The notes under the pieces: model-generated | Seen by the model: the letters and a program-made list of their open reading frames with translations, nothing else | The model's database searches: none | What the model was told of the DNA's origin: nothing | Part shown: positions 1 through 64,000 of the stretch, piece after piece | Layout: every line of letters starts with the position of its first letter | Numbering within the stretch: the first letter of the stretch is position 1 | Translations under genes and position numbers: made by a program | Source: Candidatus Gastranaerophilales bacterium | Lineage (GTDB): Bacteria > Cyanobacteriota > Vampirovibrionia > Gastranaerophilales > Gastranaerophilaceae | Direction: 5' to 3' | NCBI GenBank assembly: GCA_028693235.1 | Contig: JAQUVW010000005.1 | Coordinates: 124,001-188,000, forward strand | DNA: 64,000 nt

Positions 1-2762
1 AAATCAAGCATATCTACAAACTGGCTGAATAAAAGAACCCTGTGTCCTTCGGATATAATTTCTTCCAGCATGCCTTTAAGATATTCAAATTTTCCTGATT
101 CTTTAATGCCTTTGAGATTTTCCTTGTCATATAATTGAGGGTGACAACAAATTTGACGTAATCTGAGTAGAGCTGAGAATATTGAAAGCCTGTTTTTCTC
201 AAGTCCGTTTTGTTCGATTGATTTAAATAATTCTTCCTTGGTACTGTCGAGGACATCAAGGTAAAAGTCTTTTTGCTCCGGTGTAAGTTCGCAATAGGCA
301 ATATTTTCAACTTTATCCGGCAAGTCTTTTGCGACATCTCTTTTCATACGTCTTAAAATGAACGGATAAATTTGTGATTTTAGTCGTTTTTCAACTGCTT
401 TATCTTGACGTTCTACAATCGGGTTTACGTATCGGTAATTAAAATCTGATTGATTAAACAAAAATCCGGGCATTAAGAAGTCAAATATTGACCATAATTC
501 TTCCAATCGGTTTTCAATAGGAGTACCTGATAGTGCCAATTTGTGTTGGCAATTTAATTGTTTTACGCTTTGAGCTGTAATTGATTCAGCATTTTTTATA
601 TTTTGTGATTCATCAAGAATTACGTATCTGAAATCGTATTTTTTAAGACACTCAATGTCACGTCTAACAAGGGCATAGCTTGTTATAATAACATCGTGTT
701 TAGGTATTTTTTTGAAAAGTTCTTTTCTGTCAGGACCTGTAAGTGTTAAACATTTCAAATTTGGAGCAAATTTTTGAATTTCTGACTCCCAGTTGAACAC
801 GACAGATGTCGGGCAAACAACAAGGTTTGGTGCTTGTTTATTTTTTTCTTTTGCCTTTTGAATTAATGCTAACGCTTGAAGCGTTTTACCTAGCCCCATA
901 TCGTCAGCCAAAATGCCGTTTAAACCATATTGATATAAGAACCATAGCCAGCTGAAACCTTTAGCTTGATATTCTCTGAATTCAGCATGCACGCCCTTGG
1001 GAAGTGTAGCGTTATCCATTGTTGAGAATGTTGAAATTTGTTTCCAAAACTTATTAAATTTACGGCTCATTTTTAATTTCATGCCTTGGTTTTGCATTTC
1101 TGAAATCAAGCCTGCACGATAAGTTTTTACTATGAATTTATTTTCATCGTTTCTATAAACGTCAAATGTATTAAATGATTTCATAAGTGAGAAGAAGTCT
1201 TGGTCAGGTAGTGCTGCAAAACCTTCATTTTTGACTCTTATGTATTTATTTCCCTCTAAAATCAATGAATGAACGTCATCAAACGGCATAATATCTTCGC
1301 CGACTTTTCCGTATAATGACATTTCAAAGCTGTCTGTAGTATTGGTTGCAAAATCAATATCTGCACACAATTCAAATGGCTGTTCTGCAAGTTTGAAGAA
1401 AGACATATCGTCTTTTTCTTCAAATTTCCAGCCCTCTCCTGCTTGTTTTAGATAATAGTTATAAAAATCGATTGCGTTTTCTTTTTCAAGGGCGAGGTTA
1501 TTTGTTTGCATTGGGGCAAACTTGCACGCAAGAAGCATTCTGTAAGTTTCTTCTTCGTGGTTAATATTTCTTCTAACCCAGTACAGCAAATCTTCTTTTG
1601 GCTTCTTAATTGTGACGTAAGGGCTTTTTGATGCCGATTTTGAATAAGGTACTCTGGTTCCGTCGTAGTCAAACTCTAGAGAGGCTTTTAAAGCTCCATC
1701 ATAGTCGAGTCCCATGGTGACAATATTCAGAGGAGGTTTTTGCTCTAAGGTTAATTTGTCAATTACAGGTGCGACTTCGCAGTCCATCATTTGTCTTAGT
1801 TTTGGCAATTCTTCGTATAAGAACTTTGCTCCGTCCGCATCTTTTATATCTGTAAATGTTGATTTGATAAGGTTTTGAGGAAGTGCTGAAATTGCTATAT
1901 TTGTCGGGAAAATTATATTTTTATATCGTCCCCATTTTAGTTGGCGAGAAAAATATCTTACCTCCTCGAAAGGCAATAAGTCGTCTTTATCAGGGCGTTT
2001 CCAGTACAGAGCAAGCAACACATTTCCAACCATAGAAAAATTGACAGATAGTGTCAGGTGCCATTCGTCGTTAGTAAAAACTATGCGTCTTTTTGTTTTT
2101 CCATCGATTACTTCATCAGCTTTTGATAAAAGCTGGAAAAACCCGTCAAATTTAGCTATAGGGACGTCATACCAGCCGGCTTTTTTATCAAGTCTTGAAT
2201 TTTTTAGCAACATTTGGAAAAGGGCGAGTTCTACTTTTTGAGAGGAATTTAGTTCAAAATTAGGGTCTGCTTTTTGTGCTGCAATTACAAGTTTTAAAAC
2301 AGCTTCCAAGTCCCTTATGACTTTCCCTGTGCTTCTGTCCATCACTAAGATTGAGAAGAAGTTTTGTCTTCGCTTTGGGTTGAAGTGGAAAGTATAGCCA
2401 CCTTGTGGATTTTCTGCATTTGGAGTTATCTCATCGGAATAATCCGGTTCAACTTTAAATCTTCTGCTTAAAAACTCTTCATAAGTATGTTCTTCAATAG
2501 CTTTTAATCCTACTGCTATTGCGTGTTTACACCATTTTTCTTTCAACGGGCATGAGCATTTTGGTTCAACAGAGCCCTTTTTGAAGTTCAATTCTGTTTC
2601 ATAAAATGATTTGAAATTTCCCTTAACTTTTGCTTTAAGGACATTTCTGACAAGCTCAATATCTTGCACTTGGGCTTTTTGATGATATTCATATCCACGT
2701 CTCCAGCTTCCGGGAGTCGCATTGTCTTTTAGGTATTTATAATTGAAATTGCAGACACTCAT
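1..2762 (-). CDS. SWIM zinc-finger SNF2-family helicase, C-terminus cut by window edge
   Basis: I translated this by hand because the frame runs off the left edge. The ATG at 2762 opens about 920 uninterrupted codons. Near residues 75-95 is a SWIM-type zinc motif (CSCP then WCKH). The helicase half carries Walker A (DDMGLGKT), a DEAH-like box reading DESQ, and the SNF2 motif SGTPIENRLEELWSIF. The C-terminal helicase motifs are only partly inside the window. Family knowledge: SNF2 ATPases translocate on double-stranded DNA and remodel protein-DNA complexes, and bacterial SWIM-SNF2 proteins (RapA/HepA relatives) act on transcription or repair. The specific role here is unknown. The gene is transcribed leftwards, away from a short AT-rich gap. 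Confidence 0.9.
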   Translation of the reverse strand, partial: MSVCNFNYKYLKDNATPGSWRRGYEYHQKAQVQDIELVRNVLKAKVKGNFKSFYETELNFKKGSVEPKCSCPLKEKWCKHAIAVGLKAIEEHTYEEFLSRRFKVEPDYSDEITPNAENPQGGYTFHFNPKRRQNFFSILVMDRSTGKVIRDLEAVLKLVIAAQKADPNFELNSSQKVELALFQMLLKNSRLDKKAGWYDVPIAKFDGFFQLLSKADEVIDGKTKRRIVFTNDEWHLTLSVNFSMVGNVLLALYWKRPDKDDLLPFEEVRYFSRQLKWGRYKNIIFPTNIAISALPQNLIKSTFTDIKDADGAKFLYEELPKLRQMMDCEVAPVIDKLTLEQKPPLNIVTMGLDYDGALKASLEFDYDGTRVPYSKSASKSPYVTIKKPKEDLLYWVRRNINHEEETYRMLLACKFAPMQTNNLALEKENAIDFYNYYLKQAGEGWKFEEKDDMSFFKLAEQPFELCADIDFATNTTDSFEMSLYGKVGEDIMPFDDVHSLILEGNKYIRVKNEGFAALPDQDFFSLMKSFNTFDVYRNDENKFIVKTYRAGLISEMQNQGMKLKMSRKFNKFWKQISTFSTMDNATLPKGVHAEFREYQAKGFSWLWFLYQYGLNGILADDMGLGKTLQALALIQKAKEKNKQAPNLVVCPTSVVFNWESEIQKFAPNLKCLTLTGPDRKELFKKIPKHDVIITSYALVRRDIECLKKYDFRYVILDESQNIKNAESITAQSVKQLNCQHKLALSGTPIENRLEELWSIFDFLMPGFLFNQSDFNYRYVNPIVERQDKAVEKRLKSQIYPFILRRMKRDVAKDLPDKVENIAYCELTPEQKDFYLDVLDSTKEELFKSIEQNGLEKNRLSIFSALLRLRQICCHPQLYDKENLKGIKESGKFEYLKGMLEEIISEGHRVLLFSQFVDMLD

Positions 2763-2889
2763 AAATTCTTTCTTAACACGTAATTAATTGAGCTCGTAAT
2801 GAGCAGTGTCAAATCCTATAATTAACTACTATCCTGTAATTATTATACATGAAACGTTTTAAATGGCAATAGGTAGTTCCTTTATAATT

Positions 2890-3837
2890 TTACAATATGG
2901 CTGAAACCCAGTGCATAATTTGGTTTTGCCAGATTAAAAACAAAAAGCCTGATATTAATAAAGCAGGTCCAAAGGGTAAATATGTTAAATTTTGGCTGGT
3001 TTTTGTTATTTTTACTGTTGCAAAACACAGGTACACACCAAGGACTAAAACTATCAATAATAACGCAGATTGCACTAATATCGGTAATAAAGTGTTATAT
3101 TCAATATATTTATAAGCTATGACAGCAACGAAAAATGCGACAAGCCCCAAAGCTACAGGTTTTTCGTCGTTGTTCCACATTCTTTTTATAAAGGAAGGAA
3201 GTATTGTAAGTGCTTGCAAAACAAGGCTCATTGCTAGTACGAGTATAATGCCTTTGGCTCCGAATAAAGCTCCTAAGCCTGCTGCGATAAACGTATCGCC
3301 TTCTCCGAAAGCACGTTTTTTAACAAGTAGAAGCCCAATTCTTGCTAAAAGTTCCATCACAAAAGCTCCGAGAGCCATTCCGCACAATCCCTGAATTATA
3401 TTGTGGGTATAAAGACTGAAAAGCAATGATATCACTATAAAAGATATGGTATGTACGTCAAATACCACACGCTCTTTGATGTCGCTTACGGCAATAACTA
3501 TCCCTAGAGAAGCGATAATCCATACAAAAGGGGTCAAAAGTGTTAAGCCGAAGCGGTAAAATATTATCCAAAAAATAATTGCTGTTGTGAGTTCTACAAT
3601 CGGATATTGTTTGCTTATGTGTTTATGGCAAAATCTGCATTTGCCACCTAAAATCAAGTACGAAAGTACTGGTATGTTGTCGTACCATTTTAATTTATTG
3701 TGGCATTGTGGGCATTTTGACGGTGGAAGCACAATGGATTCACCCGAAAAAGCTCTTAAAACCACAACGTTTAAAAAACTCCCGATACATAGTCCAATCG
3801 CTAACACAAAAACTGTAAGATATATTGCCCAAAACAT
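2890..3837 (-). CDS. pilD: type IV prepilin peptidase / N-methyltransferase (PilD-like, A24 family)
   Basis: The 315-residue polytopic membrane protein has the expected layout. An N-terminal cytoplasmic DiS_P_DiS segment carries two CxxC pairs (CPQC, CRFC). Several membrane helices follow, with the aspartyl-protease signature: Asp in SDIKERVV and Asp in GEGDTF (GxGD). Such enzymes cleave the short leader of type IV prepilins and pseudopilins at the inner membrane and methylate the new N-terminal Phe. Substrates are present in the window: the two genes at 42.7-44.0 kb have the A-F-T-L-A-E-V-L processing site. The gene begins 8 bp after the sigma factor stop, so the two are probably co-transcribed. 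Confidence 0.93.
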   Translation of the reverse strand: MFWAIYLTVFVLAIGLCIGSFLNVVVLRAFSGESIVLPPSKCPQCHNKLKWYDNIPVLSYLILGGKCRFCHKHISKQYPIVELTTAIIFWIIFYRFGLTLLTPFVWIIASLGIVIAVSDIKERVVFDVHTISFIVISLLFSLYTHNIIQGLCGMALGAFVMELLARIGLLLVKKRAFGEGDTFIAAGLGALFGAKGIILVLAMSLVLQALTILPSFIKRMWNNDEKPVALGLVAFFVAVIAYKYIEYNTLLPILVQSALLLIVLVLGVYLCFATVKITKTSQNLTYLPFGPALLISGFLFLIWQNQIMHWVSAIL

Positions 3838-3845
3838 ATTTGTAT

Positions 3846-4637
3846 CTATTCCTTTTGACCTTTTGCATCAGAAATAATATGGAAAAGTTGATTTAGAGCT
3901 TTCCTTATTCTTCTTGAGACTTGCATTTGCGAAATTCCTAATTTCGCTGCAATTTGTGTTTGACTCATGTCGTCAAAATAATTCATTGTTATTACTTCTT
4001 GAAGTTTTGGGTCGAGCATTTCTATTGCATCTGTGATTAAAATCTTATTTTCTTGGAAGGAAGCCAAGTTTTGGTAATTATCATCAGCAATTTTGTCGCC
4101 CAAAGCTTGGTAATCTTCATCCCCAACAGAAACCATTTGGTCTAAAGAGATAGTTTTTTTTCTTCTTTCAACGTCAATAACTTCTTTAATCTTTTGAACC
4201 GGCGTATCGAGTTCAGTTGCAAGTTGAAGTTCTGACGGAATGTTGCCCGAGGAGTCTTTCATCTTTGCAATAAGTTGGTTTACACGATAAGCAAGCTCGT
4301 GGATTTCTCTCGGAGCTTTAATCATAGACGCTTTATCTCTCAAATAATGTCTTATTTCGCCTGTGATGAGATACGTTGCGTAGGTTTTGAAGTTTTGGCT
4401 TACCTCCGGATTGTAAAATTTAATAGCTTTAATAAGCCCGACGCTACCGACTTGAATAATATCTTCGACAGGGTCAGTATTACGCCTTGCCAATCCTCTT
4501 GAAATCCTTTTTACAAGGGGCATAGCAGCCATTGCGATAACATTTTGCAGTTGCTTTTTTGTTTTTACATCGTCTGTTTCACGATATTTAAGCAACCATT
4601 CTTTTATTTGTTCAAAATTTATCTCGTTATCGAACAA
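3846..4637 (-). CDS. group 3 sigma-70 factor, SigB/SigF-like
   Basis: This is a 263-residue sigma factor without the N-terminal region 1.1 of housekeeping sigmas. Region 2 is around residues 50-105 (DIIQVGSVGLIKAIKFYN, then FKTYATYLITGEIRHYLRD). Region 3 follows, and region 4 at about 205-255 has a helix-turn-helix (MSQTQIAAKLGISQMQVSRR). The length and the GEIRHYLRD box fit the SigB/SigF/SigG group. In Synechocystis, SigF controls pilin transcription and motility. The prepilin peptidase lying 8 bp downstream suggests a similar link here, which is inference. No anti-sigma factor gene is adjacent. Confidence 0.9.
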   Translation of the reverse strand: MFDNEINFEQIKEWLLKYRETDDVKTKKQLQNVIAMAAMPLVKRISRGLARRNTDPVEDIIQVGSVGLIKAIKFYNPEVSQNFKTYATYLITGEIRHYLRDKASMIKAPREIHELAYRVNQLIAKMKDSSGNIPSELQLATELDTPVQKIKEVIDVERRKKTISLDQMVSVGDEDYQALGDKIADDNYQNLASFQENKILITDAIEMLDPKLQEVITMNYFDDMSQTQIAAKLGISQMQVSRRIRKALNQLFHIISDAKGQKE

Positions 4638-4709
4638 TGCTAAATCCTCTCTTTAGCTCTGAGTCTCTCTATTATAATTATATCATATACGTCAAGCTCA
4701 TAACATAGG

Positions 4710-5108
4710 CTATTTTTTTAATTGAAAAATATGTGGTAATAATTCGTTTATGCAGTATTGAATTGATGAAGAATCTTCTTTTTCTAACAAAACTTTTGTG
4801 TGTTGACCGTCTTCAAACTCATATATCCATTGCAGGCAAGCTCCGCATGGCCAGCATAATTTTGTATCAGGGGAGGCGATAGCTATTTTTAAAAGTTTTG
4901 TTTTTTCGCCTGCTGCAATAGCACTTGAAATCGTGTTACGTTCTGCACACAAGGTTAGTCCATAGCTTGCATTTTCTACATTGCAACCTTGATATACATT
5001 ACCGCTTTCGTAGACAGCACAAGCTCCCACGTGAAATTTTGAATACGGCACGTAAGCATTTTTTGAGGCTTCGAGTGCGAGCTTTATCATCTCGTCGTTT
5101 GTTATCAT
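4710..5108 (-). CDS. cdd: cytidine deaminase
   Basis: The 132-residue protein has the usual length of the small tetrameric cytidine deaminases. The zinc and catalytic motifs are present: CAERNTISSA (Cys ligand plus the catalytic Glu) and PCGAC (two further Cys ligands). The N-terminal PYSKFHVGA stretch and the CNVENASYG stretch bind the nucleoside. The enzyme hydrolyses (deoxy)cytidine to (deoxy)uridine in pyrimidine salvage. It is a single gene, divergent from the secreted protein gene at 5253. Confidence 0.95.
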   Translation of the reverse strand: MITNDEMIKLALEASKNAYVPYSKFHVGACAVYESGNVYQGCNVENASYGLTLCAERNTISSAIAAGEKTKLLKIAIASPDTKLCWPCGACLQWIYEFEDGQHTKVLLEKEDSSSIQYCINELLPHIFQLKK

Positions 5109-5141
5109 TGAATATTCCCCTCACTTTAATTCGTCTTTATA

Positions 5142-5204
5142 TTATCCTACTTTTCTTAAATAAAAAATCAATTATATATAGGATAAAAAGAAACCCCTTA
5201 TCCT
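5142..5204. promoter_or_regulatory. three copies of TTATCCT in a divergent promoter region
   Basis: Between cdd (leftward) and the gene at 5253 (rightward), the 7-mer TTATCCT occurs at 5142-5148 and 5198-5204. Its reverse complement AGGATAA occurs at 5180-5186. Such an arrangement in a divergent promoter could be a regulator-binding site. The 7-mers are AT-rich and short, so chance is possible. Confidence 0.25.
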
Positions 5205-5252
5205 AGATAATAGTAGCGTGGAATAACTACAAACAGCAGATTAAATATTTTA

Positions 5253-6359
5253 ATGAATTCATTTTTTAAAAAGTTTTTACCTTTATTCTTCGGGATAATT
5301 TTGAGCGTTCAGTATGCGTATTCAAAAGAAGTTATCGCTATTTTAAGTGATAACTTAAAACCTGTGTCTACAAATTATATTATCTACCCTGAATTGTCAA
5401 ATTTGATTTCCCAAGACCTCGCTAACCGCTTGAATTACAACGCTAATTTGAGAGCTCTTCCTGTTTCTAACTCCATAAATAATGCTCAAAAAAAAGATAT
5501 TCATCAAGACATTTTGCGTTTTGCAAAGGAATATCAATATACTTATAATATCAATTATAATATTTTACGCCGAATTTCAAGTCGTTTAGAGTCTGATTAT
5601 ATTATGCTCATTTCCAGTGGGCTTGACGTCGAAACGGAGTTTTTAAAAGAAACTTTTTGGAATAAAATACCAATTGCGGGTGAAAATTCTATAAATCCAA
5701 GCTACCGTGTAGTTACTCAGGTTACATTGATTGACCCTGATAAAGAGTTGATTATCCTTGATAAAAATTATGTCAAAATCTTGTCTAGCAAAAATATGGA
5801 TTTGGCTATGCCTTCTTTTGCCCCTGCTCAAAATCAGCTTAATCGAATGAAAAATTTTTCAATAAAATTTACAAAAGATTTAGCCGCCGTTGTTGAAGCT
5901 ACTCTTATTCCTGAAGAACATCCTGAGGATAGAACTTTCGTTCAAGAAGTTAATTACAGGGTCAAAATTAAGCCATCTCTATACCAACCACCAAAAGACC
6001 AATCACTTGTTAAGACAAAATATGTTAAACAAAATTACAAGCATTTTAAGAAACGTTTTGAAAATAATGCTCCAGTTCAAATTGTTCCTCAAACTATAGA
6101 TAGCAACATTGAGCCTGTAAACAATATGTCTGTTGAAACAGAAGTTGTTCCTGCTGTTCAAAAAACTAAAAAATCAGAAAAAACTGTCCAAAAGAAAACT
6201 CGACAAGAAATAAAAGAAGAAAAACAAGCTGCTCAAATTCAAAAACTTATGAATTTTGACGACATGCCTCAAGTCGAAGAACCCAAACAACCCGATTTGA
6301 TGATAAAAACTAACCCAAACCTCAAACTCAAGTATTATACCGATACTGAGAATTTATAA
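5253..6359 (+). CDS. secreted or periplasmic protein of unknown function
   Basis: I do not recognise the family. The first 24 residues form a signal peptide (two Lys, a hydrophobic core, then AYS before KEV). Residues about 25-220 look like a globular alpha/beta domain that alternates charged and hydrophobic residues (for example RVVTQVTLIDPDKELIIL). The last 140 residues are low-complexity, rich in Lys, Gln, Val and Pro, and probably disordered. It is followed about 100 bp later by murA, which has its own strong ribosome binding site. Confidence 0.75.
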   Translation: MNSFFKKFLPLFFGIILSVQYAYSKEVIAILSDNLKPVSTNYIIYPELSNLISQDLANRLNYNANLRALPVSNSINNAQKKDIHQDILRFAKEYQYTYNINYNILRRISSRLESDYIMLISSGLDVETEFLKETFWNKIPIAGENSINPSYRVVTQVTLIDPDKELIILDKNYVKILSSKNMDLAMPSFAPAQNQLNRMKNFSIKFTKDLAAVVEATLIPEEHPEDRTFVQEVNYRVKIKPSLYQPPKDQSLVKTKYVKQNYKHFKKRFENNAPVQIVPQTIDSNIEPVNNMSVETEVVPAVQKTKKSEKTVQKKTRQEIKEEKQAAQIQKLMNFDDMPQVEEPKQPDLMIKTNPNLKLKYYTDTENL

Positions 6360-6462
6360 ACTTTATGTTTACTTTACATTAATTAAACTATTTACGTGCA
6401 ACTTTGTTAGTTATATTATTATAGTAATAGAGAATTTATGTTAATACTCTCGGAGGCATAAC

Positions 6463-7794
6463 TTGGCTGAAAAGCTGAAAATAAAAGGCGGTATTCCGCT
6501 CAAAGGTGAAGTTTCTATAAGTGGAGCAAAAAATGCGGTCCTTAAATTGATGGCGGCTGCTCTTTTAGCTAAAGGCGAAAGTAAAATTTACAACGTTCCC
6601 GAGCTTACTGATGTCACTATCATGCTCAACGTCATTGAACAACTCGGAGCTAAAACGAGCTATGATAAGGAATCTAAATCCGTTACCATTGATGCTTCTG
6701 ATATTACAAATATTACCGCAAAATATGAACTCGTAAGCCAAATGCGGGCTTCCTTTATAGTCTTAGGTGCTTTAGTTACAAGATGTAAAGAAGCTATTGT
6801 TGCTCTCCCCGGTGGCTGTGCTATCGGCGAAAGACGAGTCGATTTCCATATCAAAGGCTTGGAAGCTCTTGGTGCTAAAATTAAAATCGAAAACGGATAC
6901 GTTCACGCAAAAGCTTCACGTTTAGTTGGCACGGATATTTATTTGGATATTCCGTCTGTCGGTGCTACTGAAAATTTAATGCTCGCTGCTGTTTTAGCAG
7001 AAGGTTCAACCAGAATTCAAAATGCAGCCCAAGAACCCGAAATTATTGACCTCGCTAATTTCTTAAACACAATGGGAGCTGATGTTTCAGGTGCTGGAAC
7101 TTCTGAAATCGTTATAAACGGTGTCAAAATTAATGATTTGCACCCTATTGAATACACAACTATTCCAGATAGAATTGAAGCCGGCACTTATATGTCCGCT
7201 ATTATTGCCACAAAGGGCAAAGGTATAATCAGAAACGTTTTCCCTAATCATTTGACTTTCTTTAATTCAAAATTGATTAAAATGGGTGCGTCTATAAAAC
7301 TTATCGAGCCAACTGCTATCGAAGTTTGTTGTAAATCTAAATTAAATGCGATTAATGTTGTCACTCAACCATATCCGGGGTTTCCTACAGACTTGCAATC
7401 TCTTGCTATGGCGATGCTATCAACAGCTAACGGCGTAAGTATTATTACCGAAAGCCTTTACGAAAACAGATTTATGCAGGTTCCTGAATTGCGTAAAATG
7501 GGTGCTGATATCCATCAAGAAAGAAATCATGCTTTGGTTAAAGGTGTGAAAAAACTTACAGGTGCAAATCTTAAAGCCAGTGATTTAAGAGCCGGGGCTT
7601 CTTTGGTTATTGCAGCTCTAATGGCTGAAGGCTGTAGTAATATCGAAAATCTTCACCATATCGACAGAGGCTATGAGCTTTTGGTTCCGAAACTCAAAGC
7701 TTTGGGTGCTGATATTGAAAGATATACCGAAAAAGAATCTCAAACTACATTAACTCAACAAGTAAAAGGAAATATGAATGAGTCCCAAGTATAA
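6463..7794 (+). CDS. murA: UDP-N-acetylglucosamine 1-carboxyvinyltransferase (MurA)
   Basis: The 443-residue protein catalyses the first committed step of peptidoglycan synthesis, transferring enolpyruvate from PEP to UDP-GlcNAc in the cytoplasm. Visible signatures are the N-terminal SGAKNAVLKLMAAALL stretch, the active-site loop PGGCAIGERRVD with the catalytic Cys at residue 119, and TIPDRIEAGTYM. The Cys, rather than Asp, is the fosfomycin-sensitive form. Translation starts at TTG 6463, supported by a good CGGAGG box 8 bases upstream. The last 20 or so residues are a variable tail. The 3' end overlaps the next gene by 17 bases, indicating translational coupling. Confidence 0.97.
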   Translation: MAEKLKIKGGIPLKGEVSISGAKNAVLKLMAAALLAKGESKIYNVPELTDVTIMLNVIEQLGAKTSYDKESKSVTIDASDITNITAKYELVSQMRASFIVLGALVTRCKEAIVALPGGCAIGERRVDFHIKGLEALGAKIKIENGYVHAKASRLVGTDIYLDIPSVGATENLMLAAVLAEGSTRIQNAAQEPEIIDLANFLNTMGADVSGAGTSEIVINGVKINDLHPIEYTTIPDRIEAGTYMSAIIATKGKGIIRNVFPNHLTFFNSKLIKMGASIKLIEPTAIEVCCKSKLNAINVVTQPYPGFPTDLQSLAMAMLSTANGVSIITESLYENRFMQVPELRKMGADIHQERNHALVKGVKKLTGANLKASDLRAGASLVIAALMAEGCSNIENLHHIDRGYELLVPKLKALGADIERYTEKESQTTLTQQVKGNMNESQV

Positions 7795-8116
7795 ACGTTG
7801 GTATGACCATGATCCTGTTTTAATTCAAGTTATTGACCTTTTGAAAAATTATCAGGATGAATTAAAAGCTCAGGCGGAAGTTTTCCTTGCTAAAATTGAG
7901 GAAAAAGTTTCTAAAGAAACAATTGATAGATTTTATGAAATGGTAAAGCCTGTCAACGGTAATCGTTGGTATGACAAAGACCCTGTCATATCTAAAACTG
8001 TTGAGTTGTTAAGGGTTGTGCCTCCTGAAATTCAAAAAGCTGCTGCTGAGCACTTTTTGAAGACCTTAGATGAACTCGGGATTGACCATAATCAAGTTGA
8101 AAAAAAAGAGCTTTAA
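7778..8116 (+). CDS. small internally duplicated protein overlapping murA
   Basis: The 112-residue protein consists of two similar halves. Residues 7-45 begin RWYDHDPVLIQVIDLL and residues 64-100 begin RWYDKDPVISKTVELL. Each runs into an amphipathic helical stretch (ELKAQAEVFLAKIEE, EIQKAAAEHFLKTLDE). There is no signal peptide or membrane segment. The 17-base overlap with murA suggests co-translation and a role tied to cell-wall precursor synthesis or another constitutive process. I do not recognise the family. A hairpin terminator overlaps its stop codon. Confidence 0.8.
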   Translation: MSPKYKRWYDHDPVLIQVIDLLKNYQDELKAQAEVFLAKIEEKVSKETIDRFYEMVKPVNGNRWYDKDPVISKTVELLRVVPPEIQKAAAEHFLKTLDELGIDHNQVEKKEL

Positions 8117-8127
8117 AAGCTCTTTTT
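8101..8127. terminator. bidirectional intrinsic terminator
   Basis: The perfect hairpin AAAGAGCTTT / AAAGCTCTTT is flanked by A-runs and T-runs on both sides. It can therefore end the murA operon and the convergent DHH gene. Confidence 0.85.
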
Positions 8128-8135
8128 TCTTATTT

Positions 8136-10643
8136 TTATGCTCTTTTTTTGTTCGGCATTTTAGGTTCTTCAGCTTCTTCTTCTTGTCTTATGAAACCTA
8201 CCATTTCCGTTAAAAGTTCTTTTGTGCTTTGACCGTTTTCATCTTTTGCAAGAGCAACTTTGATATCTTTTGTCTTGTTTTTTTGTTCTTCAGGTGTAAG
8301 GCTTGAGTCGTGAAGAATATCGTAGTTTTTCTTTAATTCTTCATAAACTTTTTTGTGGTCGTTTTCAATTTCTCCATCTATTTTTACGCAAAGAGGAGTA
8401 TCAAGTTCGACATTTGGTAAATCAACCCTGCCACCTGCTGCACCGCCGTGACCGCCACCGCCGAAAAGACTTGCCAAAAGTTCTGCGTGATTGCTGGCAC
8501 CTCCTGAACGTAGAGATAATCTCAATCCGTTTTGGGTTGCAATTTCAGAATTTTCTGTAATATAGCCTTCTTTTTTATCTTGAATTAATAAAATTGCGAT
8601 TTTGTCGTCAGCATAAGGTGAGTCATAAATTTCTTTTGCTCTGTCTGCTAAAGAAGCTGATTTACCTCCGTTATTTCCTATTTTGGGGTTGGCAACTTTT
8701 TCAGGGTCTGCTTTTAAAGCACTCATAACTTCTGAATATTTAAAGCCGTTTTGGACATCCAAGAGTGTCATATCAGGGTCTTGGGACAAAGAGTCATTCC
8801 ATATTTCATACATTTGCGGATAGTCAATGGAAATAAAACCGACGCCCAAGTCTTCGTTGACTTCTTTGCTATCAAGTGCGTAGGTTAGCATTTTGTCACG
8901 AGGAGATAGCTTCCCATCTTCTTGTATATTGCTCAAGACCTTGTCCGGTACATCATAGGTGATGTTATCTCTGAGCCATTTTTTATTGATTTGACCTTTT
9001 GAATTTGTTTCAAGTTCGTCAATTAACCATTTAGACATCCCTTCAGGTAGGAAGTTCGGTCTTTGATTGACCGGGACTTTCATGTGTTCAGGCAATAGGT
9101 TTGCGGTTCTTGTGAAAGAGCCGGTGTCTGTTGAAGTGCCTGTTATTACGCTTGCTACGAATTTTTTTGCATTATCAAGGCTGTCTTGCATTGTTTTTCC
9201 TAGGATACCTGCTCTATCTGCTATTATTGTAACAAGTTGTGTTGCGGCAGGTACTGAGTCGCATACGAGTGCAAGATTATTTTCATGAATTTGGTTCATG
9301 TCAACGCCTGTTTCATCTTTTGCATCGTTCCATTCATTGATTCTATGAGGGTGGTGGTCGATGTAGATTACGTTATTTGCATCTTCAATGTAATCTTTGA
9401 AAGCACTTGTGAAACGTTTTGGAGTCGGGACATCCATTATCATTACTAAGTCATATTTTTTCTTGTCTTTTCCTTCTAATGGATTTGGGTCAAAAAGTTT
9501 GTCGGGATTTTTTAAATCCTCTAGTTCTTTTTCAAATATTTTAATTTGAGATTCTGTACTTTTTGTTTGTTCTTTGGCTTTTAAAGTTTCAATATTCTTT
9601 TCAACCATTTCAATTCTATCAGGATTGTAGGGGCGTTTTACGCTTTCAATTCCCGGCATTTTATCTCTGAAAAGCCCTGGGATTTTGTCATCTACGGCAC
9701 AATCTATATGCTTATCAGGATATGCTCCTTGGATTGCTGTTTGCATTCCGATTACGCAACCTAAAGTGTCGCCATCAGGTTTGCAGTGCCCGAGTAGCAA
9801 TATGTTTTTATTTTTTGGATTGTTTATTTCTTTTGAAATTTGGGTTATAGCGTTGTTGATTTCCAATTTCGCTTTAGGACCGTTTGATGCTTTTTCTACA
9901 TCGAAAATTCTTTCCAAAACCTCCGTTGGTGATACTTTCGGTTGGTAAAGCATTACAGAATCGCTGATTCTTTTGTCTTTGGAGTTAAGCATTTTGTCAA
10001 AAGTTTTTTGTGCGTCAACTTTTTTATAAGGGTCATTTCCTGTGTATTGGAGGTTTACTCTAACGCCTATTGTCGGAGCTCCTTTTGAGTTTCCTGCAAT
10101 CACGTTAGAAAGTACAAATTTGAAGTCTTGGTTTCCTTTGTTCTTGCCTTTTTTGCCACTTCCAATCAATTTTAACAACGGGTCAGTGAGTTCATCAGGG
10201 ACTCTCCCGATTGGTCCAAATGACGGGTCTGAAAGTTCTATTATATTTTTACCGTTAATTTGGGCTGTTCTGTATCTCAATTCGCGACCTTCTTTCCAGT
10301 CGCTTTGAGCCAATTTGATTACATTTGCATCTTTAGCAAAACCTGATGCTCCTAAACTGCCTTTTTGGTGTGCAGAAACGCCTCTTACTTTCATTTGTAT
10401 AGAGGGCTTTTCTTCTCTTATCGGGTTTTGCAAATTTCCGCTGAATGCAATTCTTAATGCGTTACCCTTGCGTTCAGTTCTAATAACGGGGGCAAGTGCA
10501 CTTTTCGATAACTGAAAACTATCAGTTTGCATCGGGGCTATCATTGGACTTATAAAGCCGTTTGCTTTCTTAATTTCAGGGTAAAATCCACCTCTAACTC
10601 CTACAACAGAACTTCCTATTTGCATAACACACAACCTCTTCAA
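8136..10643 (-). CDS. large DHH/DHHA1 phosphoesterase-like protein
   Basis: The 835-residue protein contains a DHH-family phosphoesterase of the NrnA/GdpP/RecJ superfamily. Motif I is GHCKPDGDTLG near residue 283, the DHH motif is IDHHPHR near 428, and a TGTSTDTGSF motif follows. The DHHA1 glycine-rich substrate loop (GGGGHGGAAGG) lies near residue 728. Relatives degrade nanoRNA, pAp or cyclic dinucleotides using Mn2+. This one is more than twice the length of NrnA. It has an N-terminal extension of about 270 residues, a charged insertion between motif I and DHH, and a long segment before DHHA1. No signal peptide or transmembrane segment is evident, so it is probably cytoplasmic. The substrate cannot be told from sequence. 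Confidence 0.82.
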   Translation of the reverse strand: MKRLCVMQIGSSVVGVRGGFYPEIKKANGFISPMIAPMQTDSFQLSKSALAPVIRTERKGNALRIAFSGNLQNPIREEKPSIQMKVRGVSAHQKGSLGASGFAKDANVIKLAQSDWKEGRELRYRTAQINGKNIIELSDPSFGPIGRVPDELTDPLLKLIGSGKKGKNKGNQDFKFVLSNVIAGNSKGAPTIGVRVNLQYTGNDPYKKVDAQKTFDKMLNSKDKRISDSVMLYQPKVSPTEVLERIFDVEKASNGPKAKLEINNAITQISKEINNPKNKNILLLGHCKPDGDTLGCVIGMQTAIQGAYPDKHIDCAVDDKIPGLFRDKMPGIESVKRPYNPDRIEMVEKNIETLKAKEQTKSTESQIKIFEKELEDLKNPDKLFDPNPLEGKDKKKYDLVMIMDVPTPKRFTSAFKDYIEDANNVIYIDHHPHRINEWNDAKDETGVDMNQIHENNLALVCDSVPAATQLVTIIADRAGILGKTMQDSLDNAKKFVASVITGTSTDTGSFTRTANLLPEHMKVPVNQRPNFLPEGMSKWLIDELETNSKGQINKKWLRDNITYDVPDKVLSNIQEDGKLSPRDKMLTYALDSKEVNEDLGVGFISIDYPQMYEIWNDSLSQDPDMTLLDVQNGFKYSEVMSALKADPEKVANPKIGNNGGKSASLADRAKEIYDSPYADDKIAILLIQDKKEGYITENSEIATQNGLRLSLRSGGASNHAELLASLFGGGGHGGAAGGRVDLPNVELDTPLCVKIDGEIENDHKKVYEELKKNYDILHDSSLTPEEQKNKTKDIKVALAKDENGQSTKELLTEMVGFIRQEEEAEEPKMPNKKRA

Positions 10644-10837
10644 TCTTATTGTTTATTCCACATTTTAAAATTTTATTTTAGAAACCGATTATTAAGTTAT
10701 AATGCATTTTTTTTGGTTTTTTTGCTAGTGATTTTAATTTTGATAAATCACCTTTTTGTGTATTCTTATGTTATGAGTGAGTTTGTTCAGTTTTAATTAT
10801 TGTGAAAAAAGTATTAAGTTTTCTTAATGTAGACATA

Positions 10838-10877
10838 AAAAAGCGGATTTCGTAAATCAAATTTACAAAATCCGCCT
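10838..10877 (-). terminator. intrinsic terminator of the SLH gene
   Basis: The stem GGCGGATTTTGTAAA / TTTACGAAATCCGC (leftward reading), with a short AT loop, is followed by a run of T. It lies about 30 bp after the SLH gene stop. Confidence 0.85.
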
Positions 10878-10905
10878 TGAAATATAAAGTTATTAGTTAA
10901 AATAT

Positions 10906-12066
10906 TTATTTTTTATCTTCGATAATAATGCCGGTAGACATATTTACTTTTATTGGTTGAAGAAGTTGAATATCCACGACTTTACCTTTTTCTATATTAA
11001 CTTTCGCACCTTTGAAAACTGTATGCAAGAATTTTTGCCAAAAGTTTTTATAAACCAAATCCGTATTAGCCAAGGCTCTAAAGTTTGCGACTTGATTAGT
11101 CGGTGTTTTGATAGATTTTGTTTCAAGAATTATTTTCCCGTTGCGAATAAAATATCTGCCGACCTTTACGTCTAATACTTGTCCGGCGATGGGGCTATCT
11201 TCTACAATCAAAAGATATTTTTCTTTTGTTACAAAGTTCTTTGGAGTTTTTGTAACAAATACTTCTGCAAGTTTTGATTTTTGAGAAGAAACGGAATTAG
11301 ACATAATCACAGGAAGAATTGTGCCTGCGGGAATTGTCCCTATATTTCCTTCAACTATTGCGTTTTCAATTATTATGCCTTCAGCGGATTTTGGTTTCAT
11401 TGCTTCTCTTAATTTTTTATTCGCGTTAATTTGTACCTGCTCTCTCAAGTTATATAAGAAAACAGCTAGTTCTGCTCTTGTTGCAGGTCTTTCTGCTGCC
11501 AAAATATTTTCTTGCCCGGGGACTTTTGCTATAACGCCTAAAATTTCTGCTTTACCTGCTATAATAATGACCCAGTCCGGAGTTGTTTTGTAGTCTTTAT
11601 ATGTTTTAGCCAAAGTCATTTTTGCTTGTTCTTCTGTAATATTGCCTGTCTCGAGGGCATTTGTTACAAAAGCCATAGCTTGAGCTCTTGTTACATCAGC
11701 TTCTGGATGAAAACAATTGTCAGGAGAACGCTTAATAATATCAAATCTTACTGCTCTTTGTATCATGTTCCAAGCCCAAAAGTCAGTGTTGATATCATCA
11801 AAGTTGATTATTTCCTTCAAATCGGCATTTTCTTGTCCTACTGCCTTAATAACCATAGTGGCAAACTCTGCTCTCGTTACATTTTCATCGGGGTGAAAAG
11901 ATTTATCAGGATACCCCACTACAACGCCTTGTTCAGACAAAGCCTCAATTTGCTTATACGCCCAATGGTCTTTATTGAGGTCGGTGTATTCTGCTGCAAA
12001 GGCTTGCGTTGTTCCAATAACAAGCAGTCCTAATAATACAAAAAATTTGCATATCAATTTATTCAT
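10906..12066 (-). CDS. SLH-domain envelope protein
   Basis: The 386-residue exported protein has a signal peptide ending AFA and three S-layer-homology repeats. They lie at about 27-75 (DLNKDHWAYKQIEALSEQG then VTRAEF), 88-136 (DINTDFWAWNMIQRA then VTRAQA) and 150-205 (RPATRAEL). The C-terminal 180 residues are beta-rich, and include VEGNIGTIPAGTILPVIMSN and a basic segment, and match no family I recognise. SLH domains bind secondary cell-wall polymers or peptidoglycan. In cyanobacteria and relatives they often anchor outer-membrane porins, but this protein is too short for a porin barrel. It is a single gene with its own terminator. Confidence 0.9.
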   Translation of the reverse strand: MNKLICKFFVLLGLLVIGTTQAFAAEYTDLNKDHWAYKQIEALSEQGVVVGYPDKSFHPDENVTRAEFATMVIKAVGQENADLKEIINFDDINTDFWAWNMIQRAVRFDIIKRSPDNCFHPEADVTRAQAMAFVTNALETGNITEEQAKMTLAKTYKDYKTTPDWVIIIAGKAEILGVIAKVPGQENILAAERPATRAELAVFLYNLREQVQINANKKLREAMKPKSAEGIIIENAIVEGNIGTIPAGTILPVIMSNSVSSQKSKLAEVFVTKTPKNFVTKEKYLLIVEDSPIAGQVLDVKVGRYFIRNGKIILETKSIKTPTNQVANFRALANTDLVYKNFWQKFLHTVFKGAKVNIEKGKVVDIQLLQPIKVNMSTGIIIEDKK

Positions 12067-12157
12067 AAAATTCTCCTTCTTGACATAATGTCTATGGAGC
12101 TATTTTACTTTATGATTGAAAATTTTGCAATGAATCAGCAAAAATGGAAATTTCTAT

Positions 12158-12520
12158 TTATTCAAAATCAGGGTGCGGTTCTTTGCGGTGCTTACTTTTA
12201 GCGTTTTTTTCTTCTTTTTTCTTTTTTTCTTCAAGAATTTTTTGAGGCGAATTGTCTTTTAAAACATTTGCAACATTCATCATAGCAAGAGAGTTGAGAG
12301 TGGCTCTTAGTTGGGCACTTCTATCTGTATATGCGTTTTTATTGAAATTGTTGTCTTCTTCGCCTTGTTCCATAGCAAAATATTCGGTGCCTTGTCCCAT
12401 TTTTTCATCAGACATTTTGGCAGCGGTACCTGAGATGTCCCCACTTTTGAAGGTGAGGCTGCTTCCTATTCCGAATACGCTCGCAGAGCGATTGTCTACC
12501 ACTTTTTTACTCTCTTTCAA
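12158..12520 (-). CDS. small Lys-rich protein of unknown function
   Basis: The 120-residue hydrophilic protein has no signal peptide or membrane segment. Residues 10-30 contain SVFGIGSSLTFKSGDISG, residues 65-90 could form a helix (QLRATLNSLAMMNVANVL), and the tail is strongly basic (KKKKEEKNAKSKHRKE). The longest frame starts at TTG 12520 without a convincing ribosome site. A GTG six codons later is preceded by GAGAG at better spacing. I do not recognise the family. Confidence 0.55.
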   Translation of the reverse strand: MKESKKVVDNRSASVFGIGSSLTFKSGDISGTAAKMSDEKMGQGTEYFAMEQGEEDNNFNKNAYTDRSAQLRATLNSLAMMNVANVLKDNSPQKILEEKKKKEEKNAKSKHRKEPHPDFE

Positions 12521-12897
12521 GTTTACTTTTACGTGTTTAATTTAAACAATTATACAGTTTTTGTTTCATTTAGACAACTAATCTTATGGTCTAAATTTAT
12601 ACCGGTCAATTATTAACTTACTCACTCGTTACAATTTGGTGTCGTTGTTGGTTTCTAAAATTTGCCACCAATGTATTAAAACCCAAACTATTATTTTTTT
12701 GCTAGTAAATCTGAAAAAACTTTTCTTTTTGCCATATTTATTGTAAAAAATACAATTTTTAATTCGAAACGAAATGTTAAGAAATTTAAACCGCTAAAAC
12801 CCTTATTTTATCTATCGAATAGAAATATCTTGCCCTCCTATATAATTGTCGGATAATTATTTTAGAAAAAGAGTATATCTGCATTGGAGTATGAGAG
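12521..12897. other. AT-rich divergent intergenic region, 377 bp
   Basis: The region must hold the promoters of the leftward gene at 12520 and the rightward TolC-like gene. A TATAAT hexamer at 12840-12845 reads towards the latter, and a GGAG element lies just before its ATG. I see no gene or structured RNA. Confidence 0.5.
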
Positions 12898-15312
12898 ATG
12901 AAAAAACTATTTACGACAATTTTGAGTGTGTTGATGTTATGGCTGTACTCAGGCATGAATCTGGCTGTCATCGCCGCAACCCAAACTAAATCAGCCCAAG
13001 TTGCTAAAACTTGTGCGGTTCACCATGTTGAAAAACGACCAATTACATTTGCTTTTGTTTTTGACGGACCTTCTGATAAAAATCAACAGGTTCTTAAACA
13101 ATTTCAATCGACTATTTCTAAGTCGGTTTCTTGTGATTATACAGCGACTTTCCCTTCTAACTTAATATATACGGGTGATTGGACAGAATCAGGGGTCAAA
13201 AAAGTCAGTGATAAAGCTTTGGCTTCAAATGCTGTTATGGTAATTTCGCTCGGCTATATTTCTTCCAAATATTATGCTGAACTTAAAAATAAAAATAAAT
13301 TCGTTATTACTATTGACCAGTATGGTTTGCGTGGATTTGGCAAGGATATTTTTAATCCTGTCCATGAAGCTTGTGAAAAATTACAACTGTTTAAAAGACT
13401 CACCAATTACAATAAAGTCGCAATTTTGATTAACGAAAGCTATTACAAAACTCAAAAAGATTGGTACAAGTTTTTAGAGCATGAATTAAAACCTACAAAT
13501 ATAAATTATAATATTATTTCGGTGAACAACAATGTTGATGGCGTTCTTGCTAAAATACCTGCCGATACCGATGCTGTTTTTGTTACTCCTTTATATAATT
13601 TGTCTGTTAGTCAAAGAAAAGAATTATTTGACAATCTGGCAAATAAAAAAATTAAAACATTCTCCTCTGTTGGTAAAGAAGATGTCGAACTCGGGGCGTT
13701 GTTGGGGTCCGGGTCTTTGGATTTGGATAAAAAACTTGCTGAGGCTACATCTTTCAATATCCAAGGTGTTTTGAAAGGTGAAGGATATAAATCAGAAAAA
13801 TTATATTTCTATGAAGATAATATCCTTGCTATAAATATGGATACGGCTGACAAAATAGGCTATATCCCTCATCTTAGATTGTTGAATAATGCTGAGGTGA
13901 TTTCTACAAAGAAAAATAAAACTTATACTTTGGGTACTGTTTTTTCAACTTTGGAACAACAAAACTTAGATATCGAAAGAAAAAGATTGCTTGTTAAGGC
14001 GGCTAAAAATTCTGTCTGGTCTGCTTCTTTAAAATATCTTCCAACCTTGAACATGACTTTAGGCTACCAAAAATATGATAATGAATTTGCTGAATCTGCA
14101 AAACTTACTACTCCCGAAGAAACCGGTATTTTCAAAATCGGTCTTGACCAAATGATTTATTCACCTGCTCTTGTGACAAATATATTAATCAAGAAAAAGA
14201 AGCTTGATTTCCAAAAAGCTGAACAAACCGTCACAGAGCAAAATATGGGAATTGACGTTGCCCTTTTGTATTTACAAACTTTAATGCTTGAAAATGCAAT
14301 AAAAAATCAAAAAGATTATGTCAAAGAATCACGTGAAAATCTCGCAATTTCAAGAGTAAGAGAAAAAATGGGCTTCTGCGGAAAAGAAGAAACCCTAAGG
14401 TGGGCTTCGCAACTTAATATCAACGAACAACACCTTTTGGAAATGACTGCTGATTATAAAAACGTAAAATTGAATATCAGCAAGCTATTGAATAATCCCC
14501 AAAATGTTGATTTTGACCTTTCTCAATTAAAAGCTGATGACCCTGCTTTCTATACTAAAGATTTACATGTAATAGATTATGTGAGAACTCCTGTCGCTCT
14601 TGAAAACTTTACTCAAATGCTCGTAGATGAGGCGATTTTTGTTGCTCCTGAATTATCTAAGCTTAGAGCTGCCATCAAAATGAAAAATGATGAGGCAGGC
14701 ATGTATTATCAAAAATTTATTTTGCCTGACGCTAAATTGTCCCTTGAATACACCTCTTTATTTGGTAGAGAATATTCAAGCCCGATGGCTATACCTATAC
14801 CTGTTATGGGTAGGTCTATTGTTCTTCCTCCGGCTAATGCTACAAACGGAAGGTTGGGTATCTTTGCTCAGTGGAAACCGATTGAAGGCGGTACTAAAAT
14901 TGCTGAAATCGCAAGAATTAACAATGAGAAAAAAGAACTTAATAGATATATGGACGAAGTAAAAATTCAATTGGAAGAAGAAATTCGTGGCGTTGTAAAC
15001 AAAGCTATATCTGCTTATTTCAGTATTGAAAAAAATTACAAGGCTATGTTTGCGGCTCAAGAAAATTATCTCCAAGTTAAAGATATGTACTGGAAAGGTA
15101 AGGCCCCTATTACGCAGTTAATCGATGCTCAAAATATCTATCTTGAAGCTAAATTGAAGGCTGCTAATTCACAATACGATTTCTTTAAACAGCTTGTATG
15201 GGTGCAAAGAGGCTTGTGCTCTGTGAACTGGGAAACAGCTTCACCTGAAGCTAAAGCATGGATTCAAAAAGTCAAAGACAATCTCGTCGAGATGAAAGAC
15301 ATAAGACTTTAA
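12898..15312 (+). CDS. TolC-family outer-membrane factor with N-terminal substrate-binding-like domain
   Basis: The 804-residue exported protein has two parts. After a signal peptide (residues 1-29), residues about 45-320 resemble a periplasmic substrate-binding protein of the ABC_sub_bind type: alternating beta strands and helices such as TFAFVFDGPSDKNQQVLKQF, AVMVISLGYISS and DAVFVTPLYNLS. Residues about 345-800 look like a TolC outer-membrane efflux protein, with long helical hairpins, SLKYLPTLNMTLGYQ, and a second repeat ending ITQLIDAQNIYLEAKLKAA. TolC proteins form trimeric outer-membrane channels of about 450 residues, so the N-terminal half is an added module. No pump genes are adjacent. 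A strong terminator follows. Confidence 0.82.
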   Translation: MKKLFTTILSVLMLWLYSGMNLAVIAATQTKSAQVAKTCAVHHVEKRPITFAFVFDGPSDKNQQVLKQFQSTISKSVSCDYTATFPSNLIYTGDWTESGVKKVSDKALASNAVMVISLGYISSKYYAELKNKNKFVITIDQYGLRGFGKDIFNPVHEACEKLQLFKRLTNYNKVAILINESYYKTQKDWYKFLEHELKPTNINYNIISVNNNVDGVLAKIPADTDAVFVTPLYNLSVSQRKELFDNLANKKIKTFSSVGKEDVELGALLGSGSLDLDKKLAEATSFNIQGVLKGEGYKSEKLYFYEDNILAINMDTADKIGYIPHLRLLNNAEVISTKKNKTYTLGTVFSTLEQQNLDIERKRLLVKAAKNSVWSASLKYLPTLNMTLGYQKYDNEFAESAKLTTPEETGIFKIGLDQMIYSPALVTNILIKKKKLDFQKAEQTVTEQNMGIDVALLYLQTLMLENAIKNQKDYVKESRENLAISRVREKMGFCGKEETLRWASQLNINEQHLLEMTADYKNVKLNISKLLNNPQNVDFDLSQLKADDPAFYTKDLHVIDYVRTPVALENFTQMLVDEAIFVAPELSKLRAAIKMKNDEAGMYYQKFILPDAKLSLEYTSLFGREYSSPMAIPIPVMGRSIVLPPANATNGRLGIFAQWKPIEGGTKIAEIARINNEKKELNRYMDEVKIQLEEEIRGVVNKAISAYFSIEKNYKAMFAAQENYLQVKDMYWKGKAPITQLIDAQNIYLEAKLKAANSQYDFFKQLVWVQRGLCSVNWETASPEAKAWIQKVKDNLVEMKDIRL

Positions 15313-15326
15313 ATTCAACATAAAAT

Positions 15327-15356
15327 AAGAGGTAATCAATTTGATTACCTCTTTTT
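15327..15356 (+). terminator. intrinsic terminator after the TolC-like gene
   Basis: The perfect stem AAGAGGTAATCAA / TTGATTACCTCTT is followed by a T-run. The A-run on the other side could also serve the convergent gene. Confidence 0.88.
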
Positions 15357-15388
15357 AATTTCTCGTGTTTTGGTCTCTTATTTTACGT

Positions 15389-16990
15389 TTATTTTGTTGT
15401 TTCAGGAGTTGTGTTTTTTGTTATGCTTGCATTTAAGTCAAAACCTTTGAATGCGTTTGGCATTTTTTCATTTTGTAATTTTAAAGCTTGTTGTTTAGCT
15501 GCTTCCATTTCTTTTTCACGTTTAACTTTTTTTTCGGTTACGCTTCTGTTGTATCTCGGTAAAATTATTCCGAGTGAAACGATAGAAAATGCTAAGCCTG
15601 CAAGTTGAGAAACTGAACGCATATTCTTTGAGGTAACATCTGTTATTTCGTCAAATGATTTCAATTTGTAATTCTTAACCCAATTCCAGAAACGTTTCGG
15701 GAGAGCTTTTGTTTTGTCATCAGCTACAAGTTTGTTTATAATATGAACATCGGGCTTTTTCTTTTCAATCAATGTCGCCGCAGCTTTTTCTGCATAATCG
15801 CCAAGGAAATATAAACCTGAAAAAGATGCTAAATCTCTAACAGTAGATTCTCTAAGTTCGTTTTTATCTTCAGCTGCAAACATTCTGCTGGCGAATGTGC
15901 CTGTAGCTATCCATCTACATTGGTCAAGGGTTGGAAACATTCCTTTGAATTGAAGCATTTTTAAACTTGGTTTTTTCATCATTGATAATGTTGCAAGTCC
16001 TATCATTGCTCCGGCTGCTGCACATTTTTCCATGAAGAATGTACTCTTTTCAGCAGTGGTCATTTCTTTTTGAGTATTTTTGCCTTTGCCGAAATCTTTA
16101 TATATAGGAGCACCTTTTTGTTTATATTTATGTCTTGTTATTGCTCTATTTATGTATTGCATAGACATTGCGAGCGGCATTATTATGCCTAAGCCGATTA
16201 AACTTTTTGTGTTAATCATTTTCTTTGCTGATTTCGCAAAATCATCAATATTGTCTGAAACATTTTTATTTAAAAATTTTCTACCTAATTCTACTTGGTC
16301 TCTCAATAAGTCTGAAAGGTTAGAGGAAAAAGCTTTTTTATCACCGACAAATCTTATAGTTTCGGCAGATTTTGTTTCGCCTATAAGTAATTTATAAGCT
16401 TCTCCTATAGCTGTTTTAGTTTCTTTTTTTGTAGCGTTGGTATTAGTTATAGTATTTGTTAATATATCTACGGCTTTATCAATATTTTTTTTGTCGACTC
16501 TGCCGTCTTCAACGAAGCTGTGGAATTTGTCTGTGTCGAAACCTTCTAGGCTTTCTATAGTTTTGCGGACAAACTTGTGCGTATCTTTGCCGACTTCATC
16601 ACTTTTGTATATGGAGCTTAATTTTTGTATAGTGTTTTCATCTGCCCAAGATTTAGACATATCAACATTTTTAAAGTTGTGCATTATAGGTTTATTTATT
16701 AATTTTGCAACACCTAAAACAAAAAAGCTAGGGATTAGACAATTTACGATTAGTCCTGAAAATTCACGTCTTGCTGTTTCAATTGCAGCAGGAATGCCTG
16801 TCTTAAGGTCTACGACAGTTCTTGGCACATTTGTAGCTACTGTGTCGACAAACGATACTTTTAGCATTGGTTGAGCTTCCATTCCACTCAAAACCGTAGT
16901 AAGTCCGTCTGCTAAACCTTTAAAATTTTGTTTTTTAGCATTAACAGTATTTGCGTAATTTTGTTTTGGAATTTGATTATTTACTAACAT
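15389..16990 (-). CDS. membrane protein of unknown function
   Basis: The 533-residue protein has hydrophobic segments near 80-100 (GLIVNCLIPSFFVLGVAKLI), 262-282 (LIGLGIIMPLAMSMQYINRA), 330-345 and 475-492 (LAGLAFSIVSLGIILPRYN). Between them lie charged helical domains. The N-terminus is hydrophilic and contains KQNFKGLADG. The C-terminal tail is a basic, Gln-rich helix (VKREKEMEAAKQQALKLQ). No family is recognised. It is transcribed on its own, convergent with the TolC-like gene. Confidence 0.75.
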   Translation of the reverse strand: MLVNNQIPKQNYANTVNAKKQNFKGLADGLTTVLSGMEAQPMLKVSFVDTVATNVPRTVVDLKTGIPAAIETARREFSGLIVNCLIPSFFVLGVAKLINKPIMHNFKNVDMSKSWADENTIQKLSSIYKSDEVGKDTHKFVRKTIESLEGFDTDKFHSFVEDGRVDKKNIDKAVDILTNTITNTNATKKETKTAIGEAYKLLIGETKSAETIRFVGDKKAFSSNLSDLLRDQVELGRKFLNKNVSDNIDDFAKSAKKMINTKSLIGLGIIMPLAMSMQYINRAITRHKYKQKGAPIYKDFGKGKNTQKEMTTAEKSTFFMEKCAAAGAMIGLATLSMMKKPSLKMLQFKGMFPTLDQCRWIATGTFASRMFAAEDKNELRESTVRDLASFSGLYFLGDYAEKAAATLIEKKKPDVHIINKLVADDKTKALPKRFWNWVKNYKLKSFDEITDVTSKNMRSVSQLAGLAFSIVSLGIILPRYNRSVTEKKVKREKEMEAAKQQALKLQNEKMPNAFKGFDLNASITKNTTPETTK

Positions 16991-17561
16991 TCAGCCTTTT
17001 CCCGATTGGCTATTAGAAGCCGTCTAGTCTATTATTATTTTAGGTTTAAATCTTTATGATAACTGCTTTTTCAATTATCCCTCAATATTTGTATGTCCCC
17101 TTCACCGGAAATACAATTTTATGATATCAATTTAAAGTCGGAACACAAATTAAATTGCATGAGGAGGTTTCGTGTGTTTTCTTTAAATCAAGTGAAAAAT
17201 TCAAATTTACTTGTTTTTTTATAAAAATTTTAATAATTTTATTTTAAAAAAGACGTAATCGGTTATAAAAATTACAAATTTGATAAATTTTTGGGTTAAA
17301 AATTCAACTTTACGTTTCTTAAAAAATACAATCAATTTAAGATAGCAAGTCCTGATTTTAAAATTGTTACATTTATAAAATTTTCGGATAATGCTAAACC
17401 CTTATAAATAAAGACCGTGTCAAAACTAACTTCTACTTATGTAACAATATCGATGTTATATTGCCACAAATTGGCAAAAAATTTTATTATATAACTTATA
17501 TGATTACTAGAAAAAATTGGTATTATGAGTGTTCGAGTTTCCCCAGTGTGTATAGTGGGTT
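16991..17561. other. very AT-rich divergent intergenic region, 571 bp
   Basis: No convincing gene is visible. A strong Shine-Dalgarno-like GAGGAGG (17161-17167) precedes a GTG at 17174, but the frame has only 16 codons and may be a remnant. A short palindrome, TTGCCA-5-TGGCAA, lies at 17461-17477 upstream of the rightward gene. Promoters for both flanking genes must lie here. Confidence 0.4.
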
Positions 17562-17582
17562 ATGGTGAAAGAGACGGTTTGT

Positions 17583-18764
17583 ATGCAAGTAAATAGCATT
17601 TCTTTGTACAGTTTATCAGGCTTAAATTCTTCTTTGAAAAATAAAGAACAAAGTACGCAATTAAAGACTTCAAGCCCTATTAAGTCTAATGTTACTATGT
17701 CATTGTGGGGCAAAAATGAAAATGGTGTTATTCCATTTGCTCCTTATTTTGCAGGTAACAAAACAAAAAAATCACAACAGGCTCCAAAACAGTCTTTTGT
17801 TCAACCTGTTTTACCTGCAGGCTATGAAAGACCGGGGGCTTTTGAGGTCTGCAATATTGACAAATTGACTTGTCCTTCTTGTGGAAAGCCAATGCTACCA
17901 AGACCTGAGTATGAAATTTTAAAAGAAAGATTGGCTGCAGCTAAACCTCAAGACTATATTGGTATTGTATCTGAGTATGAACCTTATATGCTTTCTGTTG
18001 AGGCGAATGTCTTTAATATGGTTAAAAAAGTTGCGGATAAAGAACCCAAAAAACCTCTCGATAGAATAATAAAAGATTTGAGAGCGGAAAAACTTCCTGA
18101 ATTGCAAAATATTCAAATGGAAAAATTGAACAGAATGTGGGCGGCTACAACTTCTTTACCAAAAAATGAACGTGGCAATGTACAAGCTACTTTGGCTCAA
18201 GCTCAACAAAAAATTCAAAATACAAAATCAAAAAAACATTTCAAAAGAAAAGATTTTATTGAAGATGTTGCTAATATGAAAATCAGAGATGGAAATGTTA
18301 AAAAACAAATGTTGAAAATTGCTAACGGCTTTCCAACTTCAAGCGAAGCTGAATGTGCTTGGATTGCAAAATACAGTGGTCCTGATGCAAAAGGAAAGGC
18401 CAGAAGCTCCAAAGAAATAGCTGAAAGATTTTTGCTACATTCTTTTACAAATACCGACCACATGCTTGCTCAAGATTTAGGCGGTAAAGACATTATTCCT
18501 AATTATATTGCAATGCATTCAGGTTGTAACGGCGAAAAAACAAACAAAACATTTATTCAATGGTTTAAAGAAGACCCCGAAAACCGTTTACAATATATGA
18601 ATAAATATTTTGATGAAGTTCAAGAAGCTTTAGACAGTGGTGATATTGATGATTCGAGATATGTTGATTATGCAACTGAAGCTCCTGAAACTATCTATAA
18701 AATTACAAACGGAGAGGTTGATGTCAGAAAAAAACCTAAAGAAAAAGATGACAAAGCTTCTTGA
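17583..18764 (+). CDS. HNH-nuclease-like protein
   Basis: The protein has 393 residues from ATG 17583. A start seven codons earlier is possible, but GAGACGG sits better before 17583, and the N-terminus then matches that of the gene at 18954. Residues about 100-115 carry a zinc-knuckle-like CPSCGKPMLP. Residues about 290-330 read TNTDHMLAQDLGGKD, then N, then SGCNGEKTNKTF. This resembles the D-H ... GG ... N ... C-N ... K pattern of HNH endonucleases. The middle is charged and helical. There is no signal peptide. A nuclease role is inferred from the motif only, and the neighbours give no defence or phage context. Confidence 0.7.
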   Translation: MQVNSISLYSLSGLNSSLKNKEQSTQLKTSSPIKSNVTMSLWGKNENGVIPFAPYFAGNKTKKSQQAPKQSFVQPVLPAGYERPGAFEVCNIDKLTCPSCGKPMLPRPEYEILKERLAAAKPQDYIGIVSEYEPYMLSVEANVFNMVKKVADKEPKKPLDRIIKDLRAEKLPELQNIQMEKLNRMWAATTSLPKNERGNVQATLAQAQQKIQNTKSKKHFKRKDFIEDVANMKIRDGNVKKQMLKIANGFPTSSEAECAWIAKYSGPDAKGKARSSKEIAERFLLHSFTNTDHMLAQDLGGKDIIPNYIAMHSGCNGEKTNKTFIQWFKEDPENRLQYMNKYFDEVQEALDSGDIDDSRYVDYATEAPETIYKITNGEVDVRKKPKEKDDKAS

Positions 18765-18772
18765 AAAAGTTA

Positions 18773-18813
18773 GCATAGGGCTTCGGTTTACAGCTGGAAT
18801 TGAGGCTCTATGC
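18773..18813. repeat. imperfect inverted repeat in the 3' untranslated region
   Basis: Arms at 18773-18784 (GCATAGGGCTTC) and 18802-18813 (GAGGCTCTATGC) pair at 10 of 12 positions. The repeat sits between the HNH-like gene and its terminator. It could be a structured 3' UTR or part of a small RNA. Confidence 0.45.
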
Positions 18814-18849
18814 GTCCAGAGTTGAGAGAGTTTTTCACTCTATAAATAC

Positions 18850-18877
18850 AAGACTCCTTATTTTGGGGTCTTTTTAT
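18850..18877 (+). terminator. intrinsic terminator after the HNH-like gene
   Basis: The stem AAGACTCC / GGGGTCTT (one G-T pair) has a 7-base loop and is followed by TTTTT. Confidence 0.75.
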
Positions 18878-18953
18878 TTTTGCCAAAATTTGTATAATGT
18901 TATTTGATGCAAAAATTGTGGTATTAAATATCTGAAAAGATAAAAGGTTTTTT

Positions 18954-19682
18954 ATGAAAATAGATCCTATAACTCTATATACCCTCTCTCAAACAAGTGA
19001 AGTCCAAAAAGCTCAACAAATTCAATCCCAAGAGTTAAATGAAGAACAACGAATTGAATCATTTAAAAAATATCACTTACCAAGTTTGGTAATGTCAAAA
19101 GGGGAATATAAAGCTTTATTGGAAAAGCGTCCCTTGATTAAATATCGTGCTGTAAGGAATATTTTGATTAAAAAAGCAGACCAACAATTCTTAGCTGACC
19201 AACTCGGTATTAATCCGACAGATGTTAGTTCTTATATTGACAATATAATCGACAATGTTGCAAAAACCCGTATTCCACAATATATACCTGCAAATAATGA
19301 GTTTGCAAAAAAAGTAAAAATTGCTCCCGGAATATTAGAACCATACATATATAAGCATGGTACCAAAGACCAAGTCATAAACTGGTTTGAGTATAGACTT
19401 TCTGATGTTAAAACGGCATTGCAAGAATTATACAAGACCCTTGATGATAATGCAGGCGGAGTTTATGATTATTTCAGTTTGCCCAAGCATTTTTTAGACA
19501 ATAAAAATATCGAAAAAATGGACAAAATAGTTACGACTAGCATGGGAAATGCCCAAAAGGCTGGCTATATTTCTAAAGACCAAAATGTTGAAGCTTGCAG
19601 ATGGGCATTGCAACAAATTAACGAAATTCAAAATAATTCTGTAATAAGGCGTGCCGTCAAATTCGTTTATCGAAACTGTTAG
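18954..19682 (+). CDS. hypothetical cytoplasmic protein
   Basis: The 242-residue hydrophilic protein is preceded by AAAGG at good spacing. It begins MKIDPITLYTLSQ, which parallels MQVNSISLYSLSG at the start of the upstream gene. Residues about 65-105 (AVRNILIKKADQQFLADQLG, then INPTDVSSYIDNIIDNV) look like a helical, possibly DNA-binding, segment. I recognise no family. Its last four bases overlap the convergent glycosyltransferase gene. Confidence 0.7.
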   Translation: MKIDPITLYTLSQTSEVQKAQQIQSQELNEEQRIESFKKYHLPSLVMSKGEYKALLEKRPLIKYRAVRNILIKKADQQFLADQLGINPTDVSSYIDNIIDNVAKTRIPQYIPANNEFAKKVKIAPGILEPYIYKHGTKDQVINWFEYRLSDVKTALQELYKTLDDNAGGVYDYFSLPKHFLDNKNIEKMDKIVTTSMGNAQKAGYISKDQNVEACRWALQQINEIQNNSVIRRAVKFVYRNC

Positions 19683-20362
19683 ATAAACAAGGATTTCAAT
19701 ATTAATCTTAAATGCCTTAATCCATCTCTTATTGGGTTTAGATGTGGCGTTCTGCCTTCTATATCTTTATGCAAAGATATAGGAATTTCTTTAATTTTCA
19801 TTTTGGCTTTTGCAAATTTAATTATGAGCTCTGATGCAAACTCCATGCCTGTAGATTGGAGGTTTAATTGTTCAATAGCTTCTTTTTTTATTAATCTCAT
19901 TCCGCATTGAGAGTCTGAGATTTTTGTGCCATATAAAAGATTGATTAGTGCGGTTATGACAGGAGTTCCCACATATCTGTGTAAAGGTGGCATAGCTCTT
20001 TTTTCAATGTTGCCTTTGAGTCTTGAACCTATAACCATATCTGTATCTTCGTCAAGCTCATTATATAAAAGAGGTATTTCTAAAAAATCATAGGTGTTGT
20101 CAGCATCTCCCATAACAAGATATTTTCCGGTTGCAGCTTTAAATCCACCTCTTAATGCGTTTCCGTAACCTTTTTCAATTACGTTAATGACATTTGCACC
20201 TTCATTTTGAGCAATTACGATAGAGTTGTCATTTGAACCGTTATCGGCAATTATTACTTCACCTTTTATGCCAAGATTTTTAAATGCTTTAAAACATTTT
20301 TCAATACATATTTTTAGTGTTTCTTCTTCATTTAAACAAGGAATTACCACTGAAATTTCCAT
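19679..20362 (-). CDS. family 2 glycosyltransferase, DPM1-like
   Basis: The 227-residue protein has the GT2 fold signatures: VVIPCLNEEETL at the N-terminus, EVIIADNGSNDNS and the metal-binding MGDADNTYD. A conserved SDSQCGMRLIKKEA block also occurs in polyprenyl-phosphate sugar transferases. Relatives transfer a sugar from a nucleotide donor to undecaprenyl or dolichyl phosphate. There are no C-terminal membrane helices, so it is the short soluble form. It lies next to a GT9 gene, which suggests envelope glycan synthesis. Confidence 0.88.
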   Translation of the reverse strand: MEISVVIPCLNEEETLKICIEKCFKAFKNLGIKGEVIIADNGSNDNSIVIAQNEGANVINVIEKGYGNALRGGFKAATGKYLVMGDADNTYDFLEIPLLYNELDEDTDMVIGSRLKGNIEKRAMPPLHRYVGTPVITALINLLYGTKISDSQCGMRLIKKEAIEQLNLQSTGMEFASELIIKFAKAKMKIKEIPISLHKDIEGRTPHLNPIRDGLRHLRLILKSLFI

Positions 20363-20467
20363 AAACTTTCATACTCCAACAAATATAGCTTTCATTATCA
20401 TTATAATATATTTATTCAATATGTTCATATATTTGTGCTTTCTTGTATTTTTATGTAAAATTCTCTT

Positions 20468-21448
20468 ATGAAAAAGAAGATTTTAATTATTAGATTAGGG
20501 GCGATTGGTGATGTTATACATACATCTGTAATCCAAAAATCTATCAAAATGCAACACCCTGATGCGGAAGTCCATTTGTTGACGTCATATATTTTGGCTC
20601 CTCTTATGAAAAATGATAAATATTTGGACAAACTGTTCGTTTTTGATTCTTCTAATAAGGACAATCCTTTTTATTTGTTATCTTTGGGGCTAAAATTTCG
20701 ACGTGAAAAATATGATGCCGTTATAAATTTATCAAATTCAATGAGAAATATATTTTTGATGTTTTTGGCTAGCCCGAAGAAAAAAATCAAAAGATGCACA
20801 GAGCCTATCCATGCGGTTCAATCTTTTTTTCAATCTGCAAAAGAAGTCTATGATGATTTGGACTTGCCGAAAAATTTGACTTTGGCAGTTGATGTGGATG
20901 TCCAACGTGATGTTCAAAAAATGATTGAAGATTACCCGAGACCCTTTGTTATCTTTAGCCCCGGGGGTGAGCATAATAACGAGCGGCAAGGCAGAGTTTG
21001 GCCTATTCAATCTTGGAAAGAATTAGGCAAGCTTGTTTCAAATAAATTCGGAGGAACTATATTTGTAATCGGCTCTCCTGCTGAAAGGCAAAATCACTTG
21101 GAGTTAGAAAATTTAGAAAATATAAAAATTTATACCGGCAAATTGACTCTGGAGCAAAGTGCTGCTTTATCTTCAGAAGCTGATTTGTTTATATCAGGTG
21201 ATTCAGGGCCTTTGCATATTGCTTCAGCTTTAAACGTAACCACATTGGGGTTAATGGGGTCAACTTCGCCTCAATTTTGTTCGCCTTATGGGGAACAATG
21301 TCATACTATTTTGCCTAAATCAGAGTGTGCCCCGTGTCATTTGAAAATTTGCTCAAAGCTTGAATTAGGGGAGGACTATACCCCTTGTATGAAGTCAATA
21401 ACTGCTGACGATATAATGAATTTAATCGACGAAAAAGGTCTTTTGTAG
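20468..21448 (+). CDS. family 9 glycosyltransferase (heptosyltransferase-like)
   Basis: The 326-residue protein has the WaaC/WaaF layout. It starts with KKILIIRLGAIGDVIHTSVI, carries FSPGGEHNNERQGRVWP before the nucleotide-binding half, and has the C-terminal donor-site block ISGDSGPLHIASALNV followed by GLMGSTSPQFCSPYG. Such enzymes add ADP-heptose to LPS core. The Cys-rich stretch CAPCHLKICSKL near the C-terminus is typical of the GT9 group. It supports a lipopolysaccharide-bearing outer membrane. Confidence 0.9.
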   Translation: MKKKILIIRLGAIGDVIHTSVIQKSIKMQHPDAEVHLLTSYILAPLMKNDKYLDKLFVFDSSNKDNPFYLLSLGLKFRREKYDAVINLSNSMRNIFLMFLASPKKKIKRCTEPIHAVQSFFQSAKEVYDDLDLPKNLTLAVDVDVQRDVQKMIEDYPRPFVIFSPGGEHNNERQGRVWPIQSWKELGKLVSNKFGGTIFVIGSPAERQNHLELENLENIKIYTGKLTLEQSAALSSEADLFISGDSGPLHIASALNVTTLGLMGSTSPQFCSPYGEQCHTILPKSECAPCHLKICSKLELGEDYTPCMKSITADDIMNLIDEKGLL

Positions 21449-21491
21449 ATATTTATTATGCCTGAGCGTATTTTGTTAATTGCTACGATAA

Positions 21492-22055
21492 TTAATTTTG
21501 AGCCAATTGATTTTGATAAAAGCTATTATTAGCGATGGATTTTTCAATCAAATTGTTATTGGTTGAAGAGGCTTGATACATTACTGCAAGCTTGTTGAGT
21601 CTTGTGACCAAGGTGTCTTGATTATAGTCACTGCTGACCCTGTCTTTTAAAAGCATCCAAGTTCTGGCTTCTGTTGTAGTAGCTCTTAGTTCTTCTTCAA
21701 AAGTTGCTTGAGGAAGTTGATGCACGCTTTCATGGGCAATCAGGCATGCCAATGCTTCTTTGGGTGATTTCCTTAAATTTTGATTTATCAAGATGTAGTT
21801 AGTCCCTGTTTCATCTGTTGAAGCTATTGCATAATGTTTTGCATACGAATATGAAAGCAATGTTAAATCATAAAATATTATTTGTGTTTTTGTTTTGTCT
21901 AATCTTTGGAGTACGTCTTTTTGATTAGCAGAGTCCAAAACACTCAATGCTGAAGCTATTTTAGAGTCATCAGTCATTTGATTTACATTATAAGCGAGTG
22001 CAGAATTTGCACAAAATATTACTATGGCAAAAGCTGCCATTATTATTTTCTTCAT
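21492..22055 (-). CDS. secreted HExxH metallopeptidase-like protein
   Basis: The protein has 187 residues from ATG 22055; a GTG three codons earlier is possible. A signal peptide ends SALA. The core has ACLIAHESVHQLP, a HExxH zinc motif, followed by EEELRATTTEARTW, where the conserved Glu in TEARTW could be the third ligand. Size and arrangement fit a small periplasmic or secreted zinc peptidase. A paralogue at 39338 has the same block. It is a single gene, with no inhibitor or partner next to it. Confidence 0.75.
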   Translation of the reverse strand: MKKIIMAAFAIVIFCANSALAYNVNQMTDDSKIASALSVLDSANQKDVLQRLDKTKTQIIFYDLTLLSYSYAKHYAIASTDETGTNYILINQNLRKSPKEALACLIAHESVHQLPQATFEEELRATTTEARTWMLLKDRVSSDYNQDTLVTRLNKLAVMYQASSTNNNLIEKSIANNSFYQNQLAQN

Positions 22056-22176
22056 AGAGAACACGATACCTAACTAAATAAAATATCCTTTTAACATTTA
22101 ATTAGTCGGTTTTTTTTGTGTTCCTCTTTAGATATATGTAATGTTTGTAAATAAAATGTTACAATAGTGAGCTAAA

Positions 22177-23943
22177 TTATAATCTTTCTTTAGGTTTCAT
22201 CAATAGTCTGTCTATATCGGAATTTATTGAGAAATAGACCCTGCCGTTTTGTTCTTCATAGTATTTTCCTATAGGGAAACCAACGCCGATTTGGGCGGTA
22301 AGCCCGTCCCAAAGATTGGCATACGCACCTATACCGATGCTGCTCAAGAAATTTTGAGGATAGTCATAGACGTTATTATGTTCTTTAATATAACCCCAGT
22401 CGTAGAATGCGGTAATTCTAATTCTATCGGCATATTGTTCAAATTTTTTAGGAATAAGGGCGTCTAAATGAGGAATAGGTGCTCTAAATTCTAAAGAGCC
22501 GGATACTCCGTAATCACCAATCAATTCACTTGGTTGATAGCCTCTCAAGGAATATACACCCCCTAAATAAAATTGTTCAGCAGCATATAATGATTGAGGT
22601 GAATATTGACCATTCATTCTAAAAATGCCAAGGCAGTTTTTAGGTAGTCTTTGCACCCTCGCTGAATTAGCTGTAATCTTATAAAAAGTAGATTGTTGAC
22701 CTTCATTAATATTGCCTGTAGCCCCGAGTCCACCGATTCCGAAATCCGCACCGACACTTCCTATGTATCTGCCGTATTTATCGTCAAACATGCCTGAAAA
22801 CGCTGTTCTTATAACTCTTAAATTGTAATCTGCAATGGTTTGCTTTTGCATTAAGCTTTTAGAATTTAGCATGTCGAAAGCTGCTGTGAAATAAACTTCT
22901 TGAGTTGCCGTATTTTTCAAAGGTTGAACTAATCTTACAACAAAATCTTGAGCTTCGCCGTCGATGTTATAACCTTTGTAAGGGCCTCCAAGGTGAACTC
23001 TTGAGTATGAATAATCAACGCCGACTTTTGTCCCCCATTTACCTACGGGAAGCTCATAGCCTGCTAAAAATCCGTTAGAACGACTGGAAACAATGCTTCC
23101 TGCGTAAATTTTGTCACCGTTTCCCGTGAGGTTGTCCATGCCTGCTGTTGCTGTAAAACGTTGTCTACCTGTGTAGTTACGTCCGAAATCGTCCCAGCCC
23201 ATATTTACATTGATAGGGAAGCGGTCTTGAACGTGCAGTTTTATTGCAGTTCCTTCATCTTTTGTTTTTGATAATTCGGCAGAGCCTGTTAAATAGTCTT
23301 CTCGATTAATATTTTTCATTGCACCTTGTAAGGCTTTTGCATTGAAAACAGACCCTTCGTTGAGTCCTGTGCCTCCAAGAGCTATATTTTTGAGGTAATT
23401 TTCTCTTTCCCAACGGTTGCCTTCGATTTCTTTTTTTTCGATTTTGCTTTCTTTTATTTTTATGGTGACGCTTCCATCTTTTATTTCTTGGGCGTCAAGA
23501 TAAGCATAAGAAGTTAGATAGCCGTTTTGTTGGTAGTATCTGCTTACAGAGAGTGTGAAATTTAAAACATCTTCTAAATATATTTCTTTGCCTATAATAT
23601 TGTTGGCAAGTTTTTGCAATTTTTTGTCGGAAATTTTTGTATTTCCTTCAAAGTTTATAGAATTTAATGTGAATTTTGGGTTATAAGTCAAGTTTCCTCG
23701 AACGATGTCTTTTGACTTGTCTTTATTTCTATCTTCAATTTGTTGAGGAATTTCTTTTTCTACAGAGTCGATATAATTCTTGTTGATTTTTGCATCTTTT
23801 AAAATAGTCCTATTTTCTCTGTTAATGATTTCAGCCCCTGCTGTCGGATTTACTAAAAGCGGTTCTGACATTGCTTTGTTCAGGCTTAAACTGAATAAAA
23901 TACATGCTAAACAAAAAACTTGTTTCTTTTTCATTTTTCTCAT
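22177..23943 (-). CDS. TpsB-type outer-membrane transporter (ShlB/FhaC family)
   Basis: The 588-residue protein has a signal peptide ending KAMS. A POTRA domain pair lies at about 70-210 (FTLNSINFEGNTKISDKKLQ, then a second starting near KIEKKEIEGN). A 16-strand barrel region follows, including VNMGWDDFGRNYTGRQR, the YLGGVYSLRGYQ motif near residue 465 (the VRGY-type loop typical of Omp85/TpsB) and YDWGYIKE. TpsB proteins export one large beta-helical TpsA partner. That partner is encoded divergently 175 bp away. Confidence 0.93.
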   Translation of the reverse strand: MRKMKKKQVFCLACILFSLSLNKAMSEPLLVNPTAGAEIINRENRTILKDAKINKNYIDSVEKEIPQQIEDRNKDKSKDIVRGNLTYNPKFTLNSINFEGNTKISDKKLQKLANNIIGKEIYLEDVLNFTLSVSRYYQQNGYLTSYAYLDAQEIKDGSVTIKIKESKIEKKEIEGNRWERENYLKNIALGGTGLNEGSVFNAKALQGAMKNINREDYLTGSAELSKTKDEGTAIKLHVQDRFPINVNMGWDDFGRNYTGRQRFTATAGMDNLTGNGDKIYAGSIVSSRSNGFLAGYELPVGKWGTKVGVDYSYSRVHLGGPYKGYNIDGEAQDFVVRLVQPLKNTATQEVYFTAAFDMLNSKSLMQKQTIADYNLRVIRTAFSGMFDDKYGRYIGSVGADFGIGGLGATGNINEGQQSTFYKITANSARVQRLPKNCLGIFRMNGQYSPQSLYAAEQFYLGGVYSLRGYQPSELIGDYGVSGSLEFRAPIPHLDALIPKKFEQYADRIRITAFYDWGYIKEHNNVYDYPQNFLSSIGIGAYANLWDGLTAQIGVGFPIGKYYEEQNGRVYFSINSDIDRLLMKPKERL

Positions 23944-24118
23944 CTCGTGGTTGACTTAAAATTAATAAATATAAATACATATATACATAAATGGCAAAAA
24001 ATATTTTTAAACGACTTGTATTTGATATAATATTAATTATACATGAAGAAAAATATATACCAATACTTTTATAATATAATATTTTAACCACATAAATGAC
24101 TATAGGGAAGGAAATAAA

Positions 24119-27100
24119 ATGAGAAAATTGCTTTTTTCTTTGAGAAAAGTTATAGCATCGATGTTATTGTTATCGTTTGCTAATTTTAGTTTACCGGCGT
24201 TGGCTGCAACAGAAATATTCCAAGGCGGTAAAGATAATTTTGGAGCACAGGTCAATGATTTCGGAGGCGCTAATTTAAATAAAAATAATAACAATAATGC
24301 TCAAATTGGCATAACAGGTAGCGGAAATACTATAATTTGGGATTGGCTCAACGTCGGAGCAGGCAAAACTCTTGATTTTAATTTTTTAAACAACGGACAA
24401 GTTGCTTTGAATAAAGTCATTGGCGGAAGTATGTCCAAGTTTGCAGGTACCTTGTCCACTTCAGGTGCAGATGGGCATTTGGTAATCTCTAACCCTAGCG
24501 GTATGTTATTTATGAATGGTGCAATCGTTAATGCAAATTCATTAACATTGACAACTCATGACGCAACGCTTGATGCTGACAAATTGACTCTTGACGGCAC
24601 TTCTTCTGTAAATAGTCAGGGTATAAAAATTGGGGGCTTGGGTGAGTCAACAAATGCTGTTGTTATGAGAATAGCTAATGACTTAAATATAATTTCTAAC
24701 GGCATAAAGATAGAAAATGCTGATATTTTAGCAGGTAATAATGTTAATTTGATTACGGCTGACGGCGTTAATTTTTATGCTAAATCAAATAAAATTCCAA
24801 ATATTACAAAATCTACAAATATTAATGCATTGGCTTTTAATGCCTTTAATAATAATAACAAAAATATCACTTCTTCAATTTTAGTAAAAGATTCTGCGAT
24901 TGCAGTAAAAAACAATAATACAGGTAAAATTTACTTAGTTGCAAAAGGTAATAATTCAAATATTGCAGTAATTGATTCGGCTATAGATTCTAAAGTTGCT
25001 ATGGAGGTCACCGGCGACGCTACTTTTGAAGTAATCGGCAATTTGGATTTAAGCGGAATCGACAAAGGTAAACATACCTCCAAAGTCGGTGGCAATTTGA
25101 TTGCAAAAACAATTGATAAAACATTAAATTTGAAAAACAATACTACAACTTGGACAACGACAACTGATTTTAATAATGTTCAAACGGCAACATCATACTC
25201 CGGTAAGGGCTTAATAAACATAGCTAATGTTGTAGTCCAAGGTGATGTTACAGTCGATGGAGCCGGAGTAAGATTATATAATCTAGCAGCAAATAATGGT
25301 AAAGTAACCGTTAATTCTACAAAAGATACTGTTGCTACTGCCTCTCGCTCAACTGTGGAGAAAGATTATTCTATAACCACTCAGGACTCTTTGGTTAGCT
25401 CAAATACTACAAATACTGCCTCATCTTCAACAACTTCAAATGACTTTTTGCATAAATCTGATGCTATTACAAAAAATATGGTTAATGCAGGTGATATTCT
25501 GATTGATAATACTGATAGTGCTTTATCTAACGTTGATGCTGCTAATAAGGGCGAAAAATTCAATTCTCTTAAGGCAACTGCTGATAATAATATTACGATA
25601 ACAAAATTAGCTGTAAATAATAAATCTGACTTGTCAGCTAAAAATAATATAAATATTAACTATTTGACTTCATCAGGTGAAGTTAAAACAAATTCTATAC
25701 GTAAAACTTCAATTAAAAATTCAGACGCAGTTTCAATTCTTGCTTCCGCTGCTGAATTAAATGTTGAAAATGTAGATGTTGCTTCTAAGCTTCAATCCAA
25801 AACTTCAGGAAATACAACAATTAAAAACCTAAATAAAAATAAAAATTCTCAAAACAGTTCACTCAAAGCGGAAGCTTCAAACGGAAATATCCTCGTTGAA
25901 AACATAACAGTTGCTCACGATGTCGATTTAGATGCAAACAATATCACTTGGGGCGGTGCTTCTTCTATTATTGGTGGCACGGTAGATTTATTTGCTCACC
26001 AAACGATTGATATATCAAATCTAAACATTGCAGGAGATTTGAAAATGTCAGCTTTCAGCGGTGCGGATAAATACGGCAAAGGGGTCGATGTTAGCAATCT
26101 CGTTGCAAAAAATATAACACTAAATTCAAAAAGTGCAGTTGTGAATTTCTCAAATGTTACGGCAGACTCTTTAACAGCAAGTGCTGGTTGGCAGTTTACG
26201 TTGAAAAATTTTGATATAAAAAGTGCTGTTATTACTATGACTGCAAGCAAATCATATTCAGGATTTGACTCAAGAAGAAATGTCACAATCAGTGAATTAA
26301 AAAATAATAATGATATGTCACTCAAAGTCTATGACGCTCATAATATCACACTTTCGAATGTAAATATAAAAGACGGCAAGTTGAATGCTACAGGTGATAT
26401 TACAACTGGTGGCTATCTGGTCAATACAACTGGAATTGCAGATGGTTCGATTTTTGCTAATCATAAAACGATAACAAATTCGACCCTTACTGCAGGAGAA
26501 ATCCACGCTAATGCTGCAATAGTTGATAAATCGTATTTGACTGCTACAAAGCGAAATATATACATAGGTAAAGGCGGACAAAAAAGTGCTGTTGTTTCGA
26601 ATTCAAGCTTGAATGCAAAAAATGATATTTCGGCTTCAGGTTCTTCTTTTGAAAATTCAAATTTAGTTGCAGGAAATGATTCCAAACTCCAAGATACAAA
26701 CTTGAACAAGGTTTCGTCAAAGACTGCTAAAATCGCATTTATCGGTGGGGCTGATATAAGCAATGGTTCTTCTGTCAGTGCAAAATCTATCGCAGGGTTT
26801 GATGGAAATCGAGTTGATAAAGTTACCAATGGTATTAAACTTTCAAATTCATCTTTAGAAACGACAGAAAATGGTATTAATTTAACCAATGCACAATTCT
26901 CTGGTGCTAATATAATAACCTCCGCAGGCGATATTATTTTAGATGCTGCAAAAGCCTCTAATTTAAAATCTCTTGATTTGACAGCTAAATCTGATGTTGA
27001 GTTGAAAAATAAAACAGTTTTAAATAATGTAAAAGCTGCTGCTTCAAATATAATATTGTCAGACTCAAATGTCGGTGCTTCTGAATTAAATGCTAAAGAC

Positions 27101-28327
27101 GGCAAAATATTAATTCTAAAAGATACCTTCTTCCACTCAGGTTCTGTAGCAAATGCCAAAGATATTCAAGCTGACCATTCTTATGTCAAAGGCTCAACTA
27201 TTAATTCCACAAACTTTGTATCTCAAAATGATAATTATATAAAAGAAAATTCAATAGTAAATGCCAAAGAAAATTTAGAAATCAAGAATAACTCTCACAT
27301 TGAAAATTCAACTTTAAACTCTGATAACAAAGTTGTAATAAAAAAATCTTCTATAAAAGGCAAAAATCAAATTAACGCCGGCACGGTTGACATCAATAAT
27401 CTTGATAGTTGGTCTTTAGATACAGATATCGCAATTAAATCAACAAATGATACGATTATAGACAAAATTGCAACAGGGAATGTAAACATAGAATCAACAG
27501 ACGGAAATATATTAATTAAAAATTCAACCGTAAGAAAAAATCTAAAAACTAAATCTAACGGAATTGCAATTGATGATTCTTCTATAAACGGCAGTGCAAT
27601 CATAGACGCAGTTGGTGCGGTAGTTATCAATTCTTCTGTTCTATCCGATACAAATATTGCAACAACAGGTGATATTACAATAAAAGGCGTTAAAACAAAC
27701 GGTGATTTAACAATTACAAAAGCTGATAATGTATTTATTTCAAATTCAGATAAACCTGCGAAAACAACAGATATAACAATTGCTGACCTAGCAACCGGTA
27801 AAACTCCTATCAATGATTACAATGATAAGAAGTTTACAACTTCCTCTTTTGAAACAATAGGTCTTCCTTTTGGAAATCAATACGGCGACGGAGCTCAAAT
27901 TACACTGATTGGTGGGAATTTGAATATTTCAAATGCCAATTCTGTAAATGTTGTAAATACTACGGTTATTGGTGATTATATGGTTAAAAATATAACTGCT
28001 GACGCAAATTTGATTACCTCATACATCGGAGGCTCTTATGCTCCAGTCAGAGAAACCATCTCAGGCGACGCAAATGCATATCTTTCTTACATAGGCTCTT
28101 ATTCTCCCTATTATGTGATACCTGAAGTTTTATCTTATTCACTTGATGATGTGAATAGATTAAAATTCGGTAGTGATATTGATACTATTTTTAGACGTCA
28201 ATTCTCTCCAAGAGGTTTTGCGGCTGCTGATGATGAAATAAAATCAAGAATTTATCAAACAGTTTCTACTGCAAAACAAGGTGCTTCCAATTCAATCAAA
28301 TTGACTAAGCCATTTATTGCAAATTAA
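24119..28327 (+). CDS. TpsA-type large exoprotein, filamentous-haemagglutinin-like
   Basis: The 1402-residue protein has an extended signal peptide (residues 1-29, ending ALAA). The TPS secretion domain that follows carries the diagnostic ISNPSGMLFMNGAIVNANSL motif (NPSG in place of NPNG). The rest is a long Asn/Lys/Thr/Ser-rich right-handed beta-helix with irregular repeats of 18-25 residues, typically an N-x-x-[IL] strand followed by a short Asp/Asn turn. The C-terminal 100 residues leave the repeat pattern (GGSYAPVRETIS, YIGSYSPYYVIPEVLSY) and end without a toxin domain I can recognise. It is probably an adhesin or surface filament. It is divergent from its TpsB, and a strong terminator follows. 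Confidence 0.92.
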   Translation: MRKLLFSLRKVIASMLLLSFANFSLPALAATEIFQGGKDNFGAQVNDFGGANLNKNNNNNAQIGITGSGNTIIWDWLNVGAGKTLDFNFLNNGQVALNKVIGGSMSKFAGTLSTSGADGHLVISNPSGMLFMNGAIVNANSLTLTTHDATLDADKLTLDGTSSVNSQGIKIGGLGESTNAVVMRIANDLNIISNGIKIENADILAGNNVNLITADGVNFYAKSNKIPNITKSTNINALAFNAFNNNNKNITSSILVKDSAIAVKNNNTGKIYLVAKGNNSNIAVIDSAIDSKVAMEVTGDATFEVIGNLDLSGIDKGKHTSKVGGNLIAKTIDKTLNLKNNTTTWTTTTDFNNVQTATSYSGKGLINIANVVVQGDVTVDGAGVRLYNLAANNGKVTVNSTKDTVATASRSTVEKDYSITTQDSLVSSNTTNTASSSTTSNDFLHKSDAITKNMVNAGDILIDNTDSALSNVDAANKGEKFNSLKATADNNITITKLAVNNKSDLSAKNNININYLTSSGEVKTNSIRKTSIKNSDAVSILASAAELNVENVDVASKLQSKTSGNTTIKNLNKNKNSQNSSLKAEASNGNILVENITVAHDVDLDANNITWGGASSIIGGTVDLFAHQTIDISNLNIAGDLKMSAFSGADKYGKGVDVSNLVAKNITLNSKSAVVNFSNVTADSLTASAGWQFTLKNFDIKSAVITMTASKSYSGFDSRRNVTISELKNNNDMSLKVYDAHNITLSNVNIKDGKLNATGDITTGGYLVNTTGIADGSIFANHKTITNSTLTAGEIHANAAIVDKSYLTATKRNIYIGKGGQKSAVVSNSSLNAKNDISASGSSFENSNLVAGNDSKLQDTNLNKVSSKTAKIAFIGGADISNGSSVSAKSIAGFDGNRVDKVTNGIKLSNSSLETTENGINLTNAQFSGANIITSAGDIILDAAKASNLKSLDLTAKSDVELKNKTVLNNVKAAASNIILSDSNVGASELNAKDGKILILKDTFFHSGSVANAKDIQADHSYVKGSTINSTNFVSQNDNYIKENSIVNAKENLEIKNNSHIENSTLNSDNKVVIKKSSIKGKNQINAGTVDINNLDSWSLDTDIAIKSTNDTIIDKIATGNVNIESTDGNILIKNSTVRKNLKTKSNGIAIDDSSINGSAIIDAVGAVVINSSVLSDTNIATTGDITIKGVKTNGDLTITKADNVFISNSDKPAKTTDITIADLATGKTPINDYNDKKFTTSSFETIGLPFGNQYGDGAQITLIGGNLNISNANSVNVVNTTVIGDYMVKNITADANLITSYIGGSYAPVRETISGDANAYLSYIGSYSPYYVIPEVLSYSLDDVNRLKFGSDIDTIFRRQFSPRGFAAADDEIKSRIYQTVSTAKQGASNSIKLTKPFIAN

Positions 28328-28349
28328 TTATTAAAAAAATACAATACGT

Positions 28350-28376
28350 GGGCGGAATAATTATTCCGCCCTTTTT
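28350..28376 (+). terminator. intrinsic terminator of the TpsA gene
   Basis: The perfect stem GGGCGGAATAA / TTATTCCGCCC is followed directly by TTTTT. Confidence 0.92.
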
Positions 28377-28410
28377 GTTGATGTTTTCGCTTCGTCACTT
28401 CATTCACTTC

Positions 28411-28438
28411 TTGAAAAATCGAACGTTCGTTCTATAAT
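28411..28438 (+). promoter_or_regulatory. efflux operon promoter with embedded palindromic operator
   Basis: A -35 TTGAAA (28411-28416) and a perfect -10 TATAAT (28433-28438) are separated by 16 bp. Inside the spacer lies the perfect palindrome CGAACGTTCG (28420-28429). This fits autorepression by the TetR protein encoded immediately downstream. Confidence 0.8.
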
Positions 28439-28444
28439 AAAGGT

Positions 28445-29062
28445 ATGGAAAATAATATTAATAAAAAAGAAAAAATTATAAATGCTGCAATTAAACTCTT
28501 TGCCAAAAACGGCTATGCCGGTACCTCAATAAGAGATATCGCTAAACTTGCGAATTCAAGTATAAGTATGGTTTCCTATCATTTTGGAGGGAAAGAAGGG
28601 CTTTACCGCTCTATTTTGAAAGACCTTTTTGATAAACAACAAAATGTTATAAATTCTTTTTATGATAAAAGTGAATTTTTAAAGTTTTCAAAAAAAGAAA
28701 AAGCAGATTTTTTGTTAAAAATCACTGAAAAAATGGTGGATTTCTTTTACAATGTAATGAATGATGAACTCTTTGCTTTTCTGTTGCGGGAGCAAAGGCA
28801 CATTGTTTCTGAATATACGCCTCCTGTAGTTGTCCTTTTAAGAGAAATTATAGCCCAAATTATAGATAAACCTATGTTGTCAAGGGAAGTGGTTTATGCT
28901 TCTATTTCGATAGCATCTCAAATTTCCGCTTCGAGATTTATGTCGGTCTTTGTTGCTCCATACGCTCAAGATGGATTTGAGGTTGAGGATATAAACATGA
29001 TTAAGCAAAATGTTAAAAATAGTGTGCTTGCAGTTGTAAAATCAGCAGGTATAAATCTATGA
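28445..29062 (+). CDS. TetR-family repressor (CecR-like), first gene of the efflux operon
   Basis: The 205-residue protein has an N-terminal TetR DNA-binding domain: KEKIINAAIKLFAKNGYAGT, then SIRDIAKLANSSISMVSYHF and GGKEGLYRSIL. The C-terminal ligand domain is helical. The gene order that follows matches E. coli cecR-ybhGFSR plus an outer-membrane factor. The ATG lies only six bases after the -10 box, so the transcript may be leaderless, since AAAGG is too close to the ATG to act as a normal ribosome site. The stop overlaps the next start (ATGA). Confidence 0.9.
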   Translation: MENNINKKEKIINAAIKLFAKNGYAGTSIRDIAKLANSSISMVSYHFGGKEGLYRSILKDLFDKQQNVINSFYDKSEFLKFSKKEKADFLLKITEKMVDFFYNVMNDELFAFLLREQRHIVSEYTPPVVVLLREIIAQIIDKPMLSREVVYASISIASQISASRFMSVFVAPYAQDGFEVEDINMIKQNVKNSVLAVVKSAGINL

Positions 29063-30366
29063 TTAAAAAAATATTATTGATAGCAATCTTTTTCTTTGGA
29101 CAAATTGTACTTGCGGCTCCTGATGTAAATATCGGCTTTTTTGATAGATTCGGAGATACATATTTGTCAGGTTATATCAATCAAGCTGTAGAAAATAATA
29201 ATGACTTGAAAATTGCAGCAGCAAGAGTCGAGCAGTCAAGGCAACAGGTTAAAATCTCATTTGCAAGTGAGCTTCCGTCTTTGAGCTTTGGGGCGGATTA
29301 TTTAGGGGTTCATATCCCGAAATTTGATAATTTTACGTTAAACAACAACGCCTTTGTTATGCCTTTTATTGTCAGTTATGAACCTGATTTTTTGCTTAAA
29401 AATCGAGATAAAACAAGAAGTGCCGATAAAAGATATGAGGCTGATTTGGAACTTGAAAAATCTGTTTATATCTCTTTGCTTTCTGATGTTGCAAATAGTT
29501 ATATAAATATTCTTGAGTATGATTATCTGATAAAAAATCAAAAAATGGTTTTAGCTCTAGCAGAAGAGAATTTATGGCGAACTCAAAAAACTTTTATGAG
29601 AGGCGTTGTAGATGCAAATGTATTAAATCAAGAAAAACAAAATGTTGAAAAAGAAAAAAACACTCTAAATCAACTGCAAAAACAACAAAATATTATCCTT
29701 AATAATTTTTGTGTGTTAGTCGGTGTTTCGCCTAATTGTTCTCTCGATTTGAAAAGAGGAAAATTGGCTCAGTTTGAGTATGAAAATCCTGTTCCTTCTC
29801 AAATTTCAAGTGATGTTATCTTTTCACGTCCTGATGTGATTGCTGCTGAAAAGGAACTGGAAAAAGCTAAAATTGACGTTCGGGTAGCGAGAAAAGAATT
29901 TTTGCCTTCTTTTAATATAACTGGTCTTTGGGTTTTTAATACAATTGCTCAAGGGAATTTCTTTTCTTGGCAAAATTCCTTAGCTGCTTTGTTTGCAGGT
30001 GCTACTATGGATATATTTAAAGGCGGAAAAAAGGTTGCTTTTTTGAGATTACAAAAAGCAAAATATGAAGAACTTTTTGAAAAATACCGATTGACAGATT
30101 TGAATGCCACAAAAGAAGTTAATACAGCTCTTTGCGTTATTAAATTTGATACAAAGATTGATGAAAATACTAAAAATCAATTAAATTTAGCAAAAATGAA
30201 TTTTAAAAATATTCAAAAAAAATATGAGCGAGGTGTTATTTCATACCCTCAATTATTAAAAGAAAATATCAAGATGTTAAATATCGAGCAAAATCAAGTA
30301 CAGACAAAAGCTACTCGTTTAGCTAACTATATAACCTTATATAAAGCCGTCGGAGGAAAATTATGA
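29059..30366 (+). CDS. outer-membrane efflux factor, TolC/NodT type
   Basis: The 435-residue protein has a signal peptide (residues 1-20, ending LAA) and no lipobox Cys. It shows two TolC repeats: AVENNNDLKIAAARVEQSRQ and SYINILEYDYLIKN, then SRPDVIAAEKELEKAKIDVR and GVISYPQLLKENIKML. SRPDV is typical of the NodT subgroup. It should form the trimeric exit duct for the ABC exporter encoded downstream. It overlaps its neighbours by 4 bases on both sides, indicating one tightly coupled transcript. Confidence 0.92.
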   Translation: MIKKILLIAIFFFGQIVLAAPDVNIGFFDRFGDTYLSGYINQAVENNNDLKIAAARVEQSRQQVKISFASELPSLSFGADYLGVHIPKFDNFTLNNNAFVMPFIVSYEPDFLLKNRDKTRSADKRYEADLELEKSVYISLLSDVANSYINILEYDYLIKNQKMVLALAEENLWRTQKTFMRGVVDANVLNQEKQNVEKEKNTLNQLQKQQNIILNNFCVLVGVSPNCSLDLKRGKLAQFEYENPVPSQISSDVIFSRPDVIAAEKELEKAKIDVRVARKEFLPSFNITGLWVFNTIAQGNFFSWQNSLAALFAGATMDIFKGGKKVAFLRLQKAKYEELFEKYRLTDLNATKEVNTALCVIKFDTKIDENTKNQLNLAKMNFKNIQKKYERGVISYPQLLKENIKMLNIEQNQVQTKATRLANYITLYKAVGGKL

Positions 30367-31202
30367 AGAAAAAAATAGCGTTTATAATATTATTGATTTT
30401 TGTAATTTGCGGGATTTATTATTACTATAACCGTCCAACAAATTTAAATGAATTAACTCTGTTCGGGAATGTAGAAATAAGGCAGGTCGATTTGAGTTTT
30501 CAAGTCGGTGGCAAAATATCTCAAATGTATGTTGAAGAAGGCGACTCCATCAAAAAAGGTGATTTGATAGCCTCCTTAGATGACAAAGATTATGCTGCTA
30601 ATTTTAAAAAGGCTGTAGCAGAAGTTGAAAAGGCAGCTGCTGCAAGTAAAAATGCACAAGATATTTATGATAGAAAAAATCCCCTCTGTGATGACAACAC
30701 AATTTCGCAAGAAGAATGTGACGCTATAACCAATAATAAAGCAGAATCAGAAGCTTCTTATTCTGCTGCCATAGCCAATAAAATTTATGTCAAAAATCAA
30801 TGGGATTATACGAAAATTTTTGCACCTGAAAACGGAATTATAACAGTCAGAGTTCAAGAGCCGGGGGCTACTGTTCAAAAAGGACAACCAGTTTGCACTT
30901 TATCAAAAAGCAAGCCGATTTGGATTAGAGCTTATGTGTCTGAAAAAGATTTAGGAAATATTAAATACGATATGAAAGCAAAGGTTTTGACAGATGCTAT
31001 TGACCCTAAAACAGGCAAAAAACGTGAATATGTAGGTCGAATAGGTTACATTTCTCCTGTTGCTGAATTTACCCCAAAAACAGTTCAGACAGAAGATTTA
31101 AGAACGGATTTGGTCTATAGAATAAGAGTTTATGTCGATGACTTTGATGCGTTTTTGCGTCAAGGAATGCCTACAACTATAAAAATAGATTTGAAGGAGT
31201 AA
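30363..31202 (+). CDS. HlyD-family periplasmic adaptor (YbhG-like)
   Basis: The 279-residue protein has one N-terminal membrane anchor (IAFIILLIFVICGIYYYY). The lipoyl halves are FQVGGKISQMYVEEGDSI and GIITVRVQEPGATVQKG, and a short helical hairpin lies between them. A beta-barrel domain follows (PIWIRAYVSEKDLGNIKY). Adaptors of this class bridge an inner-membrane ABC pump to a TolC channel. Its place between the outer-membrane factor and the ATPase fits that role. Confidence 0.92.
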   Translation: MKKKIAFIILLIFVICGIYYYYNRPTNLNELTLFGNVEIRQVDLSFQVGGKISQMYVEEGDSIKKGDLIASLDDKDYAANFKKAVAEVEKAAAASKNAQDIYDRKNPLCDDNTISQEECDAITNNKAESEASYSAAIANKIYVKNQWDYTKIFAPENGIITVRVQEPGATVQKGQPVCTLSKSKPIWIRAYVSEKDLGNIKYDMKAKVLTDAIDPKTGKKREYVGRIGYISPVAEFTPKTVQTEDLRTDLVYRIRVYVDDFDAFLRQGMPTTIKIDLKE

Positions 31203-31205
31203 AAT

Positions 31206-32693
31206 TTGTCTTTAGCAGTTGAGGTCAAAAATTTATCAAAATCTTTTGGTCAGGTCAAAGCTATCGATGATTTGTCTTTAAATGTCAAAAAAGGGCAAAT
31301 AACAGGTCTGATTGGAGCTGACGGTTCTGGAAAGACAACATTATTGCGGTTGATAATCGGTTTTTTGCTTCCAGACAATGGCTCTATTGTGTCATTGGGG
31401 CTTTCTCCTGAAAAACAAAAAGCTTTGTTGAATAAAAAAATAGGTTATATGCCACAAAAATTCGGGCTATATGAGGATTTGACGGTAATAGAAAATCTTA
31501 AATTATATGCTGATTTGAAAAATATTCCTTATGATTTTGAAAAACTTTTAAAATTTACTGATTTAGAACGTTTTCAAGACAGGCTTGCCGGTAAACTCTC
31601 AGGTGGTATGAAGCAGAAATTGGGGCTTGCGTGTGCTTTGCTGGGTGAACCTGAGTTCTTGGTTTTAGATGAGCCATCTGTCGGCGTTGACCCGATTTCA
31701 AGACGTGAACTTATGCAACTTGTCAGAGATTCGATAACTCCTGAAACAACAGTGCTTTGGTCAACTGCTTATTTAGATGAGGCTCAAAGTTTTGACGAGG
31801 CGGTTATTTTGGATAAAGGCAAGGTTATTTATGATGGGAAACCTGCTGATTTAGCAACAGAGCCAAAAGAGTTTGAGGCTAAAGTTATTGAGCTTATGGG
31901 CGGGTATGATGAGTCAGAATCTTTGATAGCAAAACATTTTGAATGTAATGACTGTTCTGTCGAGTGTCCTGTTCAGGCTCTTGATTTATGCAAAAAATAC
32001 GGTGATTTTTATGCTGTTAAAAATAACACTTTTCATATAAAAAAAGGTGAGATATTTGGACTTTTAGGTCCAAATGGTGCAGGGAAATCTACTTCTTTTA
32101 AAATGATGTGTGGTTTGACTAAACCGACTGCGGGAACTGCCAAAATCAATAATATTGATATATTGGAAAATCCTTCAAAGGCTCGTTCAAAACTTGGTTA
32201 TATGGCCCAAAAGTTTTCTTTGTACGGAGATATGACGTTGAGAGAAAATCTACTCTTTTTTGCAGGAATATATGGAATTGGTCTGCTAAATCGGGCAGAA
32301 AGAGTAAATGAAATTATTAAAATTTTTGGCTTTCAAAATATGCAAAATCAGCAGGCAAAGGATTTGCCTTTGGGGCTTAAACAGCGTCTTTCACTGGCGT
32401 GTGCACTTATTCATGAGCCACCTATTCTTTTTTTAGATGAACCCACATCAGGAGTTGATGTAGTTGCAAGAAAAGAGTTTTGGAAGCATATAAAAGGTTT
32501 GGCGGCTAAAGGCGTTACGATACTTGTCACGACTCACTTTATGGACGAGGCTGAATATTGCGACAGGATTAGTCTTTTTTATAGAGGGGAAACGATTGCT
32601 ATAGGAACACCGGCAGAGCTTAAAAGAAAGGCTAACGCTAATACTATGCAAGATGCTTTTATCAATTTGATTGAGGAGCATGATGCTTTATGA
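31206..32693 (+). CDS. ABC exporter ATPase with two nucleotide-binding domains (YbhF-like)
   Basis: The 495-residue protein carries two ATPase domains in tandem. The first has Walker A GADGSGKTT, signature LSGGMKQK and Walker B FLVLDEPSVGVDP. The second has GPNGAGKST, a degenerate signature LPLGLKQR, and ILFLDEPTSGVD. A CxxC..C stretch (CNDCSVECP) links them. Translation starts at TTG 31206, behind AAGGAGT. With the two permeases downstream it should energise a tripartite efflux pump. The end overlaps the first permease by 4 bases. Confidence 0.94.
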   Translation: MSLAVEVKNLSKSFGQVKAIDDLSLNVKKGQITGLIGADGSGKTTLLRLIIGFLLPDNGSIVSLGLSPEKQKALLNKKIGYMPQKFGLYEDLTVIENLKLYADLKNIPYDFEKLLKFTDLERFQDRLAGKLSGGMKQKLGLACALLGEPEFLVLDEPSVGVDPISRRELMQLVRDSITPETTVLWSTAYLDEAQSFDEAVILDKGKVIYDGKPADLATEPKEFEAKVIELMGGYDESESLIAKHFECNDCSVECPVQALDLCKKYGDFYAVKNNTFHIKKGEIFGLLGPNGAGKSTSFKMMCGLTKPTAGTAKINNIDILENPSKARSKLGYMAQKFSLYGDMTLRENLLFFAGIYGIGLLNRAERVNEIIKIFGFQNMQNQQAKDLPLGLKQRLSLACALIHEPPILFLDEPTSGVDVVARKEFWKHIKGLAAKGVTILVTTHFMDEAEYCDRISLFYRGETIAIGTPAELKRKANANTMQDAFINLIEEHDAL

Positions 32694-33805
32694 AAATTTT
32701 GTTTGCCTTAATTAAAAAAGAGTTTTTGCAAATTATAAGAGATCCCAGCAGTATTGTTATATCGTTCGTGCTTCCTTTTATTTTGCTTATTATTTACATG
32801 TACGGCATAAACCTTGATACAACAAAAGTAAGCATCGGAATTAAAAATGATGATATGAACCCCGAGATTTCTACGTTGATAAAGTCTTTTAGTCGGAGCA
32901 AGTTTGTTAAATCTGATGTATATTACAATCCTGCTGAAATGTATGATGATATTGTTCGCTCAAAGTTAAACGGTGCTGTTTTGATACCTAATGATTTTTC
33001 TTCCAAACTTGCAAAGGGACAAGCGGCAGATTTTATGGTGATTACAGATGGAAGCACTGTAAATACAGCCAATTATGTCCAATCTTATCCATTGCAAATT
33101 GTAAATGATTGGTTGGCACAAAGCGAGTATGCCAGATTTGTCAAGCCACCTGCGGTTAGCTCTAATATAAGATTTTGGTATAACCAAGATATCAACAGCC
33201 ATTATTTTATTTTGCCGGGTTCGCTTGCTATTACGATGACATTGATAGGACTTCTTTTGACCGCTCTTGTCGTTGCGAGAGAATGGGAAAGAGGTACAAT
33301 GGAGGCTCTTTTAAGCACTCAAGTCAGAAAAATTGATATTGTGTTGGGTAAATATATTCCTTATTTTACTTTAGGAATGCTTTCTATGATTTTTAATACG
33401 TTTGTTTGTATTTACGTTTTTCACATTCCGTTTAGAGGTAGTTTATTTGTCCTATTTGCAGTAAGCGGGCTGTTTCTCTTTACTTCACTCGGTATAGGAC
33501 TTTTGATTTCTACTTCTTTAAAAAATCAATTTGTAGCAAGCCAAGTCGCAATAGCTATAGGCTTTTTACCGGCTTTGTTAATGTCAGGGTTGATGTTTCC
33601 GATAAATTCAATGCCTATCGCTTTTCAATATTTTACGATGATTTTACCACCTCGGTATTTTGTAACTTTTATTGAAAGCGAGTTTATGGCTGGTACCGTT
33701 TGGAGTATTGTAATAGCTAATTCCTTATTTCTATTGGTATTAGGCTCGATTTTATTTGCTGCTGTTTATGAAAAAACAGGAATGAGGCTTGAAGAAGATG
33801 CTTAG
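32690..33805 (+). CDS. ABC-2 type permease (YbhS-like)
   Basis: The 371-residue inner-membrane protein has the ABC-2 layout. One N-terminal helix (SIVISFVLPFILLIIYMYGI) is followed by a large periplasmic domain with the motif ITDGSTVNTANY. Five C-terminal helices follow, including the conserved VAREWERGTMEALLSTQV coupling segment. It is a half of the pump pair with the next gene. Confidence 0.93.
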   Translation: MKILFALIKKEFLQIIRDPSSIVISFVLPFILLIIYMYGINLDTTKVSIGIKNDDMNPEISTLIKSFSRSKFVKSDVYYNPAEMYDDIVRSKLNGAVLIPNDFSSKLAKGQAADFMVITDGSTVNTANYVQSYPLQIVNDWLAQSEYARFVKPPAVSSNIRFWYNQDINSHYFILPGSLAITMTLIGLLLTALVVAREWERGTMEALLSTQVRKIDIVLGKYIPYFTLGMLSMIFNTFVCIYVFHIPFRGSLFVLFAVSGLFLFTSLGIGLLISTSLKNQFVASQVAIAIGFLPALLMSGLMFPINSMPIAFQYFTMILPPRYFVTFIESEFMAGTVWSIVIANSLFLLVLGSILFAAVYEKTGMRLEEDA

Positions 33806-34895
33806 GCGAATTTTTGCATTAATAAAAAAAGAATTTATTGCTATTTGGAAAGACCCGAAAAGTCGAGGGGTGGTCATAATTTTGCCTGTTATGCAGCTTT
33901 TTGTTTTTGCAAATGCAATAACGATGGAAGTTAAAAATATTGATATGTCTGTCTTAGATAGAGATAATTCTGTCGAATCGAGAGAGCTGATTTCTAATTT
34001 TTCTGCTTCTCCAAGGTTTAGAAAAGTTGTCAATGTTCAAAATGAGGCGGAATTGAAGCATAATATAGAAGTTCAAAAATCACAGTTAGCACTTGAAATA
34101 CAAAATGATTTTTCAGAAGCGATAAAGTCAAAGCGTCCAACTACAGTTCAAGTTATTGCAGATGGTAGACAAACGAACTCAGCTTCTATTGCAAGCTCTT
34201 ATGCTTCTCAAATTATTGCTGACTATTCGGGGACTTTGAGTGATAAAGGTGCTTCGATAAATTACATAGTCAGAAACTGGTATAACGCTAATTTGAATTA
34301 TCAATGGTACGTTTTGCAGGTGCTTGTGACCATGCTTGCACTTGTAATAACATTGTTGCTGACGGCGTTGTCAATCGCAAGGGAAAGAGAAATGGGCACT
34401 TTCGACCAGCTTATAGTAAGCCCGTTATCTTCATTTGAAATATTGGCAGGTAAAACGATTCCCCCCTTGTGTATCGCAATGATTTTGACTTGCACAATGT
34501 CAGTAATTGCTGTTTTGGTATTTGGTGTTCCTTTTAGGGGGTCAGTTTTGTTGTTTTTGTTCTCCACAATAGTTGCCTTGCTCTCCATTGTTGGTATCGG
34601 GCTATTTATTTCTTCTATTTGCAAAACTCAACAACAAGCTATTTTGGGTGTTTTGACTTTTCAAATGCCTGCTGTCCTCTTATCCGGTTTTATTTCTCCG
34701 ATTGAAGATATGCCGCCATTTTTCCAATATTTGACCTTGCTTAATCCAATAAGATTTTTTATGAATACAACAAGAGGCATTTTCTTTAGAAATATGGGGT
34801 TTTATGATGTGTTCTTAAACTTGATTCCTTTAATATTCATAGCGGTTTTGACGTTATCCTTAGCCGGTTGGACGTTTAAACGAAAATTAGATTAA
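33798..34895 (+). CDS. ABC-2 type permease (YbhR-like)
   Basis: The 365-residue paralogue of the preceding permease has the N-terminal helix VVIILPVMQLFVFANAITM, the periplasmic ADGRQTNSASIASSY segment and the coupling sequence IAREREMGTFDQLIVSP. I start it at ATG 33798, which overlaps the upstream stop by 8 bases. A TTG three codons earlier is possible but badly spaced from any ribosome site. It is the last gene of the efflux operon. Confidence 0.93.
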   Translation: MLRRIFALIKKEFIAIWKDPKSRGVVIILPVMQLFVFANAITMEVKNIDMSVLDRDNSVESRELISNFSASPRFRKVVNVQNEAELKHNIEVQKSQLALEIQNDFSEAIKSKRPTTVQVIADGRQTNSASIASSYASQIIADYSGTLSDKGASINYIVRNWYNANLNYQWYVLQVLVTMLALVITLLLTALSIAREREMGTFDQLIVSPLSSFEILAGKTIPPLCIAMILTCTMSVIAVLVFGVPFRGSVLLFLFSTIVALLSIVGIGLFISSICKTQQQAILGVLTFQMPAVLLSGFISPIEDMPPFFQYLTLLNPIRFFMNTTRGIFFRNMGFYDVFLNLIPLIFIAVLTLSLAGWTFKRKLD

Positions 34896-34953
34896 GAATA
34901 TATTTTAAAAAATGTAAGGTTACGTAAAAAAATAGCTCCTGAAAAATTGTTGG

Positions 34954-35090
34954 TGCTATAATTTTTTACGTTGGAAGTGATGGACAGTTTTCCCTGTTAA
35001 AGTTGCTGCCTGTTTCTAAAAACAGCCGAAACGCAAAAGAAATGCTTTTGCATGTATTAATAATATCTGTTTACGCAGAGGGAGTTCTCA
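34954..35090 (+). promoter_or_regulatory. promoter and three-hairpin leader of the MFS gene
   Basis: An extended -10 (TGC then TATAAT, 34954-34962) is followed by a leader of about 120 bases with three successive hairpins. They are ACAG / CTGT (near 34983-34997), CTGTTT / AAACAG (35010-35025) and GCAAAAG / CTTTTGC (35033-35051). A good GGGAG ribosome site precedes the ATG. Such a leader could be a metabolite- or protein-responsive element. It does not match a riboswitch consensus I know. Confidence 0.5.
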
Positions 35091-36323
35091 ATGAGAAAGT
35101 ATTATACTCATATTTTATTGATTGCACTCGGTGCAATTTTGTATTTTATGGCTAATTTTCAAAGGGTAGCGATTCCGGGGGCGATTTTTGATACCTTGCA
35201 ACTGGATTTACATATAAAAGCCCCGTTTGTTACTGCTTTAGGTGCTGTTTATATGTACGCTTATGCTTTTAGCTTATTGCTGATAGGCATAATGGTTGAC
35301 AGATATGGCGGTGCCAAAATGATTTTAGGCGGCTCAATTTTGTTTACGCTGGGGGCTTTGGTCTTTCCCAATACAGGCAATTTGCCGCTTCTCTATTTCA
35401 GTAGGGTATTGTTAGGCTTGGGTTCGGCAACCTTTTATCTCAGTTTGGTACAAGAGCTCAAGAAGTGTTTTCCCGATAGATATCTGGGGATTGCCGTTTC
35501 ACTAATGCTCTTTACCGGATATATAGGTGGCGTATTCGCTAATGCTCCATTTATTATTTTATCCGATAAGTTCGATTGGCAGAATGTAATGAATGTTTTA
35601 GCCTTTATAACTTTATTTATCACTATTGTTTATATTTTTATTCATAATAATTTGAATTCTATACCTACTAATCGTAATGCGAAGTTTTCGATTGAACCTT
35701 TTAAAGAGGTTCTCTCTAAAAAATTTAATCTTCACTTGTTTGGATTTGCCTGTCTTAACTATGGCTTGTATTATGTTATACAGACCGTTATCGGCGTCAA
35801 GTTCTTAAAAGATTTCGTTCAAATGTCAGACACGCAAGCTTCTACAATTTTATCAGTAATGGTAATTGTGGCAGGGTTTTCTGGTATGGGCATGGCTACA
35901 CTGAGCAAACTTTGGGACAATAGAAGAGTTGTTTTTATGAAAACTTTATCAATTATGGCAACTCTTATTTTTGCTGTTATTTCAATTTGTTTGATTTTGA
36001 ATTTCAGAACTCAAGCAATAGGTATTATATTGTTATTCTTGTCGTTGTGCGGCGGCATGTCACCTTTGTTGGTGCCTATTATACATTCTACAAACAAATA
36101 TGAAATTAGGGGTACTGCTTTAAGCATAATGAATTGCGGATTTTTCTTGGTCGTAGGAATATTGGGGACGCTTGTTGGCGTTTTGCTCGAAGCTTACGCT
36201 CCTGTGGCTTCGTTTTCAGGGCATTTGGTTTACAGTAACAAATCATATTTGCTCGTTTTCGGAACATTTTTCTTGATTTCATTATTTGAAATGTATAATG
36301 CATTCAAACTCAAAGATGTATAA
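35091..36323 (+). CDS. major facilitator superfamily transporter
   Basis: The 410-residue protein has about 12 membrane helices. The MFS loop 2-3 signature is GIMVDRYGGAKMILGG, and a weak counterpart in the second half is TLSKLWDNRRVVFMK. Helix 4 contains SRVLLGLGSATFYLSLVQ. MFS proteins exchange small solutes using ion gradients. The substrate is unknown, and the structured leader suggests expression responds to a small molecule or RNA-binding factor. It is a single-gene unit with a terminator shared with minE. Confidence 0.9.
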   Translation: MRKYYTHILLIALGAILYFMANFQRVAIPGAIFDTLQLDLHIKAPFVTALGAVYMYAYAFSLLLIGIMVDRYGGAKMILGGSILFTLGALVFPNTGNLPLLYFSRVLLGLGSATFYLSLVQELKKCFPDRYLGIAVSLMLFTGYIGGVFANAPFIILSDKFDWQNVMNVLAFITLFITIVYIFIHNNLNSIPTNRNAKFSIEPFKEVLSKKFNLHLFGFACLNYGLYYVIQTVIGVKFLKDFVQMSDTQASTILSVMVIVAGFSGMGMATLSKLWDNRRVVFMKTLSIMATLIFAVISICLILNFRTQAIGIILLFLSLCGGMSPLLVPIIHSTNKYEIRGTALSIMNCGFFLVVGILGTLVGVLLEAYAPVASFSGHLVYSNKSYLLVFGTFFLISLFEMYNAFKLKDV

Positions 36324-36361
36324 TCAGGCTGTTTGTATATGTTATGAGGAAATTGAGCAAC

Positions 36362-36394
36362 AAAAAAGCTCCCTGTTTTTAAGGAGCTCTTTTA
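36362..36394. terminator. bidirectional terminator between MFS gene and minE
   Basis: The stem AAGCTCC / GGAGCTC(T) is flanked by an A-run and a T-run, so it can act on both convergent transcripts. Confidence 0.85.
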
Positions 36395-36412
36395 GGTGTT
36401 TTAAAATTTAAT

Positions 36413-37024
36413 TTATTTGTTTTTTTGTTTATTTGAAGATTTTGAATTATTGTTTTTTTCTTCAATAATTTCATCAGCTACAGACTCTTTTTTGTTTGTT
36501 TCATCTGTTTCTTTTTCTTGTTCAATAGTTTCAGCTTTTTCATCGTCATTGATTACTTTATCTTCATTTTCTTCTGCTGTATCAATGTCTTCAGTTTCGG
36601 AAGCTTCAACTGCTGTTTCTTCTTCATCAGACTCTTTAACATCAGAGGTTTCGTCTTCTTTATCTTCTTCTGTTTCTGTGGTTTCAGAGGACTCTTCTTC
36701 TTTTTCAGCATCTAATTTAGCTTGTTCTTCAAGTTCTTCTTCTGTTTTTGCTCTAACAACAGGTATATTCAGCATCAACGCAATTGAGTCACCTTCACCT
36801 GCTAAATTCAATTCCAAAAGCTCTTTGTCTATAACCACATATCTTGAAATAACGTCAATCATCTCTAATCTCATTTTCTCAAGCGTCAACGGGTCAAGTT
36901 TTGTTCTGTCGTGCATTAAAACTAATTTTAATCGGTTAGAAGCTATATTTTTTGTGTTTTCACCTTTTTCAACTTGGAAAAAAGTCAAAACCTTGTTGTA
37001 TAATTCTGCAAATATTTCTTTCAT
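36413..37024 (-). CDS. minE: MinE with long acidic C-terminal tail
   Basis: Residues 1-90 are MinE. They comprise an N-terminal amphipathic and anti-MinCD region (FAELYNKVLTFFQVEKGENT) and the dimerisation core (SNRLKLVLMHDRTKLDPLTL, then MIDVISRYVVIDKELLELNL). MinE drives MinD off the membrane and positions the division site. Normal MinE is about 85-100 residues. Here a further 110 residues form a low-complexity tail rich in Glu, Asp, Thr and Lys. It is the last gene of minC-minD-minE, 12 bases after minD. Confidence 0.93.
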   Translation of the reverse strand: MKEIFAELYNKVLTFFQVEKGENTKNIASNRLKLVLMHDRTKLDPLTLEKMRLEMIDVISRYVVIDKELLELNLAGEGDSIALMLNIPVVRAKTEEELEEQAKLDAEKEEESSETTETEEDKEDETSDVKESDEEETAVEASETEDIDTAEENEDKVINDDEKAETIEQEKETDETNKKESVADEIIEEKNNNSKSSNKQKNK

Positions 37025-37036
37025 TTATCTTCCTCC

Positions 37037-37843
37037 CTAGGCTTTCTTTCCAAAGAAGAATTTCTTTAGTTTAGCAAAGAAACCTTTTGGTTCATCTAGG
37101 TCTAAGAAAGGAACTTCTTCGCCTTGAATTCTTTTTGCGACATTCAAATAGGCTTTTCCTGCAAGAGCTTTTTCGTTATTAACGATAGGCTCACCTCTGT
37201 TTGTTGAAGTGATAATGCCGGCGTCTTCAGGGATTATTCCGATTAAAGAACAAGAAAGTATATCAACAACGTCATCGACGCTCATCATATCATTATTTTT
37301 AATCATATTAGGGCGAACTCTGTTCAACAAAAGTTTGTAAGATGTAATTTCTTCTTTTGCTTCAAGCAGTCCGATAATTCTATCAGCATCTCTAACCGCA
37401 GACATTTCTGGAGTTGTTACGACAATAGCTTCTGTCGCACCTGCTACAGCTGTTTGGAAGCCTTGCTCGATACCTGCAGGGCAATCAACTAATATGAAAT
37501 CAAAATCTTCTTTTAAGTCTTCTGTGATTTGTTTGATTTGTTCAGCATTTACAGAAGTTTTATCTCTTGTTTGAGCTGCTGCTAAAAGACACAAATTTGG
37601 ATTTTTTTTGTCTTTAACAAGAGCTTGTTTAAGTTTGCAACGTTCTTCTACAACGTCAACAAGTGTGTAAACAATTCTATTTTCTAATCCTAATAACAAA
37701 TCAAGATTTCTCAATCCTATATCAGTATCAATAAGGACAACCGAAGAGCCTTCTTTAGCCAAAGCAGTACCGATATTGGCACTTGTAGTAGTTTTTCCTA
37801 CTCCGCCCTTTCCTGAGGTAATTACTATTACTCTACCACTCAT
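37037..37843 (-). CDS. minD: septum-site-determining ATPase MinD
   Basis: The 268-residue protein has the deviant Walker A motif (GKGGVGKTT), switch I/II elements (DTDIGLRNLDLLLG, LVDCPAGIEQGF) and the C-terminal amphipathic membrane-targeting helix (FFAKLKKFFFGKKA). ATP-bound MinD binds membrane, recruits MinC to block FtsZ assembly, and is released by MinE. The minC-minD-minE order with short gaps (15 and 12 bases) indicates one operon. Confidence 0.97.
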   Translation of the reverse strand: MSGRVIVITSGKGGVGKTTTSANIGTALAKEGSSVVLIDTDIGLRNLDLLLGLENRIVYTLVDVVEERCKLKQALVKDKKNPNLCLLAAAQTRDKTSVNAEQIKQITEDLKEDFDFILVDCPAGIEQGFQTAVAGATEAIVVTTPEMSAVRDADRIIGLLEAKEEITSYKLLLNRVRPNMIKNNDMMSVDDVVDILSCSLIGIIPEDAGIITSTNRGEPIVNNEKALAGKAYLNVAKRIQGEEVPFLDLDEPKGFFAKLKKFFFGKKA

Positions 37844-37858
37844 TAATAATCCACTCCT

Positions 37859-39043
37859 TTAATCATTTATTTTGAATATAACTATTTCACCATCAATAAT
37901 TTTTGCTTCTTCCGGTGTAAATACATTTGTTTTTTCAGCAAAAATAGTGTGTAATGCATCAGGTCTTCTTGCATAGCAGTCAGCAATTCTTAATTGAATT
38001 GCATTCATTTTCAAAGCTCTTATTTTAGCTTTTGTATTTCCGTTAGAACCTGCTTGAGCAATGCCTCCTAAAACACCCCAAACCGTAATATCACCTTTTG
38101 CATGGATTTCTGAACCCGGGTGACAATCTCCGATTATTACGATATTTCCGTTGCAATCTATTACTTGACCTGAACGAACAGTTTGTTTTATATATTTTGT
38201 TTCAAAAGAGATAATTTCCATATCTTCTTCTGTATATATAGGTTTATCTTTTTCTTCAATATTTTCGATTTGAGGAAGTGTTTCTTTAATTTCAGGCGTT
38301 GAAACATTATCATTGTTTGATGCAAACTGATTTGCTAATTTTTTTAGCTCATCATCTTGTTCGTTTTCAATAGGTGTTTCATCTTTTTTGTCGAATATTT
38401 CTTCAAGTTTTTGTTCAGAATTGAAGATGGTATCCAATTCTTCTTTTATTGCTTCAGAAGACGGAATGTTTAGTTCCATAGATATATTTGATTTTTCAGG
38501 CTCATTTTCATCTTGAACATCTTCATTCGTTATATCTTCTTTGCTTTCTTCAATTTCAGTTTCTGTTTCAACTTCAATGTTTTTAGTGTTATCAGCGTTG
38601 TCGATATTGTTGCATTGAGCATCAGTATTTTCTGACTCAGCATCATCTTTCCAGTTTTCGTCCAGTTTTTCATATTCACGTGGTGTGGATGAAATTTCTT
38701 CTTGTTGATTTTCCTCAACTGCCTCTATACCTTCTTGATTATTAGGCTCAAATTTAATGTCGTTGCCGTCTAACAAGGTCATTCCCAAGGCTACCACGGA
38801 TTTTTCTGTAGATGAAGATTTAGTATCAACATATTTTAATGTAGAATTTATACTGCTGATAAGAGATTTTATGCTCAAAAGTTGAGATTGATTAAGTTCA
38901 ATCGTCCCTAATTTTAGGCAAACATCTTTGTCTTTTGCTTCTTCACTATCCAAAATCGTACTCAAATCATAAATGATTTGAGCAGGCGTTTTAACGTAAC
39001 TTAAATCAATCACGTAAACATTTTCACTGAAAGGTTGACTCAT
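37859..39043 (-). CDS. minC: septum-site-determining protein MinC with acidic linker
   Basis: The 394-residue protein has an N-terminal domain of about 100 residues and a C-terminal beta-helix domain from about 285. The latter is typical of MinC (QTVRSGQVIDCNGNIVIIGD, HAKGDITVWGVLGGIAQAG, IRALKMNAIQLRIAD). The C-terminal domain dimerises and binds MinD, and the N-terminal domain inhibits FtsZ. Between them lies about 170 residues of Glu/Asp/Asn-rich low-complexity sequence, far longer than the usual MinC linker. It is the first gene of the min operon. Confidence 0.94.
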   Translation of the reverse strand: MSQPFSENVYVIDLSYVKTPAQIIYDLSTILDSEEAKDKDVCLKLGTIELNQSQLLSIKSLISSINSTLKYVDTKSSSTEKSVVALGMTLLDGNDIKFEPNNQEGIEAVEENQQEEISSTPREYEKLDENWKDDAESENTDAQCNNIDNADNTKNIEVETETEIEESKEDITNEDVQDENEPEKSNISMELNIPSSEAIKEELDTIFNSEQKLEEIFDKKDETPIENEQDDELKKLANQFASNNDNVSTPEIKETLPQIENIEEKDKPIYTEEDMEIISFETKYIKQTVRSGQVIDCNGNIVIIGDCHPGSEIHAKGDITVWGVLGGIAQAGSNGNTKAKIRALKMNAIQLRIADCYARRPDALHTIFAEKTNVFTPEEAKIIDGEIVIFKIND

Positions 39044-39337
39044 AATCTTATCTCTCTTATTTTTGACTTAAAAAACACTCTTTTAAGTGCTATATAAAGA
39101 ATAGCCTAAATTAAAATCTAATACAATTCTTTGTAATTTTTTGTTGCGATATTTTTTATAAAACGTAAACTTAAATAACAAAAGAGGCTCAATATAACTT
39201 TTTTTGGAACTTGAAATTAAAAAGTTTGTCCTTATATAATATATAGGCAATAATATATTTATAATAAAATATTGTTTGTTTAAAAAAATACTTTCCGATA
39301 TGAAAATGAAAGTAAGCAACGGAAGAAGAGTGAAATA

Positions 39338-40039
39338 GTGATTTTGAAAAAAAGATTATGCTTTGTTTTGGCATTAGGACTTTTAAGTACCGCAATGGCA
39401 ACAGCTAAGCCGAAAGATGCCCCTCTTTTAAATAAACCTTTAGACCCTACGGTTTTTGAACAATCTGATTCTATTTCTTTTGATACAACTGTTTTGTATA
39501 AAACATACAAAGATGTAACAAAAGAAGATAGAATTATGGAAGCCCTTGAAATGATGAAAGGGTGTTTGGGAGATTATTCGCATAATGCAATTATGGGCAC
39601 AAATTTGACGAATAAAAAAATGAGGATAGAATTTAAAAATCTGAATGAAATAAAACCTCAATATGCAAGTTTTGACGCTCTCGGGTGGAAAAAAGCAGGC
39701 AGGTTGTATATTTATATAAACGAAAAGCACAAAGATGCTCCTGCTCCGGCATTGGCGGCGTTGTTGTCGCATGAAGCATTGCATCAAGATGAATTCGACT
39801 CTCTGGCAGAAGAAACTTATGCGTGGACTATGGAAGCGGCTGTTTGGACACAGCTATCAGAAAAATATCCTGCTGCTATGGAAAAAGCTCACCCTCTTGT
39901 CTATAGAGAAAATATGCTAAAGCGTTTGTTTGAAAAAGGCGATTATACAAACAAATATATTCAAAAAGCTGTATATTCAAACCCAGGATATAAAAATCTT
40001 CCTACTCGTTCTCCGGGTTTTGAAACAGATGATTTATAA
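39338..40039 (+). CDS. secreted HExxH metallopeptidase-like protein (paralogue)
   Basis: The 233-residue protein has a signal peptide ending ATA. The start is GTG 39338, or TTG two codons later. The block PALAALLSHEALHQDEF (HExxH at residues 145-149) is followed by EETYAWTMEAAVW. It aligns with LACLIAHESVHQLP and TTTEARTWM of the protein at 21492, and IYINEKHKD aligns with ILINQNLRK. The two are therefore paralogues with a probable zinc site. Peptidase activity is inferred. Confidence 0.75.
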   Translation: MILKKRLCFVLALGLLSTAMATAKPKDAPLLNKPLDPTVFEQSDSISFDTTVLYKTYKDVTKEDRIMEALEMMKGCLGDYSHNAIMGTNLTNKKMRIEFKNLNEIKPQYASFDALGWKKAGRLYIYINEKHKDAPAPALAALLSHEALHQDEFDSLAEETYAWTMEAAVWTQLSEKYPAAMEKAHPLVYRENMLKRLFEKGDYTNKYIQKAVYSNPGYKNLPTRSPGFETDDL

Positions 40040-40152
40040 CAATTATGCTAAATATATGGGATAGAACATACTTTAATGTTTTCATATTATTTAAGGTGCT
40101 TATATCGTTCATTTTGTCACGAACCGAGCTTCCTTGTAATGTTGAGTCTTTT

Positions 40153-40524
40153 TTAGGATAATTCCAGCAATCCTTGTTGCATACCATTTTTTATGTCTAC
40201 CCATATTTGGCTTTTTACTTTTGTTGTTAAATCTTCTATAACTTCTTTTCTCATTACAGCAAAATTTATATCGATAAAATTTATCCCGTCAAGTTCTTCT
40301 AAATAAAATTCTTTAGAACCACAATTCGGACAATATTTTTCAACAGGACTAATTTTATTGAATTTGTTGTAGCTCACCCTTTTTATATTGCAACATTTGC
40401 AACGTGTTAAATACCATTTTGTCTCCACGTAAGCTCCGCAATCAGGGCAATATGCTTTTTCTTGGTCTGCCCTTATTTTGGGATGGTGACATTCTTTTAT
40501 GTTTTTAAATAAATCAAGAATCAT
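40153..40524 (-). CDS. zinc-ribbon protein
   Basis: The 123-residue cytoplasmic protein has three Cys pairs: CPDC near residue 26, CKCC near 43 and CPNC near 65. These suggest one or two zinc ribbons. The C-terminal half is helical (MRKEVIEDLTTKVKSQIWVD). I do not recognise the family. Proteins of this shape often bind nucleic acid or act as small regulators. Confidence 0.7.
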   Translation of the reverse strand: MILDLFKNIKECHHPKIRADQEKAYCPDCGAYVETKWYLTRCKCCNIKRVSYNKFNKISPVEKYCPNCGSKEFYLEELDGINFIDINFAVMRKEVIEDLTTKVKSQIWVDIKNGMQQGLLELS

Positions 40525-40572
40525 ATTTCTTTATTAAGAAAATATGATAAAAAGTCAAATAAAATCCCAAAA

Positions 40573-40920
40573 CTATGAATTGAAGTCTAGTGTGCCGTGC
40601 TTTTCGCTACGGAAGTTTTCTGTAAAAGCTTGATTGTTGCTGGCTTGCGTGCCAAAAATTGAATCTGCGTTTGCGTTATATGCGTCGCTATGGTTATTAT
40701 ATTCTCTAGTTGAAACGTTTTTCACGTTTTCAACGGCTTGTGTTTCTGTTAATTGAGAAAAAGGATTATTTTTCTCAATGGCTGTTGTTGCTTCAATAGA
40801 AAACACATTTTTAAATTTGTTATCTAAATATTTGCCGATATTGCCAAACGGATTGCTGCTTTGAGCCCTGATGGCGTCAGCTTGTTTTTCTATTAAGTTG
40901 TTATTATTTACAACTGTCAT
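40573..40920 (-). CDS. small Asn-rich protein of unknown function
   Basis: The 115-residue hydrophilic protein has no signal peptide, membrane segment or known motif. It contains SSNPFGNIGKYLDNKFKNVF and an Asn/Ser-rich second half (NHSDAYNANADSIFGTQAS). The start codon lacks a strong ribosome site. It is probably real because it fills the gap cleanly and shares the lineage-specific Asn-rich style, but this is moderate evidence. Confidence 0.5.
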   Translation of the reverse strand: MTVVNNNNLIEKQADAIRAQSSNPFGNIGKYLDNKFKNVFSIEATTAIEKNNPFSQLTETQAVENVKNVSTREYNNHSDAYNANADSIFGTQASNNQAFTENFRSEKHGTLDFNS

Positions 40921-41133
40921 TTTCTCTTAATATCTCTAATTGTTCTGTATATATACAAAGTATATATTAATGAAATAATTGCTTTTGAGGATGTGGTTTT
41001 GTGAAGACATGTTAAAATTACTGTGTAAAGGTGCGTTATGGGCACTTTAGGGAAAAGGGGATTTTAGAGGAAATCTGACTTTTAAAAGAAAGTTATTAAA
41101 TACCTTATAGGCAAGGTGTGAGGGCTACTGAGC

Positions 41134-42477
41134 TTGTATAACAATACTATTTACCCGGGTTATATTAACTACACAGGGATTAACAATCGAATAGTAAAGA
41201 AAAAAGAAGATGAGGAAAAATCTAACTCATCAAGTCAAGCTGCAACAAAAGAGGCACAAAGAGAAGCTGTTAAAGGCGATTCTTTTTCACGTTCTCAGTT
41301 TCCGACAGGTGCCCAAGGTGCTATTGACTATTCAAATCCCAAAGTTAATATTTCTCAAATAATAACAGATTTTAAAAATACAACAGTCGCTATCGGAGCT
41401 CCCGATGATGTTAAAAACGAAGTAACTTCATACCTTGATTTGATTGAAAAACAAGCTCAAAAAGATGAACCTAGCAAGCAAATTATTCAATCAAATTTAA
41501 AAAATGCATCACAAATTTTAGATACATATATCACTACTACTTTGCAAAAGCCCTCCAAAGTAGTGGAAAATTGGATTGATGCTCTGTTTTTGCAACAGGT
41601 AGACTATAAGTCAAATCCAAAAGACATAAATCCTGCTTATAAGCTTGATGTACCAGATGATGAAGTTGCTGTGGTTGAAACAGTTGACGAGCCTCAAAAA
41701 GTTCAAGAAGAAAATGTAATTGCTTTTCCACAAAAAAACAGTGATATATATATTCCGGAAGATAAACAATTAAGAAAAATGTTTATTCAGGCAAAAAAAT
41801 ATTCTTCTATTGACCAAGATGAAAAAGCACTTGACGCATTTTCTCAAACCTTGAATTATGCAGAACAAGCTGGCGACAAACAAGCTCAGGGTATGGTTTA
41901 TTATGAAGTTGCTAAAATATATGACCGAAATGATTATCTTCCCGATGCAATAAAAAGTTATGATAAAGCCCTTGAAAATACAGAATCAAATAATATAAAA
42001 GCTCGTTCACATATTTCAATGGCAAAAATATATGATGATGTTGTTCAATTTGAACCTGCAGTTGACCATTATTATGCTGCAATTTCTTACGCCGGCGAAT
42101 CGGAAAATATTCCCTTGCAAACAAAAGCCCTTACCAATTTAGCAGATATGTTTTCTAACAGATATGATAAGTCAAATGCTTTTGATTACTTAGACTTAGC
42201 AAATCAAATGGCTCAAGAAACAAAAAGTAATAAGGTTATAGCTTCAACATATAGACGTTCAGCAGATATAAGTGAAAAACTCGATGAAAATCTTACTGCT
42301 CTTGACTATTACAAAGAATCAACAAGATATTATACTAAAACTGATAGCCTCGAAAGCATTATAAGCAACTATAGAGATGCTGCCAAAATAATGCTTAAAT
42401 TGGGCGATTCTCAAAAAGCAAAAACTCTCTTGGGTAAAGCATTTGTAAAAAGCCAAAGTTTAGAAATCCAAAATTAA
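41134..42477 (+). CDS. tetratricopeptide-repeat protein
   Basis: The 447-residue protein appears to start at TTG 41134. Residues 1-190 are hydrophilic and largely disordered. Residues about 205-445 hold six TPR-type helical pairs, for example ALDAFSQTLNYAEQAGDKQA, AIKSYDKALENTESNNIKAR and ALDYYKESTRYYTKTDSLES. TPRs are protein-binding scaffolds. It is a single gene with a leader of about 90 bases. Its place before the prepilin genes may or may not be meaningful. Confidence 0.8.
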   Translation: MYNNTIYPGYINYTGINNRIVKKKEDEEKSNSSSQAATKEAQREAVKGDSFSRSQFPTGAQGAIDYSNPKVNISQIITDFKNTTVAIGAPDDVKNEVTSYLDLIEKQAQKDEPSKQIIQSNLKNASQILDTYITTTLQKPSKVVENWIDALFLQQVDYKSNPKDINPAYKLDVPDDEVAVVETVDEPQKVQEENVIAFPQKNSDIYIPEDKQLRKMFIQAKKYSSIDQDEKALDAFSQTLNYAEQAGDKQAQGMVYYEVAKIYDRNDYLPDAIKSYDKALENTESNNIKARSHISMAKIYDDVVQFEPAVDHYYAAISYAGESENIPLQTKALTNLADMFSNRYDKSNAFDYLDLANQMAQETKSNKVIASTYRRSADISEKLDENLTALDYYKESTRYYTKTDSLESIISNYRDAAKIMLKLGDSQKAKTLLGKAFVKSQSLEIQN

Positions 42478-42661
42478 CAGGCAGTTTTGGAATTCCTATC
42501 TTTTCCATTCTAACAGTCTAATTATAGTTGCGAATAAAGATAATAACTTTTCATTTTAATCTCTATTCATTATTGAAAAAATTCAGTTAAGCGAAAATAT
42601 AAAAAGTTTCAATACACGAGACTTATAAGAATCAATATCCGCTTGTATAGGTTAAGCCTCG

Positions 42662-43278
42662 TTACATTTCGCTAGTGTCAAATTTACAAAACTCTGTATT
42701 GTCAGGATTTGCTTTGCAGTCATAATTTTGTATTATACCTGAGGCAGGTGGTACAGCCAAAACAGCACTGGGGTTTGATGAAAAAGGACCACTTGTTATA
42801 TTGTCAATACCTAATCCAAAATAATAAGTATCTTTTAAAGCAGAATAGTCAGTAGTAATTTCGTTTGGTTTCTTGTCACCATTTATATCAACTAATACTG
42901 CCATTCCTTGTATACTATATGCAATCCCGTCAGATGTATAAAATGTTATATCAGTAGACATTCCATTGATTTCGTGACAAGCGTCAGAACTTCCACTAGG
43001 CATAGATGACGAGATATTAAATTGTTTTGAATAAAAATTGTCATACCAACAAGTGGAGTCCCATCCGCATTTTGACCATAACATTGCCGCTCCAAGTTTT
43101 GACTGGGCATAATTTTTATCAAGAGCATTTGTTAAAGAAGAGTAAACTTTTTTAACAGCAGTCTTTTTTCGTTGTCATTTATATTGTTCAAAAGAGAAGG
43201 AATTGTTAAAGCGGCTATTACACCTATTATAACAAGTGTAATTAGAACCTCAGCTAATGTAAACGCTTTATTTTTCAT
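42662..43278 (-). pseudogene. prepilin-like gene interrupted by a one-base frameshift
   Basis: From ATG 43278 the frame encodes a classic prepilin N-terminus (KAFTLAEVLITLVIIGVIAA). It runs into a TAA about 50 codons in. The downstream frame continues with KKVYSSLTNALDKNYAQ and then the pseudopilin body to the stop at 42662 (VLVDINGDKKPNE). The shift falls in a run of six A (leftward reading, near 43162-43167). Seven A would restore EKKTAVKKVYSSLTNA and a protein of 205 residues. It may be a real mutation, a phase-variable tract, or an assembly error. The neighbour at 43297 is an intact paralogue. Confidence 0.85.
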
Positions 43279-43296
43279 ATAATAAGTCCTATTCTA

Positions 43297-44046
43297 TTAT
43301 AACTCACCACTTCCGCCAATTGAACTTGGGGTATCATCTTTAAGTAAATATTCGCCATAAGCCTCTGCTATAGCTCTATCTTTATATAAGGCGATTCCCG
43401 GTATTCTGTCATATAAATCTTTGCCTTGATAACCGGCGTCGGCAAACGCAGGTTGCTCTATTATTGAGTGTAATAAAGCTACGGTCCCTGCTACTCCTCC
43501 ACCATCATAAGGGCTCATATTAGGTGCTTGTTTTCCGTTTACATCTACTGTGACATAAAAACATGGGGCAGAATAGCCGTCAGGGTCATATTCGCAGTCT
43601 CCTATAGACCCCGGTTGAACATAAAACCCTATCCCGTCTGCTGTATATATAAAATCATCGTCGTTAATGGCTGAAGCTCCACCGGCGTATGCAGGAGATT
43701 CTATAAGCGGTAAAGTATGTATAGGGGTGTATTTATAGTTAAATGCATCATATGAATCATCTGCGTTATCAGTTGAAAATGAATCAGGAGCTGACAAAAT
43801 AGAAAATTGTTTTTTGAAAAAATTATTTGATAAATCAGCAACAGACGTGAAATCCTCCATCGTCTTTCCTTCTAGTGTGTTCTCTTTTATAATGGCTTGG
43901 TTTAATACGGACAAAGACTTTTTAAAAGCAACTTGGAATTCTTTTCCTTGTGTGTTTTTTATTAAAGCAGGTATTGTCAAAGCCGCTATAACACCTATTA
44001 TAACTAATGTTATTAATACTTCTGCTAACGTGAATGCTCGTTTCAT
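43297..44046 (-). CDS. type IV prepilin / pseudopilin-like protein
   Basis: The protein has 249 residues from ATG 44046, giving the short basic leader MKRA followed by FTLAEVLITLVIIGVIAALT, the prepilin peptidase site and membrane/assembly helix. The globular part contains YTADGIGFYVQPG, FYVTVDVNGKQAPN and paired Cys, as in the H-type pseudopilins of this lineage. Processing by the PilD-like enzyme at 2890 is expected. It is followed by the frameshifted paralogue, and they were probably one operon. Confidence 0.88.
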   Translation of the reverse strand: MKRAFTLAEVLITLVIIGVIAALTIPALIKNTQGKEFQVAFKKSLSVLNQAIIKENTLEGKTMEDFTSVADLSNNFFKKQFSILSAPDSFSTDNADDSYDAFNYKYTPIHTLPLIESPAYAGGASAINDDDFIYTADGIGFYVQPGSIGDCEYDPDGYSAPCFYVTVDVNGKQAPNMSPYDGGGVAGTVALLHSIIEQPAFADAGYQGKDLYDRIPGIALYKDRAIAEAYGEYLLKDDTPSSIGGSGEL

Positions 44047-44171
44047 ATAAACTCCTAACTGGTATTCAAACACTTTCTTTTCTAATTATAGCTATATTTA
44101 GCTACATATACAATACTTAAATAATAAAAAATTTACAGAAAGTTTTGTAGTTCTAATATATTTTATTCTGT

Positions 44172-44200
44172 TTGTCACATTTTCTATTCTGTCTGACAAA
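44172..44200. repeat. 29-bp inverted repeat, left copy
   Basis: TTGTCACATTTTC / ATTCTG / CTG / CAAA here matches the reverse complement of 44548-44576 at 26 of 29 positions. The two copies flank tRNA-fMet. A further shared block (AGAACTACAAAACT then TCTG) lies just outside each copy, leftward of this one and rightward of the other. Confidence 0.7.
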
Positions 44201-44279
44201 TTATACTTGCAAATCACAAAAGAATTAACGGCTATAAACTAAAAAGTATATTTAAATCAGCTGTTGCAAATACTGGTAC

Positions 44280-44308
44280 TTGATTTTTACTTTTCAGCGT
44301 TTCATAAT
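44280..44308 (+). promoter_or_regulatory. promoter of tRNA-fMet
   Basis: TTGATT (44280-44285), a 17-bp spacer and CATAAT (44303-44308) place the transcription start about ten bases before the tRNA 5' end. Confidence 0.65.
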
Positions 44309-44325
44309 AGAGTATCAAGAGTTAT

Positions 44326-44402
<77 letters not shown>

Positions 44403-44406
44403 TTAC

Positions 44407-44444
44407 AAAAAGAGGATTTCAAGGAAACTGAAACCCTCTTTTTT
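44407..44444 (+). terminator. terminator of the tRNA gene
   Basis: The stem AAAAAGAGG / CCTCTTTTT has an 18-base loop that can itself pair partly, and ends in a T-run. Confidence 0.8.
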
Positions 44445-44547
44445 ATGCAAATTTTTGCCGAAAGTATAACAAAAGTATAACTTTTATTTTTATTATGGAT
44501 TTAGGGGAAGTTTGTTTTTTGCCCAAGTTTAGCAACTCTTTCTATAC

Positions 44548-44576
44548 TTTGACAGCCAGAATGGAAAATGTGACAA
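44548..44576. repeat. 29-bp inverted repeat, right copy, with adjoining 20-bp tandem units
   Basis: This is the right partner of 44172-44200. Within and just after it the unit GACAGCCAGAATGGAAAAT recurs as GACAAGCAGAATGGTAAAAT about 20 bp later. A weaker version, GACATTCAGAATGAA, lies near 44640. Spaced units of about 20 bp are typical of regulator sites and of MuA-type transposase binding sites. Confidence 0.65.
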
Positions 44577-44717
44577 GCAGAATGGTAAAATTTTAATTTT
44601 GTGAAAATCAAGTCGGAAGTTTTACCAAACTGGTTGTCAGACATTCAGAATGAACCTGATAAGAACTACAAAACTATCTGATAATTTTTCAATAAAAGTT
44701 GCTTAAGGTTTAATATA

Positions 44718-44764
44718 AAAACGCTATAACTAAGTTTGACAATATAACTTAGTTATAGCGTTTT
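44718..44764. repeat. perfect 19-bp palindrome with 9-base loop
   Basis: AAAACGCTATAACTAAGTT (44718-44736) is followed by its exact reverse complement at 44746-44764. It could be a terminator, an operator or a mobile-element relic. It lies upstream of the gene at 44871. Confidence 0.9.
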
Positions 44765-44793
44765 GCTACGCTTAATATATTTAATTTTGTAAA

Positions 44794-44840
44794 TTTATTT
44801 TAAAAATGTCAATTTATTCTATTGACATTTTTAAAATAAA
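44794..44840. repeat. perfect 20-bp palindrome with 7-base loop
   Basis: TTTATTTTAAAAATGTCAAT (44794-44813) is followed by its exact reverse complement at 44821-44840. It ends 30 bases before the ATG at 44871, so it lies in the promoter or leader of that gene. Confidence 0.9.
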
Positions 44841-44870
44841 TGAAATAATAAAAAATAAAAGGAGAAAAAT

Positions 44871-45728
44871 ATGAAGAATTTACTTATGGAAATAAAACAA
44901 TTAGCTCAAAAAGGAATGGAGAATACAATTATTTCAAATGACGTCCAAAATAAAGATATATTTTTAAGCATATTGTTAAAATCCGAAGTCGCAATAAGCA
45001 AAATTGGAGACAATTTTAATAATTCAATTGGTTTTTCCGAAAGACCTGAAAATAATAGAACTTACGAACGCATAGATGAAGAATTAAAAAATGACATGTA
45101 TTTAATTGCCTATTGCTTTAGCTACTATGAACATACTTCATTGTATCCACAATTTAGTCAAGATAAAGCTTTTGAAGTTGCGGCTACAAAGTTGGGGGTA
45201 AAGAAAACCACTCTTAAAAACACCCGTGACTGGTTTGATGGGCACAATGACAGCCATCGTAGAGGATGGTGGCAAGCTCCACTACCTGAAGATATGCAAA
45301 ATTTTAGAGATGTTTACGATAAGAAAAAAAGGGAAGATATCCTCAATGAAGCAAGAATGATATTGGATACTTTAAGCGTGAGTGACGGCAAAAATATTTC
45401 CTTCGGACAAAAATTAAAAAGTGAAAAATATCATGGCAAATTTTTTAAAAAAGAGGAGATTGAAGAATTTATAAATATCGTAATAAATGAATCTCCAACA
45501 ATTGCTAAAGATTTATTAGATCAGTGTTCAAAAAGAACATTTGAGAAGTGTTATGATCTTCTAGCATCTTCGTACAAAGAATCAACAGAAAAAATCGCAC
45601 AGCAAATAAAAAAGTATGATTCCAAAGTTGCGTCTAGTTCAGACTTTTCTTTATGGATTAGAGCTCGATTTATGCAAGAGATTTTTAATAATAACCTAGA
45701 GAGTGAAGCATTAAATTTGACCAAATAA
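44871..45728 (+). CDS. protein of unknown function, possible restriction/defence-related
   Basis: The 285-residue soluble protein has a strong AAGGAG ribosome site. Residues about 70-145 (MYLIAYCFSYYEH, AFEVAATKLGVKKTTLKNTR, then WFDGHNDSHRRGWW) recall the helical N-terminal recognition region of some HNH-type restriction enzymes. No nuclease motif follows. The C-terminal half is helical (EEFINIVINESPTIAKDLL). I cannot assign a family. Two perfect palindromes precede it, so it may be tightly controlled. Confidence 0.65.
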   Translation: MKNLLMEIKQLAQKGMENTIISNDVQNKDIFLSILLKSEVAISKIGDNFNNSIGFSERPENNRTYERIDEELKNDMYLIAYCFSYYEHTSLYPQFSQDKAFEVAATKLGVKKTTLKNTRDWFDGHNDSHRRGWWQAPLPEDMQNFRDVYDKKKREDILNEARMILDTLSVSDGKNISFGQKLKSEKYHGKFFKKEEIEEFINIVINESPTIAKDLLDQCSKRTFEKCYDLLASSYKESTEKIAQQIKKYDSKVASSSDFSLWIRARFMQEIFNNNLESEALNLTK

Positions 45729-45798
45729 AAATTATTTTAAAAATAGTGTTATAAAATTAGATATTAAACAATTGGAGGACAAAATGAATAAAAAAAAT

Positions 45799-46506
45799 GG
45801 GGCTTGACCAGAAGATTCTAAGATTCAGTAATAGCTTGAAACATCATTTTGTATAAATCCTTGTTTCTATTGTTAAATCTAAACTCTGACTCTTTTAAGT
45901 GTAACAAAAATTCTTCCTTTTTAAGTCCGTAAAATTTTGCTAATCTCATTTTACAATATCCCCAAAAACTTTCAATACCATTGATGTGATTTTTACCTCT
46001 TGCAAATTCCTTAGAATGGTTGATACGGTAGTGCTTGTAGCCACTTATTGACAGTTTATTGTAAGCCCTAAAACTATCAGTATAAACAACGGAATCCAAC
46101 TTGATTTTGTTTTGTACAATGTCTAGAAGCGTTTCTGACGACGAATTAGGAATGATTTGAGTATAGACCTTACCATTGCGTTTTAAAATGCCAAAAACAG
46201 GTATCTTGTTCTCTGAGCCACGACCTCTTTTCCCTTTATGATGTTTTCCGCCAAAGTAGCTTTCATCCAGCTCTAATTCACCTTCAAAGCCATTTTCTGA
46301 TTCGCAAGATTGTAAAATTTTCTCTCGGAATAATTGATAATACTTATTAATAGTCTTTCTATTTAACTTCATGATTTTAGCTGTTTGCGTTGCTGTTAAA
46401 TCTTGTGAAAAGTAAAAAAGTATTTTTTTTATTTTATATTGACTTATCTTTGAGTATTTGAACATATTTTCATCCTTTCATGAAATCTATGTTCTGGTCA
46501 AGCCCC
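45799..46506 (-). mobile_element. IS1595-family insertion sequence, complete, 708 bp
   Basis: Both ends carry GGGGCTTGACCAGAA as inverted repeats (45799 rightward; 46506 leftward). The 8-bp direct repeats AAAAAAAT flank it exactly (45791-45798 and 46507-46514), the duplication size expected for IS1595. It carries a single transposase gene. Intact ends, duplication and transposase suggest a recent insertion. Confidence 0.95.
45818..46465 (-). CDS. IS1595-family (ISXO2-like) transposase
   Basis: The 215-residue transposase has an N-terminal helix-turn-helix (TATQTAKIMKLNRKTINKYY). The ISXO2-like catalytic region has Asp in ELDESYFGGKHHKG, Asp in VVYTDSFRAYN, and the C-terminal HINGIESFWGYCKMRLAKFY block. 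It lacks the zinc ribbon of larger members, as in the IS1016-like subgroup. It appears intact. Confidence 0.95.
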   Translation of the reverse strand: MFKYSKISQYKIKKILFYFSQDLTATQTAKIMKLNRKTINKYYQLFREKILQSCESENGFEGELELDESYFGGKHHKGKRGRGSENKIPVFGILKRNGKVYTQIIPNSSSETLLDIVQNKIKLDSVVYTDSFRAYNKLSISGYKHYRINHSKEFARGKNHINGIESFWGYCKMRLAKFYGLKKEEFLLHLKESEFRFNNRNKDLYKMMFQAITES

Positions 46507-46846
46507 AAAAAAATTTATTACTATTAATTATACTATTATCTACAGCTTCGAATGCTTTTGCTGATTCATTTAGTCGACCATTTGAAACCGTGGATGAAGC
46601 ACGTGCAAGGCATAGTGCAGAAAATTATAATACCTATAAAAATAATAATTATCAGGCACCTCTCGGTGGGTATTCATCAAAACTAGGCGACCCTCAACCA
46701 CAAGGAACTTTGCAGCCTGGCTATGTAAATAATGGGCTAAATACTAATTCTAATTATGGGAATTTCAATAAAAAAAATAATAATTACGGGTGGTAAATCT
46801 AAGTATTGTTAGTTATCAATTCATCATGCACAATAGGAGGTGATAT

Positions 46847-47221
46847 ATGAAAAGAATTTTAGCACTCATTGCTTTAAGTTTGCTTCTAACGCAAAATGCC
46901 CAAGCCAATGATAACGTAAATCCAAAAGGCACTTGGGATGGTAAGAGTAGTATTGCATATGAAGTGGTAACAATAAAACCGGAAATGAAAATTAGACCTA
47001 GCATCGATCCTGACACGAAAGTAGAATTTATTATTCTGCATAGCATAAAACTGTTTGATGGTAGTAATGGGAAAGGCAAAGCCGTTATTGATTTAGAAAT
47101 AATAGACTACAAGGGTAATCATACTTTTAAGCAATGTGAAAAATCATTGGAAGGCGGACACGGTTATTTTTATGAAGTAGTAAATGAAGAAACGGAAGCT
47201 AAGGGACAGATAATAAAATAA
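46847..47221 (+). CDS. small secreted protein of unknown function
   Basis: The 124-residue protein sits behind a near-perfect ribosome site (AGGAGGTGAT). It has a signal peptide (residues 1-20, ending AQA) and a mature beta-rich domain of about 100 residues (SSIAYEVVTIKPEMKIRP, AVIDLEIIDYKGNH). I do not recognise the family. It lies between the IS-split secreted gene and the phage repressor, and converges on the repressor gene with a 2-base gap. Confidence 0.7.
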   Translation: MKRILALIALSLLLTQNAQANDNVNPKGTWDGKSSIAYEVVTIKPEMKIRPSIDPDTKVEFIILHSIKLFDGSNGKGKAVIDLEIIDYKGNHTFKQCEKSLEGGHGYFYEVVNEETEAKGQIIK

Positions 47222-47223
47222 AT

Positions 47224-47922
47224 TTAATACCTGTCTTTTTTCCCACCCGACCATATAACTTTACCAATTATTTTAAAGTGTTCAGTTTCTAAATCTACTG
47301 TGAATGGTGAGTATTCTTGGTTTTTACTAACAACCTGAACTTTGTTGCCTGGGATTCTTTGCAGGAGTTTAACGTATAATTTGTCGTCAATACTCACAAC
47401 GTATGTTCCATCATTTGATAAATCGTTCATTGTTTCATTTACAATAATCAAGTCGCCGTCATTGATTTCGCCTGCCATAGAATTACCCTTTACGGTAAAA
47501 ACCATAAGGTGCTTTGGCGATGCAACTGTTATATCCGTAAGCCATTTTTGTGCAAATGCTATAAAATCTTTTGTTAATTCTCTTTCTTGGATTAATGAAC
47601 CATAACCTGCGGATGCCGCCATGTTTATTAAAGGTAAAAACACCATTTGTGATAAATCAACATTTGCAGGCAGAGCTGCCGATGAAGTTTCAGATGGAAA
47701 AACATCTCCTCTTCCGCTTAATAACCAATCAGGATTCACTTCCAATAAGTCAACAAGTGCTTGCAGATACAAAACACTTGGCTGTCTTTCGTTTAATTCG
47801 TAGGAATAGATAGTTCTTGCAGATACTTTTATGCCATTTTCTGCAAGTTTTTTAGAAACTTCTTCCACGGATAATCCATGTTCAGTTCTTGCTTTTTTAA
47901 TTCTGTATTGCAAGTTTGACAT
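47224..47922 (-). CDS. phage repressor, HTH plus S24 autoprotease (C-like)
   Basis: The protein has 232 residues from ATG 47922, where AAGGA is well placed. A longer frame extends upstream without support. It has an N-terminal XRE helix-turn-helix (LSVEEVSKKLAENG, SARTIYSYELNERQP). The S24 domain has a likely Ala-Gly cleavage site at 105-106 (AASAGYGS), Ser148 in GNSMAGEINDGD and Lys185 in YVKLLQR. Such repressors keep a prophage silent and cleave themselves on RecA-type induction. It is divergent from the early transposition genes. Confidence 0.92.
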   Translation of the reverse strand: MSNLQYRIKKARTEHGLSVEEVSKKLAENGIKVSARTIYSYELNERQPSVLYLQALVDLLEVNPDWLLSGRGDVFPSETSSAALPANVDLSQMVFLPLINMAASAGYGSLIQERELTKDFIAFAQKWLTDITVASPKHLMVFTVKGNSMAGEINDGDLIIVNETMNDLSNDGTYVVSIDDKLYVKLLQRIPGNKVQVVSKNQEYSPFTVDLETEHFKIIGKVIWSGGKKDRY

Positions 47923-47934
47923 TTTACACATTCC

Positions 47935-48165
47935 TTTTTTGTAAAGTATTTCACAAAATGCACATTTTTTCAACCCTCTTCTGAAATATTGTGTAATAGT
48001 TCTTAATAAATGCACAATACTTCATTACATTATCAATACTATTTTAGAGGCAATTTGCTTTCTTAGTCTTTTTGTAAAGAGTTTCACAGTTTATCAATTC
48101 CCCTTGACCTACTGCACGAATTGTCATATCCTATGAAATATCGTGCAGTATTCGAGTAGGGGAAA
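47935..48165. promoter_or_regulatory. repressor/early operator-promoter region
   Basis: Two direct repeats TTTTTGTAAAG-nn-TTTCACA lie near 47936-47955 and 48070-48089, each a partial palindrome. An inverted pair TATTGTG / CACAATA lies at 47987 and 48013. The perfect inverted repeat TACTGCACGA / TCGTGCAGTA (48110-48119, 48141-48150) straddles a candidate early promoter, TTGACC (48104-48109) and TATCCT (48127-48132). This looks like a lysogeny switch. Confidence 0.7.
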
Positions 48166-48366
48166 ATGAGTAAGAATTTAATCAGTATGAAATATAAAAT
48201 AGCACTATTAAGACTTGGAATCACCCAACGTGAAGCTGCAAAGACTCTTGGTTTTTCTGAAAGCTACATAAGTATGCTTGTTTCAGGACAAAGAAAAAAT
48301 AAAAAATTTAACGAATGGCTCAAAGAAAATGTTAGTCTTGAAGACTTCAAAGGAGTGACTCTTTGA
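48166..48366 (+). CDS. small HTH protein (Ner-position regulator)
   Basis: The 66-residue protein is essentially one helix-turn-helix (ITQREAAKTLGFSESYISML) and has GGGG upstream. In Mu the same position is held by Ner, which turns down early and repressor promoters. This one looks XRE-like. Its stop overlaps the TTG start of the transposase gene by 4 bases. Confidence 0.8.
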   Translation: MSKNLISMKYKIALLRLGITQREAAKTLGFSESYISMLVSGQRKNKKFNEWLKENVSLEDFKGVTL

Positions 48367-50306
48367 AGATTCAGGCTGAAAATATATGGTTAGAGATTGA
48401 AAACGTATGCAGTCTTACCGGTGAAACAAAAGAAACCGTAAGACGTAAATGTAAATCTCAAAAATATACATCTAAGTCTGAGCGTAGTGGCAAATTTGTA
48501 ACGTATTCGGTACTCTTATCAGCTTTGCCACAAAAAGTTCAAGAGATTTATTTTGAAAAAAATGCAGAACCTTCTGAATTAATAATTGATACTGGTGATA
48601 TTGATGGCTACTCACTTGCTCCGGCGTGGGCTAGAAAACAAGCTGACAAATATTTAGAGTTGATTTCTATTACTAAAAAAATGACGCATTCTCAGATTAA
48701 TGCATTTTTGCAGGTATGGAACAAAAAGTATCCGGAGAAAGCTTCAAGCTACACAAGAATACATGAAGCAAGAATGAAATATGAAAAATTCGGAATTTCT
48801 GCTCTTCTTTCAAAAAATGGCAATTCGATTAATAAAAAAGTCATTAAAGAAGAATATTATGAATACTATAAAAGCCTTTATTTAAAAGAAGGGGCTCCAT
48901 CGGCAAATTCTTGTTGGAGAATTACATTGGGATATGCAAAAGAAACTGATGATGTAGAAATTGCAAACTTTCCTTCTTGCAGAACTTTTGACAGACGACT
49001 AAGAAAAGAAGTACCAGAGCAAGCAATTTTTCTTGCAAGATACGGTGAAGCCGCTTGGAATAAAAAATATGCTTCATATATTCCAAGAGATTATTCAAAC
49101 ATCACCGCCGGAAGTTTTTGGGTATCTGATCACGCACAAATTGATGTTGCGGTGAATTTTAACGGAAGCGTTTGTTTCCCTTGGGTAACTGTTTTCAGAG
49201 ATATTAAATCTGCAAAATGGTTGGGATGGTTTTTACACGCTGAAAGCCCGAACTCTGACCATATTTTTCAATCATTTTATTACGGCGTTCTTTCTTTTGG
49301 ATTGCCAAATGATGTTTATCTCGATAATGGTAAAGATTATCGCTGTAAAGACTTTGCAGGTGGGAGAAGCGGTGCAATAAAAGTGGCGCATAATACATCA
49401 AAAGAAAATTCTTTGATGAAAAACTTAGGAATAAACGTGCATTTTGCATTGCCGTATAACGCACAAACCAAGCCGATTGAAAGAGATTTTCTAAAAGTAA
49501 AAACATACCTTTCAAAACATATGGTCGGCTACCGTGGTGGAAAAATTACAGAAAGACCTGAAAAATTAAAAACTGAAATAAAAAATGAGCAGATAATGCC
49601 ATTTGAAGAATTTAAAACAATATTTGACGATTTTATCACCAATGTTCTGAATAAAATGCCATCAAACGGCAAGGTGCTGCAAGGTAAATGCCCTGATGAA
49701 TTATGGGCTGAAGAGTATTCTGTTAAGAAAATAATCAGCAAAGATGCACTTAAGCTCTTCTGTATGCGAACTTCAAAAGATGTTTCAATCGGCAGAAACG
49801 GCGTTTATGATTCTCAACTACAAATTACATATTGGGATGAGTGGATGATTGCTAAAAAAGGCACAAAAGTCTACCTGAGAAGAGATATTAACGCATTCCA
49901 GGAAGCGTGGGTGTTTGATGCGGCAACAGAAGAATATTTAGGTATGGCAAACGCAAACCAAGCCGTTTCATTTATGGCAAAAACTAATATTGAAAAAGCT
50001 CAGTACAAAAAAGCAATTGAGGCAAAAAACAAAGAGAAAAAAGTTTTAAAATCGTACATCAAATGCAAGTATAATCCGACAAATGCAGAAATTGTGAACA
50101 ACTTGAAAAGCGGATTATCGAAAACTGATTTTGAAAGCAATCCTAAGATTTCAAAAATTACTAATACAAAAATGGATAAAGTGGTTAAAAGCGAGAAAAA
50201 ATCTACTTTTAAAGCCACAAAATATTTAACGCCAATCAAAGAAAAAGAAAAACTTTATCTCACAGAAACTGAGAAAAAGCGTGATATGGCGAAAAGGGCT
50301 ATGTAG
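48363..50306 (+). CDS. MuA-family DDE transposase
   Basis: The 647-residue protein starts at TTG 48363. The N-terminal Mu-type winged helix is at residues 5-65 (VCSLTGETKETVRRK), and an RNase H-fold catalytic core follows. The catalytic acidic triad is visible: Asp261 (HAQIDVAV), Asp321 (VYLDNGKDYR) and Glu373 (PIERDF). Spacing is close to that of MuA. A Mu C-terminal beta-barrel and a basic tail for MuB/ClpX contact follow. It joins transposon ends to target DNA by replicative transposition. It appears intact. Confidence 0.95.
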   Translation: MKIQAENIWLEIENVCSLTGETKETVRRKCKSQKYTSKSERSGKFVTYSVLLSALPQKVQEIYFEKNAEPSELIIDTGDIDGYSLAPAWARKQADKYLELISITKKMTHSQINAFLQVWNKKYPEKASSYTRIHEARMKYEKFGISALLSKNGNSINKKVIKEEYYEYYKSLYLKEGAPSANSCWRITLGYAKETDDVEIANFPSCRTFDRRLRKEVPEQAIFLARYGEAAWNKKYASYIPRDYSNITAGSFWVSDHAQIDVAVNFNGSVCFPWVTVFRDIKSAKWLGWFLHAESPNSDHIFQSFYYGVLSFGLPNDVYLDNGKDYRCKDFAGGRSGAIKVAHNTSKENSLMKNLGINVHFALPYNAQTKPIERDFLKVKTYLSKHMVGYRGGKITERPEKLKTEIKNEQIMPFEEFKTIFDDFITNVLNKMPSNGKVLQGKCPDELWAEEYSVKKIISKDALKLFCMRTSKDVSIGRNGVYDSQLQITYWDEWMIAKKGTKVYLRRDINAFQEAWVFDAATEEYLGMANANQAVSFMAKTNIEKAQYKKAIEAKNKEKKVLKSYIKCKYNPTNAEIVNNLKSGLSKTDFESNPKISKITNTKMDKVVKSEKKSTFKATKYLTPIKEKEKLYLTETEKKRDMAKRAM

Positions 50307-50314
50307 GAGGGGAA

Positions 50315-51193
50315 ATGAGCTTAGTAGAAGAATTAAAAGAATTATTAAAAAAGAAAAAATACGCTGTTTCATATGCGGCAAAGGCTATAAACGTGTCAAA
50401 TGCCACTTTGCACCTTTGGATTAATAATAACTACAAAGGCAACGTGAAAAAAATTGATGATGCAGTCGCAAATTTTATCGAAATTGAAAAATTGAGAGAA
50501 GGCAGAATCCGTGTAGATTTCGTCAGAACATCAATTGTAGATGATGTTTTCGATATTGCAAAAACATGCCACGTTGAAAATGAAATCGGCGTGTGCTGCG
50601 GTGATGCAGGAATCGGTAAAACTTATGCAGTTAAACGCTATGCAATCGACAATACCGATGTAATCTTAATCGAAGCAGATTTGGGCTACACTCCAAAAGT
50701 ATTATTCTCAGAGATTCATAAAAAGCTAGGCTTTGACGGCTGTGGCACTATTCACGGAATGTTTTTAGACATTATTGATAAATTAAAAGCATCGGGCCGT
50801 CTGATTATTATCGATGAAGCTGAACACTTGCCGTACAAGTCGCTTGAACTTTTAAGAAGAATCTACGACAAGGCTCGAGTCGGGATTTTACTTGTCGGGA
50901 TGCCACGCCTAATTATGAACCTTAAAGGCGAAAAAAGACAGTATGCACAGCTTTATTCAAGAGTCGGAATCGCAACTCGCTTGAATTCATTGGGTGATGA
51001 AGATAAAAAAGCGATAATATCTTCAATTTTGCCCAATTACAAATCAGTTTTTTCAACACTTTCTGATTATTGTGCAGGAAACACAAGAGTTTTGACCAAG
51101 TTATTAGTCAGAGCCGTTCGTATTGCCGAAATCAACAATATGGAAGTGAATGAAGATGTTTTGCAGGCTAGTATCAGCCAAATAATAATGTGA
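50315..51193 (+). CDS. MuB-like AAA+ target-selection ATPase
   Basis: The 292-residue protein has an N-terminal helix-turn-helix (YAVSYAAKAINVSNATLHLW) as in MuB. The AAA+ core has Walker A GDAGIGKT near residue 96 and Walker B RLIIIDEAEHL. MuB polymerises on DNA, presents targets to MuA and provides target immunity. It lies 8 bases after muA with GGAGG before the start. The related TnsC is also possible by fold, but the context favours MuB. Confidence 0.92.
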   Translation: MSLVEELKELLKKKKYAVSYAAKAINVSNATLHLWINNNYKGNVKKIDDAVANFIEIEKLREGRIRVDFVRTSIVDDVFDIAKTCHVENEIGVCCGDAGIGKTYAVKRYAIDNTDVILIEADLGYTPKVLFSEIHKKLGFDGCGTIHGMFLDIIDKLKASGRLIIIDEAEHLPYKSLELLRRIYDKARVGILLVGMPRLIMNLKGEKRQYAQLYSRVGIATRLNSLGDEDKKAIISSILPNYKSVFSTLSDYCAGNTRVLTKLLVRAVRIAEINNMEVNEDVLQASISQIIM

Positions 51194-51200
51194 GGGCAAG

Positions 51201-51344
51201 ATGGAAGACTATACAAAATTTGAACGAATACTACATATTTCACTGATAGTTCTAGCAATCTTTGTCCTAGGCGTTCAGTGCGGAATTCATCAAGGCAGAA
51301 AGCTACAAACGGAGGGCTATTATGAGCAATTTTATTCAAATTAA
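51201..51344 (+). CDS. 47-residue single-span membrane protein
   Basis: ATG 51201 follows GAGGGCAAG. The peptide has one hydrophobic helix (ILHISLIVLAIFVLGVQCGI) with an acidic N-terminus and a Lys/Arg-Tyr-rich C-terminus. It overlaps the gp16-like start by 23 bases. Small membrane proteins are common in this part of Mu-like phages, but I cannot assign it. Confidence 0.5.
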   Translation: MEDYTKFERILHISLIVLAIFVLGVQCGIHQGRKLQTEGYYEQFYSN

Positions 51345-51756
51345 GAAAATCCATACGCTGAAAAATATCCTCGGGTTGGAAGAAGAACTTTACAGAGATA
51401 TGCTACAAAGTTTTGGCGTCTGTAGCTCTAAAAACCTTACAGAAACTGAAGCTCAGATTTTTATAGAAATTCTTGAGGATAAAGTAAACCTGAAAGGCAA
51501 TAGCCACAAGAAATATGATGATTTTAAATCCAGGGACAGCTTAATGGCATCGCCGGCACAGCTCAGAAAAATTGAAGTTGTATGGAAAGATATGCACCGA
51601 AATATGGATAAAGATTCTGCTAAAAAATCGTTGAGAAGATTCATCAAAAAACAGTTTCATATCGAGGATATACGCTTCATTACAAAAATCAAAGCAGGAA
51701 AAATTATTGCAGTATTAGAAAAAATCAAAGTTAAAAAGTATTTAAATGCCCTTTAA
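51322..51756 (+). CDS. Mu gp16-like protein (DUF1018)
   Basis: The 144-residue protein has the gp16 pattern: IKKIHTLKNILGLEEELYRD then MLQSFGVCSSKNLTETEAQ near the N-terminus. It continues with ASPAQLRKIEVVWKDMHRN and a C-terminal KSLRRFIKKQFHIEDIRFIT. The family is found beside early genes in transposable phages; its role is unclear. It supports a Mu-type rather than Tn7-type element. Confidence 0.85.
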   Translation: MSNFIQIKKIHTLKNILGLEEELYRDMLQSFGVCSSKNLTETEAQIFIEILEDKVNLKGNSHKKYDDFKSRDSLMASPAQLRKIEVVWKDMHRNMDKDSAKKSLRRFIKKQFHIEDIRFITKIKAGKIIAVLEKIKVKKYLNAL

Positions 51757-51796
51757 ACGGCTTTTAAAATGTAGAGAAAAAGAAAAGGAGAAACCA

Positions 51797-52045
51797 ATGG
51801 AATCAAAAATGCAAAACAACATCATCCTTATGATGAAATCACAGGTGGCAAGCCTTGAGAGCGATTTAACCGTAGCAAAAATAGACTTTGCCAACAGCTC
51901 ACTTGATGATGGCGACTGGCAATGCAAGTATGAACGCAGAATGACCTGCAAAATGCTTGAAGCCCAAATAATGATTTTGAATAAAATGATTAATGAAATT
52001 TCAATGTTCAGTGACATGAAAATGCCATCGCTTGTAAGCGCTTAA
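51797..52045 (+). CDS. small coiled-coil phage protein
   Basis: The 82-residue protein starts at ATG 51797 behind AAGGAG. It is helical and charged (MKSQVASLESDLTVAKIDFA, CKMLEAQIMILNKMI), likely a coiled coil. I recognise no family. It is the last gene of the early transcription unit before a strong hairpin. Confidence 0.65.
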   Translation: MESKMQNNIILMMKSQVASLESDLTVAKIDFANSSLDDGDWQCKYERRMTCKMLEAQIMILNKMINEISMFSDMKMPSLVSA

Positions 52046-52054
52046 AAGGTCGAA

Positions 52055-52102
52055 ACAAGAGGCTAACACCTGCAAGCCTCTTGTATTAACGTAATGCGTT
52101 AA
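52055..52102. terminator. two adjacent hairpins before mor
   Basis: ACAAGAGGCT / AGCCTCTTGT (52055-52084) is a perfect 10-bp stem with a 10-base loop. It is followed by TTAACG / CGTTAA (52086-52102). There is no long T-run, so this may be an antitermination-controlled or regulatory structure as much as a terminator. Confidence 0.55.
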
Positions 52103-52137
52103 CTGATGAGACCGGTACAAAAAAAGTGAGGATACTT

Positions 52138-52422
52138 TTGGATTGTAAAAAACCTTGGACTGAAAATATCACAATAGAAAATCTTCCAAATGAAGATTTA
52201 AAGATTATGGCTGCAGTTATAGGATTGGATGCAACCATAAAAATGATGTGCGAACTTCCGGGGATTATTATTTCTGTACCAAAAAACGCCACTCTACAAG
52301 CAAAAATTGACTATGTAAAACAGCACTATGACGGCACTAAAAAATCTCGTTATGAACTTGCAATGATGTGCGACTTGTCAGAAGGCTATATCTACCGTAT
52401 AGCAAGAAAAAGAAATGATTAG
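52138..52422 (+). CDS. Mor-like middle-gene transcription activator
   Basis: The protein has 94 residues from TTG 52138, placed six bases after GAGG; a GTG at 52126 is the alternative. It has the Mor/C shape: a beta-alpha dimerisation part (IMAAVIGLDATIKMMCELPG, GIIISVP), then a C-terminal helix-turn-helix (SRYELAMMCDLSEGYIYRIA). In Mu, Mor switches on the middle promoter that leads to late genes. Here no late genes are in view, which is odd. Confidence 0.88.
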   Translation: MDCKKPWTENITIENLPNEDLKIMAAVIGLDATIKMMCELPGIIISVPKNATLQAKIDYVKQHYDGTKKSRYELAMMCDLSEGYIYRIARKRND

Positions 52423-52472
52423 TCAGTTATTTAATCAGGTTGATATTGAAATTCATATTCAAATAATACAAA

Positions 52473-52727
52473 CTATTCATCAGTAAAACTGTAATCAAAA
52501 TCAATTTCTTTGAGTAAATCTTCAACCCTAACATCCAACATATATGCAATTCTCAATAATGTTGAAAATTTTAAATCAAATAATCCGTTTTCAACCCTGC
52601 TCCATGTAGCGGTAGTTACAAAACCTTTAGCTAAAACAAATTCGTTTAAAGATTTTGATTTAGCTAAACGCAGTTCTTTTATCTTTAAACCTAACTTTTT
52701 TAAATTTTCTTTATCATTCTGTTGCAT
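52473..52727 (-). CDS. XRE-family regulator
   Basis: The 84-residue protein is a single XRE helix-turn-helix (LNEFVLAKGFVTTATWSRVE, then LLRIAYMLDVRVEDLL). It reads leftward, against the island, and its upstream region has paired TGTAATG / CATTACA and repeated ATGTAAT, possible operator sites shared with the rightward gene at 52789. It could be the partner of an ImmA-type protease. Confidence 0.85.
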   Translation of the reverse strand: MQQNDKENLKKLGLKIKELRLAKSKSLNEFVLAKGFVTTATWSRVENGLFDLKFSTLLRIAYMLDVRVEDLLKEIDFDYSFTDE

Positions 52728-52788
52728 ATATGTAATGTTAGATGTAAATTAAATTATATTCATTACACGTATGTAATAGATTGGTGCT

Positions 52789-53262
52789 ATGAAACGAACT
52801 TTAATTTCAATACTATTAATAACTATTATGAGTCCAATATCAGCTCTGGCAGTGGCATTTGATTACGGCACAACAAGCGATGGCTATAAATTTGTAAAAC
52901 ATCAGCATAATGAAGCATCATATCAAAACGCCTGGTGCAGTGCTCATGGTGGAGTTACAGAGTATGAAAACAAGGATTTCACAAGGGTTGATTGCTTAAC
53001 CTCCACAAATGCAGTTGAATTTGATTTTGCAAATAAATGGGCCGAGAGCATCGGACAGGCTCTGCACTATCAATTAATGACAGGAAAGAGGGCAAAAGTT
53101 GTTCTGATTTTAGAATACCCGCAAAAGCAAATGGTTTACTACAAAAGAGTTAAAGCCCTGGCACAAAAGTACAATTTTGATGTTGAATATGTGACACCTG
53201 CAATACTACATTTAAAAAACGGACAATGCTCCAATCCTGAGTGCAAATGCCACAGGAAATAG
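52789..53262 (+). CDS. exported nuclease-like protein
   Basis: The 157-residue protein has a signal peptide (residues 1-20, ending ALA). The body contains WCSAHGGVTEYENKDFTRVD, then CLTSTNAVEFDFANKWAES and IGQALHYQLMTGKRAKVVLI. This matches a widespread bacterial protein family with a D ... ExD ... K arrangement that resembles the PD-(D/E)XK nuclease fold. Paired Cys residues and a C-terminal CSNPECKC may bind metal or form disulphides. Nuclease activity is inferred. Confidence 0.65.
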   Translation: MKRTLISILLITIMSPISALAVAFDYGTTSDGYKFVKHQHNEASYQNAWCSAHGGVTEYENKDFTRVDCLTSTNAVEFDFANKWAESIGQALHYQLMTGKRAKVVLILEYPQKQMVYYKRVKALAQKYNFDVEYVTPAILHLKNGQCSNPECKCHRK

Positions 53263-53514
53263 CATCTTGTCATAAATTTTAATATAAAATATATAACGAT
53301 ATGCTTGTGATAATATAAAATAAATAAGCATATTTTATGGTAAAAGAATTTGTAGGTCTGTGTAATATGAAAATTTTATTAAAAAGGATTATAGCACATA
53401 TGGTATGATAAGCTCTAGTGTACATTTGTCGTATCTTTGGTTATAAAAACTTGCATGTAAAGACATTCAAGAAACGTCGAAAAATAAATACAAAAAGTAT
53501 GGAAAGGAGTTTAA

Positions 53515-53829
53515 ATGAAAAAGATATTTTTAATTCTCATTATTTTACTTGTGAATTCCCCCTCTGTTTTTGCTTCATCTAATACAAGAGGATTGTTATG
53601 GATGAAGACCACAGAGCCAGTTTATATAACATCAGAAGGTGTTGGGAACTCATCAAAAATGGGGGTATCAAAATCCGTAAATGTTCTTAGGTTAGTAACG
53701 AGCGGGGATGCAGGAATAAAAAAAGCCATTGAGAACGGCAATATTAAAAAAGTTAATTATATAGACCAAGAAATAGAAAAATTCCTTGTTATATATGAGA
53801 AACGAACTACAAGAGTATATGGGGAATAA
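53515..53829 (+). CDS. TRL-like exported protein
   Basis: The 104-residue protein has a strong AAGGAG and a signal peptide ending VFA. The mature part follows the TRL pattern: GLLWMKTTEPVYIT, SKMGVSKSVNVLRLVTSGDA, GIKKAIENGNIKKVNYIDQE and a terminal YEKRTTRVYGE. TRL proteins were named from a tRNA-associated locus; the function is unknown. It begins a run of small envelope genes. Confidence 0.75.
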   Translation: MKKIFLILIILLVNSPSVFASSNTRGLLWMKTTEPVYITSEGVGNSSKMGVSKSVNVLRLVTSGDAGIKKAIENGNIKKVNYIDQEIEKFLVIYEKRTTRVYGE

Positions 53830-53832
53830 ATT

Positions 53833-53925
53833 ATGAATAAGCAGTTTCTTATTTTGGCAATGCTATTAATGGCGTCGGGGCTGGCATGTACAGTGTTTAG
53901 GAGCAAAGGAGTAGCCAGTGTTTAA
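53833..53925 (+). CDS. 30-residue hydrophobic peptide
   Basis: ATG 53833 opens a short frame, MNKQFLILAMLLMASGLACT and about ten more residues. It resembles a signal peptide with a Cys at its end, but GLAC is not a canonical lipobox. It overlaps the next start by 8 bases. It may be a tiny lipoprotein, a leader peptide or chance. Confidence 0.35.
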   Translation: MNKQFLILAMLLMASGLACTVFRSKGVASV

Positions 53926-54457
53926 AGATTTTTTAGAAATAATTATACAAGAAAAAGTTAAGCTAATATTTTCAGCTATAATATCAGCATTTGCTTTGCC
54001 TTTTATTATTTCAAAGTATTACTATTTAAGCATAATAGATATATCTTTAATTTACATTGGCACTCTTTTTTGTTTATTTATTTTGCTTGCAGTCGGCAAT
54101 ATACTTAGTTATTACAAAGAAAAATTTGCTAACGATAGTTTTTCTAAAATCTTAAAAGACTATTTTGCTTTGCTAATTGCAACTCTGACAACAGCTTTAA
54201 TTTATATTTTTAATGACTATATTCCAACCGACTTAAATCCTAGATTGTTCTTTGCTTTGGTAGCTCAAATGTTTTTAGCCATTTGGGTATTAACAGTTTT
54301 ATTACATAGTTTATTCTCGATTATTAAACCATTTAAATTTAAAATGAATTGTAATAAAAAAATAGCAGATTATTATGATGAACAAATCACACCGACAACA
54401 GACGAGCAGGAATTGGCAGAATTAAAAAATAAATTAGGCTTGGTAGAAGAAGACTAG
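53918..54457 (+). CDS. four-helix membrane protein of unknown function
   Basis: The 179-residue protein starts at GTG 53918 behind AAAGGAG. It has four hydrophobic helices (near 15-35, 37-60, 82-98 and 110-135) and an acidic cytoplasmic tail (TTDEQELAELKNKLGLVEED). No family is recognised. It lies in a run of cargo genes, and a role in phage exclusion is only a guess. Confidence 0.7.
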   Translation: MFKDFLEIIIQEKVKLIFSAIISAFALPFIISKYYYLSIIDISLIYIGTLFCLFILLAVGNILSYYKEKFANDSFSKILKDYFALLIATLTTALIYIFNDYIPTDLNPRLFFALVAQMFLAIWVLTVLLHSLFSIIKPFKFKMNCNKKIADYYDEQITPTTDEQELAELKNKLGLVEED

Positions 54458-54529
54458 AATTAAATCCAGCCACCGATATACGACAGCTAAAATAAGCATA
54501 CAAAGCAAACAAAAACCTTAAAACACTCA

Positions 54530-54546
54530 TTATAACTACGTTATAA
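54530..54546. promoter_or_regulatory. palindrome upstream of the ankyrin-M48 gene
   Basis: TTATAAC-TAC-GTTATAA is a perfect 7-bp inverted repeat, with a third TTATAAC adjoining, 43 bases before the ATG. It may be an operator overlapping a -10 element. Confidence 0.4.
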
Positions 54547-54588
54547 CTTATAACACCTTCCGTTTCGCAAATTGTAAAGGATAAGATT

Positions 54589-56316
54589 ATGAAAAAAATT
54601 ATTATTGCTATATTTTTATTATCATTCGCACAGTCTATTTCTTTGGCAAAGGTAGAAGAACCGACACCAGAGCAAGCAAAATATATAGAGCAGCTGCAAG
54701 CTGAAAACATAAAAATTACTCCATACAATTTTTCTTTATCCATTCAAAAAGGAAATGATGCTTGCGTAGAAAAATTTTTAAAAGCTGGAATATCGCCTAA
54801 TACAAAATTTGGTGGAGAGCCTGCAATAACAACTGCAATTAAGTATAATCAAAATAAAAGCTTAGATTTGTTACTTAAAGCGGGAGCAGACCCTAATACA
54901 ATTTATGCAGGCTGGACACAATTAAACTACGCAATAAACAGGAAAAATGCTTATGCCGTAAAACAGCTTATAGATTATGGTGCAGATATAAAGAAATCAA
55001 ATTCAGGATATACCCCACTTCAGCTTGCGGATAAAAAGAAAAATATTGAAGTTATAGAAATAATACAAGCTGAATTGGCAAATGAAGTTAAAGTCGAAGA
55101 CAAACTAACAGGGAGTGTTTTACTTGATATTGCAAAAAAAGACCCTGAATTAATTATTTTACAAACCACCCCAACAATTTCAAAAGACCAGCTAGCAAGA
55201 AAAATAGAAAAAGATAATAGAGAATATGAACAAATAAAAAAGCAGTTGTCGCAGGAACAATATGCCACATATAGAGTGTTTGAAAAAATTGTTAGAGCAA
55301 ATAATTTAGAGTATCAAAATTGGCGATTTGGTTTTAATCTGGATCCAGAGGAGGTTAATGCTTCTGCATCCAGTGCAAACTTATTGATAATTAATAGCTC
55401 ACTATATGATTCTCTTTATCAAAATGAAGATGCTATTGCATTTATTATTTCTCATGAATTATCTCATTTTTTATTGGGGCATCATCAAATATCTTTAGAG
55501 AATAATGCAAAAATACAGCAGATACAAGCACAGACAAATGTTTCAAGAACCAAATCGGAGGAACACCGACAAATGAGTAACTGGAATAATGTTTATGGAA
55601 ATCGGACTGCTGCACTCGGAAATGATGTCGCGTACTTGGGATATAGTATGAATGCATGGGCAAATCAAAAAATAATTGATAATATATATAAGCAAGAAAG
55701 GGATTTAGAATATCAAGCCGATAAAGAGGCAGTAAAATTAATGACAAGAGCTGGATATAATGTCAACAAAGGGAATGAGGCATTAGAATTTTTATCAAAT
55801 CTCCCTAATGTTTATACTGAAAGAAGCACGCATCCGCCTTTAAATTTAAGGCAAATTGAAATTACAAAAGAAACTTTTTATACAGATGCAAATACGCTAA
55901 AAGCACAAGGTAATTGCAATATTTATAATTCACCTGTTTTAACTGCTAGTAAATCAATGGATAAAAAAACGGTGGTTCTTAATAAGCCTAAAGATTTTAT
56001 TGTTAGCAAATATTCGACAGAAAATAATTATGAGAGAAATATTAGATTAGGTTATCTTTCATATTGTAATAATAATATGACCGAATCCATAAAATTTTTC
56101 GAACAAGCTCACGATCAAAATAATCTAAACTATGTTCCAGCTTTGTATATTTCTTATGCCAATGAATATTTATATTATGCAAGTAAGGACAAAAGATATT
56201 TAAAACAAGCCTTAAAATGGGCAAGAAAAGCTACAAGAATATCAGGGAATGCTTATACAGCAACGCAAAAAACGGAGCTTGAAAAATTGGTTTTTGATTT
56301 AAAACAAACACAATAA
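54589..56316 (+). CDS. exported ankyrin-repeat M48 metallopeptidase
   Basis: The 575-residue protein has a signal peptide (residues 1-22). Three to four ankyrin repeats span about 45-170 (ITTAIKYNQNKSLDLLLKAG, ADPNTIYAGWTQLNYAI, GYTPLQLADKKKNIEVIEII). An M48 peptidase domain follows, with HELSH at 289-293, HH in GHHQ, and Glu374 in EYQADKEAVKLM as third zinc ligand; THPPLNLR is also typical. The C-terminus has a TPR-like helical part. M48 enzymes such as BepA/LoiP act on outer-membrane proteins. Fusion to ankyrin repeats suggests regulated substrate binding in the periplasm. Confidence 0.88.
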   Translation: MKKIIIAIFLLSFAQSISLAKVEEPTPEQAKYIEQLQAENIKITPYNFSLSIQKGNDACVEKFLKAGISPNTKFGGEPAITTAIKYNQNKSLDLLLKAGADPNTIYAGWTQLNYAINRKNAYAVKQLIDYGADIKKSNSGYTPLQLADKKKNIEVIEIIQAELANEVKVEDKLTGSVLLDIAKKDPELIILQTTPTISKDQLARKIEKDNREYEQIKKQLSQEQYATYRVFEKIVRANNLEYQNWRFGFNLDPEEVNASASSANLLIINSSLYDSLYQNEDAIAFIISHELSHFLLGHHQISLENNAKIQQIQAQTNVSRTKSEEHRQMSNWNNVYGNRTAALGNDVAYLGYSMNAWANQKIIDNIYKQERDLEYQADKEAVKLMTRAGYNVNKGNEALEFLSNLPNVYTERSTHPPLNLRQIEITKETFYTDANTLKAQGNCNIYNSPVLTASKSMDKKTVVLNKPKDFIVSKYSTENNYERNIRLGYLSYCNNNMTESIKFFEQAHDQNNLNYVPALYISYANEYLYYASKDKRYLKQALKWARKATRISGNAYTATQKTELEKLVFDLKQTQ

Positions 56317-56318
56317 TT

Positions 56319-56729
56319 TTATCTGTAGCTACCAACTTTACTGCCGTATTTATTATATTCCGTGGTTCTTCCTGATGAATCAGTTTTAAATGAACCTGTT
56401 TTGTTTCCATATTTATCATAGCTTGTATAGCCTGAAGAAGTCTTTTTATAGCTACCAGTTTTTGAACCATATTGATTATATGTTGAATATCCGCTTGAGG
56501 TTTGTTTTATAGAGCCTGTTTTAGAACCATATTGGTTGTATGTGTTGTATCCTGAAGATGATTGCTTGTATGAGCCAGTTTTAGAGCCGTACTGATCATA
56601 AGAATTATATCCACTTGAAGTCTCTTTGTAAGAACCTGTTTTAGATCCATATTGGTTGTAAGAATTAACAGCAAAGGCTGAATTTGCAATTAATATAAAA
56701 ATAAATATGGTTAATATTTTCTTATACAT
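56319..56729 (-). CDS. exported 20-residue-repeat protein
   Basis: The 136-residue protein has a signal peptide ending AFA, then six tandem copies of a 20-residue unit, roughly Y-N-x-Y-[ND]-Q-Y-G-S-K-T-G-S-Y-K-x-[TS]-S-S-G. The last copies drift (DKYGNKTGSF, NKYGSKVGSYR). The Tyr/Gly pattern suggests a stacked beta structure or a wall-binding repeat. It converges on the M48 gene with a 2-base gap. Function is unknown. The repeats in the DNA are degenerate, so the array is old or under selection. Confidence 0.8.
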   Translation of the reverse strand: MYKKILTIFIFILIANSAFAVNSYNQYGSKTGSYKETSSGYNSYDQYGSKTGSYKQSSSGYNTYNQYGSKTGSIKQTSSGYSTYNQYGSKTGSYKKTSSGYTSYDKYGNKTGSFKTDSSGRTTEYNKYGSKVGSYR

Positions 56730-56831
56730 AGGCCCTCCAAGTTATTAATAACAACATAATATTACATCAAAAATATGCACCAATACTCAATTATTACAGG
56801 ACTTAACATGAAATAGTGTATCCGTTTTTTG

Positions 56832-56840
56832 TGATATAAT
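56832..56840 (+). promoter_or_regulatory. extended -10 promoter of the type I RM operon
   Basis: TGA directly before TATAAT (56835-56840) forms an extended -10. No clear -35 is seen. The hsdR ATG is 33 bases downstream. Confidence 0.55.
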
Positions 56841-56872
56841 TTTTAAGTTCAGTAGTATGGCGAAGTGGTTTT

Positions 56873-59800
56873 ATGGCTTTTAATGAAGATACAAGAGTAA
56901 AAATACCTGCAATCTTAACTTTAACAAGATTAGGATATAAATATTTGTCATTGAAAAGTGCAAAATGGGATATAGAAACTAATATTTTTACTGATATCTT
57001 CAAAGATAGCATAAGAAAAATAAATAATAATGTTGAAGACGAGGATATAGATAAACTTTATAAAGACATTTCATTAATGCTTGACTATGAAGATCTCGGG
57101 AAAGCCTTTTATGAAAGATTGACTTCATCATCAGGGATTAATCTAATAGATTTTGAAAATTTCTCAAACAATGAATTTCATGTCGTTACAGAATTAACTT
57201 GTAAAAATGGTGATGATGAGTTTAGACCTGACATAACAATTTTAATAAATGGTATGCCGCTTTGTTTTATAGAAGTTAAAAAGCCAAATAACAGAGAAGG
57301 CGTATTGGCTGAACGTGATAGAATAAATGTTCGCTTTAAAAACAAGAAATTCAGAAAATTTATAAATATTTCTCAAATTCTAATGTTCTCAAATAATATG
57401 GAATATGATGATGAGTCGATAGTGCCTATTCAAGGAGCTTATTATTCATCTACATCAACTTCTAAAGCTTTCTTTAACTGCTTTAAAGAAGAGCGACCTG
57501 AAGAACTTAGATTCATAATGGATTCGGAAAAACAAGATACTGAAAACTTTATTTTAAAGGATAATAACCAACCAACATTAAAGAATTCTCCTGAATTCAT
57601 AACAAACAAAAATGAAAATACTCCAACGAATAGGTTAATAATTTCTTTGTTTTCAAAAGAACGACTTAAACAATTCCTGAAGTATGCAATTGCTTATGTT
57701 GAAACAGAAAAAGGTTTAGAAAAGCATATAATGAGGTATCCTCAGTTTTTTGCTTCTAAAGCTATTCAGGATGAACTAGAAAAAGGGACTAAAAAAGGAA
57801 TTATTTGGCATACCCAAGGAAGCGGCAAAACTGCACTAAGCTTTTACAATGTTAATTGGCTTACTCAGTATTATGCAAAGAAAAAAATCATACCTAAATT
57901 CTATTTTATTGTTGATAGGCTAGATTTAAGAAATCAAGCCTGCAGAGAATTTACAAGCAGAGGCTTAAAAGTTCATACCGTCAATTCTAGAGAGGACTTT
58001 GTAACTGATATTAAAAATCCAGCTTCTATTAGTAACGACTCTGGTAAAAATGAGATAACTGTTATAAATATTCAGAAATTCAGTGAAGATTCAAAAGCAG
58101 CTACTTCTAGTGATTATAATATTCAAACGCAAAGAATTTATTTTATTGATGAGGCTCATAGAAGCTATGATCCTAAAGGTAGCTTCCTCGTAAATCTCGT
58201 TAATTCTGACCCTAATGCAATTTTTATTTCGCTTACAGGAACTCCATTGATAGGGAAGAAAAAATCTACAACAATTTGGGGCGATTATATACATAAATAC
58301 TACTATAATGCGTCCATTGCGGATGGCTATACGTTAAGACTGATGAGAGAAAATATAGAAACGAAATATAAGCTTCAAATGCAAGATATTCTTCAAAAAA
58401 TCACAATAAAAGAAGGTGATATCGATGACAAACAAATCTATGCTCATAAACGATTTGTAGAGCCTATGCTTGATTATATCGTAGATGATTTAACAAGTAG
58501 TAGAATAATGCATAATGATAGTACTCTTGGTGGAATGGTCGTATGTCATAGTTCTGGACAAGCAAAAATGTTACAAGAATTTTTTGAGCATAAATATAAA
58601 AATAATCCCGATAGTGCTATAAAAACTTCAGCACTAATTCTGCATGATATCGGCACAAAAGAAGATCGAAAAGACGAGGTTGATGATTTTAAAGCCTGCA
58701 ATATAGACTTATTATTTGTCTATAATATGTTATTAACTGGCTTTGATGCTCCAAGACTCAAGAAATTATATTTGAACAGAGAAGTAAAAGCTCATAACTT
58801 ATTGCAAACTCTCACTAGAGTTAATAGGCCTTATAAAGGCTTTAAGTATGGTTATGTTGTTGACTTTGCTGATATTAAAAAAGAGTTTGATAAAGCAAAT
58901 AAAGCATATTGGGACGAGTTGCAAGGCGAGCTTGGTGATGAAATAGACAGCTACTCTAATTTATTTAAATCCGCTGATGAAATTGAACAGGAAATTGAAG
59001 AAATTAAAGAAACTCTGTGGAATTACACAACAACCAATAGTGAAGTATTTTCACAAGAAATATCACAAATAAGCGATAAAACCGAATTGCTTTCGATTAG
59101 GAAGGCTCTTCAAACAGCAAAAGAGCTTTATAACCTCATTAGATACACTCAAAATGATGATAATTCACTTAAATATGAGGATCTTATCAGAAAAATTGAC
59201 TTCCGAAAATTCAGAGAACTATTGAGAGAAGTAGAAAACCATATTATTCTCATTAATAGAAAAGAAGCAATTGAGAAGGGCATTGATACTACCCAACTTT
59301 TAAATGTAGCTATGGAAGATGCGCTTTTTACTTTTCGCAAACTTAGTGAAGCAGAACTGATATTAGCCGATGAATTGAAAAATGTTTTAAGAAGGACTCG
59401 TGAAGGGTTAGGTGGTTGCTTTGATAAAAAAGATCCAGCTTGGATTAGTTTAAAGGACGAGTTGGAAAGGCTTTTTAAAAAGAAAAATCTTGATGAAATT
59501 ACTCAGGATGAAATGAAACAAAATATAGACATTCTTAATGATATTTACGACAAAATAAAAGAACTTAATCGTAAAAATGATTTGCTAAAAGCCAAATATA
59601 ATAATGATAAAAAATATGCCAGAGTTCATAAGCGTATTATGCAAGAACGTTCGTTAAATCAAAAAGAGTCTAAAATTTGTGACGTTTTAAATGACGTTAA
59701 AGAACAAACCGATGAAAAAGTGTTACAAAACGACAACGTACTTGAAAGTGATTCATATTTCGCTAAAATGGTGTTAAGACTAGTATTTACAGAGTTCAAA

Positions 59801-59896
59801 AAAAGGAATATAGATCTCGATGCAGAGAGTGCTAAATACATAAGCAATCAGCTAACTCGAGAATATTTAAATGAATACAAAGGACAGTGTGCATGA
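56873..59896 (+). CDS. hsdR: type I restriction endonuclease subunit R
   Basis: The 1007-residue protein has an N-terminal nuclease domain (RPDITILI, Asp120, then FIEVKKPN with Glu134-x-Lys136). The SF2 translocase motor has Walker A HTQGSGKTA near 315 and a DEAH box FIDEAHRSYD near 425. Motif III is SLTGTPLIG and motif VI is QTLTRVNRPYKG. The C-terminal helical region contacts the methylase. It cleaves DNA lacking the methylation specified by HsdS after ATP-driven translocation. It is the first gene of hsdR-hsdM-hsdS, and its stop overlaps the hsdM start (ATGA). Confidence 0.95.
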   Translation: MAFNEDTRVKIPAILTLTRLGYKYLSLKSAKWDIETNIFTDIFKDSIRKINNNVEDEDIDKLYKDISLMLDYEDLGKAFYERLTSSSGINLIDFENFSNNEFHVVTELTCKNGDDEFRPDITILINGMPLCFIEVKKPNNREGVLAERDRINVRFKNKKFRKFINISQILMFSNNMEYDDESIVPIQGAYYSSTSTSKAFFNCFKEERPEELRFIMDSEKQDTENFILKDNNQPTLKNSPEFITNKNENTPTNRLIISLFSKERLKQFLKYAIAYVETEKGLEKHIMRYPQFFASKAIQDELEKGTKKGIIWHTQGSGKTALSFYNVNWLTQYYAKKKIIPKFYFIVDRLDLRNQACREFTSRGLKVHTVNSREDFVTDIKNPASISNDSGKNEITVINIQKFSEDSKAATSSDYNIQTQRIYFIDEAHRSYDPKGSFLVNLVNSDPNAIFISLTGTPLIGKKKSTTIWGDYIHKYYYNASIADGYTLRLMRENIETKYKLQMQDILQKITIKEGDIDDKQIYAHKRFVEPMLDYIVDDLTSSRIMHNDSTLGGMVVCHSSGQAKMLQEFFEHKYKNNPDSAIKTSALILHDIGTKEDRKDEVDDFKACNIDLLFVYNMLLTGFDAPRLKKLYLNREVKAHNLLQTLTRVNRPYKGFKYGYVVDFADIKKEFDKANKAYWDELQGELGDEIDSYSNLFKSADEIEQEIEEIKETLWNYTTTNSEVFSQEISQISDKTELLSIRKALQTAKELYNLIRYTQNDDNSLKYEDLIRKIDFRKFRELLREVENHIILINRKEAIEKGIDTTQLLNVAMEDALFTFRKLSEAELILADELKNVLRRTREGLGGCFDKKDPAWISLKDELERLFKKKNLDEITQDEMKQNIDILNDIYDKIKELNRKNDLLKAKYNNDKKYARVHKRIMQERSLNQKESKICDVLNDVKEQTDEKVLQNDNVLESDSYFAKMVLRLVFTEFKKRNIDLDAESAKYISNQLTREYLNEYKGQCA

Positions 59897-61524
59897 TAGA
59901 TAAAGATTTTACGACAAAAACCAAAGAATTAATTGATGGACTAAAAAGCACTTGTGCCAATTTCGGATTAGGTAATGATGGCAATGAATTTAAGATAATA
60001 ACTCAAATATTTCTATATAAATTTATAAACGATAAGTTTGGATATGAAGTAAAAAAAATTGACCAAAAGCTTGCAAAAGCTGATGAATGGGAAGAAGAAA
60101 TTGCTAAATATTCAGATAACGAATATGAATTACTTTTGATGCAATTACCTGAATCATCTGCTCAACTTAAAAAAGAACATTATTTGTCTCATTTATATAG
60201 CATTCAAAATGAGGCCGATTTTGCAAAAACTTTTGATGATACCCTTAGAGACATCGCCATTTTTAATACAGATATATTTTCTGTCAAAACAGAAAGCGGA
60301 GCAAAGGTTACGTTGTTTGATGAATTGACCAATTTTATAACTGATCCGTCTCAAAGAAATAATTTTGCTAGAGCTTTAATCAATAAATTAATAAATTTTA
60401 ATTTCGAATCAGTATTTAACAAAAAATACGACTTCTTTGCTACAATATTTGAATATTTAATTAAGGACTACAATACTGATAGTGGAGGTAAATATGCAGA
60501 ATATTATACTCCTCATTCAGTAGCAAGAGTAATGGCTGAAATCCTTGTTGATAAAAATGTTAGCAATGTAAAGTGCTATGATCCTTCAGCAGGTTCAGGA
60601 ACCTTGCTGATGTGCTTAGCTCACGAAATAGGTGAAGATAAATGCTCTATATTCTCCCAAGACATTTCCCAAAAATCATCAGGGATGCTGCGTTTAAACC
60701 TTATATTGAATAATTTGGTACATTCTATTCAAAATATCATACAAGGTAACACTATACTGAAACCAGAACACAAAGAAAATGATAACACGCTTAGAAAGTT
60801 TGATTATGTAGTTTCTAATCCACCTTTTAAACTTGATTTTAGTGATTACAGGGATGATTTGGATACAAAAGCAAATAAAGAAAGATTTTTTGCGGGTATT
60901 CCAAACGTACCAAATAAGAAAAAAGAATCTATGGCAATTTATTTAATGTTTTTACAACATATTATTTATTCGCTTAAAGATACAGGTAAAGCAGCTGTTG
61001 TAGTACCTACAGGATTTATTACCGCACAAAGTGGAATAGAGCTAAAAATAAGACAAAAACTTGTTGACGAAAAAATGCTCAAAGGTGTAGTTTCTATGCC
61101 TAGCAATATCTTCGCAAGTACAGGAACTAACGTTTCAGTTATATTTATTGATAAAACAAATAAAGATGGTAATGTCATTTTAGTTGATGCATCTAAACTG
61201 GGAATAAAAATAAAAGAAGATGGTAAAAATCAAAAAACAGTGCTATCTGATGAAGAAGAACAAAAAATAATAAATATATTTAAGAAACAAAAAGAAATTG
61301 AAGATTTATCAGTTATTGTAACTTATGATACTATTAAGAAAAAAAACTATTCTTTTAGTGCCGGACAATATTTTGAGATAAAAATAGACTCTATTGATAT
61401 TACTCATGAAGAGTTTAAAGAAAAAATGGACTCTTATAAATCAAACCTAAATAAATATTTTGTAGAATCAAATGAATTACAGAAAAAAATACAAATTCAA
61501 CTGGATGGAGTACTGTATGAATAG
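59893..61524 (+). CDS. hsdM: type I DNA methyltransferase subunit M
   Basis: The protein has 543 residues from ATG 59893, overlapping the hsdR stop. It has an N-terminal helical HsdM domain and the SAM-binding motif DPSAGSGTLL near residue 229. The catalytic N6-adenine motif NPPF lies near 308 (YVVSNPPFKLDF). It methylates adenine at the sequence set by HsdS and protects host DNA. It overlaps hsdS by 8 bases. Confidence 0.95.
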   Translation: MIDKDFTTKTKELIDGLKSTCANFGLGNDGNEFKIITQIFLYKFINDKFGYEVKKIDQKLAKADEWEEEIAKYSDNEYELLLMQLPESSAQLKKEHYLSHLYSIQNEADFAKTFDDTLRDIAIFNTDIFSVKTESGAKVTLFDELTNFITDPSQRNNFARALINKLINFNFESVFNKKYDFFATIFEYLIKDYNTDSGGKYAEYYTPHSVARVMAEILVDKNVSNVKCYDPSAGSGTLLMCLAHEIGEDKCSIFSQDISQKSSGMLRLNLILNNLVHSIQNIIQGNTILKPEHKENDNTLRKFDYVVSNPPFKLDFSDYRDDLDTKANKERFFAGIPNVPNKKKESMAIYLMFLQHIIYSLKDTGKAAVVVPTGFITAQSGIELKIRQKLVDEKMLKGVVSMPSNIFASTGTNVSVIFIDKTNKDGNVILVDASKLGIKIKEDGKNQKTVLSDEEEQKIINIFKKQKEIEDLSVIVTYDTIKKKNYSFSAGQYFEIKIDSIDITHEEFKEKMDSYKSNLNKYFVESNELQKKIQIQLDGVLYE

Positions 61525-63220
61525 GGTTTTACTAAAAGATTTAATTGAAATAAAGAATGGTACTGATTACCGGAATTTAGAAGAAGGGGATATTCCTGTA
61601 TATGGAACTGGTGGGTATATGACTTCCGTAAACAAATATCTGTATGATGGAGTTTCAATACTTTTACCAAGGAAAGGCTCTCTTAAAAATATTTCTTTTG
61701 TTGAGGGGAAATTCTGGACCGTTGATACAATGTACTGGTCTATTGTAAATAAACACCTCATAAACCCTTATTTTCTTTTTTATTATTTAAAAACTTTGAA
61801 TTTTGAGGCCCTTTACACAGGCTCAACGCTACCAAGTATGACAAATAGTGCATATTACTCAATACCAATATTAGTCCCATCTATAGACTCTCAAGATAAG
61901 ATTGCAAACCTTTTATATGCCATTGATAACAAAATTAAAATTAATAGAGAAATAAATTTAGAACTTGAATCTATGGCTAAAACTTTATACGAGTATTGGT
62001 TTGTTCAATTTGATTTTCCAGATAAAAACGGTAAACCGTATAAATCTGCTGGCGGCGACTTGGTATATAATGAAGCTCTTAAGCGTGAAATTCCTAAAGG
62101 TTGGAAAGTTGACAATATACAAAAATATTGCAATATAATTGATTGCCTTCATAGTAAAAAGCCAGACTATAATTATGAATCAGCTGAATTTTATTTATTG
62201 CAATTAGAAAACTTGCAAGAAAATGGATATATTGATGTAACAGACAAACATTATATTTCTGGAGTAGATTACATAAATTGGACAAAAAAAATAGAAATTA
62301 AAGAGAACGATTTTGTTTTTACCAATGCGGGCAGAGCTGGTGCTTTTGGCAAAATACCAGGAGAAATAAAATGTGCTTTAGGCAGAAATTTTACAGCCGT
62401 TAGACCTATAAATATATCCCCTTATTACTTAAGATTGTATTTTAGTAGCACTGACATGGAAAAGCAAATTATAAGCAATTTAGATTGTGGAGCATTTTTT
62501 AAGAGTTTTAACGTTAAATCAATCAAATTAATAAATCTTTTAATTCCTGAAAATGAAATTTTGAACAAATTTATCAATATAGTAAAACCTATTATCAAAA
62601 AAATTGAAAATAATAATGCAGAGGATTCTAAGCTAGCTGCACTTAGAGATTTTTTACTTCCAATGCTTATGAATGGACAAATAACGATTAAAAAAGATTT
62701 AGGGCAAACTAGCAATAATGAGGCGTTATCTTCAGATAAGTTAATAGAGGAAGCTATTTATCAATATAACAATAATAGATGTATAGATATTGAATCTATC
62801 GCCAGATCAAATGATATGGTTGTATATAAAGATGATTCGGTAAAAAAAGCTGAGATTAGTTTTAATAAAGAAAAAGGATTATGGCAAATTGCAGTAAGAG
62901 AGCCTCAAGATAGTTTCTCGATTGCTCATGAAATAGCCCACGCCGTATTACATCCTGAATTTGTAAAACAAGCAGCTGTAGCAAGAAAAGATGAGCATTC
63001 TCTACCTAAAGAGAAAGAGATTGAAGCTGATTCTTTAGCTGCCGAAATCTTAATGCCAGAAGAATGTATTTTAGAATATTTAAAAGATGAAAATATTGCT
63101 GATAATTCATTTCTGGACAAAAAGTTTGTAGAAAAATCAGCTAAAAAATTTAATGTTGCACCGTCATCAATGAATATGAGGTTAAAAACTTTAGGATACA
63201 AAGTTCCTTATATAAGCTAA
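61517..63220 (+). CDS. hsdS: type I specificity subunit S fused to an ImmA/IrrE metallopeptidase domain
   Basis: The protein has 567 residues from ATG 61517, behind GGAG; a longer start 15 codons earlier lies inside hsdM and has no support. Residues 1-165 and about 195-385 are two target-recognition domains with the central conserved helix (NREINLELESMAKTLYEYWF) and the second helix (SKLAALRDFLLPMLMNGQI). From about residue 410 the chain continues into an ImmA/IrrE domain: SIAHEIAHAVLHPEF (HExxH at 471-475), EKEIEADSLAAEILMP with the third-ligand Glu, and a C-terminal helix-turn-helix-like segment. There is no stop or frameshift between the parts. ImmA/IrrE proteases cleave XRE-type repressors. 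Confidence 0.9.
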   Translation: MNRVLLKDLIEIKNGTDYRNLEEGDIPVYGTGGYMTSVNKYLYDGVSILLPRKGSLKNISFVEGKFWTVDTMYWSIVNKHLINPYFLFYYLKTLNFEALYTGSTLPSMTNSAYYSIPILVPSIDSQDKIANLLYAIDNKIKINREINLELESMAKTLYEYWFVQFDFPDKNGKPYKSAGGDLVYNEALKREIPKGWKVDNIQKYCNIIDCLHSKKPDYNYESAEFYLLQLENLQENGYIDVTDKHYISGVDYINWTKKIEIKENDFVFTNAGRAGAFGKIPGEIKCALGRNFTAVRPINISPYYLRLYFSSTDMEKQIISNLDCGAFFKSFNVKSIKLINLLIPENEILNKFINIVKPIIKKIENNNAEDSKLAALRDFLLPMLMNGQITIKKDLGQTSNNEALSSDKLIEEAIYQYNNNRCIDIESIARSNDMVVYKDDSVKKAEISFNKEKGLWQIAVREPQDSFSIAHEIAHAVLHPEFVKQAAVARKDEHSLPKEKEIEADSLAAEILMPEECILEYLKDENIADNSFLDKKFVEKSAKKFNVAPSSMNMRLKTLGYKVPYIS

Positions 63221-63230
63221 AGGAGTTTTT

Positions 63231-64000
63231 ATGGAGAATGAAATCGTTAACGTACAATCTAATGAAATAATCGTTAGAGATACTAATAATTTTTTAATAA
63301 CAGCCTTAAACAAAGTAAACTTACCAACAGAGAATCTTTTAGTTCCTGAAAAGGATAGAATCGCTGTTTTAAAAAATGTCAACGATATTATTTCAAAAAT
63401 CCCAGCTGATAAGTTGCCTACATCTTTTTATATGTCTAAATTTATAGTTGCATCCTTCTCCGGATTGTTTGATGCTGCCTTAAATTATTTATGGGATGAA
63501 ACAATAATCGAATTAAGAAAAAGGATTGCATCTTACGATTTACAATATTTTTATTCAAATATTATTTCTGAACAAGATAGAGCCAAATTTAAAGATGAAG
63601 AGGATTTGAAAAATTTAAGTGATCAAACATTGTTGGACGGCTGTAAAAAATTAGATTTAATTGATAAAGTTACGTATGAAGAATTAGACCATATTAGATA
63701 TATGAGAAATTGGGTCAGTGCAGCACATCCAAACAATTATGATTTAACTGGATACAAAATGTTGGGATATTTAGATACCTGTATTAACCTTATAAAGTCT
63801 CAGGGTAATCAACAAACCGCAGACATAAAAAGAATTCTTTGTAATATAAAATCAAATATTATCAGTGATGATCAAGCAAATTTAATTAAAACCCAATTCG
63901 AAAGTTTTACACAAAATCAAGTTAACACACTATGTTCAGGGCTATTTGGGATATATGTTGACTTGCAGACTACTCCAGATACAACAACTAATATTGAAAA
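63231..64000 (+). CDS. HEPN-like protein, C-terminus cut by window edge
   Basis: ATG 63231 has AAGGAG just upstream and runs 256 codons to the edge. The helical protein contains FIVASFSGLFDAALNYLWDE and, near residue 160, ELDHIRYMRNWVSAAHPN. The Arg-Asn ... His spacing (R-x6-H) fits the HEPN ribonuclease motif. HEPN proteins such as PrrC and RloC accompany RM systems as tRNA- or RNA-cleaving effectors. It lies 10 bases after hsdS, so it is very likely in the same operon. The C-terminal part and any second domain are not visible. Confidence 0.65.
   Translation, partial: MENEIVNVQSNEIIVRDTNNFLITALNKVNLPTENLLVPEKDRIAVLKNVNDIISKIPADKLPTSFYMSKFIVASFSGLFDAALNYLWDETIIELRKRIASYDLQYFYSNIISEQDRAKFKDEEDLKNLSDQTLLDGCKKLDLIDKVTYEELDHIRYMRNWVSAAHPNNYDLTGYKMLGYLDTCINLIKSQGNQQTADIKRILCNIKSNIISDDQANLIKTQFESFTQNQVNTLCSGLFGIYVDLQTTPDTTTNIE

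Follow-up and report, generated by a model that had tools for sequence, protein, structure and literature searches.

Insertion sequences (ISs) of the IS1595 family usually make an 8-bp target duplication, and members of the IS1016 subgroup have a transposase without an N-terminal zinc finger (excerpts of PMC8101967). A described element of this subgroup, ISApl4, is 712 bp long, has the ends GGGGCTGTACTAGA and is preferably flanked by A/T-rich 8-bp repeats, and its catalytic motif follows the same pattern as the one reported below, with gaps of 53 and 24 (excerpts of PMC12561309). An element of this type was identified in the window (the whole 64,000-nucleotide stretch of Candidatus Gastranaerophilales DNA that was analysed), where it splits a gene for a small, presumably secreted protein. 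The event is an ordinary IS1016-type insertion in a probable prophage accessory gene and what is new here is the Mu-like setting of the split gene, which the initial annotation does not mention. A narrow search of the open-access literature found no article joining "Gastranaerophilales" and "insertion sequence", and those joining "Gastranaerophilales" and "prophage" were off topic by title.

The insertion sequence and its relatives

The IS, read directly from the window sequence, is 708 bp long (45799–46506, minus strand). Its ends form a perfect 15-bp inverted pair (GGGGCTTGACCAGAA; 15 of 15 bases match, and 17 of the first 18), located at 45799–45813 on the side of the transposase C-terminus (identical in loci L005, L010, and L013) and at 46492–46506 on the side of the N-terminus. 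An exact 8-bp duplication, AAAAAAAT, flanks the element at 45791–45798 and 46507–46514, which suggests an 8-bp staggered cut. Both the duplication and the perfect ends had been noted in the initial annotation and both are seen in the sequence. The bases just outside the ends (45798/46507) also pair, so that the inverted repeat could be one base longer and the boundary is ambiguous. In three relative IS copies in the genome G011 the base that precedes GGGG is A, not T; the boundary at GGGG is therefore favoured and ends of 16 bases are disfavoured, since the flanking base is not the same in the relative copies.

The element encodes a transposase of 215 amino acids (45818–46465, minus strand) that was identified from its open reading frame and domain matches and that contains the D67/D130/E165 motif, arranged as DESYFG(54)VYTD....Y(24)HINGIE.FW. 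The protein matches PF12762 (DDE_Tnp_IS1595) with an E-value of 1.9e-29 and NF033547 with an E-value of 3.3e-49 (167.7 bits against a cut-off of 75). PF12762 is the sole Pfam match at E 0.001 and no N-terminal zinc finger was found. The earlier assignment to IS1595 is borne out by the two matches, on which the element is a member of this family, and its ends, its length, the missing zinc finger and the catalytic motif all fit the IS1016 subgroup (the classification draws on sequence, domains, ends and the comparison with ISApl4).

Chance was considered as a source of the repeats. Exact 15-bp inverted pairs that are 200–2500 bp apart occur at one other distinct place in the window (30386–32156), and ten mononucleotide shuffles of the window produced 5, 1, 0, 0, 0, 1, 2, 0, 1, and 0 such pairs (10 in all). 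Two random 8-mers from the window are identical with a probability of ~7e-5, and the duplicated AAAAAAAT is of low complexity and is found 27 times within the window. The inverted ends alone or the duplication alone are thus weak evidence, and exact 15-bp inverted pairs are not rare in this AT-rich DNA. A chance repeat is nevertheless rejected as not credible, because the ends and the duplication coincide with an intact family-specific transposase that fills the interval, with homologues of the split gene that are continuous across the site and with an identical 15-bp end on three copies elsewhere, in another genome.

These three copies belong to G011, a genome of the same family; each is cut by a contig end and each carries the exact 15-bp end, which therefore provides independent support for the boundary of the IS. 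In the genome that contains the window, a DNA search (40 of 56 first-look candidates scored) and a protein search each found a single match to the IS. Among the 383 genomes of the family, 19 contain a transposase match at ≤1e-10 and four contain a match with at least 70% identity: the genome itself and, as partial matches, G011, G135, and G138. A genome from the same order (G040) carries a 72% match that is interrupted by four stops. No complete relative copy with both ends was paired by script across 11 loci, and no relative of the transposase was confirmed in IMG/VR. The result places an IS1016-type element in a genome whose family also includes Candidatus Gastranaerophilales metagenome-assembled genomes (MAGs).

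The split gene and its remnants

On the best explanation, an element of the IS1016 subgroup of the IS1595 family entered an A-rich stretch at codons 3–5 of a 98-codon gene for a small, presumably secreted protein, and transposition left AAAAAAAT on either side. When the flanks are joined over one copy of the duplication they read 98 residues and a stop, as had been claimed for the reconstructed protein. The 5′ piece (45784–45798, plus strand) consists of the start codon and four codons, preceded by a Shine–Dalgarno-like GGAGG (45774–45778, plus strand), and meets a stop inside the IS, so that the left piece as it now stands reads 7 residues (MNKKNGA). The 3′ piece (46515–46796, plus strand) contains 93 codons followed by a stop and covers the signal-peptide core and the mature protein. 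This remnant aligns with three intact proteins, two from Candidatus Gastranaerophilales MAGs (L036, 59% identity; L037, 60%) and one from an IMG/VR record (L038, 48%). In all three, a short basic start joins the hydrophobic core directly, exactly where the gene in the window breaks; the break had been placed within the signal peptide, and the homologues, uninterrupted there, confirm the split at the protein level. Overall, it is very likely that the IS inserted and split the gene as described.

An alignment-based search of the 383 genomes identified strong matches to the split protein in four (the genome itself, G102, G205, and G174) and marginal matches in five more (E-values of 7e-5 to 9e-4). 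L036 and L037 correspond to G102 and G205 (identical matches), which belong to the same family as the genome of the window, so that the host is related to these MAGs. The core NY..YKNN.YQAPLGGY...LG is invariant in four aligned sequences of the protein, and one G is changed in the copy of G174. The pN/pS ratio among the three intact homologues is ~0.5–0.9, calculated from 8, 9, and 13 differences, and is not informative about selection. The protein has no match in Pfam, NCBIfam, PHROGs or PADLOC and none in phage records, and the best match to a solved structure has an E-value of 0.31. The predicted structure of the remnant (mean pLDDT 52) consists of the signal helix and one further helix, and no function is read from the fold because the rest of the model is unstructured at low confidence.

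From its present sequence the split gene is most probably inactive, since the remaining 93 codons are cut off from the start codon and ribosome site and translation from the original start would yield only the 7-residue peptide. Expression could in principle have been rescued by the open frame of 112 amino acids that now runs from a TTG inside the IS across its right end (46458–46796, plus strand). Such a frame would supply a new N-terminus and retains the hydrophobic core, the AFAD region and the entire mature part, and a promoter-like match lies at 46439–46468, so that the protein might still be made and secreted. However, from the stop at 46440 to position 46515, upstream of the core, this frame contains no ATG or GTG, leaving TTG or rarer codons alone as starts; a script found no Shine–Dalgarno-like string between 46400 and 46520, and promoter-like matches in this region are no more frequent than expected by chance (19 against 19.0). 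Continued production from the hybrid frame is accordingly very improbable. The frame is probably not expressed as such, and its description in the initial annotation as an artefact is likely to be right given the TTG-or-rarer start and the missing Shine–Dalgarno-like string. It illustrates how automatic annotation could misread a gene.

That the ends, the duplication, the transposase and the remnant frame are all intact points to a recent insertion. An old insertion that is fixed in the lineage, with an intact duplication that reflects merely slow decay, would be compatible with the single copy found in the genome and with the search for an empty site, which found none at the DNA level: an exact 27-base piece of the flank had no match in IMG/VR, phage records gave no match and no genome of the same genus is listed among the 59 relatives. 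Such an age is quite unlikely against the perfect 15-bp ends, the exact duplication, the preserved transposase motif and a remnant that has no internal stop.

A Mu-like early region beside the split gene

The split gene sits immediately to the left of a Mu-like early region. Reading rightward, this region encodes a phage-type repressor with helix-turn-helix (HTH) and S24 peptidase domains (47224–47952, minus strand), a small HTH protein, a MuA-type transposase (48363–50306), a MuB-type ATPase (50315–51193, PHROG “DNA transposition protein”), GemA (51322–51756) and a late transcriptional activator (52126–52422, identified by a PHROG match and without a Pfam match), the last four on the plus strand. 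Four IMG/VR contigs that carry this MuA (L039–L042) share the segment from 47224 to ~52410–53330 in pieces of 78.5–83.2% DNA identity. One of the four records (G059) contains sheath, baseplate J and capsid genes and therefore represents a phage. To the right of the early region, L039–L042 contain helicase and methylase-like or sugar-related genes (named from reading frames). The contig of the window ends 2.65 kb past the window, shortly after a virion morphogenesis gene (L043; PF05069, 1.2e-31) and a D12-type methylase, the former being the sole virion gene found in this contig. Both genes are encoded on the minus strand and so run against the early genes, while in G059 the early and late genes share one direction. 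The continuity of the prophage up to the virion gene is therefore uncertain. Further observations within the window include an HsdS-type specificity protein fused to an IrrE-like M78 peptidase domain (61472–63220).

A protein of 157 amino acids with a signal-peptide-like start is encoded at 52789–53262. Its relatives show 83–85% identity in L039, L040, and L042 and 39% in L038, where the relative is encoded immediately before the split-gene homologue; RVDCLT and A.E.D.A.KWAE.IGQA..Y are invariant. The model of this protein (helix, three strands, helix, strand, helix, strand; block-mean pLDDT 80–95 over residues 41–140) has a fold that may resemble that of the PD-(D/E)XK nucleases. A fold search of the PDB returned nothing at E 0.001.

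In the window, the slot to the left of the repressor is occupied by three genes: one for a protein of 285 amino acids (44871–45728, plus strand), the split 98-residue gene, and one for a small protein of 124 amino acids with a signal-peptide-like start and its own AGGAGG (46847–47221, plus strand). The 285-residue protein has relatives in 19 of the 383 genomes, its own included, one of which (L107, in G024) lies between a GmrSD-type protein and an ADP-ribosylglycohydrolase. The 124-residue protein has no relatives in the other 58 of the 59 genomes. The same slot holds other genes in all four IMG/VR contigs: an Mrr-type enzyme (L039), an unnamed gene (L040), AbiH and an unnamed gene (L041), and an unnamed protein of 709 amino acids (L042). 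The accessory genes in this slot of the Mu-like contigs thus vary, and they include defence genes in two of the four.

The homologues of the split gene accompany mobile and defence genes. The L038 homologue is found in a record that carries a terminase gene. L036 has as neighbours the Gabija genes GajA and GajB and a McrBC-like pair (identified by reading), the larger member of which is called a type II restriction enzyme by PADLOC. The contig that encodes L037 is 14 kb long and also bears a MuA gene and what reads, from its frames, as a type I restriction-like module. In G174, the homologue (L082) is accompanied by a comparable pair, again read as McrBC-like, by a TniB-like ATPase and by a fragment that matches Mu transposases weakly (0.0013, which does not reach the Pfam cut-off).

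These surroundings make it probable that a Mu-like prophage carries the split gene as an accessory gene at its left end. Alternatively, the gene could belong to the chromosome or to another element beside the prophage. No left end of the prophage was located; the relative of the 285-residue protein in G024 lies away from Mu-type genes, in a genome without a MuA match, and the G102 homologue, 9–11 kb from a Mu-type transposase, is part of a defence island in which no structural phage gene was found among the 10 frames scanned against PHROGs, out of 35 listed around it. These observations would agree with a location outside the prophage, but in all four IMG/VR contigs the sequence continues to the left of the repressor, one homologue is in the terminase-bearing record, another is near the TniB-like ATPase and the Mu-transposase fragment, and two are on contigs with a MuA gene (C1 of G102 and C27 of G205). 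A non-prophage origin is on balance rather unlikely, and membership of the prophage remains the preferred reading. Repeats at 44551 and 44572 are the sole exact matches to their pattern in the genome, and the repeats at 44551–44585 are candidates for the left end. Separately, imperfect inverted arms (88%; 44165–44205 and 44543–44583) surround a tRNA gene (Met, 44326–44402), the only one in the window, with a motif repeated at a 21-bp spacing on each side, and may represent a prophage end or another element.

It is conceivable, though doubtful, that the split protein represents a family of small secreted proteins new to the literature, borne in Gastranaerophilales by Mu-like prophages, by one other phage and within defence islands, and that it may have an envelope role in the lysogen, for example against further phage infection. 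If this were true, the IS would have disarmed a prophage-borne trait.

Comparison with known elements and phages

The early region resembles phage Mu and Mu-like transposable phages in that the repressor, MuA, MuB, GemA and the late activator are in the same order. It differs in that the genes that flank it vary from contig to contig and in that the only virion gene found in the contig is located beyond the window and in the opposite orientation. Among IS1595-like elements on PLSDB plasmids, the transposases of ISEc69 and ISEc75 show protein identities of 47.3% and 44.6% over 85% and 89% of the transposase, respectively, in a comparison that covers the transposase alone; their hosts are different.

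The comparison with ISApl4 is based on the features described for that element in the excerpts of PMC12561309. ISApl4 differs in its host (Actinobacillus pleuropneumoniae), in ends that diverge past GGGGCT and in its abundance (39 copies in AP_123, one found here). The two elements are nevertheless alike in length (712 and 708 bp here) and in the length of the transposase gene (654 and 648 bp here), both have perfect ends that begin with GGGGCT together with A/T-rich 8-bp repeats, which ISApl4 prefers, and both share the same DDE motif, with first two gaps of 53 and 24 in ISApl4 and of 54 and 24 in the element described here.
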